From assembly GCA_009869945.1 (NCBI GenBank), contig WIXG01000204.1:1-64000 (forward strand): a stretch of DNA of 64,000 nucleotides, in the 5' to 3' direction. Shown piece after piece: positions 1-64,000 of this stretch (positions are counted from its first letter, which is position 1; every line of letters begins with the position of its first letter). The stretch is from Mesaphorura yosii. Its lineage: Eukaryota > Arthropoda > Collembola > Poduromorpha > Tullbergiidae. Under the pieces are notes generated by a model. That model worked only from the letters and a program-made list of their open reading frames with translations. It ran no database searches and had not been told where the DNA came from. The position numbers and the translations under genes were made by a program.

Positions 1-1277
1 CTCTTTCAGTTGGTGATTGATTCGCATGTGCTCCTTTGTTGCATTATTGAAACATTCCCGTCGGCTACTTTCGCTTCAATCTTGTGCAACTGATTTATTC
101 ACTTTGTTAAATCAAAACCAGAGTTCGGAGTTTACTTTTTAATATTTTTTAATATGCGACTGCGGGAGGTCACAAAGAAAAGTACCAAAGAAGAGTGGAG
201 TTCTCTCTTTAAACTGTCCAATAATAAAATATGAAGTCGTAAAAATGGAACCGCATGACATTCCCCACTGTAAAAAAAGAAGCTCGGTTCGAGTTCAATC
301 ATAAAAATTGATATCAACTTTTATCCTCTGCCAAAGGAAGATGGAAGGGCAGGACGGGATATTGTGCAATATGAACACGTTATGCAATGAGATGTGATCT
401 GGTGAATTCAAATACAACCTGCTGAAAACGTTGTCACACTCCAACTACCTGCGATCGCTTTCGCCACTCACCTGTTTTAAAATGTGACAGGTTCATGTCA
501 GTATTAATTAATTAATCACGTTCGTTTGCAGCTACAATTGACCTTATTCGGATCGCTAGAGGCTAATTCGCAAATATGTACCCATTATAATATTCCTATT
601 TCTCTTGAACAGGTTCTCAAGGCGGCTGAATGATCCTCCCATATTGCAATTTTTCAAAACAAGTTGATGATTTTCGTTTCAATTCTTAGTGAATTTCTGG
701 CCTAACTAAACTGGATTGTCATTAAATTCGGAATTCCCGGATAACTTGAGCACTTCGCCATAGCGTGATCGTAGAGTATTTTGAAAGCGTGCTCGAACAA
801 CGCAAGGAAAAGTCGACCACAGCAGCAATGCACAGTGCGTTGAAGAACAGCATTGCTCCTTTACTTGTACAGGAGTGCACACTCATCTGCAGTACGCAAT
901 TAGCACGGAGCAAGAAACGTGAATTTGCCACTTGAATCCATAGATGCCATCATGATTAATGATTATGCATTTCTCTGTGTACTATCTCAGTGAATAAGAC
1001 TTTAAACTTGCCGTGACCATCCAATGGCGGATCCCATGAAAACCACCCGAACTGGGCTCACACTAGCTAGTTCATTTAATTTGTGAGTTTTGTGTGGATT
1101 CCTAATTTTCGAAGGCATGCGCGGCACTGGCGTCTTGTTCGTAATTTGGTGTGCCTCTGTAAAATCAGTCAAAACCACGAGAACTACAGGACTGCGGCCT
1201 TGAGCAAGAAACGACTGTCCATTGAAGTTTTGGAAGCTTACAAAAGTCATCGTTTGATTTTATTGTTGTGATTTCCG
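1..1277. other. Left-end intergenic DNA and CorA 3' end
   Basis: I see no convincing coding exon. The stretch is AT-rich with short chance open frames only. On the minus strand an AATAAA signal lies at about 1258-1263, just beyond the stop of the CorA gene, and would give that gene a very short 3' UTR. Whatever gene lies to the left of the window does not show itself here. Confidence 0.6.
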
Positions 1278-2822
1278 TTACCCGTACAAGTGACTAAACT
1301 TACTCTTAAACCCGTAATTGTAGTTATCAGTATCATTGCAATTGTAACTTAAATCGTCATGTGACCTTGGCTTCTTTTTTCTACAGCAAGACCACTGTTG
1401 TCTCCTAAATATGTACGTTCTCAAAAAGTAGGCGAACGCCGCCAGGCTGATTGACCCAATGACAATGCACCAAAAGTAGAATGTGGTGGGCTCAGTTTGG
1501 TAGGGCACCTGGACGTTCATGCCAAGAAATCCAGCAATCGCTTGAATGGGTAGAAACACGAGGGCGATCTCGCTGATCCGCTTCATGACTTTGCTCATCT
1601 CGTTGGCCTCTCGTGACTTTTCCACGTTGACCAATGCCAGGAAGGTGTCCTGAGACCGCTCCAGAACGTGGTCCAGGGTTTTCAAATCATAAGAGATTTC
1701 CTTAAAATCGTCACGAATGTCTGAAATAAGCCGTACCACAATTTTGCTCAACCTCTTCCCACATTTCGTTTTGAGAGTGCGGAGGATATTCATCTTTGGC
1801 TTCAGGAATCTTCCGATGGTGTAAATTTGGAACTCCATGTCGAATATTCTACGCATCACGTCACTCATTTCATTGAGAGACTTGGATCCGATGCGAATCT
1901 CGTTCATTTCTGGCTGCATGCCTTCGATGAGGAACTGGGCGTCTTGCGCCAGCTCAATAAACACGCTGAAGAGCACCCAATCTGGAGTGAGCGGCGAATG
2001 CAGAGTGAGTAGGTTCAGGAAACCAAGAATATCTTTTATGGACGCCCACTGCTTGTCGTGGATCGTGATCACAAAATCCTTGAAGAGCAGAATATTAAAG
2101 TCCATGTCCTCACAGCGTTCCTTGATTGATTCGCACATCAGTCGCATGGAAATGAAGGTGTAGTGCTTGAAGATCTCAATCTTCTCCTCAGTGTTCTTCT
2201 CCCGAATGTCGGAGATGGTCAGGTCGTGCACGTTGAACGACGTGAAGAGAATGGAGAGGTCTGCCTCCGAGGGGTTGGTGATGTTGAGCCAGTACGATTT
2301 TGACTTCAGGAGGGTGACGTAGTCATCTGAGAGACCCGACAAGCTGTCTGAATGAATGAGGTTCGTGGTCTTGGAGAAGAAGATGTACTTTTTGGGGATC
2401 AGGAACTTGTATTTGTTAAAATCTATGATATTGCTTTGCTGGTGTAATTCCTTGTTGTAGGGCTCGTAGTCTGGCGCCTGGTGGATGTGAGGGAGTTGGC
2501 CCCGGGAAGACAAGGACGAGTTACTGCCGGTCAGTCGGCGTGCGCTGGACAGTGCAGAGAGGTTCTCGCTGCTGATGCTGCTGTCGCTGGCATTCCTGGT
2601 GACAAGGCACGGAAGCTCAACGGTACAGGCGGAAGATTGACCAGAGCTGTGATGAAATGAAGGCGTGATTGGAATCGTTTCCTCTACTACCTGATTGTCC
2701 ACTTCGATCGTGGTCGGTAGGCCGAATTTTGAGACTCTGAAGACGGTATCAGTGGCTCTGCCTTTGTGTATTCTTTCATAGATAGTTATTATCTCTGTGA
2801 GAGTTGTGTTCTCCGTCGCCAT
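1278..2822 (-). CDS. CorA-family Mg2+ transporter, single exon
   Basis: This is a 514-residue protein read without interruption, so no intron is needed. The C-terminal part has the CorA architecture: a long helical cytoplasmic region, a first membrane helix at about 415-433 that ends in the family signature G-M-N (residues 434-436, within FLGMNVQVP), a short periplasm-like loop, and a second helix at about 447-467 (FYFWCIVIGS onward). The tail is basic and then acidic. The first 150 residues are Ser/Thr-rich and probably disordered. By family, the protein should form a pentameric channel for Mg2+ (or other divalent cations) in the plasma or an internal membrane. It is unlike the mitochondrial Mrs2 of animals, and the GMN-V-VP loop is closer to what I recall of fungal and bacterial-type CorA. 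The start at 2822 is the first ATG of the frame. Family is confident; substrate is inferred. Confidence 0.88.
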   Translation of the reverse strand: MATENTTLTEIITIYERIHKGRATDTVFRVSKFGLPTTIEVDNQVVEETIPITPSFHHSSGQSSACTVELPCLVTRNASDSSISSENLSALSSARRLTGSNSSLSSRGQLPHIHQAPDYEPYNKELHQQSNIIDFNKYKFLIPKKYIFFSKTTNLIHSDSLSGLSDDYVTLLKSKSYWLNITNPSEADLSILFTSFNVHDLTISDIREKNTEEKIEIFKHYTFISMRLMCESIKERCEDMDFNILLFKDFVITIHDKQWASIKDILGFLNLLTLHSPLTPDWVLFSVFIELAQDAQFLIEGMQPEMNEIRIGSKSLNEMSDVMRRIFDMEFQIYTIGRFLKPKMNILRTLKTKCGKRLSKIVVRLISDIRDDFKEISYDLKTLDHVLERSQDTFLALVNVEKSREANEMSKVMKRISEIALVFLPIQAIAGFLGMNVQVPYQTEPTTFYFWCIVIGSISLAAFAYFLRTYIFRRQQWSCCRKKKPRSHDDLSYNCNDTDNYNYGFKSKFSHLYG

Positions 2823-3627
2823 GATGCGAACCAGTTGAATTGATCAGTTCACCAGTAAATTCCTGCCTGATTCAGCCACTTTTAGACTTTACGGTTCACT
2901 TACCGCCCAGCGCCAGCATTGGGCTTCCAGAAATTGCACTGCGCACTTTCGATCAATGCTTAGCCAACACCTTCATAAATCACAAAGAAAGTAAGCACTA
3001 TGATAGTCAGATTGCCTGGTTGCATTTTGTGTATGTTGCGTAATCGCTTGATTCAGTAGCCTAGTTAACTGTTAACTCTTGATGGTAATTGCAGCTACTG
3101 GCAGTTTTCCAGAGAGAGCGATGCGAGATTTGCGTGCTGCAGCAGAAACAGGCAGCAGATTGGCACTAATCTCGACACTGCACCGCTGCTGCAATGGTCT
3201 GTCTTTCGTCTTATGACGTGATAATTCCCAGTTACAGACTGCGCGCATTTAAAGAGGGCTTAATTAGTTGACAATTATCTACGCGCGTGATGTATGCATG
3301 GAATTGTACGACACAACGACGCAAGGCCCTTCTGGCCACCATACATACATTATGCATGAGACCGTGAGACCACCGACCGACGGGCACATTATTCTTGCTT
3401 TCGACGAACGCAATCAAGAACGTCAATCTGCTTGATTCTAAGGAAATGGCAACCGGGAAGTAAACAAGAAATTTAAATCAGGAATGGAAAATTTATTTGG
3501 AAATCGCAAGCCATTGTGAGCAATCAACTGGAAAAAGTTCATCGGGGGTCAAGAATGGTCTTTATTAGCTTCACAAAGCGTCAACTTACAATTACGAGTT
3601 GCAAATACGTATTGCGTGGTACATGTT
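2823..3627. other. Intergenic, CorA promoter side
   Basis: No coding exon is visible. It should hold the promoter and 5' leader of the minus-strand CorA gene, but I cannot pick out a specific core element. Confidence 0.5.
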
Positions 3628-4519
3628 TCAGTACAAGTAAACTAATGCAACGGTGGCAACAAGATTAATCTTGTAGAACGCGGCGACAACTCCTGCAGAT
3701 GCAAGCTCGGCCACTGCAGCTGCCACTTCGGGGGTGTCCTCGTACCCATCACGGACGCATCTGGCCAGAATGCGGGTCGGAGCGCCGGTGCCGCCAATGA
3801 TTTTCATAGGCACGACGAGGAAATGGAATGAAGTACAGCGATGACGACTGTGCTTCTCAGAAGTCTTGTGACCTGTCTAGTTTTTGACCTCGTCTGAAGT
3901 ACGTTGTTGTAGGCGGTGCAAATGGGCGACGTTCTTCAAAAGGAAAACTTGCTTTTCCGCCAAGAATCGTGAGATTTAAAGTCCTTGCTGAATCCGGGCT
4001 GCAATGATGAAAAGAAGGTTTAAGCGCATAGACAACACCTGATTTATGATTTAGGACTAGGTTATCAATTCACTGACGTCAATAGACGCGGTGTCGATGC
4101 CAACGCTCAAACAGCTGCTCTCGTAATGCAGAAACCTCACCGGTCCCATCAATTTCTGCAAGGAACAAAGATTCAACCATGAGCAATCGAATCGACTCGG
4201 TTTTGCCTTCATATGTTTGACCTTCGACCTATTTGACTTACCCGGAAACGCCATTGTCCCCTAAAAATTTGGCCTTGCCCTAGTAGCTGTCCCACCCGGT
4301 CCTCATCAATAAGAGCGCGTGATACTCCTCAGACTTGAAGCTGGAGTTCCACTTCTGTTTAATCTTGTTCAGGTGGAACTTCTTGTGGCCCAGCAAGAAA
4401 ATCGTGTTCTCGCCCTTCTCGCCGACAGCGCAGGACAGGTCGATGTAGTCGGAATGGTCGCAGGACGCCATGAGCAGGATGACTACCACCAGGAGAAACA
4501 GCTTGTAGCAAATCAACAT
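3628..4519 (-). pseudogene. Decayed cyclase / isatin-hydrolase-family gene
   Basis: Pieces of the metal-dependent cyclase family (isatin hydrolase and kynurenine-formamidase-like amidohydrolases) appear in order on the minus strand. First comes a signal-peptide-like start at 4519 (MLICYKLFLLVVVILLM), then YIDLS, HLNKI and LLMRTGWDSY. Next are GKAKFLGDNG, VGIDTASIDV (about 4073-4102), SKDFKSH, NVAHLHRL, and finally VVPMKIIGGTGAPTRILAR near 3770-3820. The frame is not continuous. A TAG at 4280-4282 stands where the family has Trp (the Y-W-G-K position). The segment with the metal-binding H-x-G-T-H-x-D motif is missing between HLNKI and LLMRTGW. SKDFKSH and the following FLAEKQVFLL lie in different frames. 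Splice-like signals survive (a donor near 4241, acceptors near 4152 and 4000), so this is a decayed spliced gene and not a retrocopy. I infer a pseudogene; assembly error could explain one defect but not all of them. Confidence 0.75.
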
Positions 4520-4970
4520 GGTTGTGAATCAGATACTTGGAAACTGAGTATCAAGTATCACGGTTATTTTTCTTGCAACTCTTCGAGCTGTAGCACCCAG
4601 CTCTGCTTCATCCGTTAAATATCTTGGAACGATGTTCTGCAGCTCAACCTGAGCTCGTCGTGTTCTTGATTTAAGCTCGAGGAGTTATGCTGGAGTCAGT
4701 TTCGATATGTTAGAATAATTAGATGTTAGATTTAAGATTGGGCGAACGCTAATTTTACAGAACAAGATTATTCATCTTTAGACAAATGATTGCCTACGAC
4801 CTAGTTTAATTTCTTTCATTTCATTACAGACCTTTAGATTAGCTATCCATTTATAATCTAAGAATATTTACTGGGCTTATGTATTACGTAATAATAAATT
4901 TATTACCAATATTAGCACATCCTACGGGTTTGCTTATTATAATAGAAAATTAATTTTAAACTGGCTCATT
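4520..4970. other. Short intergenic gap
   Basis: AT-rich and without coding potential. Its right part carries minus-strand AATAAA-like signals (around 4895-4901) that suit the 3' end of the SET-domain gene. Its left part would have been the promoter of the decayed cyclase gene. Confidence 0.5.
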
Positions 4971-6117
4971 TCAACGGCGACACTTTCTTCTCGCTTCCTT
5001 TCCGTTCGCCATCTTCGCGTGGATTGCTTTCAAGTCTTCTTCTGTATTAATGTATACTCTGCATTTCTCGAATCCGCATTTGCATAGGGTCAATTCTCCG
5101 GAAGTCAACTCATAATTGATTGTCAGTTCCTCGTTCGGTTCGATTCGCCGTGTGGAGAGAATGAGCACACGCCAGGCTCCCATAACGAACACAGCAGTGA
5201 CCATGCAGTTTGGCTGTTGAGAAAAGAAAGAGGGGTTGTGAGTTACGGAGCTCCTTGCAAGTGCATTCTGGAAGATTATTTGACCATTTACATGACATGA
5301 ATGATTCAAGTACCGCGAACAGTTGCCAGACTTCGTTCCATCAATAAATTTTTTCTTATCAAAAGTGATCAGGTACGTCTTTTCATAGTTGTACTTCTGG
5401 CGCTTCAGTGCAGCTTTCTTCGATACAATCTGGCAACGAGACACAAAATGATCAAAATCTCATCATCTGCGACACAATGAATCTGAACTATCCTCACCTC
5501 GCCTGTGTATTCAAGAAATATTTCATCTTTACGGATTTCAAAGCTCGTAAAGAGTCCCATTCCATGAATCACGGAGGGCCTGACGAGTAGTTGGCGGTCG
5601 TAGTTTCTTACCACGACTTGGTTCTGTCCAATTGAGTGGCTGGGTCCTGGACAGATCGGTGGTGCAGCCCTCACAGGGTCGGGTGCGTTCACTCCGCTTG
5701 GTCTTGCTACTGCTGTTCGTGTACTCCTACTCGGACCAGCATTGCTTCCGAGAAGAGGTATGCGAATTATTAGCCTGAATGAACAATTACATCAATAGAA
5801 TCGCATGTACCTGCAAATTGTAAATGGGTTGTTTCTGTAAAACTTTTCAGCCTAACCAATGGCGTTGGATACCTTCGTTTCTCGATCTGTTTGCACTTGT
5901 CCTGGACTGCCCGTTTCCGAAGTGCTGTCTTGCTCCTGTTGGCGTCCAGTCCACCCCAGGAGAGGCTCATGCTTCTACTTCGACTCCGGGTCCTCTGTCT
6001 GCCTTCATGATCCCGGGCTCCGGCTTTTGCCATCGACCTCGTACACATCGTCAGCTTTAGCGGAGACTGATTCTTTTTGTCTTTCTTGCGGTTGGAATTT
6101 TGTTCGTCTGAATCCAT
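4971..6117 (-). CDS. SET-domain lysine methyltransferase
   Basis: Four exons fit: 6117-5811, about 5712-5498, 5429-5292 and 5213-4971, giving about 300 residues. The N-terminal 110 residues are basic and Arg/Ser-rich (SRSRSMSLSW), likely nuclear and disordered. The SET domain starts near residue 140: GMGLFTSFEIRKDE, then EYTGE joined by splicing to IVSKK, FIDGTKSGNCSRYLNHSCH (NHSC at 216-219) joined to PNCMV, and EELTINYEL with the catalytic-type Tyr at 254. A post-SET cluster C-K-C-x4-C (264, 266, 271) supplies zinc ligands. By family it transfers methyl from S-adenosylmethionine to a histone or other lysine; the exact specificity (ASH1/SETD2/KMT2-like) cannot be read from this. The last intron (5291-5214) has no stop in frame, so its retention would keep the protein open. 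The acceptor of exon 2 is uncertain (5712 or 5706). Confidence 0.85.
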
Positions 6118-6684
6118 TCTGTTTATCTTGAGAGCTTGATTTATTCTTTGGTGACGTGATTCCTCACTGGCACTGGCGCGGACTTGCTTCTGATCAATTA
6201 AGTTCCAAAATAACCAGACCGCCCGATGAGATCCGTCGTACTACTTGAAATGAGAAAATGCTGAATGAGTTCGAAGCAGATAGACTTGAAGTACGAAACG
6301 AATGATTAGACCCTGTCTGGCATATTAGACATGGAGACATTTTTGCCATAACTTCTCGCATAGTTTAAAACTAACAGCGAGACAGATTCGTGATGAAATG
6401 TAGTTACGACATTGTTCTTAAACGCATTCTAAACATTGCCTTGTTATGCGATGCAGGAAACTCGTCTCCGAATTTGAGCAGTGAAGATGGATCAAAGGTC
6501 ATAGTCGCTCACGTTCTGAAGAATTTATAATAATATGGCATTCAAGTTTAGGCTGAAATGTAAACTGTGGATGTGGAGCAACGCTGTCGTGTTATCAAAA
6601 TTACGATTTTGACACTTGCGGAACGAACACGAAATACTCTGTTAGAGTCATACGTGGTGTAACAAGGCAAAAAGCTGAAATGAG
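6118..6684. other. Intergenic, SET-gene promoter side
   Basis: No coding exon can be supported. The part next to 6118 should hold the promoter of the SET-domain gene, and the part next to 6684 the 3' end of the small minus-strand gene. Confidence 0.45.
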
Positions 6685-6994
6685 TCATTTTAGTCTGAAT
6701 GAAGAGCAGTGCCTGCCAGTGCCCACCCAGGCAGCAGCTTTCTGCTTGTACCAAGTCCTCCAGTCGTCGAGTTCCACGCTACGGCCGGAATACGACAACT
6801 TGTTGCGCGTTATGAGGTCGGAACGGATTGAAGCGGCCTGTAGCGATTGAAAAACGTTGAGTAACCACAACTAACAAATTCCTCAGGTGTCTTTCTCTGT
6901 TTTCAGCTAGAATATCAAAAATTGTGCCTTTCAGTGCCGATTTGGGAATTAAAGGAGGAACCGCCACTTGCAGTCGTCGTATCGAACTGGCCAT
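6685..6994 (-). CDS. Small protein of unknown function, two exons
   Basis: I do not recognise this protein. It opens at an ATG at 6994 (MASSIRRLQVAVPPLIPKS) and runs to HLRNLL. The most protein-like continuation, AASIRSDLITRNKL and then ELDDWRTWYKQKAAAW, lies in another frame behind a good acceptor (CTACAG). Removing a 34-nt intron beginning GTTGTG joins them in frame and gives about 91 residues. Introns this short do occur here (35 nt in the Nischarin gene), but the donor is weak. Without splicing the first frame ends after 71 residues. The basic N-terminus without acidic residues could be a mitochondrial targeting sequence; that is inference. It is divergent from the small gene starting at 7157, with only 162 bp between the start codons. 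Confidence 0.35.
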
Positions 6995-7156
6995 TAGTGT
7001 TTAACACCTACCTTCAGGTAAAAGACATTTTGTTTTGTCTTATTTGAATAGTTCCTGGAGTGCATATACACAATTTCCAGGAAATTCTCCATTTTTTAAA
7101 CTACAGGCTTTTCACGCTCTGATTCGCTCCGTATTTCAGGGTGAGAGTGAAGAAGA

Positions 7157-7381
7157 ATGGCGACTCCGTACCGCTGCTACGAGTTTTGCCGTGATCCTGT
7201 CGGACGAATCATGTTTGTAGTCGCCATTATCATGATCAGTTTCATGGCCATCTTCATCGTCGGACATTACTACGCGCTCTCATCTCAGAATGAACTGGGA
7301 AAGAACGAGCTGGGCTTCATGATCGACGTTGGTAAGGACAACGTTTCGTCAATGATGACTAAAGGAAATGCAAATGTTTAG
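7157..7381 (+). CDS. Small single-pass membrane protein, unknown
   Basis: This is a 74-residue frame with one clear membrane helix at about 18-37 (IMFVVAIIMISFMAIFIVGH). It is preceded by a short Cys- and Arg-containing segment (YRCYEFCRDPVGR) and followed by a polar tail rich in Asn, Gly and Lys. I know no family for it. In its favour are a complete, compositionally balanced frame, acceptor-like CAG sites just upstream that suggest a spliced 5' UTR, and a divergent partner gene whose start lies 162 bp away. Against it is its shortness. The topology (type II or III, small secretory-pathway or mitochondrial membrane protein) is inferred. Confidence 0.45.
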   Translation: MATPYRCYEFCRDPVGRIMFVVAIIMISFMAIFIVGHYYALSSQNELGKNELGFMIDVGKDNVSSMMTKGNANV

Positions 7382-8063
7382 TGCTGGGACGTTAAAATTT
7401 TAAGCTGCTACCATGTAAGTTATACTTTTGACATGTTTGACGAGTTTTTACTTTCCTGTACTGTATTGAGTTTTTCTATCTGAAGTTTGAAAGATTGATG
7501 TCGTCGAATTTAAGCAGCGTTTCAATTTATTTATGTTCTTTTGTACTGATTTTTGTACTTTTGACCTGAGAAATGACAGAATAATAAGTTTTATGCTTTG
7601 TACTTAATGAACTTTGTGTCTCCAATGCATTTATTTGGCTGCAGTTTAATTTTTTAGTAGAGGACCAATGTGGTAAGAAAAGATTTGCACTGAATCATGG
7701 ACATAGGCCTTCAATTTCGCATTATGACTAGTACTCGACCCACTTCTTGCGAGTTATGTTCCATTGTCTTTATCATTATTGGTTAAATTGGTCATTTCCT
7801 TGTGTACTTGATAACCTGCAAGCGGCAAAGTGAATGGTCCGGAAAGATGCACTCCATACAATCTAATTATAGATAAAACTTTGACACGAAATCCAACTGC
7901 CCATTCAAACAAGTTGAAACGAGTCGCATCCTCGCATGAGTCAGCCAGCATCGATGAAGCCATTGAGACGCCCCATTTTACGCTTATCATTTTAGCAATT
8001 TTATCCACAATTTTAGCAGTTTTAAAAGATCAGCAATTCTTTCCTGGCTTCAATAAATCCAAA
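7382..8063. other. 3' region and 5' leader without a clear gene
   Basis: AT-rich DNA. Nothing is supported as coding, although the frame of the next gene stays open up to about 7830. I treat that upstream part as leader because it looks unlike the Ser/Arg-rich protein that follows and a better-placed ATG exists at 8064. Confidence 0.45.
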
Positions 8064-9081
8064 ATGTCTGGCAGAATTACCAAAAGTGGCAGTCGGCGTG
8101 ATCTGGTTTCGTACAAGCGGGAATGGAGCCCCAGCTTGGCAAGGGCCTTGCTTGAAACTGACAAGCCTGGGTCGGGTGAATTCAGGTCTGCACCAACACC
8201 TTGTAACAGTCCGACATCATCATCTGGTCGACCAATCAGAGGAGGCAGGGCAGCCAGAGCCTTGTACACCGGTTCTATGTCTCGGAGGGCACGCAGCGAG
8301 CCTTACCCTGGGCGTGGTGCATTCCAATTCGTCGGCCCTGCCTCTCCATCGCATGATGCGAAGTGGAAAGCCAAATATGAAGGTCGCGATGGAGTGGAAA
8401 GAAGAATGTTCGCGGCCAAATCAAACACAGGCGTGGAATCTTCTCGACAATCATCAGTCGTTTGCGAGCAATTCAAGAAAGAAGATGCCTTTAAAGCCAA
8501 ACCTACAGTTGTGCCGCCAATCTTTCTTGGTGTCGGGAATAGCTTTGAGACAAACTCGTCACAAATTGGCAACGTTGATTGGCGTCACTTGGAAGACAGC
8601 AGTAAGCCTCAATTATTTCTAAACTAATTCACATTGACTTCAGAATCTTAATTGCAATAATTCGACAATTTACAGGACTTTCACTTCCTCTGCCATACTT
8701 TACCGTTCCGAATATGAAATCGTCGTCAACTGGAACCACTGCCTGTTGGGAGTGCGAGAAAGAAGAATTACTGGAACTAGTTGTGGTCAATCCCTCTGAA
8801 TGTAAGCAATTGCTACAACTTGACGCTCGCATGATAGAAAGAGGGCACACGTGCACTTATCAAGTACTAAAGTCTTCTGTTTTTCTAACTTTTCAGCACA
8901 TGTAGAGGTCAATCAAGCTGGCGACACGAACGAAGCAACTTCGAACGATCCTGATCTTCATCCGGCAGCTGCGATGGAGAAGGCCGAAGACCCGGACGTT
9001 GATGATCTCGATATTTTAAACCTGACCATTGATGAAAAAGAAATCGCTGAAGACGGCTGGATTTTCCAAAACTTTGATTGA
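8064..9081 (+). CDS. Unknown, mostly disordered protein, three exons
   Basis: Exons 8064-8601, 8676-8801 and 8897-9081 join in frame through good splice sites (GTAAGC donors; TTTACAG and TTTTCAG acceptors) to give about 282 residues. I do not recognise the family. The N-terminal half is Ser/Arg/Gly-rich and basic (SGRITKSGSRRDLVSYKREW). The middle has a compact segment with WECEKEELLELVVVN, and the C-terminal 60 residues are strongly acidic (DPDVDDLDILNLTIDEKE) and end in GWIFQNFD. There is no signal peptide or membrane helix. The acidic tail and basic head suggest a cytosolic or nuclear scaffold; that is inference. A polyadenylation-type AATAAA lies at about 9490. I chose the ATG at 8064 over the longer frame from 7830. 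Confidence 0.65.
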
Positions 9082-10959
9082 GAAGAAGTGAGTTCGTTGA
9101 ACATCTCAGTTTTTATGAAGTTGTGACATTTTGTTAAAGATTAGGTTTTTAGAAGTAAGTCTTTAAGTTCTAACAACGTTTTAGTGGTATCGAGAACTCA
9201 CGACTCGAGAGAGTCTCCAGCTTGTAAGAAATGGAAGATCAGCACCTAGAAAATGCGAAAATGATGTACAAGCTAAGCGTATATGCAATTAGAACTTGCT
9301 CAATGTATTCCTTACGGACGGATCTAGTAGAAGGAATCTCACAGCGAAACAATCCCACAACGAGCTTATCTCACAAGCGAGGTTACATTTTAATTTTAAC
9401 TTTTTAGTTGTTTGAGTTTGAAGGTGAAAGTAGTCAAGTATGGAAATCATAGGAATAAGTGCAAGACGTATTATTACTATTTTATGAACAATAAAATAAG
9501 GACGAAGTTGATAAAGCAAGTCGGCAGATTTCAATGCAAGTTTATCATTTATTTCTTGGATTGTTTATCGCTACCTTCGTCAACCTTCGTATTTGGAGAC
9601 AAGTGCCACAATTACGAATTTTGATCTCGGCAATCGTTCTCGCGTCTCTCCATGATGAGAAACCTGTTTTGGTTCCCTTCGCATCCGTTGTACGCGAATT
9701 CTACGCACTTGCCAACGTCCACACTGAATCCATACTTAAGTCATACTAGTACGACACGGTCCAGTCTCAAGTTCCATCTGACAGATACTTGAACGAAAAT
9801 AATTAAAACACATCTTCGACTGCAAACTCGCAACATAACTCATAAGCAATTCCAACCAGACCAATTTTCCCATTGAATTTAAAGATCATTGCACAGAAAT
9901 GATCTGTGAATAATCATGAGTATTAATCCATCCACTCGTCAAAGCTTCAGGCAACAATGAAATGGGATGGACAACAACAGCAGGGGCAACAATCATCGGA
10001 CTGCCTGGAAAACCGGTCAACTCCTCCTCCCACCGCACCGCATTTCCGATGCAAGTCATTCCGCTGTGCTGTGTACCCTAATCACGTCTTCCTGTGATAT
10101 CGTGTCTGCCCTGCACTGGAAGGGTTTAATGCACGACAAATTGCGTTGGGTCATAAACCAGCCTGCCTGCGATTTTACGAGCGACACTGCACCGATTGTA
10201 ATATTTCATGAATCGGTTTACAGCTTTGACCACCACCAGCCAGTTTGCATTAGCACTTGCATGGCGTGACCGTGGTCGTGAGAGTGAGCCAGCCCTTGCT
10301 CTCAATGCACGGACGGACGCTTGGTACATTTTACGGCTACTGTTTTATCATCACGAGACTTTACTCGTAAAAGCCTGAGCCTCGGATTCCCGAATTTCGT
10401 GAAGCATCCTTCATTAGCATTTTAATAATGCACGGATCCCGTTTTATGACAATTGACATTGCACACGTAACGCCGCATAATGTAATGCAGTTACGTAATA
10501 AAATAAAAGGTTCATAAAATCTCGAGCTGGAATCCGGGTCTCCATTCACTGCTGAAAGTCAACGCAATTTTCATAAAATGCAATGCGTCTCTTCTCGACT
10601 GGAATGACGGTAATCCACTTTGAAATTCTCGTGCAATATTGATACCACTTTACGAGGCGACTCGCACGCAAATCCTCGTGCATTCCGGACTGTCTCAGTT
10701 TGGTTTACAAAACAGGCGATAAGAAGATAGAGGAGTTCACAGTAGATGTACTCTTACTTTCTGCTGCGACATGTCAACTTGGTCGTCTTCTTAACGACGT
10801 AAGTGTGAGGAAGGAGAATGAGTTTGAGGAAATATTGGCAAGGTCGACCGTAGAAAGTGTTATACTAATTATAGAAACTCTCCAAATGCATACGTGTAGG
10901 AATGAATTTTTTGTCATTCTTCGGTCAGTTCTAGTCCACTTCACAACTGCGCCCAAAGA
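9082..10959. other. Intergenic, about 1.9 kb
   Basis: Only short chance open frames are seen. The first 400 bp probably belong to the 3' UTR of the upstream gene (AATAAA at about 9490). The rest includes the promoter of the small secreted-protein gene that begins at 10960. No RNA gene or repeat was recognised. Confidence 0.5.
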
Positions 10960-11551
10960 ATGGATTCCAGAAGGATTGTAAGTTTAGCATCCGACATATT
11001 AAATCCGACGTACTTGATTCGAAGCAGCTCAAACGTGTGTTTTCTGTCTACAGACCGGTACCATTGTGATCCTCTTGTACATGAGTCTCGTACCCTTTCT
11101 GTTAAGATCGGACGCATACGCCGAGGAAATTCAGCAAACTCCGATGAAGGATGGGCGTCGGATCTTCAAATTTTTCAACCCCATTTATTGGTTGCCACCA
11201 TTCTACTTCCAAATTGGAAATCGACAGCAGCAGCCGTACCCCCGTCCACCAGCATACCCACCAGCATACCCACCAGACATGTACTACGGGTATGGACACG
11301 GTGGAGGCGGCGAATGGATGGGTGGCATGAGTGAAGGAGGCAAGAGCAAGGAGAAGGAAAAGAAGCCGAAGGCTCCGGAACCGGAGCCACCCAAAGGCGC
11401 CGAGCCTCCAGAAACACCACCAGTCATGAACTACTACAACGTGCAAAATTATAATAGTTACTACTCTTCGAATTCTGGCGGCTGCGGATGCGAATACAAA
11501 AGACACTGCGATTGTGATTACGGCTACGACGAGTACGAGTACGTCGAATAA
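10960..11551 (+). CDS. Secreted Pro/Gly/Tyr-rich protein
   Basis: A tiny first coding exon (10960-10977, MDSRRI) ends at GTAAGT and joins in frame to 11054-11551 behind TCTACAG, giving about 171 residues. The join completes a textbook signal peptide: MDSRRI followed by TGTIVILLYMSLVPFLL and an AYA cleavage site near residue 29. The mature part begins with a short ordered-looking piece (FKFFNPIYWLPPFYF), then PPAYPPAYPP, a Gly-rich patch, a Lys/Glu/Pro-rich charged stretch and a Tyr/Asn/Ser-rich tail with a small Cys cluster (GGCGCEYKRHCDCDYGYDEY). Composition resembles cuticle, silk or adhesive matrix proteins, but no known domain is visible, so the role is inferred. AATAAA at 11547-11552 overlaps the stop codon. 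Confidence 0.72.
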
Positions 11552-14500
11552 ATGCGCTGTTAACTGAATCCAAACGGATGACTCAAATGCGTACCTTCGT
11601 CTGTGCGCTTTTGTAATCTGCTCAATGATCAGAGCTGTGGCTGCGGCTCAATTTACCTCGGGTGAAAGAAGAAGCGCTCCGACTCAAGTACATTTCACTT
11701 GTCGGGCACATTACATTAAATGTGACGGTGAACAGATCATAAAATGACAATCCTTCAGAAATCTCGTATCAATAGAGCGCAATTTACCAATAATGATCTC
11801 ACAAGTGGCGACGTTGTGCACATTTTACAATTGTGCGCGTGCCTCATTTCAACACAATACACTGTATGATTTATACTCTGATTTGAAGAATATGCACGGT
11901 TTCATCTCGTCATTCAACATTCATATCAGGGTACTTGAGCCAGAGTCGGTTCGCTGCATGTTATTGTCTCTTCAAGCTTGACTGCGCTGTGCAGTTCGAC
12001 TCTTGAGAAGGAAGCACAATTTTTCCATCGAACCAAATTTCAAAATTTGAGGAGCAATGGTCAAGAATGTGATCAAGTCAATTTCGGCCGAGAAAATCTC
12101 GTACTTTTGCACGAAATATGGACACTGTACTATAATCTCTACGACGTACGTAAATGCTGACGAACACGCGGCACGTGTCCACTGAAATCTGAATTTGAGA
12201 ACAGCTGTACTGTGTACAGTCCCACAAGCATTGTTTTGCGGCACTGCGAACAATGCAATTTGCATCTTTGTTTACGCTGCTGTTGAGATGACGTTATTCA
12301 CTACTATTTTGTAAGGCCAATGGATCCTGGCCACTCATTAGCATGATGAAATTGAACACAAATAATGGACTCTGCACTCCTCGAAACAGATCTGCGTCAG
12401 CGGATGGAATTGTAATGGACGAAGGTAAACAAATTTGCGTCCAATGTTCGTGTATTTGCTCGTGTTCGCGTTTCTGGTCAAGTAACTCAATAAGAGCTGC
12501 ACTTTGTTTCTATGCGAACGCAAAGTGCGGTGCGGTGAGGTGCAGTGTACCGTACTTTAATGCGGTGAAATTGAATTTAGTGAACTGTACATGGATTTCA
12601 TCACTGCATTCGTGTAAGTATATCATAACAATAAAGTACACGATTCGCAAGAGAGATCAGAGGATGTAAAATGCAAACAAAATTTGATATTTCGAGTGGG
12701 CGAATGCTTTCAGCAGATCAGCAACAAAGAAGGGGCACGGGAACGGAAAATGTCTCAACAATCGTAAATCGTAAGATACTCGGGAACCGAATGCTAACAA
12801 ATTCATTCGTGTCAAGCCAAATATCCAATTAGCATTTGTGAACGTCTTCCTCAGCCTTCGTCGTCTAACATTTAGTATGGAGTGCCATGTCTCATATTTC
12901 CCCGCGCAAACACGATCTGCACGTGACGGGGCGAGCCATAAATCGGTGTCAAACGAAACAAGTTGATTGGGGAAGTTACGCACTCGCTTCTGATTACAGT
13001 TTTACATCACGTGCATGGCGCGACTGGTTGAGATTTTTGTGAATTATTCTCATTTAGGACCGGCAGTAGACGGACGAATTGTGGTGATGATGTAAAAGTA
13101 AAGTGCTACTGCAAGCAGTAAACGAGTAAACAGTACGCAGCGCAGTGGTAAAGTTCACACTTTAAATAGCGAACATAAACACAATTTTACGTCGTTCGCA
13201 CTTCACACGAGAGCACCGAGCGGAACGAGAGGAAAGACTGCCTGCGTATCTTTGGAAAAGGTCTTACTGGTTCATAAATGCTTTAATTACGGAACGCATC
13301 TGTCTTGAGCCGCCTGTGTCTGTGTCCCATTATTTTGCCAATGATTTAAAATACGCTGTACTACAATTCATCCTGTAATATGTGAATGCTTCGAATGCGA
13401 ATGAAAATGAAAAGCTCTTTTGTTCCATGAAGGGCGAATACAAAGCCATAAATTCTGAGTCATGCATTTCAAAGAATTGCGACAGTCATCTCGTACTGTG
13501 GATCTGCTCGGTGCATCTCCGTGTCTCCAATGAGAGATTTATATCTCGCACTGACCTTTTGTTCATAAACCAGAGAATAATAGACTCACGCCTAAATTTT
13601 CGGATTCCGGTAATGCTCCTTTGAATTATGAGCGTGCTAAAAGATTTAATTACCCAAGTGCAGTGCTGCAAATGCTCGGCGGCGGTGACAGAAACAATGG
13701 CAGGATTAGAGTGCGGGACTCTAAATCACGGAATCGGAATTGTTCACTAATGCGGACTTTGATCTAGAAGGCTTTGAATTTAGACGGAATTATTTGGTGT
13801 CTTTGATTAATCTTTGTTCCTGTGTTCCTTCATCGCATGAGACCTGAAAGACGTAGACAAGATGAAAGCGCAATTGTTTGTACCTTCACTTGCATGAGAA
13901 TCTGAACCAGAATCTGCAGCAGGATAAAGATGCAATTGTACTCATTTCTTTGCTATGGAAATGAATACTGAATTCCACATGCTACTATTCTGCACCGAAT
14001 AAATCATTCTTCTACTCCCGCTTTTGCCTCCACGCTTCGTTTGTTCTCCAATTTATTTTAAGGCAATTAATTCATTTTTATTTTTGCTAGTTTCTAGCGC
14101 TTTCAACTGCGACACTTTTCTCGAACCTCGGCGTACGGTAAATGAGTTGTCGCATGAATGAGTGATTATCTCCATTTACGCTAATTAGCATCTTCTGCTG
14201 TGTGTGAAGGAGAAGCAGACGCATTCAAAGAGAAAGTCAATTTGGAAAGCAATTAAAGTCACTCAAGTCGGAGTCACGAGAAAGGAGGCGAGCTCTATTT
14301 TTATTATTTTAGAGAGAAAATTCATCACCCTGGAGTCAGCCCATGATGAAGTTAATCAAGTGCTTTCATTTCAGCGTGAATGAGCGATTTCTCGAATTCC
14401 TCGCGTAGCAATTAGTCGTCTACAAACCCCCTCAAGACGTTTATGCCAGCGGCAGCGGAATTAAGGAGACTTCTTCCAAGTTGGCCATGCTCGTGGTTCA

Positions 14501-17500
14501 TCCTTGTTTGTTCCCTCATCAGCTGTTTTACTACGAATTTTTACATCAGAAATACTCCGAAATGTGTCTGGAAGATGTTTTCATCTGTCAAGAGGAGCAG
14601 AGGTCATTGCAAGTTATGGCTCGCCAGCTCGCGTAACGTTTACTACATTTATCATCTCCGATTTCTTTTTGGCTGTTACATTGACATGGACATGTATACG
14701 CGTATGCAAGTATTTACTTGTACTTTTCGTGTTTTAATGCTGCACCCTGACTCCTATTTCACGATCACCAGTGTGGAGACAAGTGCTTTGCTTCTAGACT
14801 GCAAGCACAGCAACAGCGCACGTTGCACCTGCAACAGCCTCGTGCAAGCACTCCAGTCCCAACTAATGTTTATGTTTATGGATTTCCGAAATCTGAATCC
14901 TAATTCACTGGACTGCAATAATAAACATTACGAGTTGGATTATGTTTCGAAATAAATTAGCGCTCTGTACACATCTTGACGCATGAAAAGCATAACGATA
15001 TGAGTGTGTTATGAATTAGTGGGATCGTGGCAGGCATCAGCTCGCTCTGCTCCCAATCTAATTACTCACCCCACTTGTCCTTTTGCCTTCAGTCGTCTGC
15101 TCTCTACGCTCAGAGTTTTAAATTCATATTCATTCGTGATCCGCCTGGAATCGATCATCCGTAATTAAGGGTCAGGTGTTCCAGAACAAGCAACAGCACT
15201 CGCAGCCAATTGTAATCTCCCCTCGCCGGGAAATTGTTACCTGCTCTACTGCTGCAATGAAATGTCATGCTTCGTCGGTAATCTGGTCAAGATCATCGGC
15301 CACGTGCGCCCGCCTGACTGGCTATTAATTCGACTGAGGTGCCTAAACTTGTGCACTAGTTCAAATACTGCTGTTCATGATTGGCATAAATTATTCATTT
15401 ATCATTAAACTGCCTTCTGCTGCAATAATTCCAAATTCCAGCTACATGAGGCATGATTACCACTCCAAACGCATATGAGATGGGGTGAGTCATTTACACA
15501 TTCACAATATGTGAAGTAAGCTGGAAGTATGGAAGTCGACGTGAATAGCTTGCGTACCAAAGCGCAAAGATTACAGACTCTCGCTGCTCTTTGTGCTCCG
15601 GGTCTGTCGGTTTGTGCAACTTTTGCCATCTCGTAGTTGCAAGCCAATTAATGCACAAGAACTGCTAAAACAAAAGTTGCTGCTTGATGTGGTTGGGCTT
15701 GAAGCAAGTGTCTCAGCCGGGCGACGGCGTCTTTACTGAGAATTGCATGTTCAGTTTAGCCTAAAATAGCTCAGGCTGTAATCACACTCACCAGAGAAAG
15801 AAAAAGGCAGGGACACCTGCACTTGTTGGCCTTAATTTGTCTCCTAGCTCACCCCAATTATTCGTCAAATTCACCAGAAATTTGTCAGATGCAAAAAATC
15901 TTGCTTTCCATGAACGAATTCAACGCGCTGAACGAGACGCATCACACGCAATGCTTTGGGCCATCTGTGTTCATGTTTATCCTGCAGTTGGCAATAATCC
16001 TGCTTTACGCTTTCGTGACTCGACTTCCAATTGAGTTATTAGACCACGCATTTTATTTTTGTCATCATTGAATCATTATTCGCCCTAATTTTGTATCCAC
16101 CTCGCATGATTGGGCAAAACCCTTCGTCTATGCAACGGATAATTACAAAGTCATTATGCTAATTGTGTTTGAGATGGGATCAATCGTGTGGGAGGAGAAC
16201 AGTTGACAAATGCGGATTAATTTGGGACCCAGTTGACAAGAATGAGTTCACTTGGTGAAAGGGGAAACAAGAAAGGGTTCGGTACCAATCGAGGTACTCA
16301 AAGGAAATAAAAAAACTTATCACAGCAAAGAGTCTTTACAAAAATTACTCGACCTCGGCCTTTTATGATTTCTGCCGTCATGTGTGTCGTGGCAACATGC
16401 GCTACGACAAAGATCCCACTCAGTTAGCACTGAAATGCACTGCACAGGCATGTGGGATGTGACTTCATCAGAAGTCAGAATACAAAAGAATTGAACTCTG
16501 CGAGTACAAAGAGTAATAAAAAATGCTGAAGACATTTCAAGATTAAAACCGGTATAAAATCACGCATTTCCATGAAGTGATAATTTCAAGTATTTTGTGC
16601 TTTCTCGGGTTGCCCCTCACGGAGCCCGTGTCGTGAAAGTGAAACATTTAATTATTCGAAGGGCGAGAATGCATTTAATCACTCCAACTTGTAAATCAAA
16701 TTAGTTAACAAAGCTTGTTATCGAGTTTCAATTATGTCACTGACAAATGCGAACCCATTTTGTCAACGTCGTCTGCAGCGCAGTACACATTATTCAAGAG
16801 TCAGCAATGAGATGGAAATGAGAGCAGCCAATGAACGCCAGAAATCAGTTCGTTTCTTATTTGTAAGTCTTGCCACGTTGCGATAAACTGAAGCAAGAAA
16901 GTATGCAGCTTTTTTAGCATTCATACCGCTTTTACAAATGATTCTCATTTGTTACGCTGGTGCTGTGACTGTGACGCAGCGATTACAATTTACATACATT
17001 TGAAGGCTTGAGAAGGGTGAAATCGTGTTCACGCTGCTCCTTCATTCACTCGTCAACTACTGGACCTGGCTGAAGTTTTCAAGCGAGTGCGATCGAGTTG
17101 CATCCCAGAACCGAAGTTTACTTCCGCTTGACACAAAATCGTCGAAATTGTTCAGCTAATATTCAAATTGCCCTTTGTTTACTCACCGTAATACGGATCG
17201 TCGGAATTTTATTATGCAAAATATAGCCCACACGAATCCCAAATGACATGGTGCGAGTCCAGCAGCATCCAATTGTCCAGATTAAGCTTACCATGGCGGA
17301 AAGTCAACTTCAACATTATTTCCAGCTCGTGCCAATTTGATCCGATAAAGTGCCAGGGGTGGGACCCGATGGGAACTGAAAGTGAATTGCCCGGTACGAA
17401 GGGTCGACGCGACGATGGAAACATGTTCATAATCGGAGAGTTGCTATTCAACCCTTTCAGAGATTATATTCGGACTGGACATCGAAAGTTCCGAATTAGA

Positions 17501-20500
17501 AAGGATTACGAGCTTATGTGGGATGATAATCTCGGCCAGAAGTGAGAATTCCTGCTCTTTTCGGTCTGTGTAAGTTAAAACATCAACTTAATCATAAATT
17601 CTCAGGATGTAGTTCAGAATTCCTTGAATCCCGTCGTGTGGCCGCACATGAATAACATGACGTAGTTTCAAATCTGCTCATTATCGAGATTAATTTAAAA
17701 GTTTCGTCTTCCATGTGGAATTTTGCGTCGTATTGTTCAATTACATTCAATTCAGAGTTCACATGGAATGCATCACAGAGCGGTGACATTCTAATGATAA
17801 TAAAAGCCGAGTCGCAAATTGAAATGAATTTTGGTAATGTTTCCGTCCTCAACTTTGTCAAATGAAACCGTACAATCGACCTGTGCATTTGCCACACATG
17901 TGGCGCACAAACATAAAAAGACGGCGAGTAATTTGAGTATTTTAGGCCCGATGACTTTCTCTTTGACTTTACGATTACTCATTCAGGAAGAAGAAAATTA
18001 CTTGAGACGGCGGACGAGAGAAAGACACGGGAAGGGAAGACTGCGAGAGTTCAATTCAATCTCTGATTTTTATTTACATTCGGAGCTCAGGAGAATAAAA
18101 TAAAATAAACCTTCTCCTTTTGTGTTTTGTATTGTAAAAAGACATTTCTTTTTCATTCCTTTTGTCGTTTGTATTGTGTGCAGTCGGTGCACCGAACAAA
18201 TGAGAGATCTTAATCTTCGTTCTCATTTCGTCTTCCGCACTATTACCTTGCAACTTACTTTTATGCGAGTAGAAGAAAGTGACTCGAGTAATCTCATCGC
18301 CTCTGTGTTGCCTTGGATGATACGAGAAAGTTAATTCAGAACTTTTTTCTGTGTTGCACTTTTCGAGTGCAATTTTTCCACAGTCTGGTTCAGTTTCTCC
18401 TAATGAAGTGATGAAATGCGCAAAGTTTATATTTGGTGACCACAATATTCGAAGTGAAGGCGACCACCTCATTTACCCACAAGTTCAAGTAACAGCACAA
18501 TCAAAAATCATGCATGCATTTGGCAGGACAATTTGCGCTGCCGTAAACACTGCCTTGCAAGTAATTTTCATGATTTGCATTTGGAATAGCATTGGGACAA
18601 CATTCTTCTTACGTTTTACGCCCATGCATGCTTCAGGACACGAAAGTGCAATTGAGGGTAAATCTTCAACCCTTCTTTCCTGAACAAATTGGCTCTGCAA
18701 TTCTCTCTTGTGCATCCAATTCATGACTTTAGTGAGTGACCTTTTGCTTATGTTGAGAATACACAGAATTACACTGGTGCCTGGCAATTATTTATTACGG
18801 CCAAGATTATGGTGTCTTTTATACCATTTTATCGGCTCTAAGTTCTGATTAATGTAAAGCAATATTGTTCATGACAGTCGAAGTGGACGAACGTAAAAAT
18901 TAATGTCCTAAAGCGAGACTCGCTTTATTACACCATCCCGCACTTGAGATGAGAACCGCTGTCATTCTCCTGCAAGCCCACAATGTGTCCATGTGAAATG
19001 GGAAAGGTAGTGCACATAAAGTTGTTGCCGAGTAAATTGCGAGTGGTATGTCCACCAACGGCACACGATTCTGTGCGATTTGATAATGGCTGGCCATAAC
19101 CATTTTACATTTGCTCCATTCTCACAATTATCAGAACCGTTGGACAAAGTGATTTTATCAAAGCGGTAATAAATACGAAGATGAAAGTATCCGATGGTCT
19201 AATTACCGAACCCGAGACCGACCAAATCGACTTGCAGTTTGAATGTCGCGGCCGTAGAAAATTCCACTTTTGCAATTCAGAGATCGGGATGGTCCCACGA
19301 GAATGTAAAAGCGAGACAGTATTTTTGCAAGCATGCCTCGCTTCGCATTATCATGATTCATTTTGCAGTTCGCCAAAATAACGACAGAGCGTGGAAGTGG
19401 AAGACTGAAAATATGATTATTGCATTGGTATCGTACTTTGATGACGACTCTTTATTTTCGCCTATGATAATTCATAAATAAATAAAATATGATCACATCT
19501 TCGTGGTCTCGACGTTGCGACACTTTTTGCTTCTGCCAGTCGTTTGCTCACTTTTAGGTCCAGGTCGTAAATATTATTATCGCTGCGTCCATAACCGTAA
19601 AGCAGAAGATGAAGATGGAAGAGTAAATGGCAGGACCGAAAGTGATGGTGATATGATGACACAGTTAATACTATTATTCTTGCCAGACATAAAATGTGCC
19701 GAGGAAACTTTATTACGGAATCGGACTGTGAATGACGGTCGCATTTTATTCAACCATCAGATTATTACGTCGTACTTTCTTTCCGGAAAGCTTGTACCCA
19801 ATTGCCTAACTTTCGTATCCGAATTGGAGTCATTCTGCAGAATGGGCAGGCTTGACAGACGGTGAAACTATTACGAAGCTGCATGAATAATTGATACGGT
19901 CACTTGTGAGCCGAAGATGAAGAGATTATTTATGCACAGCGGTACTGCAATGTAATCACTTTCCGAGGTCACAACGCGTGCTCGAGGGCGAGGGTGGCGA
20001 GCAAGTGGCATGAGTTTTGGGTTCCACGCACGGAGAGAAGGCACAAGTGTTTGATGAGGGAGGATAGATTTGAATAATTGCACCGAGTGGTGAAACAATT
20101 ACGCATCTGACACACAATGATCAGAATATTATTAAAAGGCTGATGAGCTGCTTCGGTCATGAACCACATGCAATAATTAAATGCGTCCATCGCCAATCAT
20201 CAATAATGTATATTGTTGCTACTTGTAATTCATGAACAACGATCAAGCAGCTGACGCCTAAATTGGATAGCACGAGCTAGCTTCGCGTAGTTAACCTTTA
20301 TGTGGTTAGAACAGACTGGAAAACGTGCCAATTTCGAGAGTTTCCAAATTTCAAGCCAATTGTTGACCTTTGCAGGCTAAATAATTCCCATTCTATTTGT
20401 CCACTTCTTTCTAATCTCTACGATTGTTTCCAGTATTTGGTAACTTAATAATTGAATCTTTTCATAATTCATAGCAGTGCAATCGCTTTAACAGCAGCAT

Positions 20501-21329
20501 CCTCGTAATTCTGGCGTCCATTATTCTCTTGTTTATGAAGAAAGGGCCAGGACGGGGCATAAATCTCTCATCAGATAAAGAGGTGTGCAGTGCAGGGCAG
20601 TGCATCAACTGTACGGTGTAACAGTCACAAGTCGCAATTCTACAAAATACGTGGCTCGGTCGAAGTTTATGGTTTTGTGCATCAGGCTGTCATGGAACAA
20701 AAGAGCTTTTCACTCCCAGACGAAGATCCTGACTCCACTCTTCTTTTTCTGAACTTGAACCACTTGAACAGATCACAGCTCTCATAATTGTAATTTATGC
20801 ACACGACGCAGGACGCAACGGGGCATTGGTAATTATGAGCACGGATTTCGGAATCGCGTTCGCTGCAAGCAAGAAGATGAGGTACACGATACACGCACGA
20901 GGTGAGTAGCACAAAAGTGAGACTTTTGTGCCTCGGAATAATATTAGTTCAGCTTTCAGTATCATGTGCGTCGTCAGTTTATTTTTACACCGATGTTGGT
21001 GTCTGGCGGGGATTAAGTTGAGCCAGCCTGTTTGTCTTCTTTCCCTTCTCCAAATCTGTCCATGCTTTTGCTCTTCAGTTACCGTTTTTTGCGGAAGGGT
21101 GAACTTTGGTCGTCCCGTGCTTGGCTGTAGCCTGGCTCGGGCCTCGCACGCACAAATGCAGCGTATTACTTGCTCACGACTTAAACCACCGCGACCGTGC
21201 ACTTGACTCTCCAATTCTGGCTCAGCCACCGACCGGCAAGCAACGTGGAGTCTTTCATACCGCAAGTCAGATTTCGTGTCACAAGTGTCCAAGCTTCAGG
21301 TATTTGATTTGTGTAAACTCGTGCGCAAA
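11552..21329. other. Gene desert, about 9.8 kb
   Basis: No coding exon can be supported on either strand. Open frames reach 170 codons (14443-14955, plus) but have the Cys/His/Ser-heavy composition of chance frames and no companions. The DNA is AT-rich with many TAATTA and ATTA-type motifs and few simple repeats. No transposon, tRNA or array was recognised. It flanks the BH3-like gene on its 5' side, so long-range regulatory DNA is possible but not shown. Confidence 0.55.
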
Positions 21330-22102
21330 ATGGCAATTCCTCTCTACGTGCCTGAGGAGTACGGCCCACTGCCACAAGCCTCCGCAATCCAACAGTGCTC
21401 CAACAACCAAATTCGCCAACTGGTGTCCCGAAAATCGTTCTTGCAGCGACTGATCCTGGAATTGTGTTCAATTCACCAAGAATACTGCGCCGCAAGTGTT
21501 CAACGTGCAGCGAATCCATCAGTCGCTGGTCCAGGTTCACCCGACGTCAACAACAACACCAATTTCACGTTTCCACCAGTGGGAGATGCCGCGCCAGGGT
21601 CAAGGGCATCATGTACGCCTTCATCAAGCAGGAGGAGACGGCATCAAGCTGGAAAAGATGGACTTCCTGATCTCGCAACCTGCCATCACGATCTCATGGA
21701 ACCACTGACAGCCACCGCCGCTCCCAACGATCTCGCCCTGAAACCACTGGTCGAGGAGAACTTTACGACTCTTGGATTCAAGTTGAGACAAATTGCAGAC
21801 TCATACGCTCAAAAGGTAAACAGCGTTTGCAAAATTTCTATTTAATCCAAAAATTAATTGGCCATCATTCGAAGCAGTATGCAATTGAGCGCTGTTTTTA
21901 ATTTCTACGTACTTCTGTTTGCTTGCAGGCATCAAAGAAAGGTGGTAACAACTCTGGGCACCATGCTGAAAGAGCACAATCAAGGGGAAAGTTACAGCCG
22001 CAGCGATTACGCCGACGATTTGCAGTGTCCTCACTTTTTGCAATATCAGCTGTGACGGTGGCAGCGGCAGCGGCAGCGTTCGTGTTCATCAAACGGGAAT
22101 GA
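21330..22102 (+). CDS. Candidate BH3-only-like tail-anchored protein
   Basis: Two exons, 21330-21815 and 21929-22102, join at phase 0 (CAAAAG to GTAAAC; TTGCTTGCAG to GCATCAAAG) and give about 219 residues. Residues 148-159, LGFKLRQIADSY, fit the BH3 consensus exactly: hydrophobic, three any, Leu, two any, Ile, small, Asp, any, hydrophobic. It is close to the BH3 of vertebrate BMF and BIM as I recall them. The last 25 residues are a tail anchor: SLFAISAVTVAAAAAAFVF followed by IKRE. The rest is low-complexity and shows no Bcl-2 fold (no BH1 NWGR or BH2), so if real it is BH3-only. Inferred role: a mitochondrial or ER-membrane apoptosis trigger that binds Bcl-2 proteins. No dynein light-chain motif (KxTQT) is seen. 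The motif is short, so chance resemblance is possible. The start is the first ATG after a stretch with acceptor-like sites. AATAAA lies at about 22317. Confidence 0.55.
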
Positions 22103-25100
22103 AGATACGATTTTCAAATTTAAAGTGTAAAGTAAATGGAACTGGCGGACCATTTGAACTTGTATCAGTGTCAAATTTTGCAATACGTCGCAATAATATT
22201 TGCAAATAATGGCTTTCTAGAAAAGTGTCTTTCAAGTAGCGTGTAAACAAGCTTATCTTTTATACAAATCGTACTCATCATGCACGTGTATTTTTTGCAT
22301 TTTACATTTTATATTTAATAAAGACGCAGTACAATGTTTATAATGGATTTGAGGCTCATGGTTCATGATCACTGATCACTTGGTCGGTTATCGTTCATCT
22401 TTCTTGCTTTGCCTCGTTTCCCGGGGGCAGACACACTTGCATCGTGCTGCAGGCCTTCTTCCTCGTTAATCCCTCAATTTCACTGTTTAACAAAAGCTAA
22501 AAGTGAGAAGGAAGAGACGATAAAGATGAAATGGAAAAGGCCCATGACCCATTATCGCCGCTGCACTCGAGTCGAGTCGTGTTTACTACGTCGTAAAAAG
22601 TGTAAGACGAATCCCCAGACAAAATCCTTGAGGCAATCTGTGCAGCACCTCGCTCGCTCGCTCGTTGCTGTGCATGCTCGCGTACGAAGAGAACGTCGCC
22701 ACAACAGAAAACAGCTGAGTTCATGTCAGTCTCAGCTTTTCAATTTTTTGCGTTTTATGTTTCATCCTCGGCAGCATGCAGAAGAATCGGTTGCTGCTGA
22801 TTAGCTGGACGAAGGGAAGATGCTGCACAAAATAATAAACAGCAGCAGGTGTTCCGTGCTGCTCCAACCCCAGCTCGGCCTGGCCTCGGGATCTGCTGTT
22901 CTTGCGTCAAGTAAAAAGAAACGGGACCTTTTCTTTTTATTAATATTATTGAAGCCGTAGTAAACCCGGACAAAAAGGTACTTGAACTTGACGCGAGAGC
23001 GATGGAGCAAGCAGCTCGATTGCGTAACACAGAAGCTGAACACTTGCGGGTTGCGGTTGGCAAGGCCTTGGCAGCAGATTAGAGATTCGTGAGCAGTGCA
23101 TCGTAATCTTGGTCATGTCATCTCATCATCAACATCAACACAAAAGTCGGTGTGGTGTATTGCGAAGTAGGAAAGATCAACTTTACGAGCCCCTCTTTTT
23201 ATTGCATTTGTAAATAGGAATGGAAATCGTATCTTGATTGCACGATCTGCTCGACTTGGAATTATTTGCCTGGAAATATGATTCACTTTACTTGCTTTCT
23301 TTCCCGAGTCTGCTTGAGCCGAGCGTGTCATTTGTCATTGTCACCGTGTCAATCAATTTCTCTCATCTCGGCTTTCGCTTTTTTTTTTTTATCTCTGCTC
23401 TGTTTCTGTTTCGAGTTTAAGTTCGATTTTCCTCAGAATCCATTCGCTGCGTAGGATTTGTACGGTTTTGGCGATGAGATGCGATCGGATTGCGAGAACG
23501 AGGACAAGTGGCTGCTGTGCTGACTGCACACTTGGACTCGCTCAAATGTGCAATTTCATCGTGGAGCATTGTCAACATTTATGAGATTTCCTCGAAATGG
23601 AGAGAGAACATAGAACAGCAGTGCTTGTTTGCCGAGAGGATTGGACAAGTTGAAATACTCAGCCATGCGTTTGATCTTCTGCGTGTCTCATCCTTGCTCG
23701 GAGATCTTTGACAGCTTTTGATTGATTCGACATGAATCAAGCCAGGAATCACAACTGTAACAGCACGCACCGAAATAAATTGTATTCGAAATTTTGAAAT
23801 CGCACAAATCTCGTCGCAAAGCTCCCAAAATTGAGCACGTAAGAGGATAAGAATTGCATCGAGCATCACAAAAGACGACAACACCGAGTGTGCCAATGCC
23901 AAAGTTAGGCTCTTTTGTAAAGATAATTTTATTGCTTTGCTTTTACGTACACGGCAGTAATGAATAATGAGGCAGAGATTATAGCACCGTGCACAAGTAA
24001 ACTCTGCCGGCCAGAAGGAGAAATGGACTCTTCCGTTTCTTGTTTTTACTTCGCGTGGAAGTCTTGAGTCGTAAATCTGAATCTGGATGGACAGCACACG
24101 TGAACTCGTGAACAATCGAGCCTCTTAATCAGTGTACCACTTGTCCGCTCAGTGCAGTACTCCTTTCTTGCGATTGTTTCGAGTTAAGACGACACGATTA
24201 ATGAGGTACAAAACATGTACAAAGTTGAAAGACGCCTAACGCTAGTAATAAATACGAACCACTGGAACGAGGCAAGCTGAGATACTCATCAGCGAATAAC
24301 AAATCATCTCAAAGCACTTTCCATACTGCACATCGCATCGCACTGCTGATCGATCTCCACATCGACTCATGTCGTAAATGTTTCAGTACAGTACCGGAAG
24401 TTGTGCGAAAAAAGAAACAAAACCTACGGCTGTCCACAATTCCAGAAAAGAGACACACGTTTCAAACGAAAAGCCTTATGATTGATTGGGTGATTTCCTT
24501 CGACCATGGCTTCTCGTTTGGTTTGTGCTTTGTGGTAGCTTGGCTTCGGTTTTGATTTTGGTTTCCAATTCATCAATAATGCAATGTCAACGGTCGTCAT
24601 TTCGGTATTCAGTTCCGAATCGAGGCACATCCGACGTTCCTACTCGTAGCGCGTCGTTTGTTTGAGTGGTAATGTTGCTTTCTGTGAAGGCTGTAATTAG
24701 CATGCTTGTGTGACTTGCTTTCATGATGCACTTTCATTACAGTTTGAGAAAGAAAATACTTTAGCATGCGCATAATTGAATGCACAGGAAACTGGACAAG
24801 CAATCAGTGTATGACTTAACGACAAAGGCAATTATAACCTCAAAGAAAGCATCGCCGCGTACCGCGTGGAAAAATATTCCAAAGTCTGTTTGCTTTGATT
24901 CTTGGCAAGGAAATGAGAAGAGATCAAAAACGTAATTTCATTTTTTTAGAGTCCCAAGCGACAGGCAGGCCGAGGTCGGCGGAGAAAAATTAATCAAGTG
25001 CTTACAAGGAAATGAGAAGGAATTAAATTTTTATTCCAAACTTCTTTTATGGATTTTTATGCGACTGCTGCTTAAGTACCACACATTAATACGAGGAAAT

Positions 25101-27256
25101 GGCTTTCATAAAGCCATTTTGCGTGAAACAAGTGTACAGGCTGAGGCTGAACTTTGTCTAATTTCCTGGAGCAGTTTCTTCTTGAGGAGTTTATTTGCAA
25201 AGACCCCCAAGTCTGTCGCGTGTACTTAAATCCTCATTAAGATACTATGCACTTGCATAATTGAAACGGAGAAAATTGAAAATCATCAAAATAGTAGTGA
25301 AAAATGATGCAGACAGAAATCTCCAGGCAATGAACTTCAATTATGAGCGCGCGAACGAGAAAGTCTTCACTTCATTACAGTCAGTCGGAAAGATGACTTT
25401 CATCCTCTTGAGCAGGCCGGGCATGTCATAACAAATCATCTCAGTGATCTCAGACTTTTCATGCTCGGGGAAAGCGTATTCGACTTACGACTTATTCTTT
25501 CCGTGTGCATGTGTCCACGGACGACTGCGAGAGGAGATATCGTTGCGGGTCTCGCAGAGGGGACGTACAGCGCCACTGCGTGCACTTTCTCCACACCAAA
25601 GCGAAAGCATGCAGACTACGGATTGCAGAGGCAGAGCCAGGCACCATGTTTATTGCTTTCCTGATTCGAGTCTTGACTGGCGGAATACGGAATTAGGCTA
25701 GCATAACTGAACTTTGATTTATTGTTTATAATCAGTTACATTCAATAATGAACAGACAATTGTATACTCAAGGAAAAGATCATAGATCATAGTATAATAA
25801 TAATACGAGTAATGTGATGAATGTACGACCGTACAACACAAGTCACGTTAAATATCATCGCAGCATATTTGTAGAAATTAATCTAGCTATTTACAGTTTG
25901 TGTATTGAAACCATATTCTGAATCCAAGTGCCGGCCGGCCGCTTTCTCTTTCCTTTTCCCTTCAGCCTCCTTACTCTTACTTTTACTTTACTCTTAAGCT
26001 TAGCAATTACGTTAGTTAAGTTAAGCTACGGTACTTGCATTGTATTGTAATTTACGATAACAGGATTTTAAATAGAATTAATCAACATTTAACTCTTGCT
26101 CTGTTTGCTGCTCCGTGTTTTGATTGCTTTCTGTTTCGGGGTAAATCACACTTTTGCTTGCCTCTCACGTAAGGTAATGCCATATAAGGTAGCAGAGGGA
26201 CCGGAGCAGGCCCGGTAAGGTAATTGGTAATTAGTAGCTAGCAAAAGTTTTGATATCCGCAAGATCATCCATCACTCTCATTCACACGACATGCATCAGA
26301 ACCAGACGTCGGCCGGTCCTAACCAGATAACAACTCGTAATCTTAGTGAATGAATAACAACATAATCTTTGCACATGGCATCTGCTAATGCATCGAGAGA
26401 TATGCACGCTCGTTTGAATCACATCACACGTGTTTGTCATCGTCAATCCACCCACCCACAAGTACAAGTAACAAGTACACAACAGTCACGCAGCAGCAGC
26501 AGCTAGAGGACAATATTGCCAAACTACGTGTAGCCTACGAATCTGGAGACAAGCAGCAGCAGCGGAGCGAGAGCAGCAATTCGTTCAGGGGACTCGTCGC
26601 ACTTTTCAGAAAGTGGAGATGGAGACTGGAAATAGTAAAATAAGACTTTATTGGAAAGTTTCGAGACTAGGACCCCGCAATAAACACTCGGTCTCAGCCA
26701 CCTTGACCACCGCCGATGATTATGTTCGTGAATATAAAACGCTACATTCTCACTACAATTTGTATTACTGAACGACTACTGACTCGAGAGTTATAATCAT
26801 CGCCCTTCGTCTCCTCTCACACCGTGCGTTCGTGCTGTAGATCGACTACGTGCTTCGTCACAGAAATACTCTTTAGCCTTAGCATGTAAATTATCCTTAA
26901 TTAGAAGAATACATTTTCAAGTGACTGTCAGAGTCGGAGTTGTCGGTGTCCGGAGTGAAGGACACGGGCTGGGAGTCGGACGCCCGAAACTAGCCAAGAT
27001 TACGAACGCGCCCGGTTACGATAATGTACATAGTAATAATATTAATAACAAAGTAGTTCCTGCTCTGACTACGTTCACTGGCCGTCGTCCTTCGACGACG
27101 TGCTGGTCGCTGATTTGCCCTGCTTTGCTACAGTTTAGTTATTTGTGTCTGGATCTTCTCTCTTCCTACTGTGTACGGTGTACGGTTAATGTTGTCGGTA
27201 ACGTAATAAGTAGTTAGTAGTTAATAATTGTTTAGTAATAGGTTAATAATAGCGTT
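22103..27256. other. Intergenic, about 5.2 kb, with Syt1 3' UTR
   Basis: No coding exon is supported. The left end holds the 3' UTR of the BH3-like gene (AATAAA near 22317). The right end should hold the synaptotagmin 3' UTR: a minus-strand AATAAA lies near 26647-26652, implying about 0.6 kb. Between them is AT-rich DNA with short T tracts and small CAG runs (around 26490-26570). Confidence 0.5.
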
Positions 27257-30291
<3,035 letters not shown>

Positions 30292-33200
30292 TCGGGCGTG
30301 CACAGTGCAGCAGGTGTGGACTTCGGGTTCGGGCCTCCTTGTGCCTTCTCAGCGCTTGCTCAGTGCCCACGCACGTGTTCACTACTCATTGCCCTCAAGT
30401 TCTGTGGACGAAGCACCAACAGCACCAATTAGTCACAATTAACGAGAAAACTTACTAAATTCACTGCAGATTGCGAGCAGGACTGCATATTGCAATAGCG
30501 CACCAGCCTATTCTGAGCACTGCACAGTACGAGTGTGTGTCCGTGACAGAGCAGACTCGCGAAAGACGAGAAGAAAGTATTGGGGGGAAATATTGATCGC
30601 CCGACAATAATCGCATCGCTTCGCACAGCAGCAGCGAGAGCCTCAGAGCAGCAGCGTAGCTTTGGAGCGTAGCTCTGCTGCCGTGGCTTTTACTTGTGGT
30701 AGTAGAGTAAAAGTCTGGCCTACTTTCTCCGCCATGCCGTGCCTCAAACGCTTAGACCGAATGTGGATATATATAGACTGCCAAGGTTTATATATAACGA
30801 CACTTGGACTTGGTCTTGCTCTCTCTTAGTGCTCTCTGTCCTACTACCTCCTTAATGTGCCTCAGCATTCCTGCTTGGGCTGCTCCACTCCCTTTTTCTT
30901 TCCGAATACTTTCATACCTGCCTCTCTGCCTCGGTCTTTATTGCCATCATTTGGCACTCGCACTCGCACTGCTGTTGCTTCCTTCTGAACCTCGCTCACA
31001 TTGCTTTCACTGTCTCAGCACTGCACGGAACAATTTAACGACTCCGACTTTATTGTTGCCGCCAAGTTGCTTTTGCTTTTCTTGGAAACACGGCTTTCAC
31101 GGTGCGAATCATTTGACACAGCTAAAACGGCTGAAGGCACGAACTGGTGATTGGCGATGGGCGACCAGGATGCCTTTGCGCGTTTCCTGGCCACCAGACT
31201 GGAAAATGATTTCTTCCTCCTTCCTCAATCTCAAATGCTAAATGCCCATGCTGAGAATGCTGACGACTGCTAACTCGCTGAGTTGCTGCTTTTGGTTTGG
31301 CGTTGGAGCCTTTTGTCTCTGTTGTGGTATCGCAGTCTCAGCCGAGGCCTCAGGTAGCAGCAGCACTAAGGCTTTACGTGAGCCAAGGCGTAGGAAGAAT
31401 GTGCCCGCATTGTGATTGACTCGAAAACCGCAGCCGCTCAACAAGTTGTTAATTAGCGTTTATTACGAGTGCGGTTTCGGGTTTTAATTTATGTTTATGC
31501 TACTGGCAAGTGTGCGACAGTAATATCAACTCAACGGGAGTTTAGCATCCGCCCTTTGGCACAAGCTTCTACGCTCTACGCGAGTCTGAGTATGAGTCAA
31601 TGTGCATTTCAGAGCGTTAGCGTGTGCATTGCATTTACGCTAATTGGTAGCAGCCGTAGTTGTGCAAATTAATGAGTGTCAAGTCCAAGCATCAGCAACT
31701 CATTCGGCAACTCGGCGCCAATATCATCGCACTGCTGCAGGCCGATCGCCACGCTAATTAAGAACCACAGTGCGCTGCACTGTGGTTCGAGCATTGAGCC
31801 GAGCATACAATTGACATGGGTAATTAAATAATAGCGCTGATACACGATGTTCGTTTCCAGGAAAGCAACATCATATTGAGACTTAGAATACAATGACAAC
31901 CAGGCCCAGTTAAATTAAGCGCCCGAGCGCATTGTGTCGGATGGCAATGACTTAATTTGCATGGAACCTTCGGGGAATGCGGGTGCTAGTTTCATGTTTC
32001 GTGAATGAAAATGATGAGCCGTCTTTTTCTGCCTTTTGTTTATATTACGCTAACTGCATGTTTCATGGAAAAAATTCAAGGCGCTAGGGCACTGGATGAC
32101 AAGTATTTCAATGTCAGACGCGTTCGAAATTAATTAAGCTCTAGTTCGAGTCAATTTCATATTTGCCTATTGCCTTCATTGTAAAATACATAAAGCTGTC
32201 CTACAAACTCAATTTTGTGTTATCCGAAATGTGGAGTAGAGCAAAATGCGAAATATTCCAAAATTAGTCAGCCTGATGCCAAAGGAAGTTGGGAATTTCA
32301 ATTTTTGCAGTTTGTTCTCGCGTTGCGAAAATGAATGACCATTCAGCGTTCAACCACATTTTGTTCAATGAGACGTTGGACACTGAAGGACAGTTATTAG
32401 CGCTTGTGTTCGTGAATATTTATGCTTGATCCTGGACTTACGTTACTTTTTTGCCCGCCGTGTCCTCCGTCAATCTCAGGCGGTCACAAAAATTAAGACA
32501 CCGCGATGATGGACCTAAGCAGTGTCGCTGGGCCGAACCGAATCACACTGAACAGAGCAACTTATTTTTTTCACTAGGGCACTTACTTCATGAATAAAAA
32601 GAAATTAGAGTGTGCGGGTTAAAGTCGGAATCGAATTAAGCCCTGTATATGGAGTCACTCCATTTTCTATTCCACTCCCAGAAAGTCGAGTCGAGCACTC
32701 GCAAACCAAATCATTCATCATCAAATGCTTTTGGACTTGCTTTCTCTGCGAAAGTACGTGCAGAGTGAAAGCAATACAAATACAAGGCAGACTTGGCTGC
32801 TGCTGCCTTGTGCATAATACATGGCCAGACGTGGTCGTGTGTGCCTGAATGGCCCATGCTGCTGCTGCTGCAGTGCAGCTATAGACGCGTATACACCTAT
32901 TTATCTCTATTAGGCAGTACGGCCACAGCGCGGCAGGGCGAGGAAGGCAGTGTGGCTCTCGGGGCCATGTGGGTGAACGGTGAAAGCATTCGCTTATGCC
33001 AGGTTCAAGGAGGGGTCCACATTCCGCGGCTCGTACTTTACATGCACTGTGGCCACAGCCACAGCGTGAGCATACGTGCACTTAACTTACCCGGAATTCC
33101 CATTACAAGTTCGATTACGCGTGCTGCGCTCCTTAATTACTGTAATCACCACAGAGTGGGAGACTTGCCGCCCGCTCGAATATTCTAACTTACGTTTCGA

Positions 33201-34893
33201 GACTACAGCCGCGTCAGGCGCTCAGGTGGACAGAAACCGTCTTCGAATCTTCTTGAGAAATTCCTTGATTAATTTCCAGCCTCGAATTCAGAGAAACTTA
33301 GAGATCACAATTGTGAAGCCACTTTTTCGGTGCGAGTGCGAGGCTGATCCGCACGGCAGAGTAAATCAATATCAGACGAAGAAACACGGGCGATGAGATC
33401 AGTTGATGACCATGGCCATGAGAGCGGAGGAGCGGAGGACTGCTGCGTTATGGCCTGTGTGTGGTTGTGACTGGAGTGAGTTGGGTGTTGTTCCAGGCAG
33501 GCAGGCAGGCAAGAGAAAAACCAACCATGGGCTCCGTCTCCTTCTCATTCACATTCGCCAACTGAGCGACTCGTAGACTGGAGGCATTGAGTCCGCAGTT
33601 TACATGCGCCAACTTTCTCCATTCAACCTTCTGCCATCTCTTTGCCATTCATCCCAATGCCAAACTACTTGTGTGTGGTATTGAGTGCGTCAACGTCAAC
33701 ATGTTTTGATGCTGCCCCTCTCCATTCTCCATATGCACGGCCGAGCCCGAGTCTCTTGGCTCTCAGGCAGCCATTGACGTAATACTCCCGTCTTGTCCGC
33801 CGTAATGCATGGCTGGCATGAACACGAACCTGTAATTACACCGATTTCAAAACAGGACCAGCACGCGAATTCCATTCCCTTCGCTCTCCAGCGTCAAGCC
33901 ATCATTATTACATGCGTTGAGTGGCTGACCTGTTGAGTAACAGAGTCAATAATGGCTTAATTGCCGTCGCAGTAGCAGCAACACCTTCCCTTCTGGCCTG
34001 GTACTCTGATATCTCTGCCCGCTCCATGTCTCACTTGTCCAGTGGCAGGTCCAGTTTCCATCCAGATTCCCGTTTTTACAGACCCGGCATCACGATTCAA
34101 GGTCAACGCATTAGGAGATTAAATATCCATTAAACAACTGCGCAGCGACCGACCAAATGTCAATTGTTTCCAAGAACCGCAACCACAGAGCAGCGCAGAA
34201 CAGAACAGAGACAGGCTCGGAGAAGATGCGAATCTGTTGATTCATAAACGTAATTAATGTGTAACTCGATCTGGACCAGAAGCGAAATGAGACCGCGAAC
34301 GAGAAGTGCTCTTTAAATAAACGGGACACAAAACGCAGAGTTGTTTGCCTTCGAGCTGGATATTTTTGGTTCCTGTGGCCGTGCCTTGTCTCTTATTCGC
34401 CTTTCTTGTGTGTTTTCTCGATAAATACCAAGTGGACCATGATCTCGTACGTGATGTCAATCGCAAGAGAATAAAAACCCACGCACACTTGTTGCTGCAT
34501 TCTACTCTGCTTTCGCCCTCGTTTTCCGTCTCCTTTTTCTGCAGATTTCATTGCGGAGAGAATGCGGTTGAGCGCTGAGTGCCTGGCTTATTAATAAAAA
34601 TGACTCGAAATAGAACTCAGCTTAGGGATTTTAGCTCTGAGCCTTGAGATAATCCTAATTACATCGGAAATCCTGATAAAATCTGTCCCGGTACTTCTTC
34701 CAGTCGCCACGCCGCGGCCCACTATTTCCTATTGCACTCAAAACATTGGGCCAGAATGATTGAGTTAGTCTGAACATGGATTATTGGCTGAATCTGATTT
34801 ATTTTTTGATCAAAGCTTAAAGTATTGATTATAAGTTTCATGCACTGCAGAAAACTCTAAAACTAACATTACATGCTTTAATGAAATACATTA
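30292..34893. other. Intergenic, about 4.6 kb
   Basis: No coding exon is supported. The left part is the Syt1 upstream region. Pyrimidine-rich stretches at 30820-31100 create long hydrophobic chance frames. Near 33497 there is a short GGCA tetranucleotide run. The right end contains a minus-strand AATAAA near 34799 that suits the 3' end of GINS1. Confidence 0.5.
30787..30797 (-). promoter_or_regulatory. TATA-like element upstream of Syt1
   Basis: On the minus strand this reads TTATATATAAA, about 500 bp upstream of the Syt1 start codon. A second TATATATA lies 12 bp away at 30767-30775. The position suits a core promoter for a 5' UTR exon of Syt1, but no start site is proven and the element could equally serve the plus strand. 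Confidence 0.25.
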
Positions 34894-35874
34894 TTAGAAT
34901 CTAGTGAAATCTTTTTTAAGATTTGCCTTGTGGATTCGAACCACACCTAATTTGAACAGGAGTTCAAAGTGCTCGCTAGGAAGCGCTTGTATTGAACCGG
35001 CGAGCAGGTTGATATCATTGCCATCCTCCGATACAATTTCCCAATCTCGCAGCACGTCCACCTGCAATCAACATTTTAGTGATTTAAATTATTTCTGGAC
35101 TCTTGGATCACACCAACTAAGAAGCACAATGCCGCCCTTGTCATTTGCTTTACCTGGACCATGTGGGTTTTTAAAGGCTGCCACATCGAGGTCAGGTCCA
35201 GGCCTTCATCGCCTATACTACGCATGTAATTAGACAGCAGCCGACTGTAGTTGAAGAAGTATTGAAGATCTTGCTCTGTGGAATTCCTGTTAATAAATTG
35301 CGGGAGCGTGGCCCCGTAATACCATCTTGATCGACGAAGCTTGGCTAGTCGAATGTATCTGTGAACAGTGAATGTGTTATCATTATCATACTGCAAGAAT
35401 ATGCTATGAGCAAGGGCAGGGAATGCAGTGGAGGGCATACATATACGCGAGCATCACACGGATTTGATATTCCATCACCGCATGTCTGAATTTTACGATT
35501 GGTACCAGCGCCCGAGAAGTTTCCGGACTTATCAGCGACCTGAAATGAAGATATTGTAAACCCAACGAAGTTCAAAATTGAATGTACACTGATATGGAGA
35601 GGTGCACGCAGTCCGAATTGTCAGGCACAGCGGCAAAGCGTTGAAGTTCACTTACGCGTCCTTCGTGTTTTTCTTGTATAAATACGTCAGCTGGGCAGCC
35701 ATGGTCAGAATGGTCCTTCGCTAGAAAACAATGCAGTCCACTAAATTCTAATGTAGGCGTAAACTCGTCTAGTCTATGTGGCAGTTTGAGACTTACGTTG
35801 AAGATGGGCACCTCTCGGCGGGTGGTTTCCCTTACGTCCCTGATGAGTTCTCTACCTCGAGCCGAGAATTCCAT
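34894..35874 (-). CDS. Psf1: GINS complex subunit 1 (Psf1)
   Basis: Five exons (35874-35797, 35720-35656, 35539-35441, 35358-35154, 35061-34894) join in frame to 204 residues, close to the usual 196 or so. Landmarks of Psf1 are present: the N-terminal GRELIRDVRETTRREVPIFN, the helix ALVPIVKFRHAVMEYQIRVM, then LRRSRWYYGATLP, then FFNYSRLLSNYMRSIGDEG and the GLDLTSMWQPLK segment before the small C-terminal B domain (VDVLRDWEIVSEDG, ending LKKDFTRF). Psf1 is one of four GINS subunits; GINS joins Cdc45 and Mcm2-7 to form the CMG helicase that opens DNA during replication in the nucleus. The start is the in-frame ATG at 35874. It lies head-to-head with fuzzy, with 470 bp between the two start codons. 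Confidence 0.93.
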
Positions 35875-36344
35875 TTCGGTGAAATTCAAAACGTGGGGAG
35901 TTGATTAGAAAACGTAAATTTGTTCCCGTATTTGGAGCAGGCACATGTACGTCTGTATGTCTGCATCCAAATAAAGAAGATAAAGCGGCGCCTGCCTCCT
36001 TCCTATTCAAGTGAAACGGAGACAAGGATTTCACATAAGTCAACAAGTTTTGAGTGTACAGCTGTGAGTGGTAGCAATTCGTTCACAATTGGACGTGCAG
36101 TGCAGTCTGCTAAAATACAATGTATAATTAAAATTCAGTGCGACAATAATTAGCTAACTGTAAAGGTAGGGCGCAGTTACTGAATCAATGAAGTGCCAGT
36201 GTCAGGAGTACGGAGTATTATATTGGTAAGTAACACTTTAACGTGACCACAAGCAGTAAAATGTTAACAACTCCAAGTAATACTCATCACCACTCTTTTA
36301 TTGCCCACTTCAGTTCGTGCATCGTTGAGATTTAATTGGCGGGC
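35875..36344. promoter_or_regulatory. Shared divergent promoter region, Psf1/fuzzy
   Basis: This 470 bp separates the start codons of the minus-strand Psf1 gene and the plus-strand fuzzy gene, so both promoters and 5' leaders must fit in or near it. I see no clear TATA box. GTAAGT-like donors near 36226 hint at a spliced leader. Confidence 0.5.
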
Positions 36345-37908
36345 ATGGCTGGCTACCTCATTTGCGTTGATAAAGAGAGTGGAGTTCCAATCTTCGCCAG
36401 AAAACTCGGTGACATCCCACACGTAAGTTAAAATTAGTGAAAGTTTATGGTTGAGCACACTAATAAACGAATTCATTTCCGGTTGGCCGGTATAATTTCA
36501 GATGGAGTCGCCCATCGCCGCTTCGCTGAATGGAGTTCGTATCTTTGGCCGTGCTCAAGGCGTTGAACTACTCTCAACACTCACGGAAAATGCACGCTTC
36601 CTCTGGCGCGATTACCGAGACAAGTAAAGACGTCAAAATTTTTTGATGTAAAAGAATTAAGAGTGATGTATTGTGTACAACTTTGAATTGCAGGATCACG
36701 TTGATATTTGGCGGAACCGATGACACGGGTTCAGAACTTCACTTGAATCGGATGCTTGACAATATTTTCTTCGCCATGGCGTTCCACATTGGGTTGGATA
36801 ATCTGCTTAGGCCCAGTTCACTGGACCGTCTTCGGAGGCAAATGAGAGTAAGCGATTTTTAAAACTTGGCTGCTAACTGAAGCTATCAAATTAACTCGTA
36901 ACTATTTTAATTACTGAATATTACAGTTTGCGTATCCCACTATTGACAAAATCCTTCATGGACTTCGTCCTACTGAACTGACAATGTACTTCAGTGACTT
37001 AACCTCCTGTGTGGACACACAATTTCACTCCATGCAAACTCAAGCCAAAGCAAAATCATTTCTCATGTCTGTTGTGCAAAATCTTGACGTTGTCCACGCT
37101 GTGCTTTATTCCGTGTGTACTGTGCTGTCAACAACACCAAAGTGGAGTGAAATAAACCTAAGTGATCGAATCCTGATTGGGTTGGCGACTCAAGGCGTTG
37201 TGTTCACGGACAACGACGAGTGTGTTGTAGAAATACCAGCTTATCTTCCGAAGTCAGACCCTGACGTAAGCTTCAGATTTCATTCTAATGTATTGGTCAT
37301 TGTAACTATTGAAGCTAGAGCTTTGATCGAATCTTTTTCTATAGACTCCGCTCCGTCTCGTCGTAATCTTGTGCTCTTCAACGCTTCGCATCAGCATCCT
37401 CTGCGGTCGTTCTCCGGACATTCAGTTCGTGCGTTCTGAAGCGGTGAAAATCTTAAAGAATACGGAAGCCATTCAGCAGCTGAGCCTAAGCGTAGTATCG
37501 CCACCTCGGAAGTTGTTTAACGCTCACCATCACGTGCAGGGGTTTCTCATCCGAAATACCCACGATCGAGTCTGCGCGTTCGCCATCTTTCCTGAGTCTG
37601 ATGATCCCACAGCTTCTTCCTCAGGCTCGAACCGTGTAGTTCAGAAGCTGGAGGGGCTCCGAATCTTCTTTCGCAATATCGTGCCTGACGTCTTTCCGTG
37701 GACTCCTGCACACACGCCTGGACTGGCAACTCACGGCTCCCGCCCCAAAGAGTCCATATGGTCATCACAGTTTCACCGGTGTCACGCGATCAAATTTGGC
37801 CCGTATCAGCTGTTCGTGATGTACGACGTCTCCATTTCACAGACTGTCATGCGAAAGTCCACTGCTCAACTGTTTCGTGATGTGCTCCGTGATCGGGCCC
37901 TCAAGTAA
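36345..37908 (+). CDS. fuz: Fuzzy planar cell polarity effector
   Basis: Five exons (36345-36422, 36502-36623, 36694-36847, 36927-37265, 37345-37908) join in frame to 418 residues, the same length as human FUZ. The N-terminus MAGYLICVDKESGVPIFARK followed by SLNGVRIFG, ENARFLWRDYRDKITLIFGG and LDNIFFAMAFHIGLDNL is the first longin domain of the family. Two further longin-like parts follow, containing VVQNLDVVHAVLYSVCTVLS and TPLRLVVILCSSTLRISILC. With Inturned and WDPCP, Fuzzy forms the CPLANE complex that acts as an exchange factor for Rab23 and Rsg1 and supports ciliogenesis and planar polarity of epithelial hairs. The first coding exon is short (26 codons) and easily missed. An ATTAAA signal lies at 38061. 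The spacing to Psf1 suggests a bidirectional promoter. Confidence 0.92.
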
Positions 37909-39239
37909 AGTGCAATCTCGCCTTCTTCCATTCCGTCCGTGAGACCAAAATCATTAAGTAGTATTTCTTAATCTCATCACATGTCTGAAAAAAGCCAAAA
38001 GCCTCATGTTCGTATATTTGAAGTTTGTACTCAAATAGTTGTATTTTGTATTTGCGATTTATTAAAACCAAAGCACCAAAGCTCGCTCTCTAAATCTACA
38101 ATGTAAATCCAGCTGCTGGTCATTCGCATAGAATTTTACTGGCAACATTGCGTTTGTGTTTGTGATTTCGAGTGATTGACCTGAATCGCATTGTGGATCG
38201 CGGTGGCAGAGAGCAAAGGCAGGCGTGGAGAAAATATTCCTCAGTTCCTACGTTGAAAACTGAGGATGACGAGTCTGTAAAGTGTAAAAAAGTAGGACAG
38301 ATGGGCTCGAGTCAGTCAGTCAGTCAACAGCAGAATCGCACATGTGAGCAGAAACTAGTTTTATGACGTCCAAATACAAAAGTCGTAGCTCGTAACTCGT
38401 AAAGTTGTAAACCACCCAAAGGACAAATACAAAGCGCAGCGTAGTTGATGTTGATGTTTGTTATGTAACGCAACGTCGTGCTTCTGTATTCTGGAGTCCA
38501 ATGTGCCTATTAATAACTAAGACGAGTTGCCGTGCCCAGTCGGCGGATTAACAGCGCAGCGCAAAAGTGTCCTGACCAGTCTTCACAGGAGTCCGGTGTT
38601 GCGTCGTAGTCGTCGTCGTCGTTTCTAGTGCCCATGCTCGTACTGCTGCGTAGTGCGTAATCGGTAATCCGGCGGATTTCTGGACTCAGTTTACCCTGGA
38701 GCTTTGATTTAATATCGCGTCACACCGATTTTGGCAGACGTATCGCTGGAACGAAGTTGCTGCTACTGCTACTGCTGTTGCTGGTAAGTCCACGGGAGCC
38801 TTCGTGAAGCCACCGTTATCGTTAGCGTTTTAGCGAAGAATCATTCTGACCTTGGCCCAATCGTAGCATAGCATTGACAGCATGCACAGCCCGCACAGAA
38901 TCACGTAAAGTGTACCATGTGAGACTCACGGACCACGTTCGGAGCATGAATACAATTCACAAAGGCGAGCACTGATCACTGCTCGTGAGCCGTGTTTCTT
39001 GAGTTTCTTCAGTCGGTTGGCCTTGTCCTATATACAGCATAGCAGTGCAGAGGAACGTGCAGTGTATTGTGATTGTGATTGTGGGCGAGCACATGATTTG
39101 AAAGCAGTCTCGGTCGGTCGGAGTGCGGTGACTCGATCGGAGCATCGACAAAGAGTGGACGTGAACTTAAATTAATTGGTGCTGGGCTGTTTCGTTTACA
39201 GGTGACACTGCAGTTGTATAGAACGGAGTCGGATCGATC
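37909..39239. other. fuzzy 3' UTR and glycogen synthase upstream region
   Basis: The fuzzy poly(A) signal is at about 38061. The remainder carries no coding exon. It holds a TCAG tetranucleotide run near 38310-38330 and a GTC run near 38605-38625. A TTTACAG acceptor at 39195-39201 suggests that the glycogen synthase leader is spliced just before the start codon. Confidence 0.5.
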
Positions 39240-41662
39240 ATGTCGCTGTCTTCGCGCGTGTCTCGTCGCTTCTACCGCGTCGACAGTCAGTATGATCTGG
39301 CCTACCTGGACCGGGGCGAGAGTGCATCGGCGGAGAATAGATGGACACTTGAAATTGCCTGGGAGGTCTGCAACAAAGGTATGTATTGGTTTGCTGGAAA
39401 CATTTTGGAGGCTTGGCTAGGTTGAGTTGTCGTGCAGGGAATTCCATGTCGATAATGCCGAATGATTCTTTGCTTCCACAGTTGGAGGCATTTACACTGT
39501 AATCCGGTCCAAGACTTTCGTGTCCATGGAGGAAATGGGAGATCAGGTATTCACGCTGAAACTTGAATGTCCTTTTTATCTCGACAGATTGCTGACTATA
39601 TTATTGCCTGTTTTCAGTACTTCCTGCTAGGTCCGTACAAGGAGCAATTTGCCCGTCAGGAGGTTGAATTAGGCGACTTTTCACCCAACAACCCCATTCA
39701 AATCGCGGTGAACAAGTTAAGAGAGCGTGGACTGGGTGTCAAAGTGGGTCGTTGGCTTGTGGATGGCAACCCGCAGGTCGTGCTCTTTGACTTGGGTCAG
39801 TGCTCCTGGAAACTCAACGAATGGAAGCAGGAGCTGTGGGACAAGACAGGGATCGGTATTCCACACCCCGACATCGAGTGCAATGATTCAGTTCTGTTTG
39901 GCCACGCCACAGCTCAATTCATTGCCGAGTTCCGTCACGCGGCTGAACAGTACAGTGACACCACGCCACACATCGTGGCCCACTTCCACGAGTGGCTGGC
40001 TGGTGTGGGACTGATTATGCTCCGACTCTGGGGCGTGGACGTGGCCACCGTCTTCACAACTCATGCAACCCTGCTCGGCCGCTTTCTCTGTGCTGGAGCG
40101 ACTGACTTCTACAACAACCTGGCCAAGGTGCGTTGTTTGAGCAAATCAAATTAGCCATTCACACATGTTTGTTTCCTTGTTAATTTCCAGTTCATTTATT
40201 ACAGTTCAACATTGACGAGGAGGCCGGCAAACGTCAGATCTACCATAAGTACTGTATGGAGCGTGCAGCCTGCCAAATGGCGCACGTCTTCACAACTGTT
40301 TCGGAGATTACAGGCCTCGAGGCCGAGCATTTGCTCAAGCGAAAACCCGACCTCATCACTCCAAACGGGCTGAACGTCAAGAAGTTCTCGGCGCTGCACG
40401 AGTTTCAGAACCTGCATGCAATCTCCAAAGAAAAAATCAACGAGTTTGTTCGAGGTCACTTTTACGGCCACTTTGACTTTGATCTAGACAAGACGATTTA
40501 CTTCTTCATTGCGGGTCGTTACGAGTTTGGGAACAAGGGTGCCGACATCTTCATCGAAGCCATTGCGCGTCTGAACCACCTTCTGAAGGAGGCCAGGTCG
40601 CAGACGACGGTAGTTGCGTTTATGATATTCCCCACAAAGACTAACAACTTCAACGTGGAGAGTCTGCGGGGACAGGCGCTGACGAAGAGTCTCCGCGACA
40701 CCATTCACGGCATTCAGCAGACGGTGGGCAAGAGAATGTACGACATTTGCCTGAGCGGGCGACTCCCGACGTCGGAGGAGCTGCTGCAGAAAGATGACAT
40801 GGTCAAAGTGAAGCGCTGCCTGTTCTCGCTGCAGCGCTCGACGCTGCCGCCAATCACGACCCACAACGTGGTGGACGACTTCAAGGACCCCGTACTGAGC
40901 GGACTTCGCAGGTGCAACCTCTTCAACTCGGTGCATGACCGAGTCAAGGTGATTTTCCACCCCGAGTTCCTGGCCTCCACGAACCCGCTCTTTGGGCTGG
41001 ACTACGAGGAGTTTGTGCGCGGGTGTCACCTGGGCGTCTTTCCCTCGTACTACGAGCCGTGGGGCTACACGCCAGCCGAGTGTACGGTCATGGGCATTCC
41101 ATCAATCACCTCGAACCTCTCTGGTTTTGGCTGCTTTATGCAGGAACAGATTGCTGACCCGCAGTCGTACGGAATCTACATCGTCGACCGGCGCTACATC
41201 GGGCTGGAAGACTCTGTGCGACAGTTGGCCTCCTTCATGTTTGATTTTTGTCGTCTCAACCGCCGCCAGCGTATCATACAGCGGAATCGTACCGAGCGGC
41301 TCTCGGACCTGCTCGACTGGAGAAGCTTGGGCGTGTACTACCGCCAGGCCCGGATGAAGGCGCTCAAGATTGTCTTCCCCGAGCTGGAGGACTTGGAGGA
41401 CCAGATGGTGGCTGCCAAAAAGATGAACTACCCACGACCCATTTCGGAGCCGCCGTCGCCGAGCTCATCTCGAGCCACGTCGCTACATGGGTCGGATGAT
41501 GAGGGCTCCGTGGACTCGGAGGCAGAGGTGAGTTTCTAATCCCGGTCGCAGCCACAACCATTCAGAAGAAGGCAAACTGTTAATCATACCGCACTTTTGT
41601 ACCTTTTTCAGCTGGACGAGCTGCAGGGTCGAGTGAATGGTCTACAAATGACTGCCCGATAA
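39240..41662 (+). CDS. GlyS: Glycogen synthase (GT3 family)
   Basis: Five exons (39240-39378, 39482-39546, 39618-40127, 40205-41527, 41612-41662) join in frame to 695 residues. The UDP-glucose-binding loop [13 protein letters not shown] is at about 45-57 and is built across the first intron. The GT-B core follows, with [15 protein letters not shown] and [15 protein letters not shown]. The catalytic E-x7-E is in [20 protein letters not shown]. The glucose-6-phosphate-sensing Arg cluster is [20 protein letters not shown]. The C-terminal tail [20 protein letters not shown] matches the phosphorylation-regulated region (GSK3/CK2-type serines), and SSRVSRR at the N-terminus resembles site 2. It adds glucose from UDP-glucose to glycogen in the cytosol; phosphorylation inhibits it and glucose-6-phosphate activates it. 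Two closely spaced acceptors precede exon 4; only the second (40204) keeps the frame. AATAAA is at 42001. Confidence 0.97.
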
Positions 41663-42513
41663 ACTTACTGCCCGGTACACTTCAGACGTCGACGTGGACA
41701 ATCACAACAGTCACATCACACAAGTGCCATAGCAAAAATTCTCATCAGATGGGAAGTGCAGCTGCTGATACAGGAATCGAAACTTGGGTTGTGCCAATGC
41801 CAATCAGGATAAATACAGAATCGTGATTATTAGGAACTGAATATGTTATAGCCATAGCCATAGCGGTACAAACATGAAAATGAAAATTGCGATTACTATA
41901 TTTTTAGCTGAAGCCTGAATAGTACGTATAGAATCAACATGGAAATTGAACTGATCATGATAGGAAATAAGAATACGTATCTTTACTGAGATTAAAGTGC
42001 AATAAATAAATATCGATATCATATCAGATGTCATTTATTATTATTGCTACCGATTACATAGAGAGTGTGAAGCTAATTAGTGTAAGGAAGTAGTTGTACA
42101 ATAGTACAGTTAATTACCCGCAAGAGAAGAACCTGACCACCTGCTGGGTCTCAGCCTAGCTCAGCTGCATGCATGGCTGACTGACTACAAGTAGAAAAGC
42201 CGCCGCCGAAATACGGCGAATGCGAATCTCGCGGAGGAGTACTAGCGTTAATTTCAGTGTTGAGACTCGAGAGTTGAAGAGCTGCTGAAGAGGTAAGCCA
42301 GGAGGCTTGGGTTGGCGTTGGCACAGCAAAGTAAAGTTCTTGGGTCAGACTACGTGTTCTGGACGAGGAGGTTAGCGCCGAGAAGAGAGGTACGCAATCA
42401 GCATCAATTGTAACAAAGCGCAGCGGTCAGCGGTCTAGCATTCAGTAACACCGAGAACCGAGCCATTTTAAGGGCGAAGGAGGTTTGACTTTTCACGTTG
42501 AGCTTCGTCGTCT
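41663..42513. other. Convergent 3' UTRs
   Basis: This 850 bp lies between two converging genes. A plus-strand AATAAATAAA at 42001-42010 serves glycogen synthase, and a minus-strand AATAAA at about 42034-42039 serves the Ser-rich gene, so the two messages probably end within tens of bases of each other or overlap slightly. No other gene is visible. Confidence 0.55.
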
Positions 42514-43867
42514 CTACGAGAAGAAGGACTCCCGAACTTGAACGACGGGCAGGTACGGCGGACTCGGTGGTGGCGACGGAGGGCGCCCACCGCGGTCCTC
42601 GAACGAGGCGCAGGCCGTCGCTGGCGATGCGATGATCGCCCGAGCAGCGACGAGTCGACTTTTCTCGGCGACTTGCCGCGCCAGACTCTGTTGGAGCCGG
42701 AGAAGGTGCTCGCGCTCTGCCTTAGGGTCAGAGTGACCCGCCAGACTGAGGCTCGAGTTCCATGGCGGCTTGTGGTTTGTGCCGTCGTCGTCGTCCGAAT
42801 CGTCGTCGTCCTGGTAAAGATCACTGATTCGAGTGAGAGACGCAGATTGTCTGCTCCGAACAATGCTTGGTGTGACCTTCGGTGGGTTGGAGGTAACACT
42901 CGCTCGTATGGACGCCGACCTACGCACAGGAGACGAGTTGGCTGATGATGGAGACCTGTAAAGAACGGGAGAAATAGTTTAAATGTGTCAATCTCAAGTC
43001 TGGGTCAAGTCATGAAGCATAAAGCCATGAAACGTACACAGTGACTCCAGCCAGCGACCAATCACAGCGTGACGCAGGGACCGGCCTTTGTCGGTCCGCC
43101 TGCTGTTGCACGGTCCGACGAACTGCGGGAAGCACGCCTCCTTTCGTTTGTTGGTGCTGAGGGCTGCCTGCAGCCGAGCTGCCGCTTCCGCCCGTGCAGT
43201 ATCCACTTGTGCTCTTGGAGTTTCCTGCGGCGGCGGACACCTGAGTCTGGTATTCTCTCGGGATCAAAAACTCGCTGACCAGAGGCGTGTGGTAGTGCTC
43301 GTTTGAGGGAGCTGGTGGTGGAGGCGGACAGTGCGGGCCCGGGGGCGGGCAGTACGTGGACACAGACGACTTGCTCAGCAAGCGCGTGATGGACTCCGCC
43401 TTGATGGAGCGTTCCAGCTGCTGGAGAGGATCGATGAGAGTGTCTTTGTCGGGAATCGAGTGCGGAATCGGAATCTTCTCAGGTGTCTTTATGATGCGGT
43501 CAAAGAGGCTCACGTCGCAGTAGTCTTCGTCCTTCACCAGTCTCGTCGACGAGCACTTGACGACAGGTGGGAGGCGGTGACCTCCGCCAGAGCCGTAGAA
43601 GGAGTCGGGCGAAGGCGACGTCCTCGGCAGGTGAAGGGGCACTTCAGCACCGAATCCGTGCAGCCCGTGGAAATGGTTCAGCACGTACGAGTTGGGCGGC
43701 GGGAGACGCGGGCGCTGGCGGGGGCGTCGCGCGGCAGCAGCTCGGCCTGTCGCTGGCGAGGAGCTGGACGAATTTGAGAGCGAGCAATTGTTGAGTCTGT
43801 ACAAAAGGTTTGAGGAGCAGGAGAGCGAAGAGGAGGACGACGAAGTGGTTGACGACAGGGAATCCAT
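42514..43867 (-). CDS. Ser/Pro-rich protein of unknown function
   Basis: Two exons, 43867-43038 and 42955-42514, join at phase 2 (GTGTACGT donor region; CTTTACAG acceptor) to give about 423 residues. I do not recognise it. The N-terminus is a long Ser run (MDSLSSTTSSSSSS). The centre contains a better conserved-looking part (DEDYCDVSLFDRIIKTPEKI, then LQQLERSIKAESITRLLSK) and a proline stretch. After the splice come KVTPSIVRSRQSASLTRISD, an acidic Asp run, and a probable coiled coil (KAEREHLLRLQQSLARQVAE) before a Pro-rich end. There is no signal peptide or membrane helix. The style suggests a cytoskeletal or signalling adaptor; that is inference. The frame is open upstream to about 43957 without an ATG, so a further 5' exon is possible. 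Confidence 0.7.
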
Positions 43868-44647
43868 CGAGCCATCATCCGGAGTGCTGGCTGGCGAACG
43901 GAGATATTCGCGAACCGCGAGCAACGACGACGTACAAGACGAACACGAGTTGACACTTCAAACTGCACACTGGACGAAATTAATTTCAGTATTTGACCAG
44001 TACTTTTGCTCTCGCACTGACAGTCGGGCACTCGTTCGTGCTTTGAAACACATGCCACTTCCGTCCGCTGCTCATTCTCTCGTCCTCCCTCCGACCGACC
44101 GCGGGTTCGGAACGGAAAGTAAGATACACGGCAGGCACTCCGCTCACAGCAGTAGCACATGCATGCAATGGGGAAGTGAGTCGATGACTGCAGATGCAGA
44201 TGCAAGAGATGCCTTCCCTGCGTCTGAGGACCCCAAGCAGATGCGAAATTGAGTTGTGAGAAAGGGAAACATGCAAAAAATATGAAATGAGGAAATACAC
44301 CACAAAACAACACGAAACAAGAAGCACAACACGGTACGGGCGTACTGTCATTGCCGTTTATGGTGCGAACACGAATGCGACGAATACGAAATGAGACTTG
44401 ACTGTGCCTCACCTCGGGAGCTGTCTTGACACAAATATGAGAATGAATGAGAACGAACGCGAACAAGACTTTTGTGTCAATCGCACTCACGGCGGCTTGT
44501 CATGCAAAGTGCAGGAAGTCGGCTTTGACACTTGACACGGTTGGTCCCTGCTTTATTGAGGTTTATGAATTTCTGCCGACGTGCTCATGTATTCGCGTGC
44601 TCCGACTCGGAGGAGTCTGCTGGCTAAAGGCTGACTTTCGGCTTCTC
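43868..44647. other. Intergenic between two minus-strand genes
   Basis: No supported exon. It should hold the promoter or an upstream exon of the Ser-rich gene. A minus-strand AATAAA near 44550-44555 fits the 3' end of the epoxide-hydrolase-like gene. An open frame of 270 codons that overlaps the Ser-rich gene here is judged a shadow. Confidence 0.5.
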
Positions 44648-46039
44648 TCAGATGAATGACTCGATGATCCTGTTGACGTCGTCCGACTTTGACTCCGTCA
44701 CGAAGTGGGTGCCTCCAGGCACGTACTCAATAAGCACATTGTCCGCGTACTCCCGGCAAAGTTCCGGCGTGCGCTTGTCCAGGAAGGGCTCCGGCGTGCC
44801 CCAAATGACCAAGACGGGCATGCGAGCCTTGGGCAGGTCGTTATCCGGGTTGAAGGGTGGCTGCAGCCGTCGATGACTGATGAAACTCCGGTAGAAGTTG
44901 AGGGGAGATGTCCACAAACCCTTCTGTTTGTAGTGGCATTTGTAGGCCATCAGTCCTTCTTCGTCCAATGCACTGCAACGATTAAAACCATGCATAAAAT
45001 GAGGAGCGAGTAAAACGTGTTTGGGAAATGGAAAAGTGCGATTACTTACATGAAAAATGAGACACCCGGGACGCGGAACATGGCAGGAGTCACCAGGCGG
45101 ACTCCTAAGAACAGGGCAGCCTCGGAAAAGTACGGCACCAGGAAGGGCAAGACGTACCATGACTTGAGTAGCTCTCCTGGGGCAGAGAGGCGTTCGGTAC
45201 GCAGCCATGCGTTTGGGTGTGGTGCGTTCAGGATGATCAGCTTGGACACGAGTTCCGGGTAATTTGAAGCGACTCCCCACGCAACAATTCCACCCCAATC
45301 TGAAAGACCGATAAATAAATAATGCTCGAAAGTGAGAGGGAAAGACATACGTCTAACCATGAGCGACCAGAATGGTGGAGCTCCGCCTGAGCCCTCGTAC
45401 AAGCTCCACAACATCCTTCTGCAGAGTCTCATAGTGGTAATCGTCGACAAGAGGCGGTTTTTCGGAACCGCCGTAGCCTCGCAAGTCCGGTGCGACCACC
45501 CTGCGGCAAACAAAGTAAAACATGAATGCCAGTGCGTTTCTTTCTGTTTAATGACATATACCAAGATGGCCGATTGGCGAGATACTCACCAGTGAGTCTT
45601 CGCAAAATGCTTCAGTTGATGACGCCAGGTATGCCAAAACTCGGGAAATCCATGCAGGAAAACCATGAGAGGTTTTTCTCTGTCCCCATTCTCGACATAA
45701 TGAAGTCGGATGCCCTACGTGGAGTCAGAATGCGCCAATCAGTTAATAAGGCAGACATTGCAATCAGATATCAATGGAACTGCAATATCTTGCTTCGGAA
45801 TGACTTACGTTCACAGTAATATTAGCGTGGGTTCCGTAGGCTGGATCTGAGAACACTCTTGCACACTCGGCTTCCGATGGGCCACCTGCGACGACTGCTC
45901 CCGTGCGGAGTGGAACCGTCGCCAGGAGCAGGAAGACCATGGCAAAGCTCGATGTTGTCCAAGCCGCGGCCATCATGAATAGTCTGATGCTGGAGCTGGA
46001 ACTGGCACGATGAAGCTCGCATCTTGTGTGAAAGACCAT
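44648..46039 (-). CDS. Epoxide-hydrolase-like alpha/beta hydrolase
   Basis: Five exons (46039-45809, 45714-45590, 45500-45358, 45299-45050, 44972-44648) join in frame to 357 residues. An N-terminal hydrophobic segment (about 32-52, SFAMVFLLLATVPLRTGAVV) suggests a signal anchor or signal peptide; a start at the Met pair at 22-23 is also possible. The epoxide hydrolase pattern is clear: oxyanion motif HGFPEFW, the lid entry VVAPDLRGYGGSEKP, nucleophile D167 in HDWGG (its codon is split by an intron), a cap Tyr (277, FYRS), Glu 311 in WGTPEPFL where relatives usually have Asp, and His 339 in GGTHF. By family (EPHX3/EPHX4 or juvenile-hormone-type lineages) it would hydrolyse lipid epoxides in the ER membrane. 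The substrate is not readable from sequence, and Glu in place of Asp could alter activity. Confidence 0.88.
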
Positions 46040-47395
46040 AGATTATCCAATATATTGGATTGAACCTCGATAATTTGATAGGAGTTACAGTAATTCAACT
46101 GGCGCGAAGGAGGAGACACAATCGAGTCAGTGCATTGTAAGCCAGTTTACGTTTTTCCCCACTTCGACGCAAGTCCGTGAAGCTCGTCAAGGTCGTCAAG
46201 AAGTCGCTCGAATTGGGAAGGCCGCCCACTCTCAGGTTAACCGTAGTTTCGAAATCACACGCAGGAGAGTTGGCATTACAATTTTCCCACGGTAGGCGCC
46301 GTGATCCTGAGCAGCAGCATCCGATGAGTGCGATAATGGCAATTATTGACTGCAGCCAGTGTCACGAGAGGAAGTCTCTGGGACAAAGGTTTGTCCTCTT
46401 CAAGTTCCATGCATGCATGCACGAGAGACAAGATCTCATGGCCTCGTGTGAGGAAAGTGAGGATGCAGGATTCAAGACGCACACAGCTGACGTAATTTTA
46501 GCTAACAAAACTGGTGTTTTACTTTTATTCGCACAAGGACGAAAGTGCAATCGCAACTCGCAATTGAACTGTGGATTTGCTAATTTAACTCATGTAACGC
46601 AGGTGTGCAGTACATCGTAAAGTTTCATTCCCTTTCGTGCAGTTCGTACATCCAATAACTCCGAAGCCAATTGCCGATTAAGTTAAAACGCAATTTGCAA
46701 TCTGACTGCCAATTCACCATTCCAAATTGATTATAATTTTACGTTCGTTTTAATAATCCTCTGGCACGCATGTGAATTTAAATTACGAAACAATTTGCAA
46801 TCTAGCTGACTCCAGTGCCCAGTGAAGCGTCGTCCAGAACTGTTCTTCCCCACTACTGCTGGTGATCAACAACTCAATTGAGTAATTGGATAATTGGACT
46901 CTGGGATCCTCAGTTTTCTAACCAGATAAGGTAGACATTACTCTAATTGACGCCTTTATGGTGTAACTCTGTTCTCTTAATCATAATTATCATAAATTAG
47001 AGGTTTGGAAATTCCGTTCTTGTTACAAAGCAAGCACTGGAGCCATGATCCTGATTAAGCATTGATCGAACAGCTTTACCCGCCCCAGTAGCCATCTGCA
47101 ACTAAATAGGTAAGTAAGGCAAGTTGGATTCATGTTTTCATCCTGAATTGTGACCGTACTCTGACCCTGACTCATATCAGCAGAAGCTACAGGAAGAGAT
47201 GACTCATTTCTCGTCTTAATAATGACATCATCGATCAAGCACTCTCAGAGTCAACATCAACGCGAGTAACAAAGTAAGACCTTGAAGAAGTCTGTATACG
47301 CCTTCGACCTCGTGATCATTTGGGCTTCGACACTTCACTATTGCACGTCAGATTTAGACTAAACGCCTTGCTGGACAATACAGTTCGTGAAAACA
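46040..47395. other. Divergent intergenic region, 1.36 kb
   Basis: It separates the minus-strand hydrolase from the plus-strand CD36-family gene, so both promoters lie here. AT-rich, without a coding exon; no specific core promoter element stands out. Confidence 0.5.
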
Positions 47396-49175
47396 ATGGC
47401 CAGTAAACTAAATACGAAGCTCCTAGCCGTCACTGTCGTCGGTCTCGTCCTCGGTATTCTTGGATCAGTATTTATTGCGGTTTGGCCAAAAATATTCGAC
47501 AGTATTATGTTTAAGGTAAGGCCTACTTTTTATGTCGACATCAGCACCTGAATTAATTTTACTTTTTTCTTTAATCTTACAGCAACTCACCTTGACCAAT
47601 GACTCAATGAGTTTCCAGCTCTGGCGCGAGTTCCCGATTCCTATTTACCTAAGTTTCACCATGTTTAATTGGACCAACTTCGATCGCATGGGTGTTGAAA
47701 AGCCAAAACTAGTCGAAATGGGCCCTTACGTGTTTCGGGAGCACAGAATGAAAACTAACATGACCTGGAACAACAACAATCAGACCATTACGTACTTCCA
47801 GAACCGTACATGGATGTTTGAACCCGAAATGAGCAACGGGTCCTTAAGTGATATGGTTACCACCATCAACGTTCCTGCTGTTGTAAGTTTCCTCATGAAA
47901 GGGGAAATTCAAGTCACTTCGACTTAGCTTAAGTGAACTTATTGCAGGTTGCTGCCAACGCCCTCCGACATTCGTCTTTTCTCATTAAACTTGCCTTGGA
48001 CGAGCTGATGGCAGTCTTGAGAACAGAGTCACATGTTACCAAATCAGTTCGTGAGCTGATATTCGACGGATACGATGACCCTATCATAAAGTTTGCCGAA
48101 CACTTGCCTCCAGCTTGGCTCCCCGGCACTCTACCATTCGATAAATTCGGGTGGTTCTACACGAGGAACGGTTCCTACACGTACGACGGCATCTTCAACA
48201 TGCAGACAGGCGTCGAAGACATTTTCCAGCTAGGAATGTTGAGCCAATGGAACTACTCGTCGCGTACTTCCTTCTATAAAGACCATTGTGGAATGATAAA
48301 TGGTTCAGCGGGAGAAATATTTCCACCTCTGCGAGAAAGGACGGGTATCGATTTGTTCGTCACCGATATTTGCCGCACGCTTTCTCTCAAGTACAAGGAA
48401 GATTCGGTCTACGAAGGTATCAAGGGCTATCGGTACTTGGCTGACGACCAAATGTTTGCCAACACGAGCACAAATCCTGACAATTGGTGCTTCTGTGGTG
48501 ATACGTGCTACCCGAACGGAGTTCTCAATATCAGCACCTGCAAGTAAGCACCAACGGGACACTCCAAAAAGCTGAAAGACATGCAAAGTTAAAGTTACTA
48601 ATAACAAATTGTGTTGCTTTTGTCAGGTGGGGTGCTCCGGTGTTCATGTCTTTCCCACACTTTTATCACGCCGATCCGTGGTACCTTGCTGCTGTCGATG
48701 GAATGAATCCGGGCCCAGATCACGAAACCTTCATGGACCTCGAGCCGACCTCCGGACTGCCGATGCGTGTGTCCGCAGCTCTCCAGATTAACATTTTCGT
48801 GCCCCCGATGCATGAATACAGGTAAGGCTACGAACAAAACCAGCAAGCAAGTGCTATGAACTTGGAATCGACTCGACTCGCTTTAACAACTTAGTTTCTG
48901 CTTGTCTCAATTTCAGACCATTTAAGAATATGCCGTCATTATTTTTCCCTGCGTTCTGGTTCCGCCAGAGCGTGAATATCGACGCGAACATCACCGCACA
49001 GGTGAAGCAGTTCCTATTCTACTCGAGCACCGGTTCAATCGTCTCATTCCTGTTCCTTGGCATTGGGATAAGCACTCTGCTCGTGTCCCTCATCGTGTAC
49101 TGGACAAGATTTAGACGTGAGGACGACGCGTTGTACCTAGTCAGTGGGAGCTCACCAATTTCGTCAACAACCTGA
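47396..49175 (+). CDS. CD36-family scavenger receptor
   Basis: Five exons (47396-47515, 47583-47882, 47948-48543, 48627-48821, 48917-49175) join in frame to 489 residues. The layout is that of CD36/SCARB/LIMP-2: a short cytoplasmic start, a membrane helix at about 9-31 (LLAVTVVGLVLGILGSVFIA), a large extracellular or luminal domain, a second helix near residue 450-475 (IVSFLFLGIGISTLLVSLIV) and a short tail. Family marks are QLWREFPIPIYLSF, MGPYVFREH, WFYTRNGSYTYDGIFNMQTG, DICRTLSLKY and the Cys-rich WCFCGDTCYPNG before KWGAPVFMSFPHFYHADPWY. Many N-x-S/T sites fit a glycoprotein. Such receptors bind lipids, lipoproteins or carotenoids, or sit in lysosomes; which role applies here is not clear. 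The tail lacks an obvious di-leucine signal, which argues for the cell surface. AATAAA is near 49643. Confidence 0.94.
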
Positions 49176-49746
49176 GCGCCATGCCAGAACCATAGACCAT
49201 AATCGTCAAGGAATTTAGAAATTCGTCAAGTCAATGCAACCAAGCTATGAGACAGTTCTCATGGCATTCAGCTACTTAGTAATTTGTAAGATTTTAGCTT
49301 ATTTGAGTGCCAACGCAATTTTTTATTCGGAATTTTAGCTCTTAATTTTACATGTCCTTTTTTTAGCATTTAGACTCCGTGACGATTGTATCTTAATTTA
49401 TGATTTTTACTCTCTTCATTTGCTCACTCTTATCTTCCTTTTTCGCATCGCACTTCAATCCGATGATACAGCGTGACATTTGTACAATGCCAATTTATTC
49501 GATTTTGACTTAGCTGTGATAAACATGAGTTGTAAGCATAAAGATTACGTACGTGATGATTAAATACAATAAGAAATACTAGAATTCAATTAGCAATTGA
49601 ATACAATAATTAAAAAAATGGGAAAACATTTCAAGAACGGAAATAAAATATTTATGCCAAGGGCAATTTAAATCAATGCAAAAGCATACGAACGTTAAAA
49701 CTCGATTTGACTCATGCATACAACCTGGAAATGGTAGCAAAAAACT
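49176..49746. other. CD36-gene 3' UTR and spacer
   Basis: AT-rich DNA with a plausible poly(A) signal near 49643 and nothing else recognisable before the tRNA gene. Confidence 0.5.
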
Positions 49747-49818
49747 TTCCCATGCCGGGAATCGAACCCGGGCCTCCCGGGTGAGAGCCGGGTATCCTAA
49801 CCACTAGACAACATGGGA
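49747..49818 (-). tRNA. tRNA-Glu (CTC)
   Basis: On the minus strand this folds as a complete 72-nt tRNA. The acceptor stem TCCCATG pairs with CATGGGA, the D-arm carries the TAGTGGTTAGGAT A-box, the anticodon stem-loop contains CTC within CGGCTCTCACCCG, and the T-arm is GGTTCGATTCC (B-box). The body closely matches animal tRNA-Glu. It has no intron and no encoded CCA, as expected for a nuclear gene. Confidence 0.97.
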
Positions 49819-50019
49819 CTGGTGTGAGGAGAATGCGAGTATTTTCTCATTTCGAACCACTCGAGCAGCATAGCATTCATGTACCAACTCAACGTTGTTC
49901 ATGCTGTAGTCGTCTGCTTGCAGCGCAAGTCTTTGAATCCCATTGCAAGATCTATTTATTTGCGAAAAAATAAAGACCTTTTATAAATTTAGCTGATTTA
50001 GTAATTGCCAGCGGAGGCG

Positions 50020-50362
50020 ATGGGTAAGCACTTTGGGCAGTTGGCGACTATCCGTGGCATCATTTATTACAAACTGAGTCCTTACGAGCAGCGAGCCTTC
50101 GCTGGTTTCTTTAAACACGGATTTCCAAATGCCGTCAGAAGATTTCGTGAAAACTTCTTCACGGTTGTACCGCGTAAGTTTGCATCTTGTGCCTTTAATT
50201 GCTTTCGAGGAGTAAAAATTCAATGCAACGAGGTACTAAATGTGAGGTATTTGATTTACAATTTCAGCTTTCATGGTTTCCTACATCGTATACAGTCAAG
50301 TGGAGAAGGAGCACGCCCGACTGCAGCGCAAGAATCCAGCTGATTTCGAGAACGATGTCTGA
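50020..50362 (+). CDS. UQCRQ: Cytochrome bc1 complex subunit 8 (QCR8)
   Basis: Two exons, 50020-50173 and 50268-50362, join in frame to 82 residues, the usual length of the animal subunit. The sequence reads MGKHFGQLATIRGIIYYKLS, then PYEQRAFAGFF, a basic segment and, after the splice, PFMVSYIVYSQVEKEHARL and KNPADFENDV. This is the small ubiquinone-binding-type subunit with one membrane helix that lies next to cytochrome b in mitochondrial complex III and takes part in electron transfer from ubiquinol to cytochrome c. The gene sits between a tRNA and Nischarin. AATAAA lies near 50526. Confidence 0.96.
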
Positions 50363-51024
50363 GCAGTGATGTGATGCGGCGAACAGAGTCAATAGATCGA
50401 TCAACTAGAGTCAATCTTGTGGTAGTAAAACTAGCAATATAGAATTAATTAATGATCAAGTACAGATGAAGAAGTAATCTGTCATTCGTCAAGCATTCAG
50501 AGACTTTGTCAATGAAGTCATTCAAATAAAGCAAGCCATTCTTCAGTTGCAATGAATACAATAATTTTCTTCGCCTTATCAGTAAGATTTAGAATTGCAT
50601 CCGCCCGACGAAGGCACTGCAGCGCCTGTCTCAAGCAGCCAGCATGGCAGCAAGGAAAGAGCGCAAAGAAGAAATGCAGCTCGAATCTGCAATTGCACTT
50701 TCTCATTTCCGTTATTCCATCGCGGATGAATCATTTGACATTTATTTATTTACATCACAAATTCGCAAATTATTCGTACTTTTATTAGCTCATAGTTAAT
50801 TTCATTTTACTTGTAGCAGTACTTGTCGGTAATCAATCTGCGTCTCGGCTGGATGGTTTGACCTTCTCCCATTAACACTTCACACACTCTGATTGCAAAG
50901 GTGAGTCATTCTTGTGCGTTAAACAAAGACTGGCTGAGTCATTTCCAATTGTTGATAAGCGGAATTTGCCATTCTTTAGGTTGGCAGAAGAACTTTCAGG
51001 AATCATGCACCAGTTAGAGTCAAC
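50363..51024. other. UQCRQ 3' UTR and Nischarin upstream region
   Basis: A poly(A) signal lies near 50526. The remainder, up to the Nischarin start, shows no exon. An acceptor-like TTTAG at about 50976-50980 may end a leader intron. Confidence 0.5.
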
Positions 51025-52592
51025 ATGAGCTGTTGCACAACAATCGAACAGCTGTCCGCCCACATCTGCGGCCTAGTTAGTGACAGCAACGAGAACACGA
51101 TCAAGTACAAGATCCAAGTGAGCCACCATGATGCGACCACAAACGAGGAGCTCCATCACTGGATCCTCGTGCGGCGCTACTCTGACTTTGATGCTCTGCA
51201 CAAGAAATTGGTGGAGTCAAACGGTAAACGACCGGAAGTGGCATTAGCGGCTCTTTCCTTTCGGGATAAACGTGAGTTTGAAGGCTCTGGTCCACTTATC
51301 TTGCAGGCATTCCGCGCGGGAATATTTCGCTGCCTCCAAAACGTGTGATTGGCAACAAGGAGCCGGATTTCATCGAAAAGCGAAGGCACCAGCTAGACAA
51401 GTACTTGGGAGCCATCGTCACCTTTTTCAAACTCAACCCGCCCGAGGATCTGGCCAAGTTCCTGGAGTTGTACGACTATGAGATTATGTTTATGCTACGG
51501 AAACTTGCTGTTGACATATTCGAGAATGGAGACTCCCTCCTGCAGACAGCGACCGCGCGCACTTTTTCCCCTTACCAGATATACGCCATCAACGAGCGCA
51601 TGAAGATGGCAATTCCGCCCCTGACAGACTCCGCAGACAAGCGTCAGGATTTCTCGCACATTGTAGACTTTTGCAACTCCGTACAGTGTTTGGACATTGT
51701 GGGCTCAAACATTCCGCTGGGCACAAGCACCATCATTCCGAATCAGTATTCCTTCAGTCTGCAGCCTTTTAAGAGCATTAAGCAACTGAAATTCAAGCAG
51801 ATCAGTTGCGATCGCATCAGTGAGGTAAAACTATCAGCAAAAATTAGGATTCTGAAGGATGATCTAATCCGTCAGAACAAAGCTTGATAGAGTGATATAT
51901 GGCAGGTTGGTGCTGTTCGAGAAACAGTTGAGTCGTTGATGGTCCATAACTGCAACCTGCGTTCTACAAATGAACTGCTGCTGGCAGACACCATCTACAA
52001 AACATACGCCGAAGCAGGCTCCTCGTACGTCTGGCCCCAACTCAGCTACTTGTGTCTGTCCAACAACTCACTCACGAGTGTGGCCGACATAGAGCACTTA
52101 TGCCCGACGCTCCGTCGACTTGACGTCAGCTTCAACCAGCTCGAGTCAGTTTTCAACCTCACATCGCTCCCGTACTTGGAGTCTGTGAGTTACGCGGGCA
52201 ACATGATCGCTAGCCTGGCTCCCACACGCACATCGCCCGCCCTGCATCTCCTCTTTGGCCAAATCTGCCGACTCGACTTCTCGAGCAACCATATTGTAGA
52301 GCTGAAGCCCTTTCACGGCCTGTACTCGTTGGTGGAGCTGAACCTGAGCTGCAACCGTGTCACCGACGTCGAGCAGGTGGAGCATTTGGGCTCCCTGCCC
52401 TGCCTGGACGTGCTGGTGCTCACGGGCAACCCTGTCGCATCCTCCATTGACTACCGGGTCAGAGCACTCACGTACTTTGCGAAGCGAGCGTCGGACATCA
52501 CGCTGGACAACGAGCGGGCGTCGGGAGCAGAATTGGACCAAATTTCTATTCTGCAGGCGATTCAGATGGCACGACAGACTGCGATTAGATGA
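51025..52592 (+). CDS. Nischarin-like PX-LRR protein, short form
   Basis: Three exons (51025-51271, 51307-51824, 51906-52592) join in frame to 483 residues. A PX domain occupies about residues 8-120, with the phosphoinositide-binding-type RRYSDF (50-55) and LPPKRVIGNKEPDFIEKRR. A linker follows that contains QLKFKQISCDRISE. About six leucine-rich repeats run from about residue 285 to 430 (LSYLCLSNNSLTSV, LRRLDVSFNQLESV, ICRLDFSSNHIVEL, LVELNLSCNRVTDV, LDVLVLTGNPVAS). This is the N-terminal architecture of Nischarin/IRAS, which binds PI3P on endosomes, Rab and integrin alpha5, and regulates PAK signalling. The vertebrate protein is about 1500 residues; this one stops after the LRRs. Intron 1 is only 35 nt. 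A run-through into the 3' side is not visible. Confidence 0.9.
51272..51306 (+). other. Ultra-short 35-nt intron of Nischarin
   Basis: The donor GTGAGT and acceptor CTTGCAG bound a 35-nt intron. Its removal is required: it joins DK to RIPRGN and keeps the PX domain in frame with the conserved PPKRVIGN segment. Confidence 0.85.
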
Positions 52593-55500
52593 ACGGACGA
52601 ACAAAGTCGAGTATTTAGAATAAGCATGGTTTTTTACTGCTTAATTAAGCCTCCTCATCACACATCCTTTTGTGTCGGCTCATTTCTCATGCAATGTAAT
52701 AAAATTCGGATGAGCGCTCGGCGGTTTACCTCTTAAAAAGGGTCTCATTGAGTTGACTCGACAAACAGCGAACTGATGAAGAGATTTCGAGAGGAATCGC
52801 AAAAATGTGCAATTCTCCCGTCTTTAATATTGCATGCCAACAGCTTCGCTTCTGTTCCTGCTCCTGTTGAGTGGTTCTATGGGCCATGCCGCTGTACGGG
52901 AAAATCAATACGGGTTCCACACATTTGGAGCGAGTGCACAAGAATAATGATGGCAAATGAGTCTGAATTCTGAAGTGAAACCAGGACCCAGGCACAGGCG
53001 GGTTTGAAGCAAAGACAAGCAGCAGAAAGCAGAGCATAGAAATCGCTTTCAGTTTCGGGTTTCTCGTTTCCTACTTTGTGTTTGTGATATTTTTGCAAGA
53101 CGCCCGTCCCGTGTTCGTCGAGGAGTAGTGAGAACTTAGAACGTGCTCGAGTTTATCAGGTCAACAGGCAAACGGCCACCACAGCCAGTAAGTCTCCGTG
53201 TCTCGGAGTGCGCTCTTCCCTGCTCGCTCGCTCGCGTGCCCGTTCCCGTGTTTATACTCGCTCCGCACGCAAAGTTGGCTGCTGTCCATCCGACAATTCC
53301 CGCACTCGCACTGGCAGCCTGTCTCTAATTTGCAAAACGGCGTAGGGATCAGCACAGACCCAGCCACAGCCACCAGGCGAGATACGACCAGCACCCGTCT
53401 CGGACTCATCCTGTCTCATCTTCATTCATCATCTTCGCACCGTCTCTCGCGCTTCGCTCTGCGTATCTCAGCCTGCAATCAAAATATTTTGGTTCCACTC
53501 ACACGTGCACCGAGGCCAGGCCAGGCTAAGTCACAGTCAGCCTGCCTGCCTGCCTGTCACCATCGCTTTTCTCATTGTGCCATTGTGCCATTGTGCGTGC
53601 CAGTCAGCCAGCCAGGCCAGTCAGGAGTTGGACGACTCGCATTGTTTGCATTGTGCGAAAAGCAAAATTGTGCTCGCACGTTCGCGTATCGCTTCTTCTC
53701 CCACACAATCGCAGGAAAGCGAGTTAATTTTTTTAGTTCTGGAGGGCATACGAGATACAAGATACGAAATACCAGTCGAGAAGTCACTCAGTCTCATCGT
53801 TGCTCTTTCATTTCGTATTTCTATCACAATCTCTCTGCTCTACAGTGCCGTGCCGTGCGAAGCCGTGATGCTGAAGCAACTGAGGCTGATGTTGATGTTG
53901 ATATGAAATTCGTACGTTGAATGTGATTACTCGCAACCGCAGACGCAAGTGCACAGGACTCGTCAGTCAGTCAGTCAGTTATTGTAGTGCAGGTGCTGAA
54001 AGTGAAAAGGTGTGGAGTGCCCAGTTTCCCGAAACGTGTGGAGTTTGAGTGCGGAGGTGCGTGGAACCGAGTGGATAGGGTTCATGGAGGGAGCAGCCAC
54101 GCAAGCAGCAGCAGCCGATCGACAAATGACCTCTGAACTCGGCGATCGCCAAAGGTATGTACGTCCAGAGTGGCAGTTTCAAGAGTTTGGAGCACAAAAG
54201 CGCGAAAGTCAGGAGGCCTTCTCTTAAATACGATATGAGCACGCATTTTTGCCACGCACGCACGCATGTCGCGAGAGAAAATGCATGGCAGGCAGGGTTC
54301 ATTGTTCCACTTTGTCCAGCTCACCAGTTGCCGACTTGAATGAATGACGCTCACCTCGCCAATTGCGATCGTGAGACTCGTGGCTCGGCACCAGCAACAG
54401 AGTAAAGCGTTTAGTATCTGCAGTCTACAGTCTACACTGGATTTAGCATTCGTATTCTAATCGTATTTATAGCACAGATCTCGAAATAATGATTTGTTTC
54501 GTTGCTTGTATCACATTTCCGAATCTGCTGCACATACGATCGCGGTTCGCGTACGTAAGCGTGAAACTGTGTTGCGGTTTCGAGCCAATTTGTTACGAGA
54601 TTCCATTCTCGACCGACTGACTACAGGCGACAAATGGTTCAATACACTTTTGTGTATTTGTGGCCTGGCATGGCATGGCATTCGCAACTCCAACTCGAGT
54701 TTCCTTCGAGGCTTAATTGACTCGTGATTTAATTAATCCATTACGCTCAATTAAGCAACAATGCAGGGAGCAGACGAGATCCTGGCCCTGGCCTGGTCTG
54801 GCTGGGTGCGGGCGGTGTAGGAGCTGGCCTTGAACGCTTTTAATGGGAAAAAACAAAAAACACAAAAGTCTAGGAGTTGAGGCGAAGAAAGAAATCAGAC
54901 TCGTAAAGAAGTCATCGTAAAAAGCGAACGAGTAACAAGTGCGAGAGTGCGAGACGACCAAGACCACGACACGACGAACTTTTCCTCTTAACTCGAGCAT
55001 GTTCGCACTTCACGCGTCGAGCACGGAACGAGAGACACCAATAACAACGGGCAAGTTGCATTCTTCTTGAGAAGTGAACTTTTCTTGTGAAATCTTTTGC
55101 TTCCGATGCGACTATATAACTGTAATGGTCGTAATCGGCTCGTAATTCGTAATCGTGATTCATTCAGTGTCATTCTGTTTTTACGTGTCCGAATGGAAAG
55201 CTACCTTCAAGCCAGAGCCGTTAATGCAAAGTGTAAATCCCTTCATAACGAGCTCCGCAATTGTCCATAACGGCCTATTTGTGATCTTGCTCTCGTACGG
55301 CATAAAAGTATAAAGATTCGCAAACTTGGGACCATTGCGACTCGGGCCCGCTTGTAGATTGCTGTTGTTGCTGTTGCTGGACCACTTCGGCAAGGTAAGT
55401 ACAGAGCGAATTTGAACCGTCACCTTTCCTGTTTTTTTGCTGCTGACGTGCGAGCGCGAGCGATTTGCAACATGTAATTGTAATGTGAAATCCTTCGTGT

Positions 55501-57593
55501 TTTATTGTTATGACATCCGTTGACTCGGATTTGTTCGCTGGTGGTATCGCCTCGTCAGTGTGCCTGACGTATAAAACATAAACAAAACAAAGCTCGACTC
55601 GACGGTGAGGCAGCCTTTGCCAATTATTGCAGGCATGTAGGCAGGCAGGCAACTTGAGCAGAACACTTGAGAATGGCTCGGTCTCAGGAACCTGCGGAAT
55701 GCTTTTAATGAGCTCCAGACGCCGCGTGCGTCGCATTCTTCCCGCTCCCACTTTGCTCGCTGACTCCCGAGCCTCGGATGTGGACGACTTCGGGCAGGGC
55801 ACTCTCAGCAATTAAAACGAGAGACGCGAGGGCGAGTCCGCGGTTCGTGCATTTAATTAAATTCGACCTGAATCTCAAGACTGAAAGACCAACGGCGTTT
55901 GGTCGTAAATCCCACTCGCACGTTCTTCGTCACTTCATTCATCTGGTTTTGGATCTCTTTGCAATTTTCCTTCTTTTTTCAAATCCCATACTGCCATTTT
56001 CCATTTGCCATTTGCTTCTCCTGCGTTCTTTGCTCGAGCTTTTGGTTGTGCAAGTTTTGCTGGCGTTGTCGGATGTTTGCAAAAAGGTTACATGCTACAG
56101 CACACCGGCGCACCGCGCAGGAGTCTTTGAAGAGTGCACACGTGTAAATAACGACTGAGTAACCGAGCCCACGTCCATGTCAGTCACGAGTTACGCGTTT
56201 TAAACTCGAGCAGCAGCAGCAGACTGGCTTGACACAATGAAGAAATCACTCGGGAAGTGAGTCATTCCATCGCATCGCGCATCAAAGCTATCAATCCAAT
56301 TCGATTCCGCTCATGTCTCCGGCAGCAACATCAGTAGGTCGGGTCGGCGGCTCTTTGTTGGCCTTGGCTGACACGCAATGACTCATTCGATTGATTCTTG
56401 CCTCTCCATCGCTGTTTGGCATTTCATGGCTTTCTACTTCAAATATAATATTAATACTGCCATTTCGCAATTCACAACTCGCAACCTGGCCTTTAGATTT
56501 CGGACTGAAGAGCTTCTAGTGACAGAGTCATAGTCTCGTAGTCATGCTGCTGTTGCTCACTTGATAAGATAAACAGTTCATTTGAGTCACACGTACGAGC
56601 ACTAGCCCGTCATATGGCACATCGACGTCGATACTGCGATTAGCACATGAATAGGAGCCCGTGTCCGCGTATCGCACCGCCGTATCTCGGCATAGCCCAC
56701 TTTGATATGAAATATTTAACACCGGGCGGCCAGTCGAGCAGAAAGAGAGCGAAGGAACACTCGTGCCTCGTGCTTTCGTCTGTCTGCTACAATTACCGTC
56801 GCCATTACAAATTACTTGTACGTGGTTGGTGCCTTTCTGTGTTCGCACTTTATTGTCACGTCGTCCCTGCTACAGAGAAACTCATTTTGCAGGTATTCAC
56901 TATTTACTACCATTCGCAGCAATTCTTTGCGGCGGCGGTCCTGGGCGCCGCCGTCGTAGAGTGTAGGGACAAAGAAATAAAAACCAGACAAGCCGGGTTC
57001 GTAAGGGCCCCTCCGAAGAGGGAAATTCGAGTTGGGCGATAAGGCTTGAGTCACTTTAAAATTTTAACGGACGAGTCAAAATTCGGTTTAAAATTTTTAG
57101 AATAAAGTCAGACAGACAAAAGTCCAACTGCACTTATCTTGGCGGCTGCTACTCAATTTGAGCCAGATAATTCAGACCACCAGCAGGCCAGCCATTTGGG
57201 CGGGTCGCCGATGCTGTCATCGGTGGATTCAGTCTCCCATTGCCATTATTCCTCCCTCCACACAAAGTACTGAAAGCACAAACTAGCAGTATGCTAATTT
57301 TCGCCTTAATAATAGTGAATAGTGCGAAATGGGGAACTCTGCAACTTCAACTCGTACATTCTCTCTTTTTGCCACTTGTTAAGAATTCGCATTAGTAATC
57401 ATATTTATTTTATTGTCACATTGTTCGATCCTCAAATTCTGAGTAAGCTCACTCATGTCTCAATTTTGTCTTCGTCATTTGTGTTGCAGCGCTCTGAGTT
57501 GATGGTTGCTGCCGTCACCACGTGGACGAAGACGACGCGAGGGTGCTTAGCCGCTGCTGGTGCTGGATCTTAGACTAAAGTGACATTGTCAAG
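52593..57593. other. Intergenic, about 5 kb, upstream of TMEM45
   Basis: No protein-coding exon can be assigned. Short TGCC/GGCA tetranucleotide runs occur near 53540 and 55630 and a CAGT run near 53965-53980. An acceptor-like TGTTGCAG near 57482-57489 suggests that the TMEM45 leader is spliced. A possible unassigned 5' exon ends at 54151 with GTATGT. Confidence 0.5.
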
Positions 57594-59997
57594 ATGGGGA
57601 GCTTCATTGGCCACGTCGTGCCCGGGTCGTTCTTTTTCCTGTTCTCGTGCTGGTGGATGTACAACGTGTTCTACAGGTACGTGGCCCATAATTCACCCCG
57701 CGCAGCCCATTTGTGTGATTCGTTTGGCGTTATTGATCGGGAGCGGCTGGTTAATAATATATTAAGTGCAGGCATACTTTATGGCCAGGGCTGGCGAGCG
57801 TGTTGGCTGGCGTGCACGTAAATACACGCTTGGGTGCACAAATGCCATGCCAAAATGATAAGAATAAGAAACGCGGTCAAAGTGCCATAAAAATCGATTT
57901 TCCATCAAGCATTCGGCGGCACGGCATTTCGTGAATCGCAACGCGAGGCATTTAGCATTTAACCAACAACAGTGGAGCGACTGGCTGGATGAATTTTTGT
58001 GGATTCCTCGCTTAAATTCAATTTGGCCCATTTCACACCGTCACTCGTCACCACGGCGATTTGCACACGCTTCGCGTCATCTCGCTCTCTGACTCCGACT
58101 CGGAGCGTGGGTCTTAGCTCTCAGAAGACTTAGACGAGCCGCGGATTGTTAAGGCTGCAAGACGTATTTGCATACATAAATTACTTTTCCCTTTCGATGC
58201 TCATTTTCCTTAATTATAATTTGCGAGACGCGAATTTGAGAAGATGAAAACGCGTTCGTATTAAGCAAAATGTTCTGCTCTGTGCTCGGTTCTACTTTTG
58301 AGTCACTCGTGTCATAGAAGCGGAATGACGAATGTTAAATCCTAATGGAGGTGACCTTGTGCGGGAACTTTGTGTAATCGCGCAGTTGTGAGTATTTTTG
58401 TGTACGCTGAGATTAGATAACGTAGCCTGACCAGCCAGCCACCTGACTACCTGGTCGAGAGCGGGCCGTGGCGGAGGTGGCTATTGCTAATTTGCAGGCT
58501 TGTAATATTCGTAGCTTGCCATTAAGCCATATTTGGTGTCGGTCTCTTATAAAGCCATTCCCCACTAATTCGTTGTAATAAAAGTCAAGTTGTCAATTGC
58601 TGCGCAAACATGGCACAAACCAGGAACACTGAGCACCACACAGTAGAGCGTAGTGCACGAACACCGGTTCGCAATTACTGTGGTTTGTGTGCAAATATTT
58701 GCGGACGTCGGACGTGCGTTATGCATTATGCTCCCCATTCGCGAATGCGAGATTGCGTATTTCGGGACGATATTCGACTCTGTATGCAAATTGGGCCAAT
58801 TATCCCCTTGGGGGCTGCCCCATGCAGGGCCGTGTCAGGTTGATTTAATGCCCCGGTACCTTCCCTCTTTTTCCAGGTACTTCTACGCTCGTCGCTTCCC
58901 GCAGTCGAGCTCGTACCGAAATGTGAGCAGTTTTCCGTGTGGTGCCTGCAAAAATTATTTCCCACTCGAGTCGTTTCTGAAGATTATCGCTGTGGCCGTC
59001 GGGATGACCGGTAAGTCGGGTGTAAATCGCCTGGGTGTCATTATGCCCCGCGTCCCAGCTGCGTAGTAATTCAGTATGGAAAATGTGATTTTCCGTTGTG
59101 ATTCACACCTTTCGTGCTCTTTGCAGGTGAATTCTTGACGGGCTTCGAAGACGGCCACTTCACACACATCGGAAACGCCCAGCATATGACCATGTTTTTC
59201 TTCTTCGGCCTGAACGGCCTCATTGATCTGGGCTACTGGCGTCGCTGGGACCTGCCTCCCAAACTAGACTACGTGTCTGCCATATTTGCCTTCACTGTGG
59301 AGGCCTTTCTCTTCTACAACCACCTCCATGGGCGTTCACACATGGACATTCAAGTAAGACACGACTCCGACTCATGTATTCTGTACTCTGAACGTACCTG
59401 ATTAATAAAGTTCCGTTCTAATTTCCTGTTGCTCCTACGGCAGGTTCACATGTTTCTCTTCTACACAATCACCGCCTGTATTCTGTCCACGATTCTCGAG
59501 ATGCGGTACCCCAAGCAAGTGCTGGCCGCTCTCGGACGCGTGGGGTTCACGATGCTGCAGGGTTCGTGGTTCTACCAGGTCGGCTTCATTCTCTACCCGC
59601 CCTGGGGCCCAAAGTGGGACCAGGAGGACCATAGTCAAGTAAGTACACGCCATTCATTACGGAAGTGTCTTGGAAAGTTGGAACTTAAAGTATAAATTCT
59701 TTAATTTCATGATATGATATTTAATTTATTCTTTCGCTGTCACAGATGATGATCATCACGCTGATGTATACGTGGCACTTTGGTTGCATCTTCGTCCTCA
59801 TGATCTGCGTCGGCCTCTTGATTTGGTATCGTGTCCAGCACACGAGCGGTTCTGGGCCCGGTCCGATGTACCAGATGGTAGACACGAACGAAGACAGTTC
59901 CAAGGTGCTCGTGACCAACGGACACGGGCGCATAGGAAACGGAACGGCACTCGGGGGCCACGAGAATATGCTGGACTCAGAGAGCGAAGACGCCTAA
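57594..59997 (+). CDS. TMEM45-family multi-pass membrane protein
   Basis: Five exons (57594-57676, 58877-59010, 59127-59353, 59444-59638, 59746-59997) join in frame to 296 residues. The DUF716/TMEM45 pattern is present: MGSFIGHVVPGSFFFLFSCW as first helix, ESFLKIIAVAVGMTGEFLTG, NAQHMTMFFFFGLNGLIDL, AIFAFTVEAFLFYNHLHGRS with the conserved H-x-H, then ILEMRYPKQVLAALGR, QGSWFYQVGFILYPP and the last helix GCIFVLMICVGLLIWYRV, about seven helices in all. The tail is cytosolic and acidic (SESEDA). Family members sit in endosomal, lysosomal or plasma membranes and their biochemical activity is unknown. The first intron is 1.2 kb, unusually long for this window, and could carry regulatory sequence. 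Confidence 0.92.
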
Positions 59998-61521
59998 GCC
60001 AAACCAACGAGCCACGCTATGCCACAAACCACAGCGCCGCGAACCGCACGCGCACACAATTTGAGAGTTAGGCCAGCAATTATCGAGACCGGTCAGCCGA
60101 GATTTTTAGCCGTATTCTTTTATTCTCCTACTACCCACTAGTTCGTAGAGTCAATGACTATGGGAACACTTGAAATTGAGACATTTTCCTTCCGGAAGCA
60201 ACTCTGGAAATTCGCGACTCGCATCTGTACCTTTGCCCCGAATACTACGGAATTCCTTCATCCTCGTTTTGTGTTCTTCGATTTCCTCATTTTGACCTTT
60301 TGACCTTTTATTATTATTGTATATTTTACACTTAATTTTACCTTAATTTACCACATGACATTGCCGCGTACGCTGATACTCGAACAATACCAAATACCTT
60401 ACTACTTTAACGTGAGTTACGTATGCAAGCGTTACGTATCCATCCAAATCTACTATTTCACACAGTATAAAGACATTTTTGCGCCGGCCACCCGTGTGGC
60501 TACCCGGGCCCGGGCCGCTATATTTATTCTACTAACCAACCGAATTCTAATAACGTTTTAGTCTCTTAGTGTAATTGTTGCTGCCTGCTGACTTTCGAAT
60601 AGTTTTAATTGGAATGGCACGTGTTTGCTGCTCTGTGATAGCCCAGCCCATCATAGAACCACAATGACAGGACATATGCACCACATATTCAGTCATAGCT
60701 TTAGCCTGGTAGCCTTAACGCGAGTATTCACGCAAGAAGGGAACCAATACCAAAGAAGCCAAGGATAACCATTTTTCGTTCGAGCAGCCAAACCGAATCT
60801 AGCAGCCAAAGTCAGCGTCGTCGAAAGTATTTCGTGTCAATGTCAATACATCCGAATCCAATACTACGATTACAATACGCGCAAGAGAAGCGTAGCAAAC
60901 TGCCTTACTACAAAAACGATAGTGAGCCAACTGCGGAATCGATTTCGTCTGTTTCGTCAACAAGTTTGCCTTTTGCGAAACCAAACAAATACAAGTAACT
61001 AAACATAAAGTACGACAAGTTTAGAATTTACAAAAGTTCACCGTTCATAGTGTTCGTAGTCGTAGACAGACTCTGACTTGGCCGTAGCCGTCGTAAGTAA
61101 TACACTACCAATACCAATTAATTGCCTACACACCAAATTCTATACTTCGTTGTACAATCATAATTATATTGCTGTATACATCTATCTGTAGTTTGAGATT
61201 ATCATCAAATAAACACGGTGCGATTTGTTGTTATCCAATTTGCGAATTGCGATTTGCCTCCGCGCACTCGTGCTCCGTCGGTCGTCGAACTCACCACGAA
61301 TGACGTGATGACAGCCTGACCACCTCACGGCGATGACACAGTAATTAATTCACACTTCACGCGATAAAAGACGACCACGAGGATGCAAAAATGAAAGTTG
61401 ATTGGGGACAAGACAAAGATTTTACTTTTGCATTGCAAATCGACACGGATTCCTGGCAGAAAAGCAACAGTTTGGGTTTTGGTTTCTCACGCGACGGCGC
61501 ACAGTTTTGTCCTCATCTCCA
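59998..61521. other. TMEM45 3' UTR and upstream region of next gene
   Basis: Nothing coding is visible. A plus-strand AATAAA at about 61206 would give TMEM45 a 1.2 kb 3' UTR; no clear earlier signal was found. The last 300 bp should contain the promoter of the small secreted protein. Confidence 0.5.
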
Positions 61522-62084
61522 ATGGAGAAGCTTCTGTTTGTCCCGCTCCTGACGGCGGTTCTGAGCCTCGTCGCTCAGGATCTCGCGCATGTGGGTGTGA
61601 GCACGGCGGCATTTCCTTTTGATCTGGACACACGTTCACATGATCACGATGGTGAACACGACGCGGAAGACAAGAGCGTGCCGGTGACGGTGCAGGAGAT
61701 GGTAATCAGGCTGGAGCCCATCTCGTCAACAGTCATCCCAGTGGACAAGGCACTCGTCTACGCTTTTGACCCAAGCGGCGGCGCTCGAGCAGCGACTCGA
61801 TCATCGCAGGTGCAATCCGCAGCGCAGGGTTCCAGCAATTCAGTCAATGGAGGAGCCAGTCGAGGCAGTTACAGGCGAAGTGGACCTTTCTTCGACATGT
61901 CAAGTCGACCCAAAAACCGTGTGCGACTCATTACAAAATGTAAGTTTGCTGCAGGATAAATCGGAGGTCTATTCAATGGAAGAATTAATTGAAGTATTAC
62001 TTTGACATGTCTTTGCTACTTGCTCTATCTTTGAATGCAGACTCACAATTTCAAGATCGCGACAAGGACGAAGATCAAGAATGA
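61522..62084 (+). CDS. Small secreted protein, unknown
   Basis: Two exons, 61522-61939 and 62041-62084, join in frame (AAAT to GTAAGT; AATGCAG to ACTCAC) to 153 residues. The signal peptide MEKLLFVPLLTAVLSLVAQD is clear, with cleavage probable within residues 20-32. The mature part begins His/Asp-rich (RSHDHDGEHDAED), continues with a hydrophobic alternating segment (VTVQEMVIRLEPISSTVIPV) that may form beta structure, then a Ser/Gln/Gly-rich low-complexity part and an RRSGPFF piece after a dibasic pair, and ends acidic. There are no cysteines in the mature chain. I recognise no family; a neuropeptide precursor was considered but no amidation signal (Gly before a basic pair) is seen. I chose the ATG at 61522 because it starts the signal peptide, although the frame is open further upstream. 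Confidence 0.6.
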
Positions 62085-62411
62085 CCAGAACTTAGAACAC
62101 TGAAGCCACTGACTTGTATCATCATTTATTGAGAAGTACTTGAAGTACAAAAGCAGAGATCAGTAATTTGATCTTACAGGAATGTAAAAGTATTAAAAGC
62201 GAGGCCGCCGAAACGCAGCACAAAAATCCTACATTAGAGTAAATTACATTTACAGAACGCAGACAGTCTTATAATTAAATTCAGTTGCAAGTCGAAGTGA
62301 TGGCAAGATTGCAGGAAGGAGGACACATGGCACGTGGGAGCGAATTGAGTATCACAGCAGAGGAGAACCTAGAAATTAATGCAGAAGGTGTAAAGTGCAA
62401 TGTGCGACGGT
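62085..62411. other. Convergent 3' UTRs
   Basis: This 330 bp lies between the secreted-protein gene (plus) and the cathepsin gene (minus). A minus-strand AATAAA at about 62125-62130 suits the cathepsin message and lies within 50 bp of the other gene's stop codon. Confidence 0.5.
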
Positions 62412-64000
62412 TTATTCCACGCTGAGCCAGACGACTTCCGTCGCAATTCCGCACAGATTCTTGTTGGTAGCAATGTAAAGGTAGCCTTTGTCGCCGAAGG
62501 TGCTGCCCCACGAGTTGCGGACGATGTAGTGCGCCGGAGTGGTCGTCCTATCATATCCCACGATCTGGAATTCCAAATGTCAGCTCAGGTCGAGGTCAGG
62601 TAATAAGAATTGAGAAGCTCGAGTAAATTCGAATTGTTTTGTGATTGCCCTTGCCTGCACGGCGTGATTGACGGACGTCTCGCAGTTCCACTGGATTACT
62701 CCCCCGACATAATACTGCCAATTGGTGGCGTCCACTGCAACAGTGACGGGGCCGTGAGTGGCCAGCAGCTCCAGCACCTTGTCCTCTGCGTCGATGAGCC
62801 TCGAGCACGAGTAGTTACGAGCCACCTGCACGCCCTCCGCCGAGCTCTGCAGGCGACAGCTGCCGTCCTTGAGTGTGAGAGGGTACTGAGCCTCGGAGGA
62901 CAGCTTGCGGTTCGCCATCCATGCCACAGCTGTGCACGTGTCACCTCCGCTGCAGCCGCTGTTCCCGTTCTTTGAGCAATCGATGACCTGCTGGACGCTC
63001 AGCTCCTCCAGATGCCCGCTGGTGAGGGCCTGCATGCTCTCCACAGTCTCGACAGTGGAGAAGGCCCAACAGGCGCCGCAGTCCTTTTGGTGCTTGACCT
63101 CTGCAGGAATAACAAACATTTAAACCAAGTACTCACAAGTTGGGGCTGATGTAAATTGGGTCGGCGACTCGACTCACTGGACACAATTTGCTTATCTCTC
63201 CAGTCGACTTTGTCCGGCAATACGCTTCTTTTGTGCCTGTTATGATGGTGCCGCTCTTCTCCGCCCACTTGCCCTTCTCCATGGTCTTTGTGCTTGAATG
63301 GATGCCTGTGATGTGAGTGCAGACTGTGTCGCTTTAAAATACGGTCCAGGAGACTGGAGTCGAGGTAGCGATGCTTAAATTCCTCTGCAATGTAAATGTA
63401 AAATGCAAACTTGCATTGTAGGAAGAGTGCAACAAGGCTTGAGTCTAATGAACCCCGTTGCCCTCGTGCGCTTACCTGGACTCAGATCCGCGAAGGCAGT
63501 CAAGCCCCACTTGGCGACTCCCTGCAACAATTAAAGAGCCCAGCCGAACATTGCGTGCAGCATTTAAAAATGAGCCCAGATCGTAACGAAAAGGTGTACC
63601 TGATTCTTTGACATTCCCTCACTCCATTGCACAAAATTACTGACGTCACCCTCATCAGTTATTTCATTCCCCGCGTCAAGTCCACCATCAGTGGAGCCGG
63701 AACCCTTCAACAAGTGCTTACGCTGCCCAGTATTAAGCTTCTGAATCGCCTTCAAAGAATCCTGTACACAATCCGATGAGATTAACGGCTTAGCTGCAAA
63801 TTCTTACACCGTGTTTCTATATTATATTGTAACGAAGGAAATTTTCGTACCTTGAAGCCCGCGATTCTCGAGCGCTCCTCGTCGCCACTGGAGTATTGTT
63901 TGCCGAATGTTTGCGTGTAGTTGTGGAACATCGATTGAATCTCGGCGTCTGCCAGTCCCGCCTCGCCCGTCCGCCGTGCGTTGTGGGACGGAAGCATGGT
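62412..64000 (-). CDS. Papain-family cysteine protease, partial at 5' end
   Basis: Six exons are visible (64000-63851 running off the window, 63761-63600, 63521-63476, 63384-63178, 63100-62655, 62564-62412) and all join in frame. The I29 propeptide is recognisable (SMFHNYTQTFGKQYSSGDEE, GVAKWGLTAFADLSPEEFKH) but holds an acidic/Gly insert around SGSTDGGLDAGNEITDEGD. A His-rich linker (HSLHSHHRHPFKHKDH and RHHHNRHKRS) precedes the mature start LPDKVDWRDK. The catalytic set is complete: oxyanion Gln and Cys in QKDCGACWAFS, His in VNHAVQ, Asn in VRNSWG; the GCSGG motif is present. By family it is a lysosomal or secreted cathepsin (L/F/26-29-kDa-like) endopeptidase. The last intron (62654-62565) begins with GC, not GT. 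The start codon and signal peptide lie beyond the window or at an exon further upstream. Confidence 0.93.

Follow-up and report, generated by a model that had tools for sequence, protein, structure and literature searches.

The window analysed here is a 64,000-nucleotide stretch of the genome of the collembolan Mesaphorura yosii (contig WIXG01000204.1), and carries on its forward strand a two-exon gene encoding a protein of 219 residues, as read from the translation and the splice sites (Table 1). The ATG start codon at 21330 lies in the context AAAATGG, the stop codon ends at 22102, and the intron between the exons is 113 bases long. Exon 1 encodes an N-terminal motif, a conserved helix-like segment, a variable middle region and a candidate BH3 motif, LGFKLRQIADSY, which is separated from the exon boundary by three residues (AQK), in agreement with the initial annotation, which had placed it directly before that boundary. 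The best 19-residue hydrophobic window of the protein is found 38 residues past the motif and the C-terminus reads IKRE, matching the anchor that had been described about 40 residues downstream. The protein had also been described as lacking BH1 and BH2; Pfam returned no family for it at E values up to 10, so neither was seen, and a phmmer search of its whole length against the PDB (177,635 sequences, E up to 10) gave no matches.

Table 1. Features of the two-exon gene and its 3′ flank, in window coordinates.
Feature	Position	Strand	Basis
Exon 1, coding, residues 1–162	21330–21815	+	Translation and splice sites; tblastn matches to four paralogues, best E 2.3e-10
N-terminal conserved motif MAIPLYVPEEYGP	21330–21368	+	Common to L007 and, less fully, L010
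Conserved segment SFLQRLILELCSIHQEYC, residues 36–53	21435–21488	+	S36, F37, L41, I42, E44, L45 and C53 identical in all five members
BH3 motif LGFKLRQIADSY, residues 148–159	21771–21806	+	Pattern conserved in all five members; profile matches the BH3 of PUMA and of the genome's own BAX-like protein
Phase-0 intron, GT-AG	21816–21928	+	Splice sites from sequence; same-phase intron 1–3 residues past the BH3 in all five models
Exon 2, coding, residues 163–219 and stop: linker and anchor	21929–22102	+	Translation and splice sites
C-terminal hydrophobic anchor, residues 198–216, followed by KRE	22034–22090	+	Mean Kyte-Doolittle hydropathy 2.46; equalled in 2 of 20,000 shuffles of the protein
AATAAA polyadenylation-type signal	22317–22322	+	215 bases past the stop

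The surroundings of the gene had been described as 15 kb of gene-poor DNA, and this is consistent, as judged by eye, with the list of open reading frames. Neighbouring frames with Pfam domains in the window include CorA (1281–2843), SET (4974–5459), C2 (28901–29257) and a papain-type protease (62583–63119) on the minus strand, and PX (51282–51884) on the plus strand. A glycogen-synthase-like gene near 39567–41536 and a CD36-like gene near 47520–49172 were recognised by eye.

A strict 12-position BH3 pattern, written with the gene family described below already in view, occurs in 18 of 20,000 shuffles of the window protein, and a looser pattern in 288 of 20,000, so that a single motif is by itself only moderately unlikely. 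The decisive point for the reality of the observation is that motif, intron and hydrophobic tail are kept in all five members of the family. In a 13-position BH3 consensus the site after the aspartate is acidic and the last site hydrophilic. The claim that the segment satisfies every position of the consensus fails for this longest version, since the window protein has a serine after the aspartate and an alanine as the last residue.

The gene had been taken to stand alone, but it is one of at least five related genes in the genome. A tblastn search with the window protein over its own genome (93,006,257 bases in 1127 contigs) gave six matches. Two of these represent the query gene, and the remaining four fall in the first exons of paralogues, at C598:4912 (E 2.3e-10), C598:33518 (1.4e-7), C598:32 (2.8e-7) and C462:24912 (6.0e-7). 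Searches begun from two of the four paralogues (L007, L008, L009 and L010) brought back the same five genes, with no others among the matches listed. The five gene models were derived from sequence alone, and those of L008 and L009 are incomplete at the 5′ end, since contig C598 is cut off on either side at one and the same base within the gene. The two ends carry these members in inverted orientation; their first 120 bases are identical, and the remainder of exon 1, taken in 60-base blocks, is 63–83% identical. The assembly thus breaks off at the ends of C598 within sequence that was recently converted or has been collapsed, and the family may hold more than five genes.

All five members read [VIL]-G-x2-L-R-x-[IV]-A-D-S-[YF] across the BH3 region, and the invariant columns of the family include G149, L152, R153, A156, D157 and S158. 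The third and fourth positions of the pattern, after the glycine, differ from member to member (FK, LQ, AQ, LQ and RD). Related proteins that had lost the key positions would have spoken against a BH3; among the paralogues, the comparison made here, the series hydrophobic-x3-L-x2-[IV]-A-D-x-[YF] is kept in five of five. In every model the second exon consists of a linker and a hydrophobic C-terminus with a short tail, the best hydrophobic window ending 3–6 residues from the C-terminus. The hydropathy of this window is 1.96–2.46 in four members; that of L010 is weak (1.56, with an arginine inside, a value reached by 89 of 20,000 shuffles). The gene models end after the tail, and in the other four members the first AATAAA follows 252–369 bases past the stop. 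At the opposite end of the protein, the sequence MAIPxYxP is present in all three members with a complete 5′ end, and the corresponding DNA pattern is found at three places in 93 Mb, all of them family genes (backward control, 0). A second conserved block, F-x2-[QR]-L-I-x-E-L, occupies residues 37–45. When Pfam was applied to the five members, the sole match was a weak and unrelated one (SpoIIP, 0.092) in one of them, and the globular Bcl-2 domain (PF00452, BH1–BH3) was not found in the family.

The nearest pair, L008 and L009, has a dS of 0.57 and a dN of 0.25, while in the nine remaining pairs of the ten pS is near saturation (0.69–0.82). Leaving the near pair aside, pN is 0.03–0.29 in the N-terminal motif (three pairs), 0.18–0.27 in segment 36–56 and 0.20–0.50 over the 20-residue BH3 block, against 0.45–0.66 in the middle region, 0.53–0.74 in the linker and 0.41–0.61 in the tail; in all ten pairs the BH3 block has a lower pN than the middle. 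With pS near saturation and pN lower in these blocks, the genes look old and selected, and the BH3 is one of three kept pieces. Mean pairwise identity is 0.69 in the N-terminal motif, 0.65 in segment 36–56, 0.53 in the BH3 block and 0.28 in the tail, where hydrophobicity is preserved rather than the exact sequence. Segment 36–53 may be a control or binding element. It was considered as a BH4 or first helix of Bcl-2, but this found no support, since it matched no Bcl-2 protein in the 144 kb of fetched DNA and window or in the PDB, and profile alignment with a BAX-like protein of the same genome (see below) paired the BH3 alone.

Since the N-terminal motif and segment 36–56 show a higher average conservation than the BH3 block, another function may dominate. 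The family could consist of BH3-bearing, membrane-anchored proteins that serve mainly outside apoptosis, for example as regulators of autophagy or mitophagy (BH3 motifs have been reported in BNIP3 and Beclin), or as regulators of mitochondria that bind Bcl-2 proteins. The greater conservation of those two pieces speaks for this; the short protein, the BH3 close to a hydrophobic tail and the absence of any Pfam domain are rather the layout of classical BH3-only inducers, and we consider a main role outside apoptosis unlikely.

The definition of a BH3 motif given in PMC9171138 requires an acidic site in addition to four hydrophobic sites, and a minimal form, L-x3-[GAS]-D, is given in PMC10107002; by our own assignment of residues to positions, the four hydrophobic sites and the acidic one are present in all five members. 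Both sources describe BH3 motifs as short, degenerate and prone to convergence (PMC10107002, PMC9171138). The BH3 block was compared outwards as a profile of 30 positions built from the five paralogues. Against the PDB (E up to 10) it matched six sequences, all of them PUMA BH3 peptides (E 0.13–1.9), aligning iGlqLRQIAD with IGAQLRRIAD or IGAQLRRMAD. These matches are weak singly and are in effect variants of one protein. A control profile of segment 36–56 (four distinct sequences) matched one unrelated protein in the PDB.

The same BH3 profile was run over 3893 open reading frames, a six-frame set covering 144,000 bases and made up of the window plus eight fetched stretches (6,092 bases are counted twice where L013 and L014 overlap), three of the stretches having been chosen for their Bcl-2 genes. 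The five family genes ranked first, followed by LRQVADAF on contig C17 (E 0.0016) and an unrelated frame (0.055). The C17 match, the best outside the family in the fetched DNA, corresponds to the BH3 motif in a BAX-like protein. By hhalign, the family and the joined C17 protein align over residues 142–165, that is, over the BH3 alone (E 0.00066, with a low probability of 27%); in a rerun C17 scored 31.1, against a best of 26.1 for 200 shuffles, none of which reached it, and a best of 21.7 for 410 non-family frames (415 were scored, five of them family). Used by itself in a phmmer search of the PDB, the exon of C17 that carries the BH3 gave one unrelated weak match and no BH3.

The strict protein pattern has seven matches in the 193,466 residues of the six-frame set, namely the five genes, C17 and a minus-strand frame of the window at about 26374–26409 (ACISLDALADAM), this last probably a chance occurrence. 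Over the whole genome, a degenerate DNA pattern for approximately L-R-[QHL]-[IV]-A-D-x-[YF] is also found at seven places (backward control, 1): the five family genes, C17 and the sequence LSHVADAF on contig C851. C17 was already known when the DNA pattern was drawn up, and one codon was widened to admit it, so that the pattern shows rarity rather than an independent find. The C851 place was rejected as a BH3, since LSHVADAF lies inside a polyketide-synthase-like frame. This frame (L036, around 11694) is open for at least 1007 residues and carries zinc dehydrogenase, KR, PP-binding and NAD_binding_4 reductase domains, as at the end of a polyketide synthase; in an arthropod assembly this means either horizontal acquisition of the gene or a contaminating contig.

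A helix that resembles a BH3 by convergence and binds some other partner, in a tail-anchored protein of unrelated function, would draw on the degeneracy of the motif, the looser pattern being found 15 times in the 193,466 residues as well as in the shuffles given above. Against this stand the few places at which the strict pattern occurs, and the ranking of the profile, which was given no BH3 as its target and outside the family nevertheless placed BH3s first, both in the PDB (PUMA, weakly) and in the 144 kb (the genome's own BAX-like protein). The ranking and the positions kept among the paralogues support the BH3-only reading of the initial annotation, at the level of sequence comparison, and we consider a convergent helix of this sort improbable.

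Three loci in the genome match the PF00452 profile, on C17, C97 and C50, and their proteins are possible binding partners of the family. With its exons joined, the C17 protein spans PF00452 completely (all 100 positions, 1.7e-18) and also matches BAX in the PDB (4.4e-13); it is BAX/BCL-W-like. The other two gene models are partial: C97 is BOK-like (best PDB match BOK, E 0.00016), and C50 has one exon below the cut-off (20.9 bits), two pieces joined by eye reaching 42.9 bits (7.8e-11). The closeness of the C17 BH3 to that of the family (LRQVADAF versus LRQIADSY) would suit degenerate Bcl-2 paralogues, BAX-like copies now decaying after the loss of BH1 and BH2. Decay, however, does not fit five open two-exon genes whose pS is near saturation and whose nonsynonymous change is low in three blocks. 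Moreover, segment 36–53 has no match to a Bcl-2 protein, either in the PDB or among the fetched stretches, hhalign pairs the BH3 alone, and the BH3 exon of C17, by our reading, extends about 35 residues beyond the BH3, unlike that of the family, so that we regard decay as very improbable. The BH3 of the family may have been derived long ago from a BAX-like gene.

Relatives outside the genome were sought in collections of viral and genome contigs, neither of them a eukaryote collection, and none was found. The viral contigs gave 47 pattern matches with no relative among them, and the genome contigs six, with one locus (L040, E 2e-6 among the candidates). L040 was rejected, as its match, FLQRLIIELCSF, runs antisense within a bacterial frame (792 residues) that is by eye an ATP-binding transporter, and no BH3 is seen in its own frame. 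A separate observation concerns Chitin_bind_4, a cuticle-protein domain typical of arthropods, which has 66 matches in the M. yosii genome, 13 of them clustered on contig C314, where four contain an internal stop codon; these matches agree with an arthropod origin. An exact 18S pattern and COX1 each found nothing in the genome, and rRNA and mitochondrial contigs may be missing from the assembly.

Among the closest known proteins is PUMA (BBC3), a vertebrate BH3-only protein which also has a C-terminal membrane anchor. Its core in PDB chains, IGAQLRRMAD or IGAQLRRIAD, is nearly identical to the IGAQLRQIAD of paralogue L008, but the likeness is limited to these ten residues; the residue after the BH3 aspartate is acidic in PUMA and a serine in the family, no counterpart of MAIPxYxP or segment 36–53 was found, and the family has no Pfam match. 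Similar BH3 cores need not mean shared descent, and for descent from PUMA or BIM no likeness past the core was seen in the whole-protein PDB search or in Pfam. BIM, BIK and HRK are short, tail-anchored BH3-only proteins with the hydrophobic anchor within about 40 residues of the BH3, and the window protein has the same short layout, a BH3 followed by a C-terminal hydrophobic anchor; the resemblance is one of layout, the family having no Pfam match to theirs. BMF, which the initial annotation had cited beside BIM, is doubtful as a tail-anchored protein, and BIM, BIK, HRK and PUMA are the closer parallels.

Drosophila, and possibly all insects, were long believed to lack caspase-activating BH3-only proteins (PMC10107002). 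The same report, in the text available, describes Sayonara (CG14044), a Drosophila protein with two coiled-coil domains (PTHR21974) and a BH3, LAYNLGVIGDARK, that arose within the flies (Diptera). Like the present family, Sayonara comes from an arthropod and has no BH motif besides its BH3, but it is a coiled-coil protein for which that text mentions no tail anchor (PMC10107002), the two being compared by description rather than by sequence. EGL-1 and CED-13, named as nematode BH3-only proteins (PMC7456325), resemble the family as ecdysozoan members of the class, a comparison likewise by description. In a literature search that was partly poorly aimed and covered mainly journals outside subscription, Sayonara was the sole arthropod BH3-only protein found (PMC10107002), and no tail-anchored arthropod family was seen; the class is scarcely reported from arthropods. 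On this literature and on the PDB, Pfam, viral and genome-contig collections compared, we regard the genes as a new family among the BH3-only proteins.

The kept BH3 pattern, the lack of a recognisable BH1 or BH2, the C-terminal hydrophobic stretch, the long-term constraint and the presence of Bcl-2 genes in the genome all point to the same explanation, to which we assign a probability of roughly 80%: the window gene codes for a BH3-only protein with a tail anchor and belongs to a family of five, predicted to act as inducers of cell death. The tail of such a protein would insert post-translationally into the outer membrane of mitochondria (or into the ER). Lying some 40 residues away from the membrane, the BH3 helix would fit into the groove of Bcl-2 proteins of the same species, L148, L152, I155 and Y159 filling the four hydrophobic pockets and D157 providing the acidic contact. 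The bound BH3 would then block survival members of the Bcl-2 family or activate a BAX-like one. The N-terminal motif and segment 36–53 would probably hold, sense or switch the protein, so that cell death is triggered under stress, and an intron between BH3 and anchor would permit both soluble and anchored forms.

A wider proposal, which we put forward tentatively and would not bet on, is that arthropods, or at least this lineage, have retained or evolved anew several genes for canonical tail-anchored BH3-only initiators, which carry a novel conserved N-terminal control module (MAIPxYxP and segment 36–53) and a BH3 copied from the species' own BAX-like gene, so that intrinsic apoptosis would be vertebrate-like rather than working mainly through IAP antagonists, as has been argued for flies. 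The predicted BH3 described here is backed by conservation among paralogues and not by one motif match, and with five peptides and three receptors the trigger of arthropod Bcl-2 proteins becomes directly testable. A five-gene family with hydrophobic tails and a nearly canonical BH3, alongside BAX-like, BOK-like and further Bcl-2 genes, would suggest an initiator layer of the vertebrate style in some arthropods.
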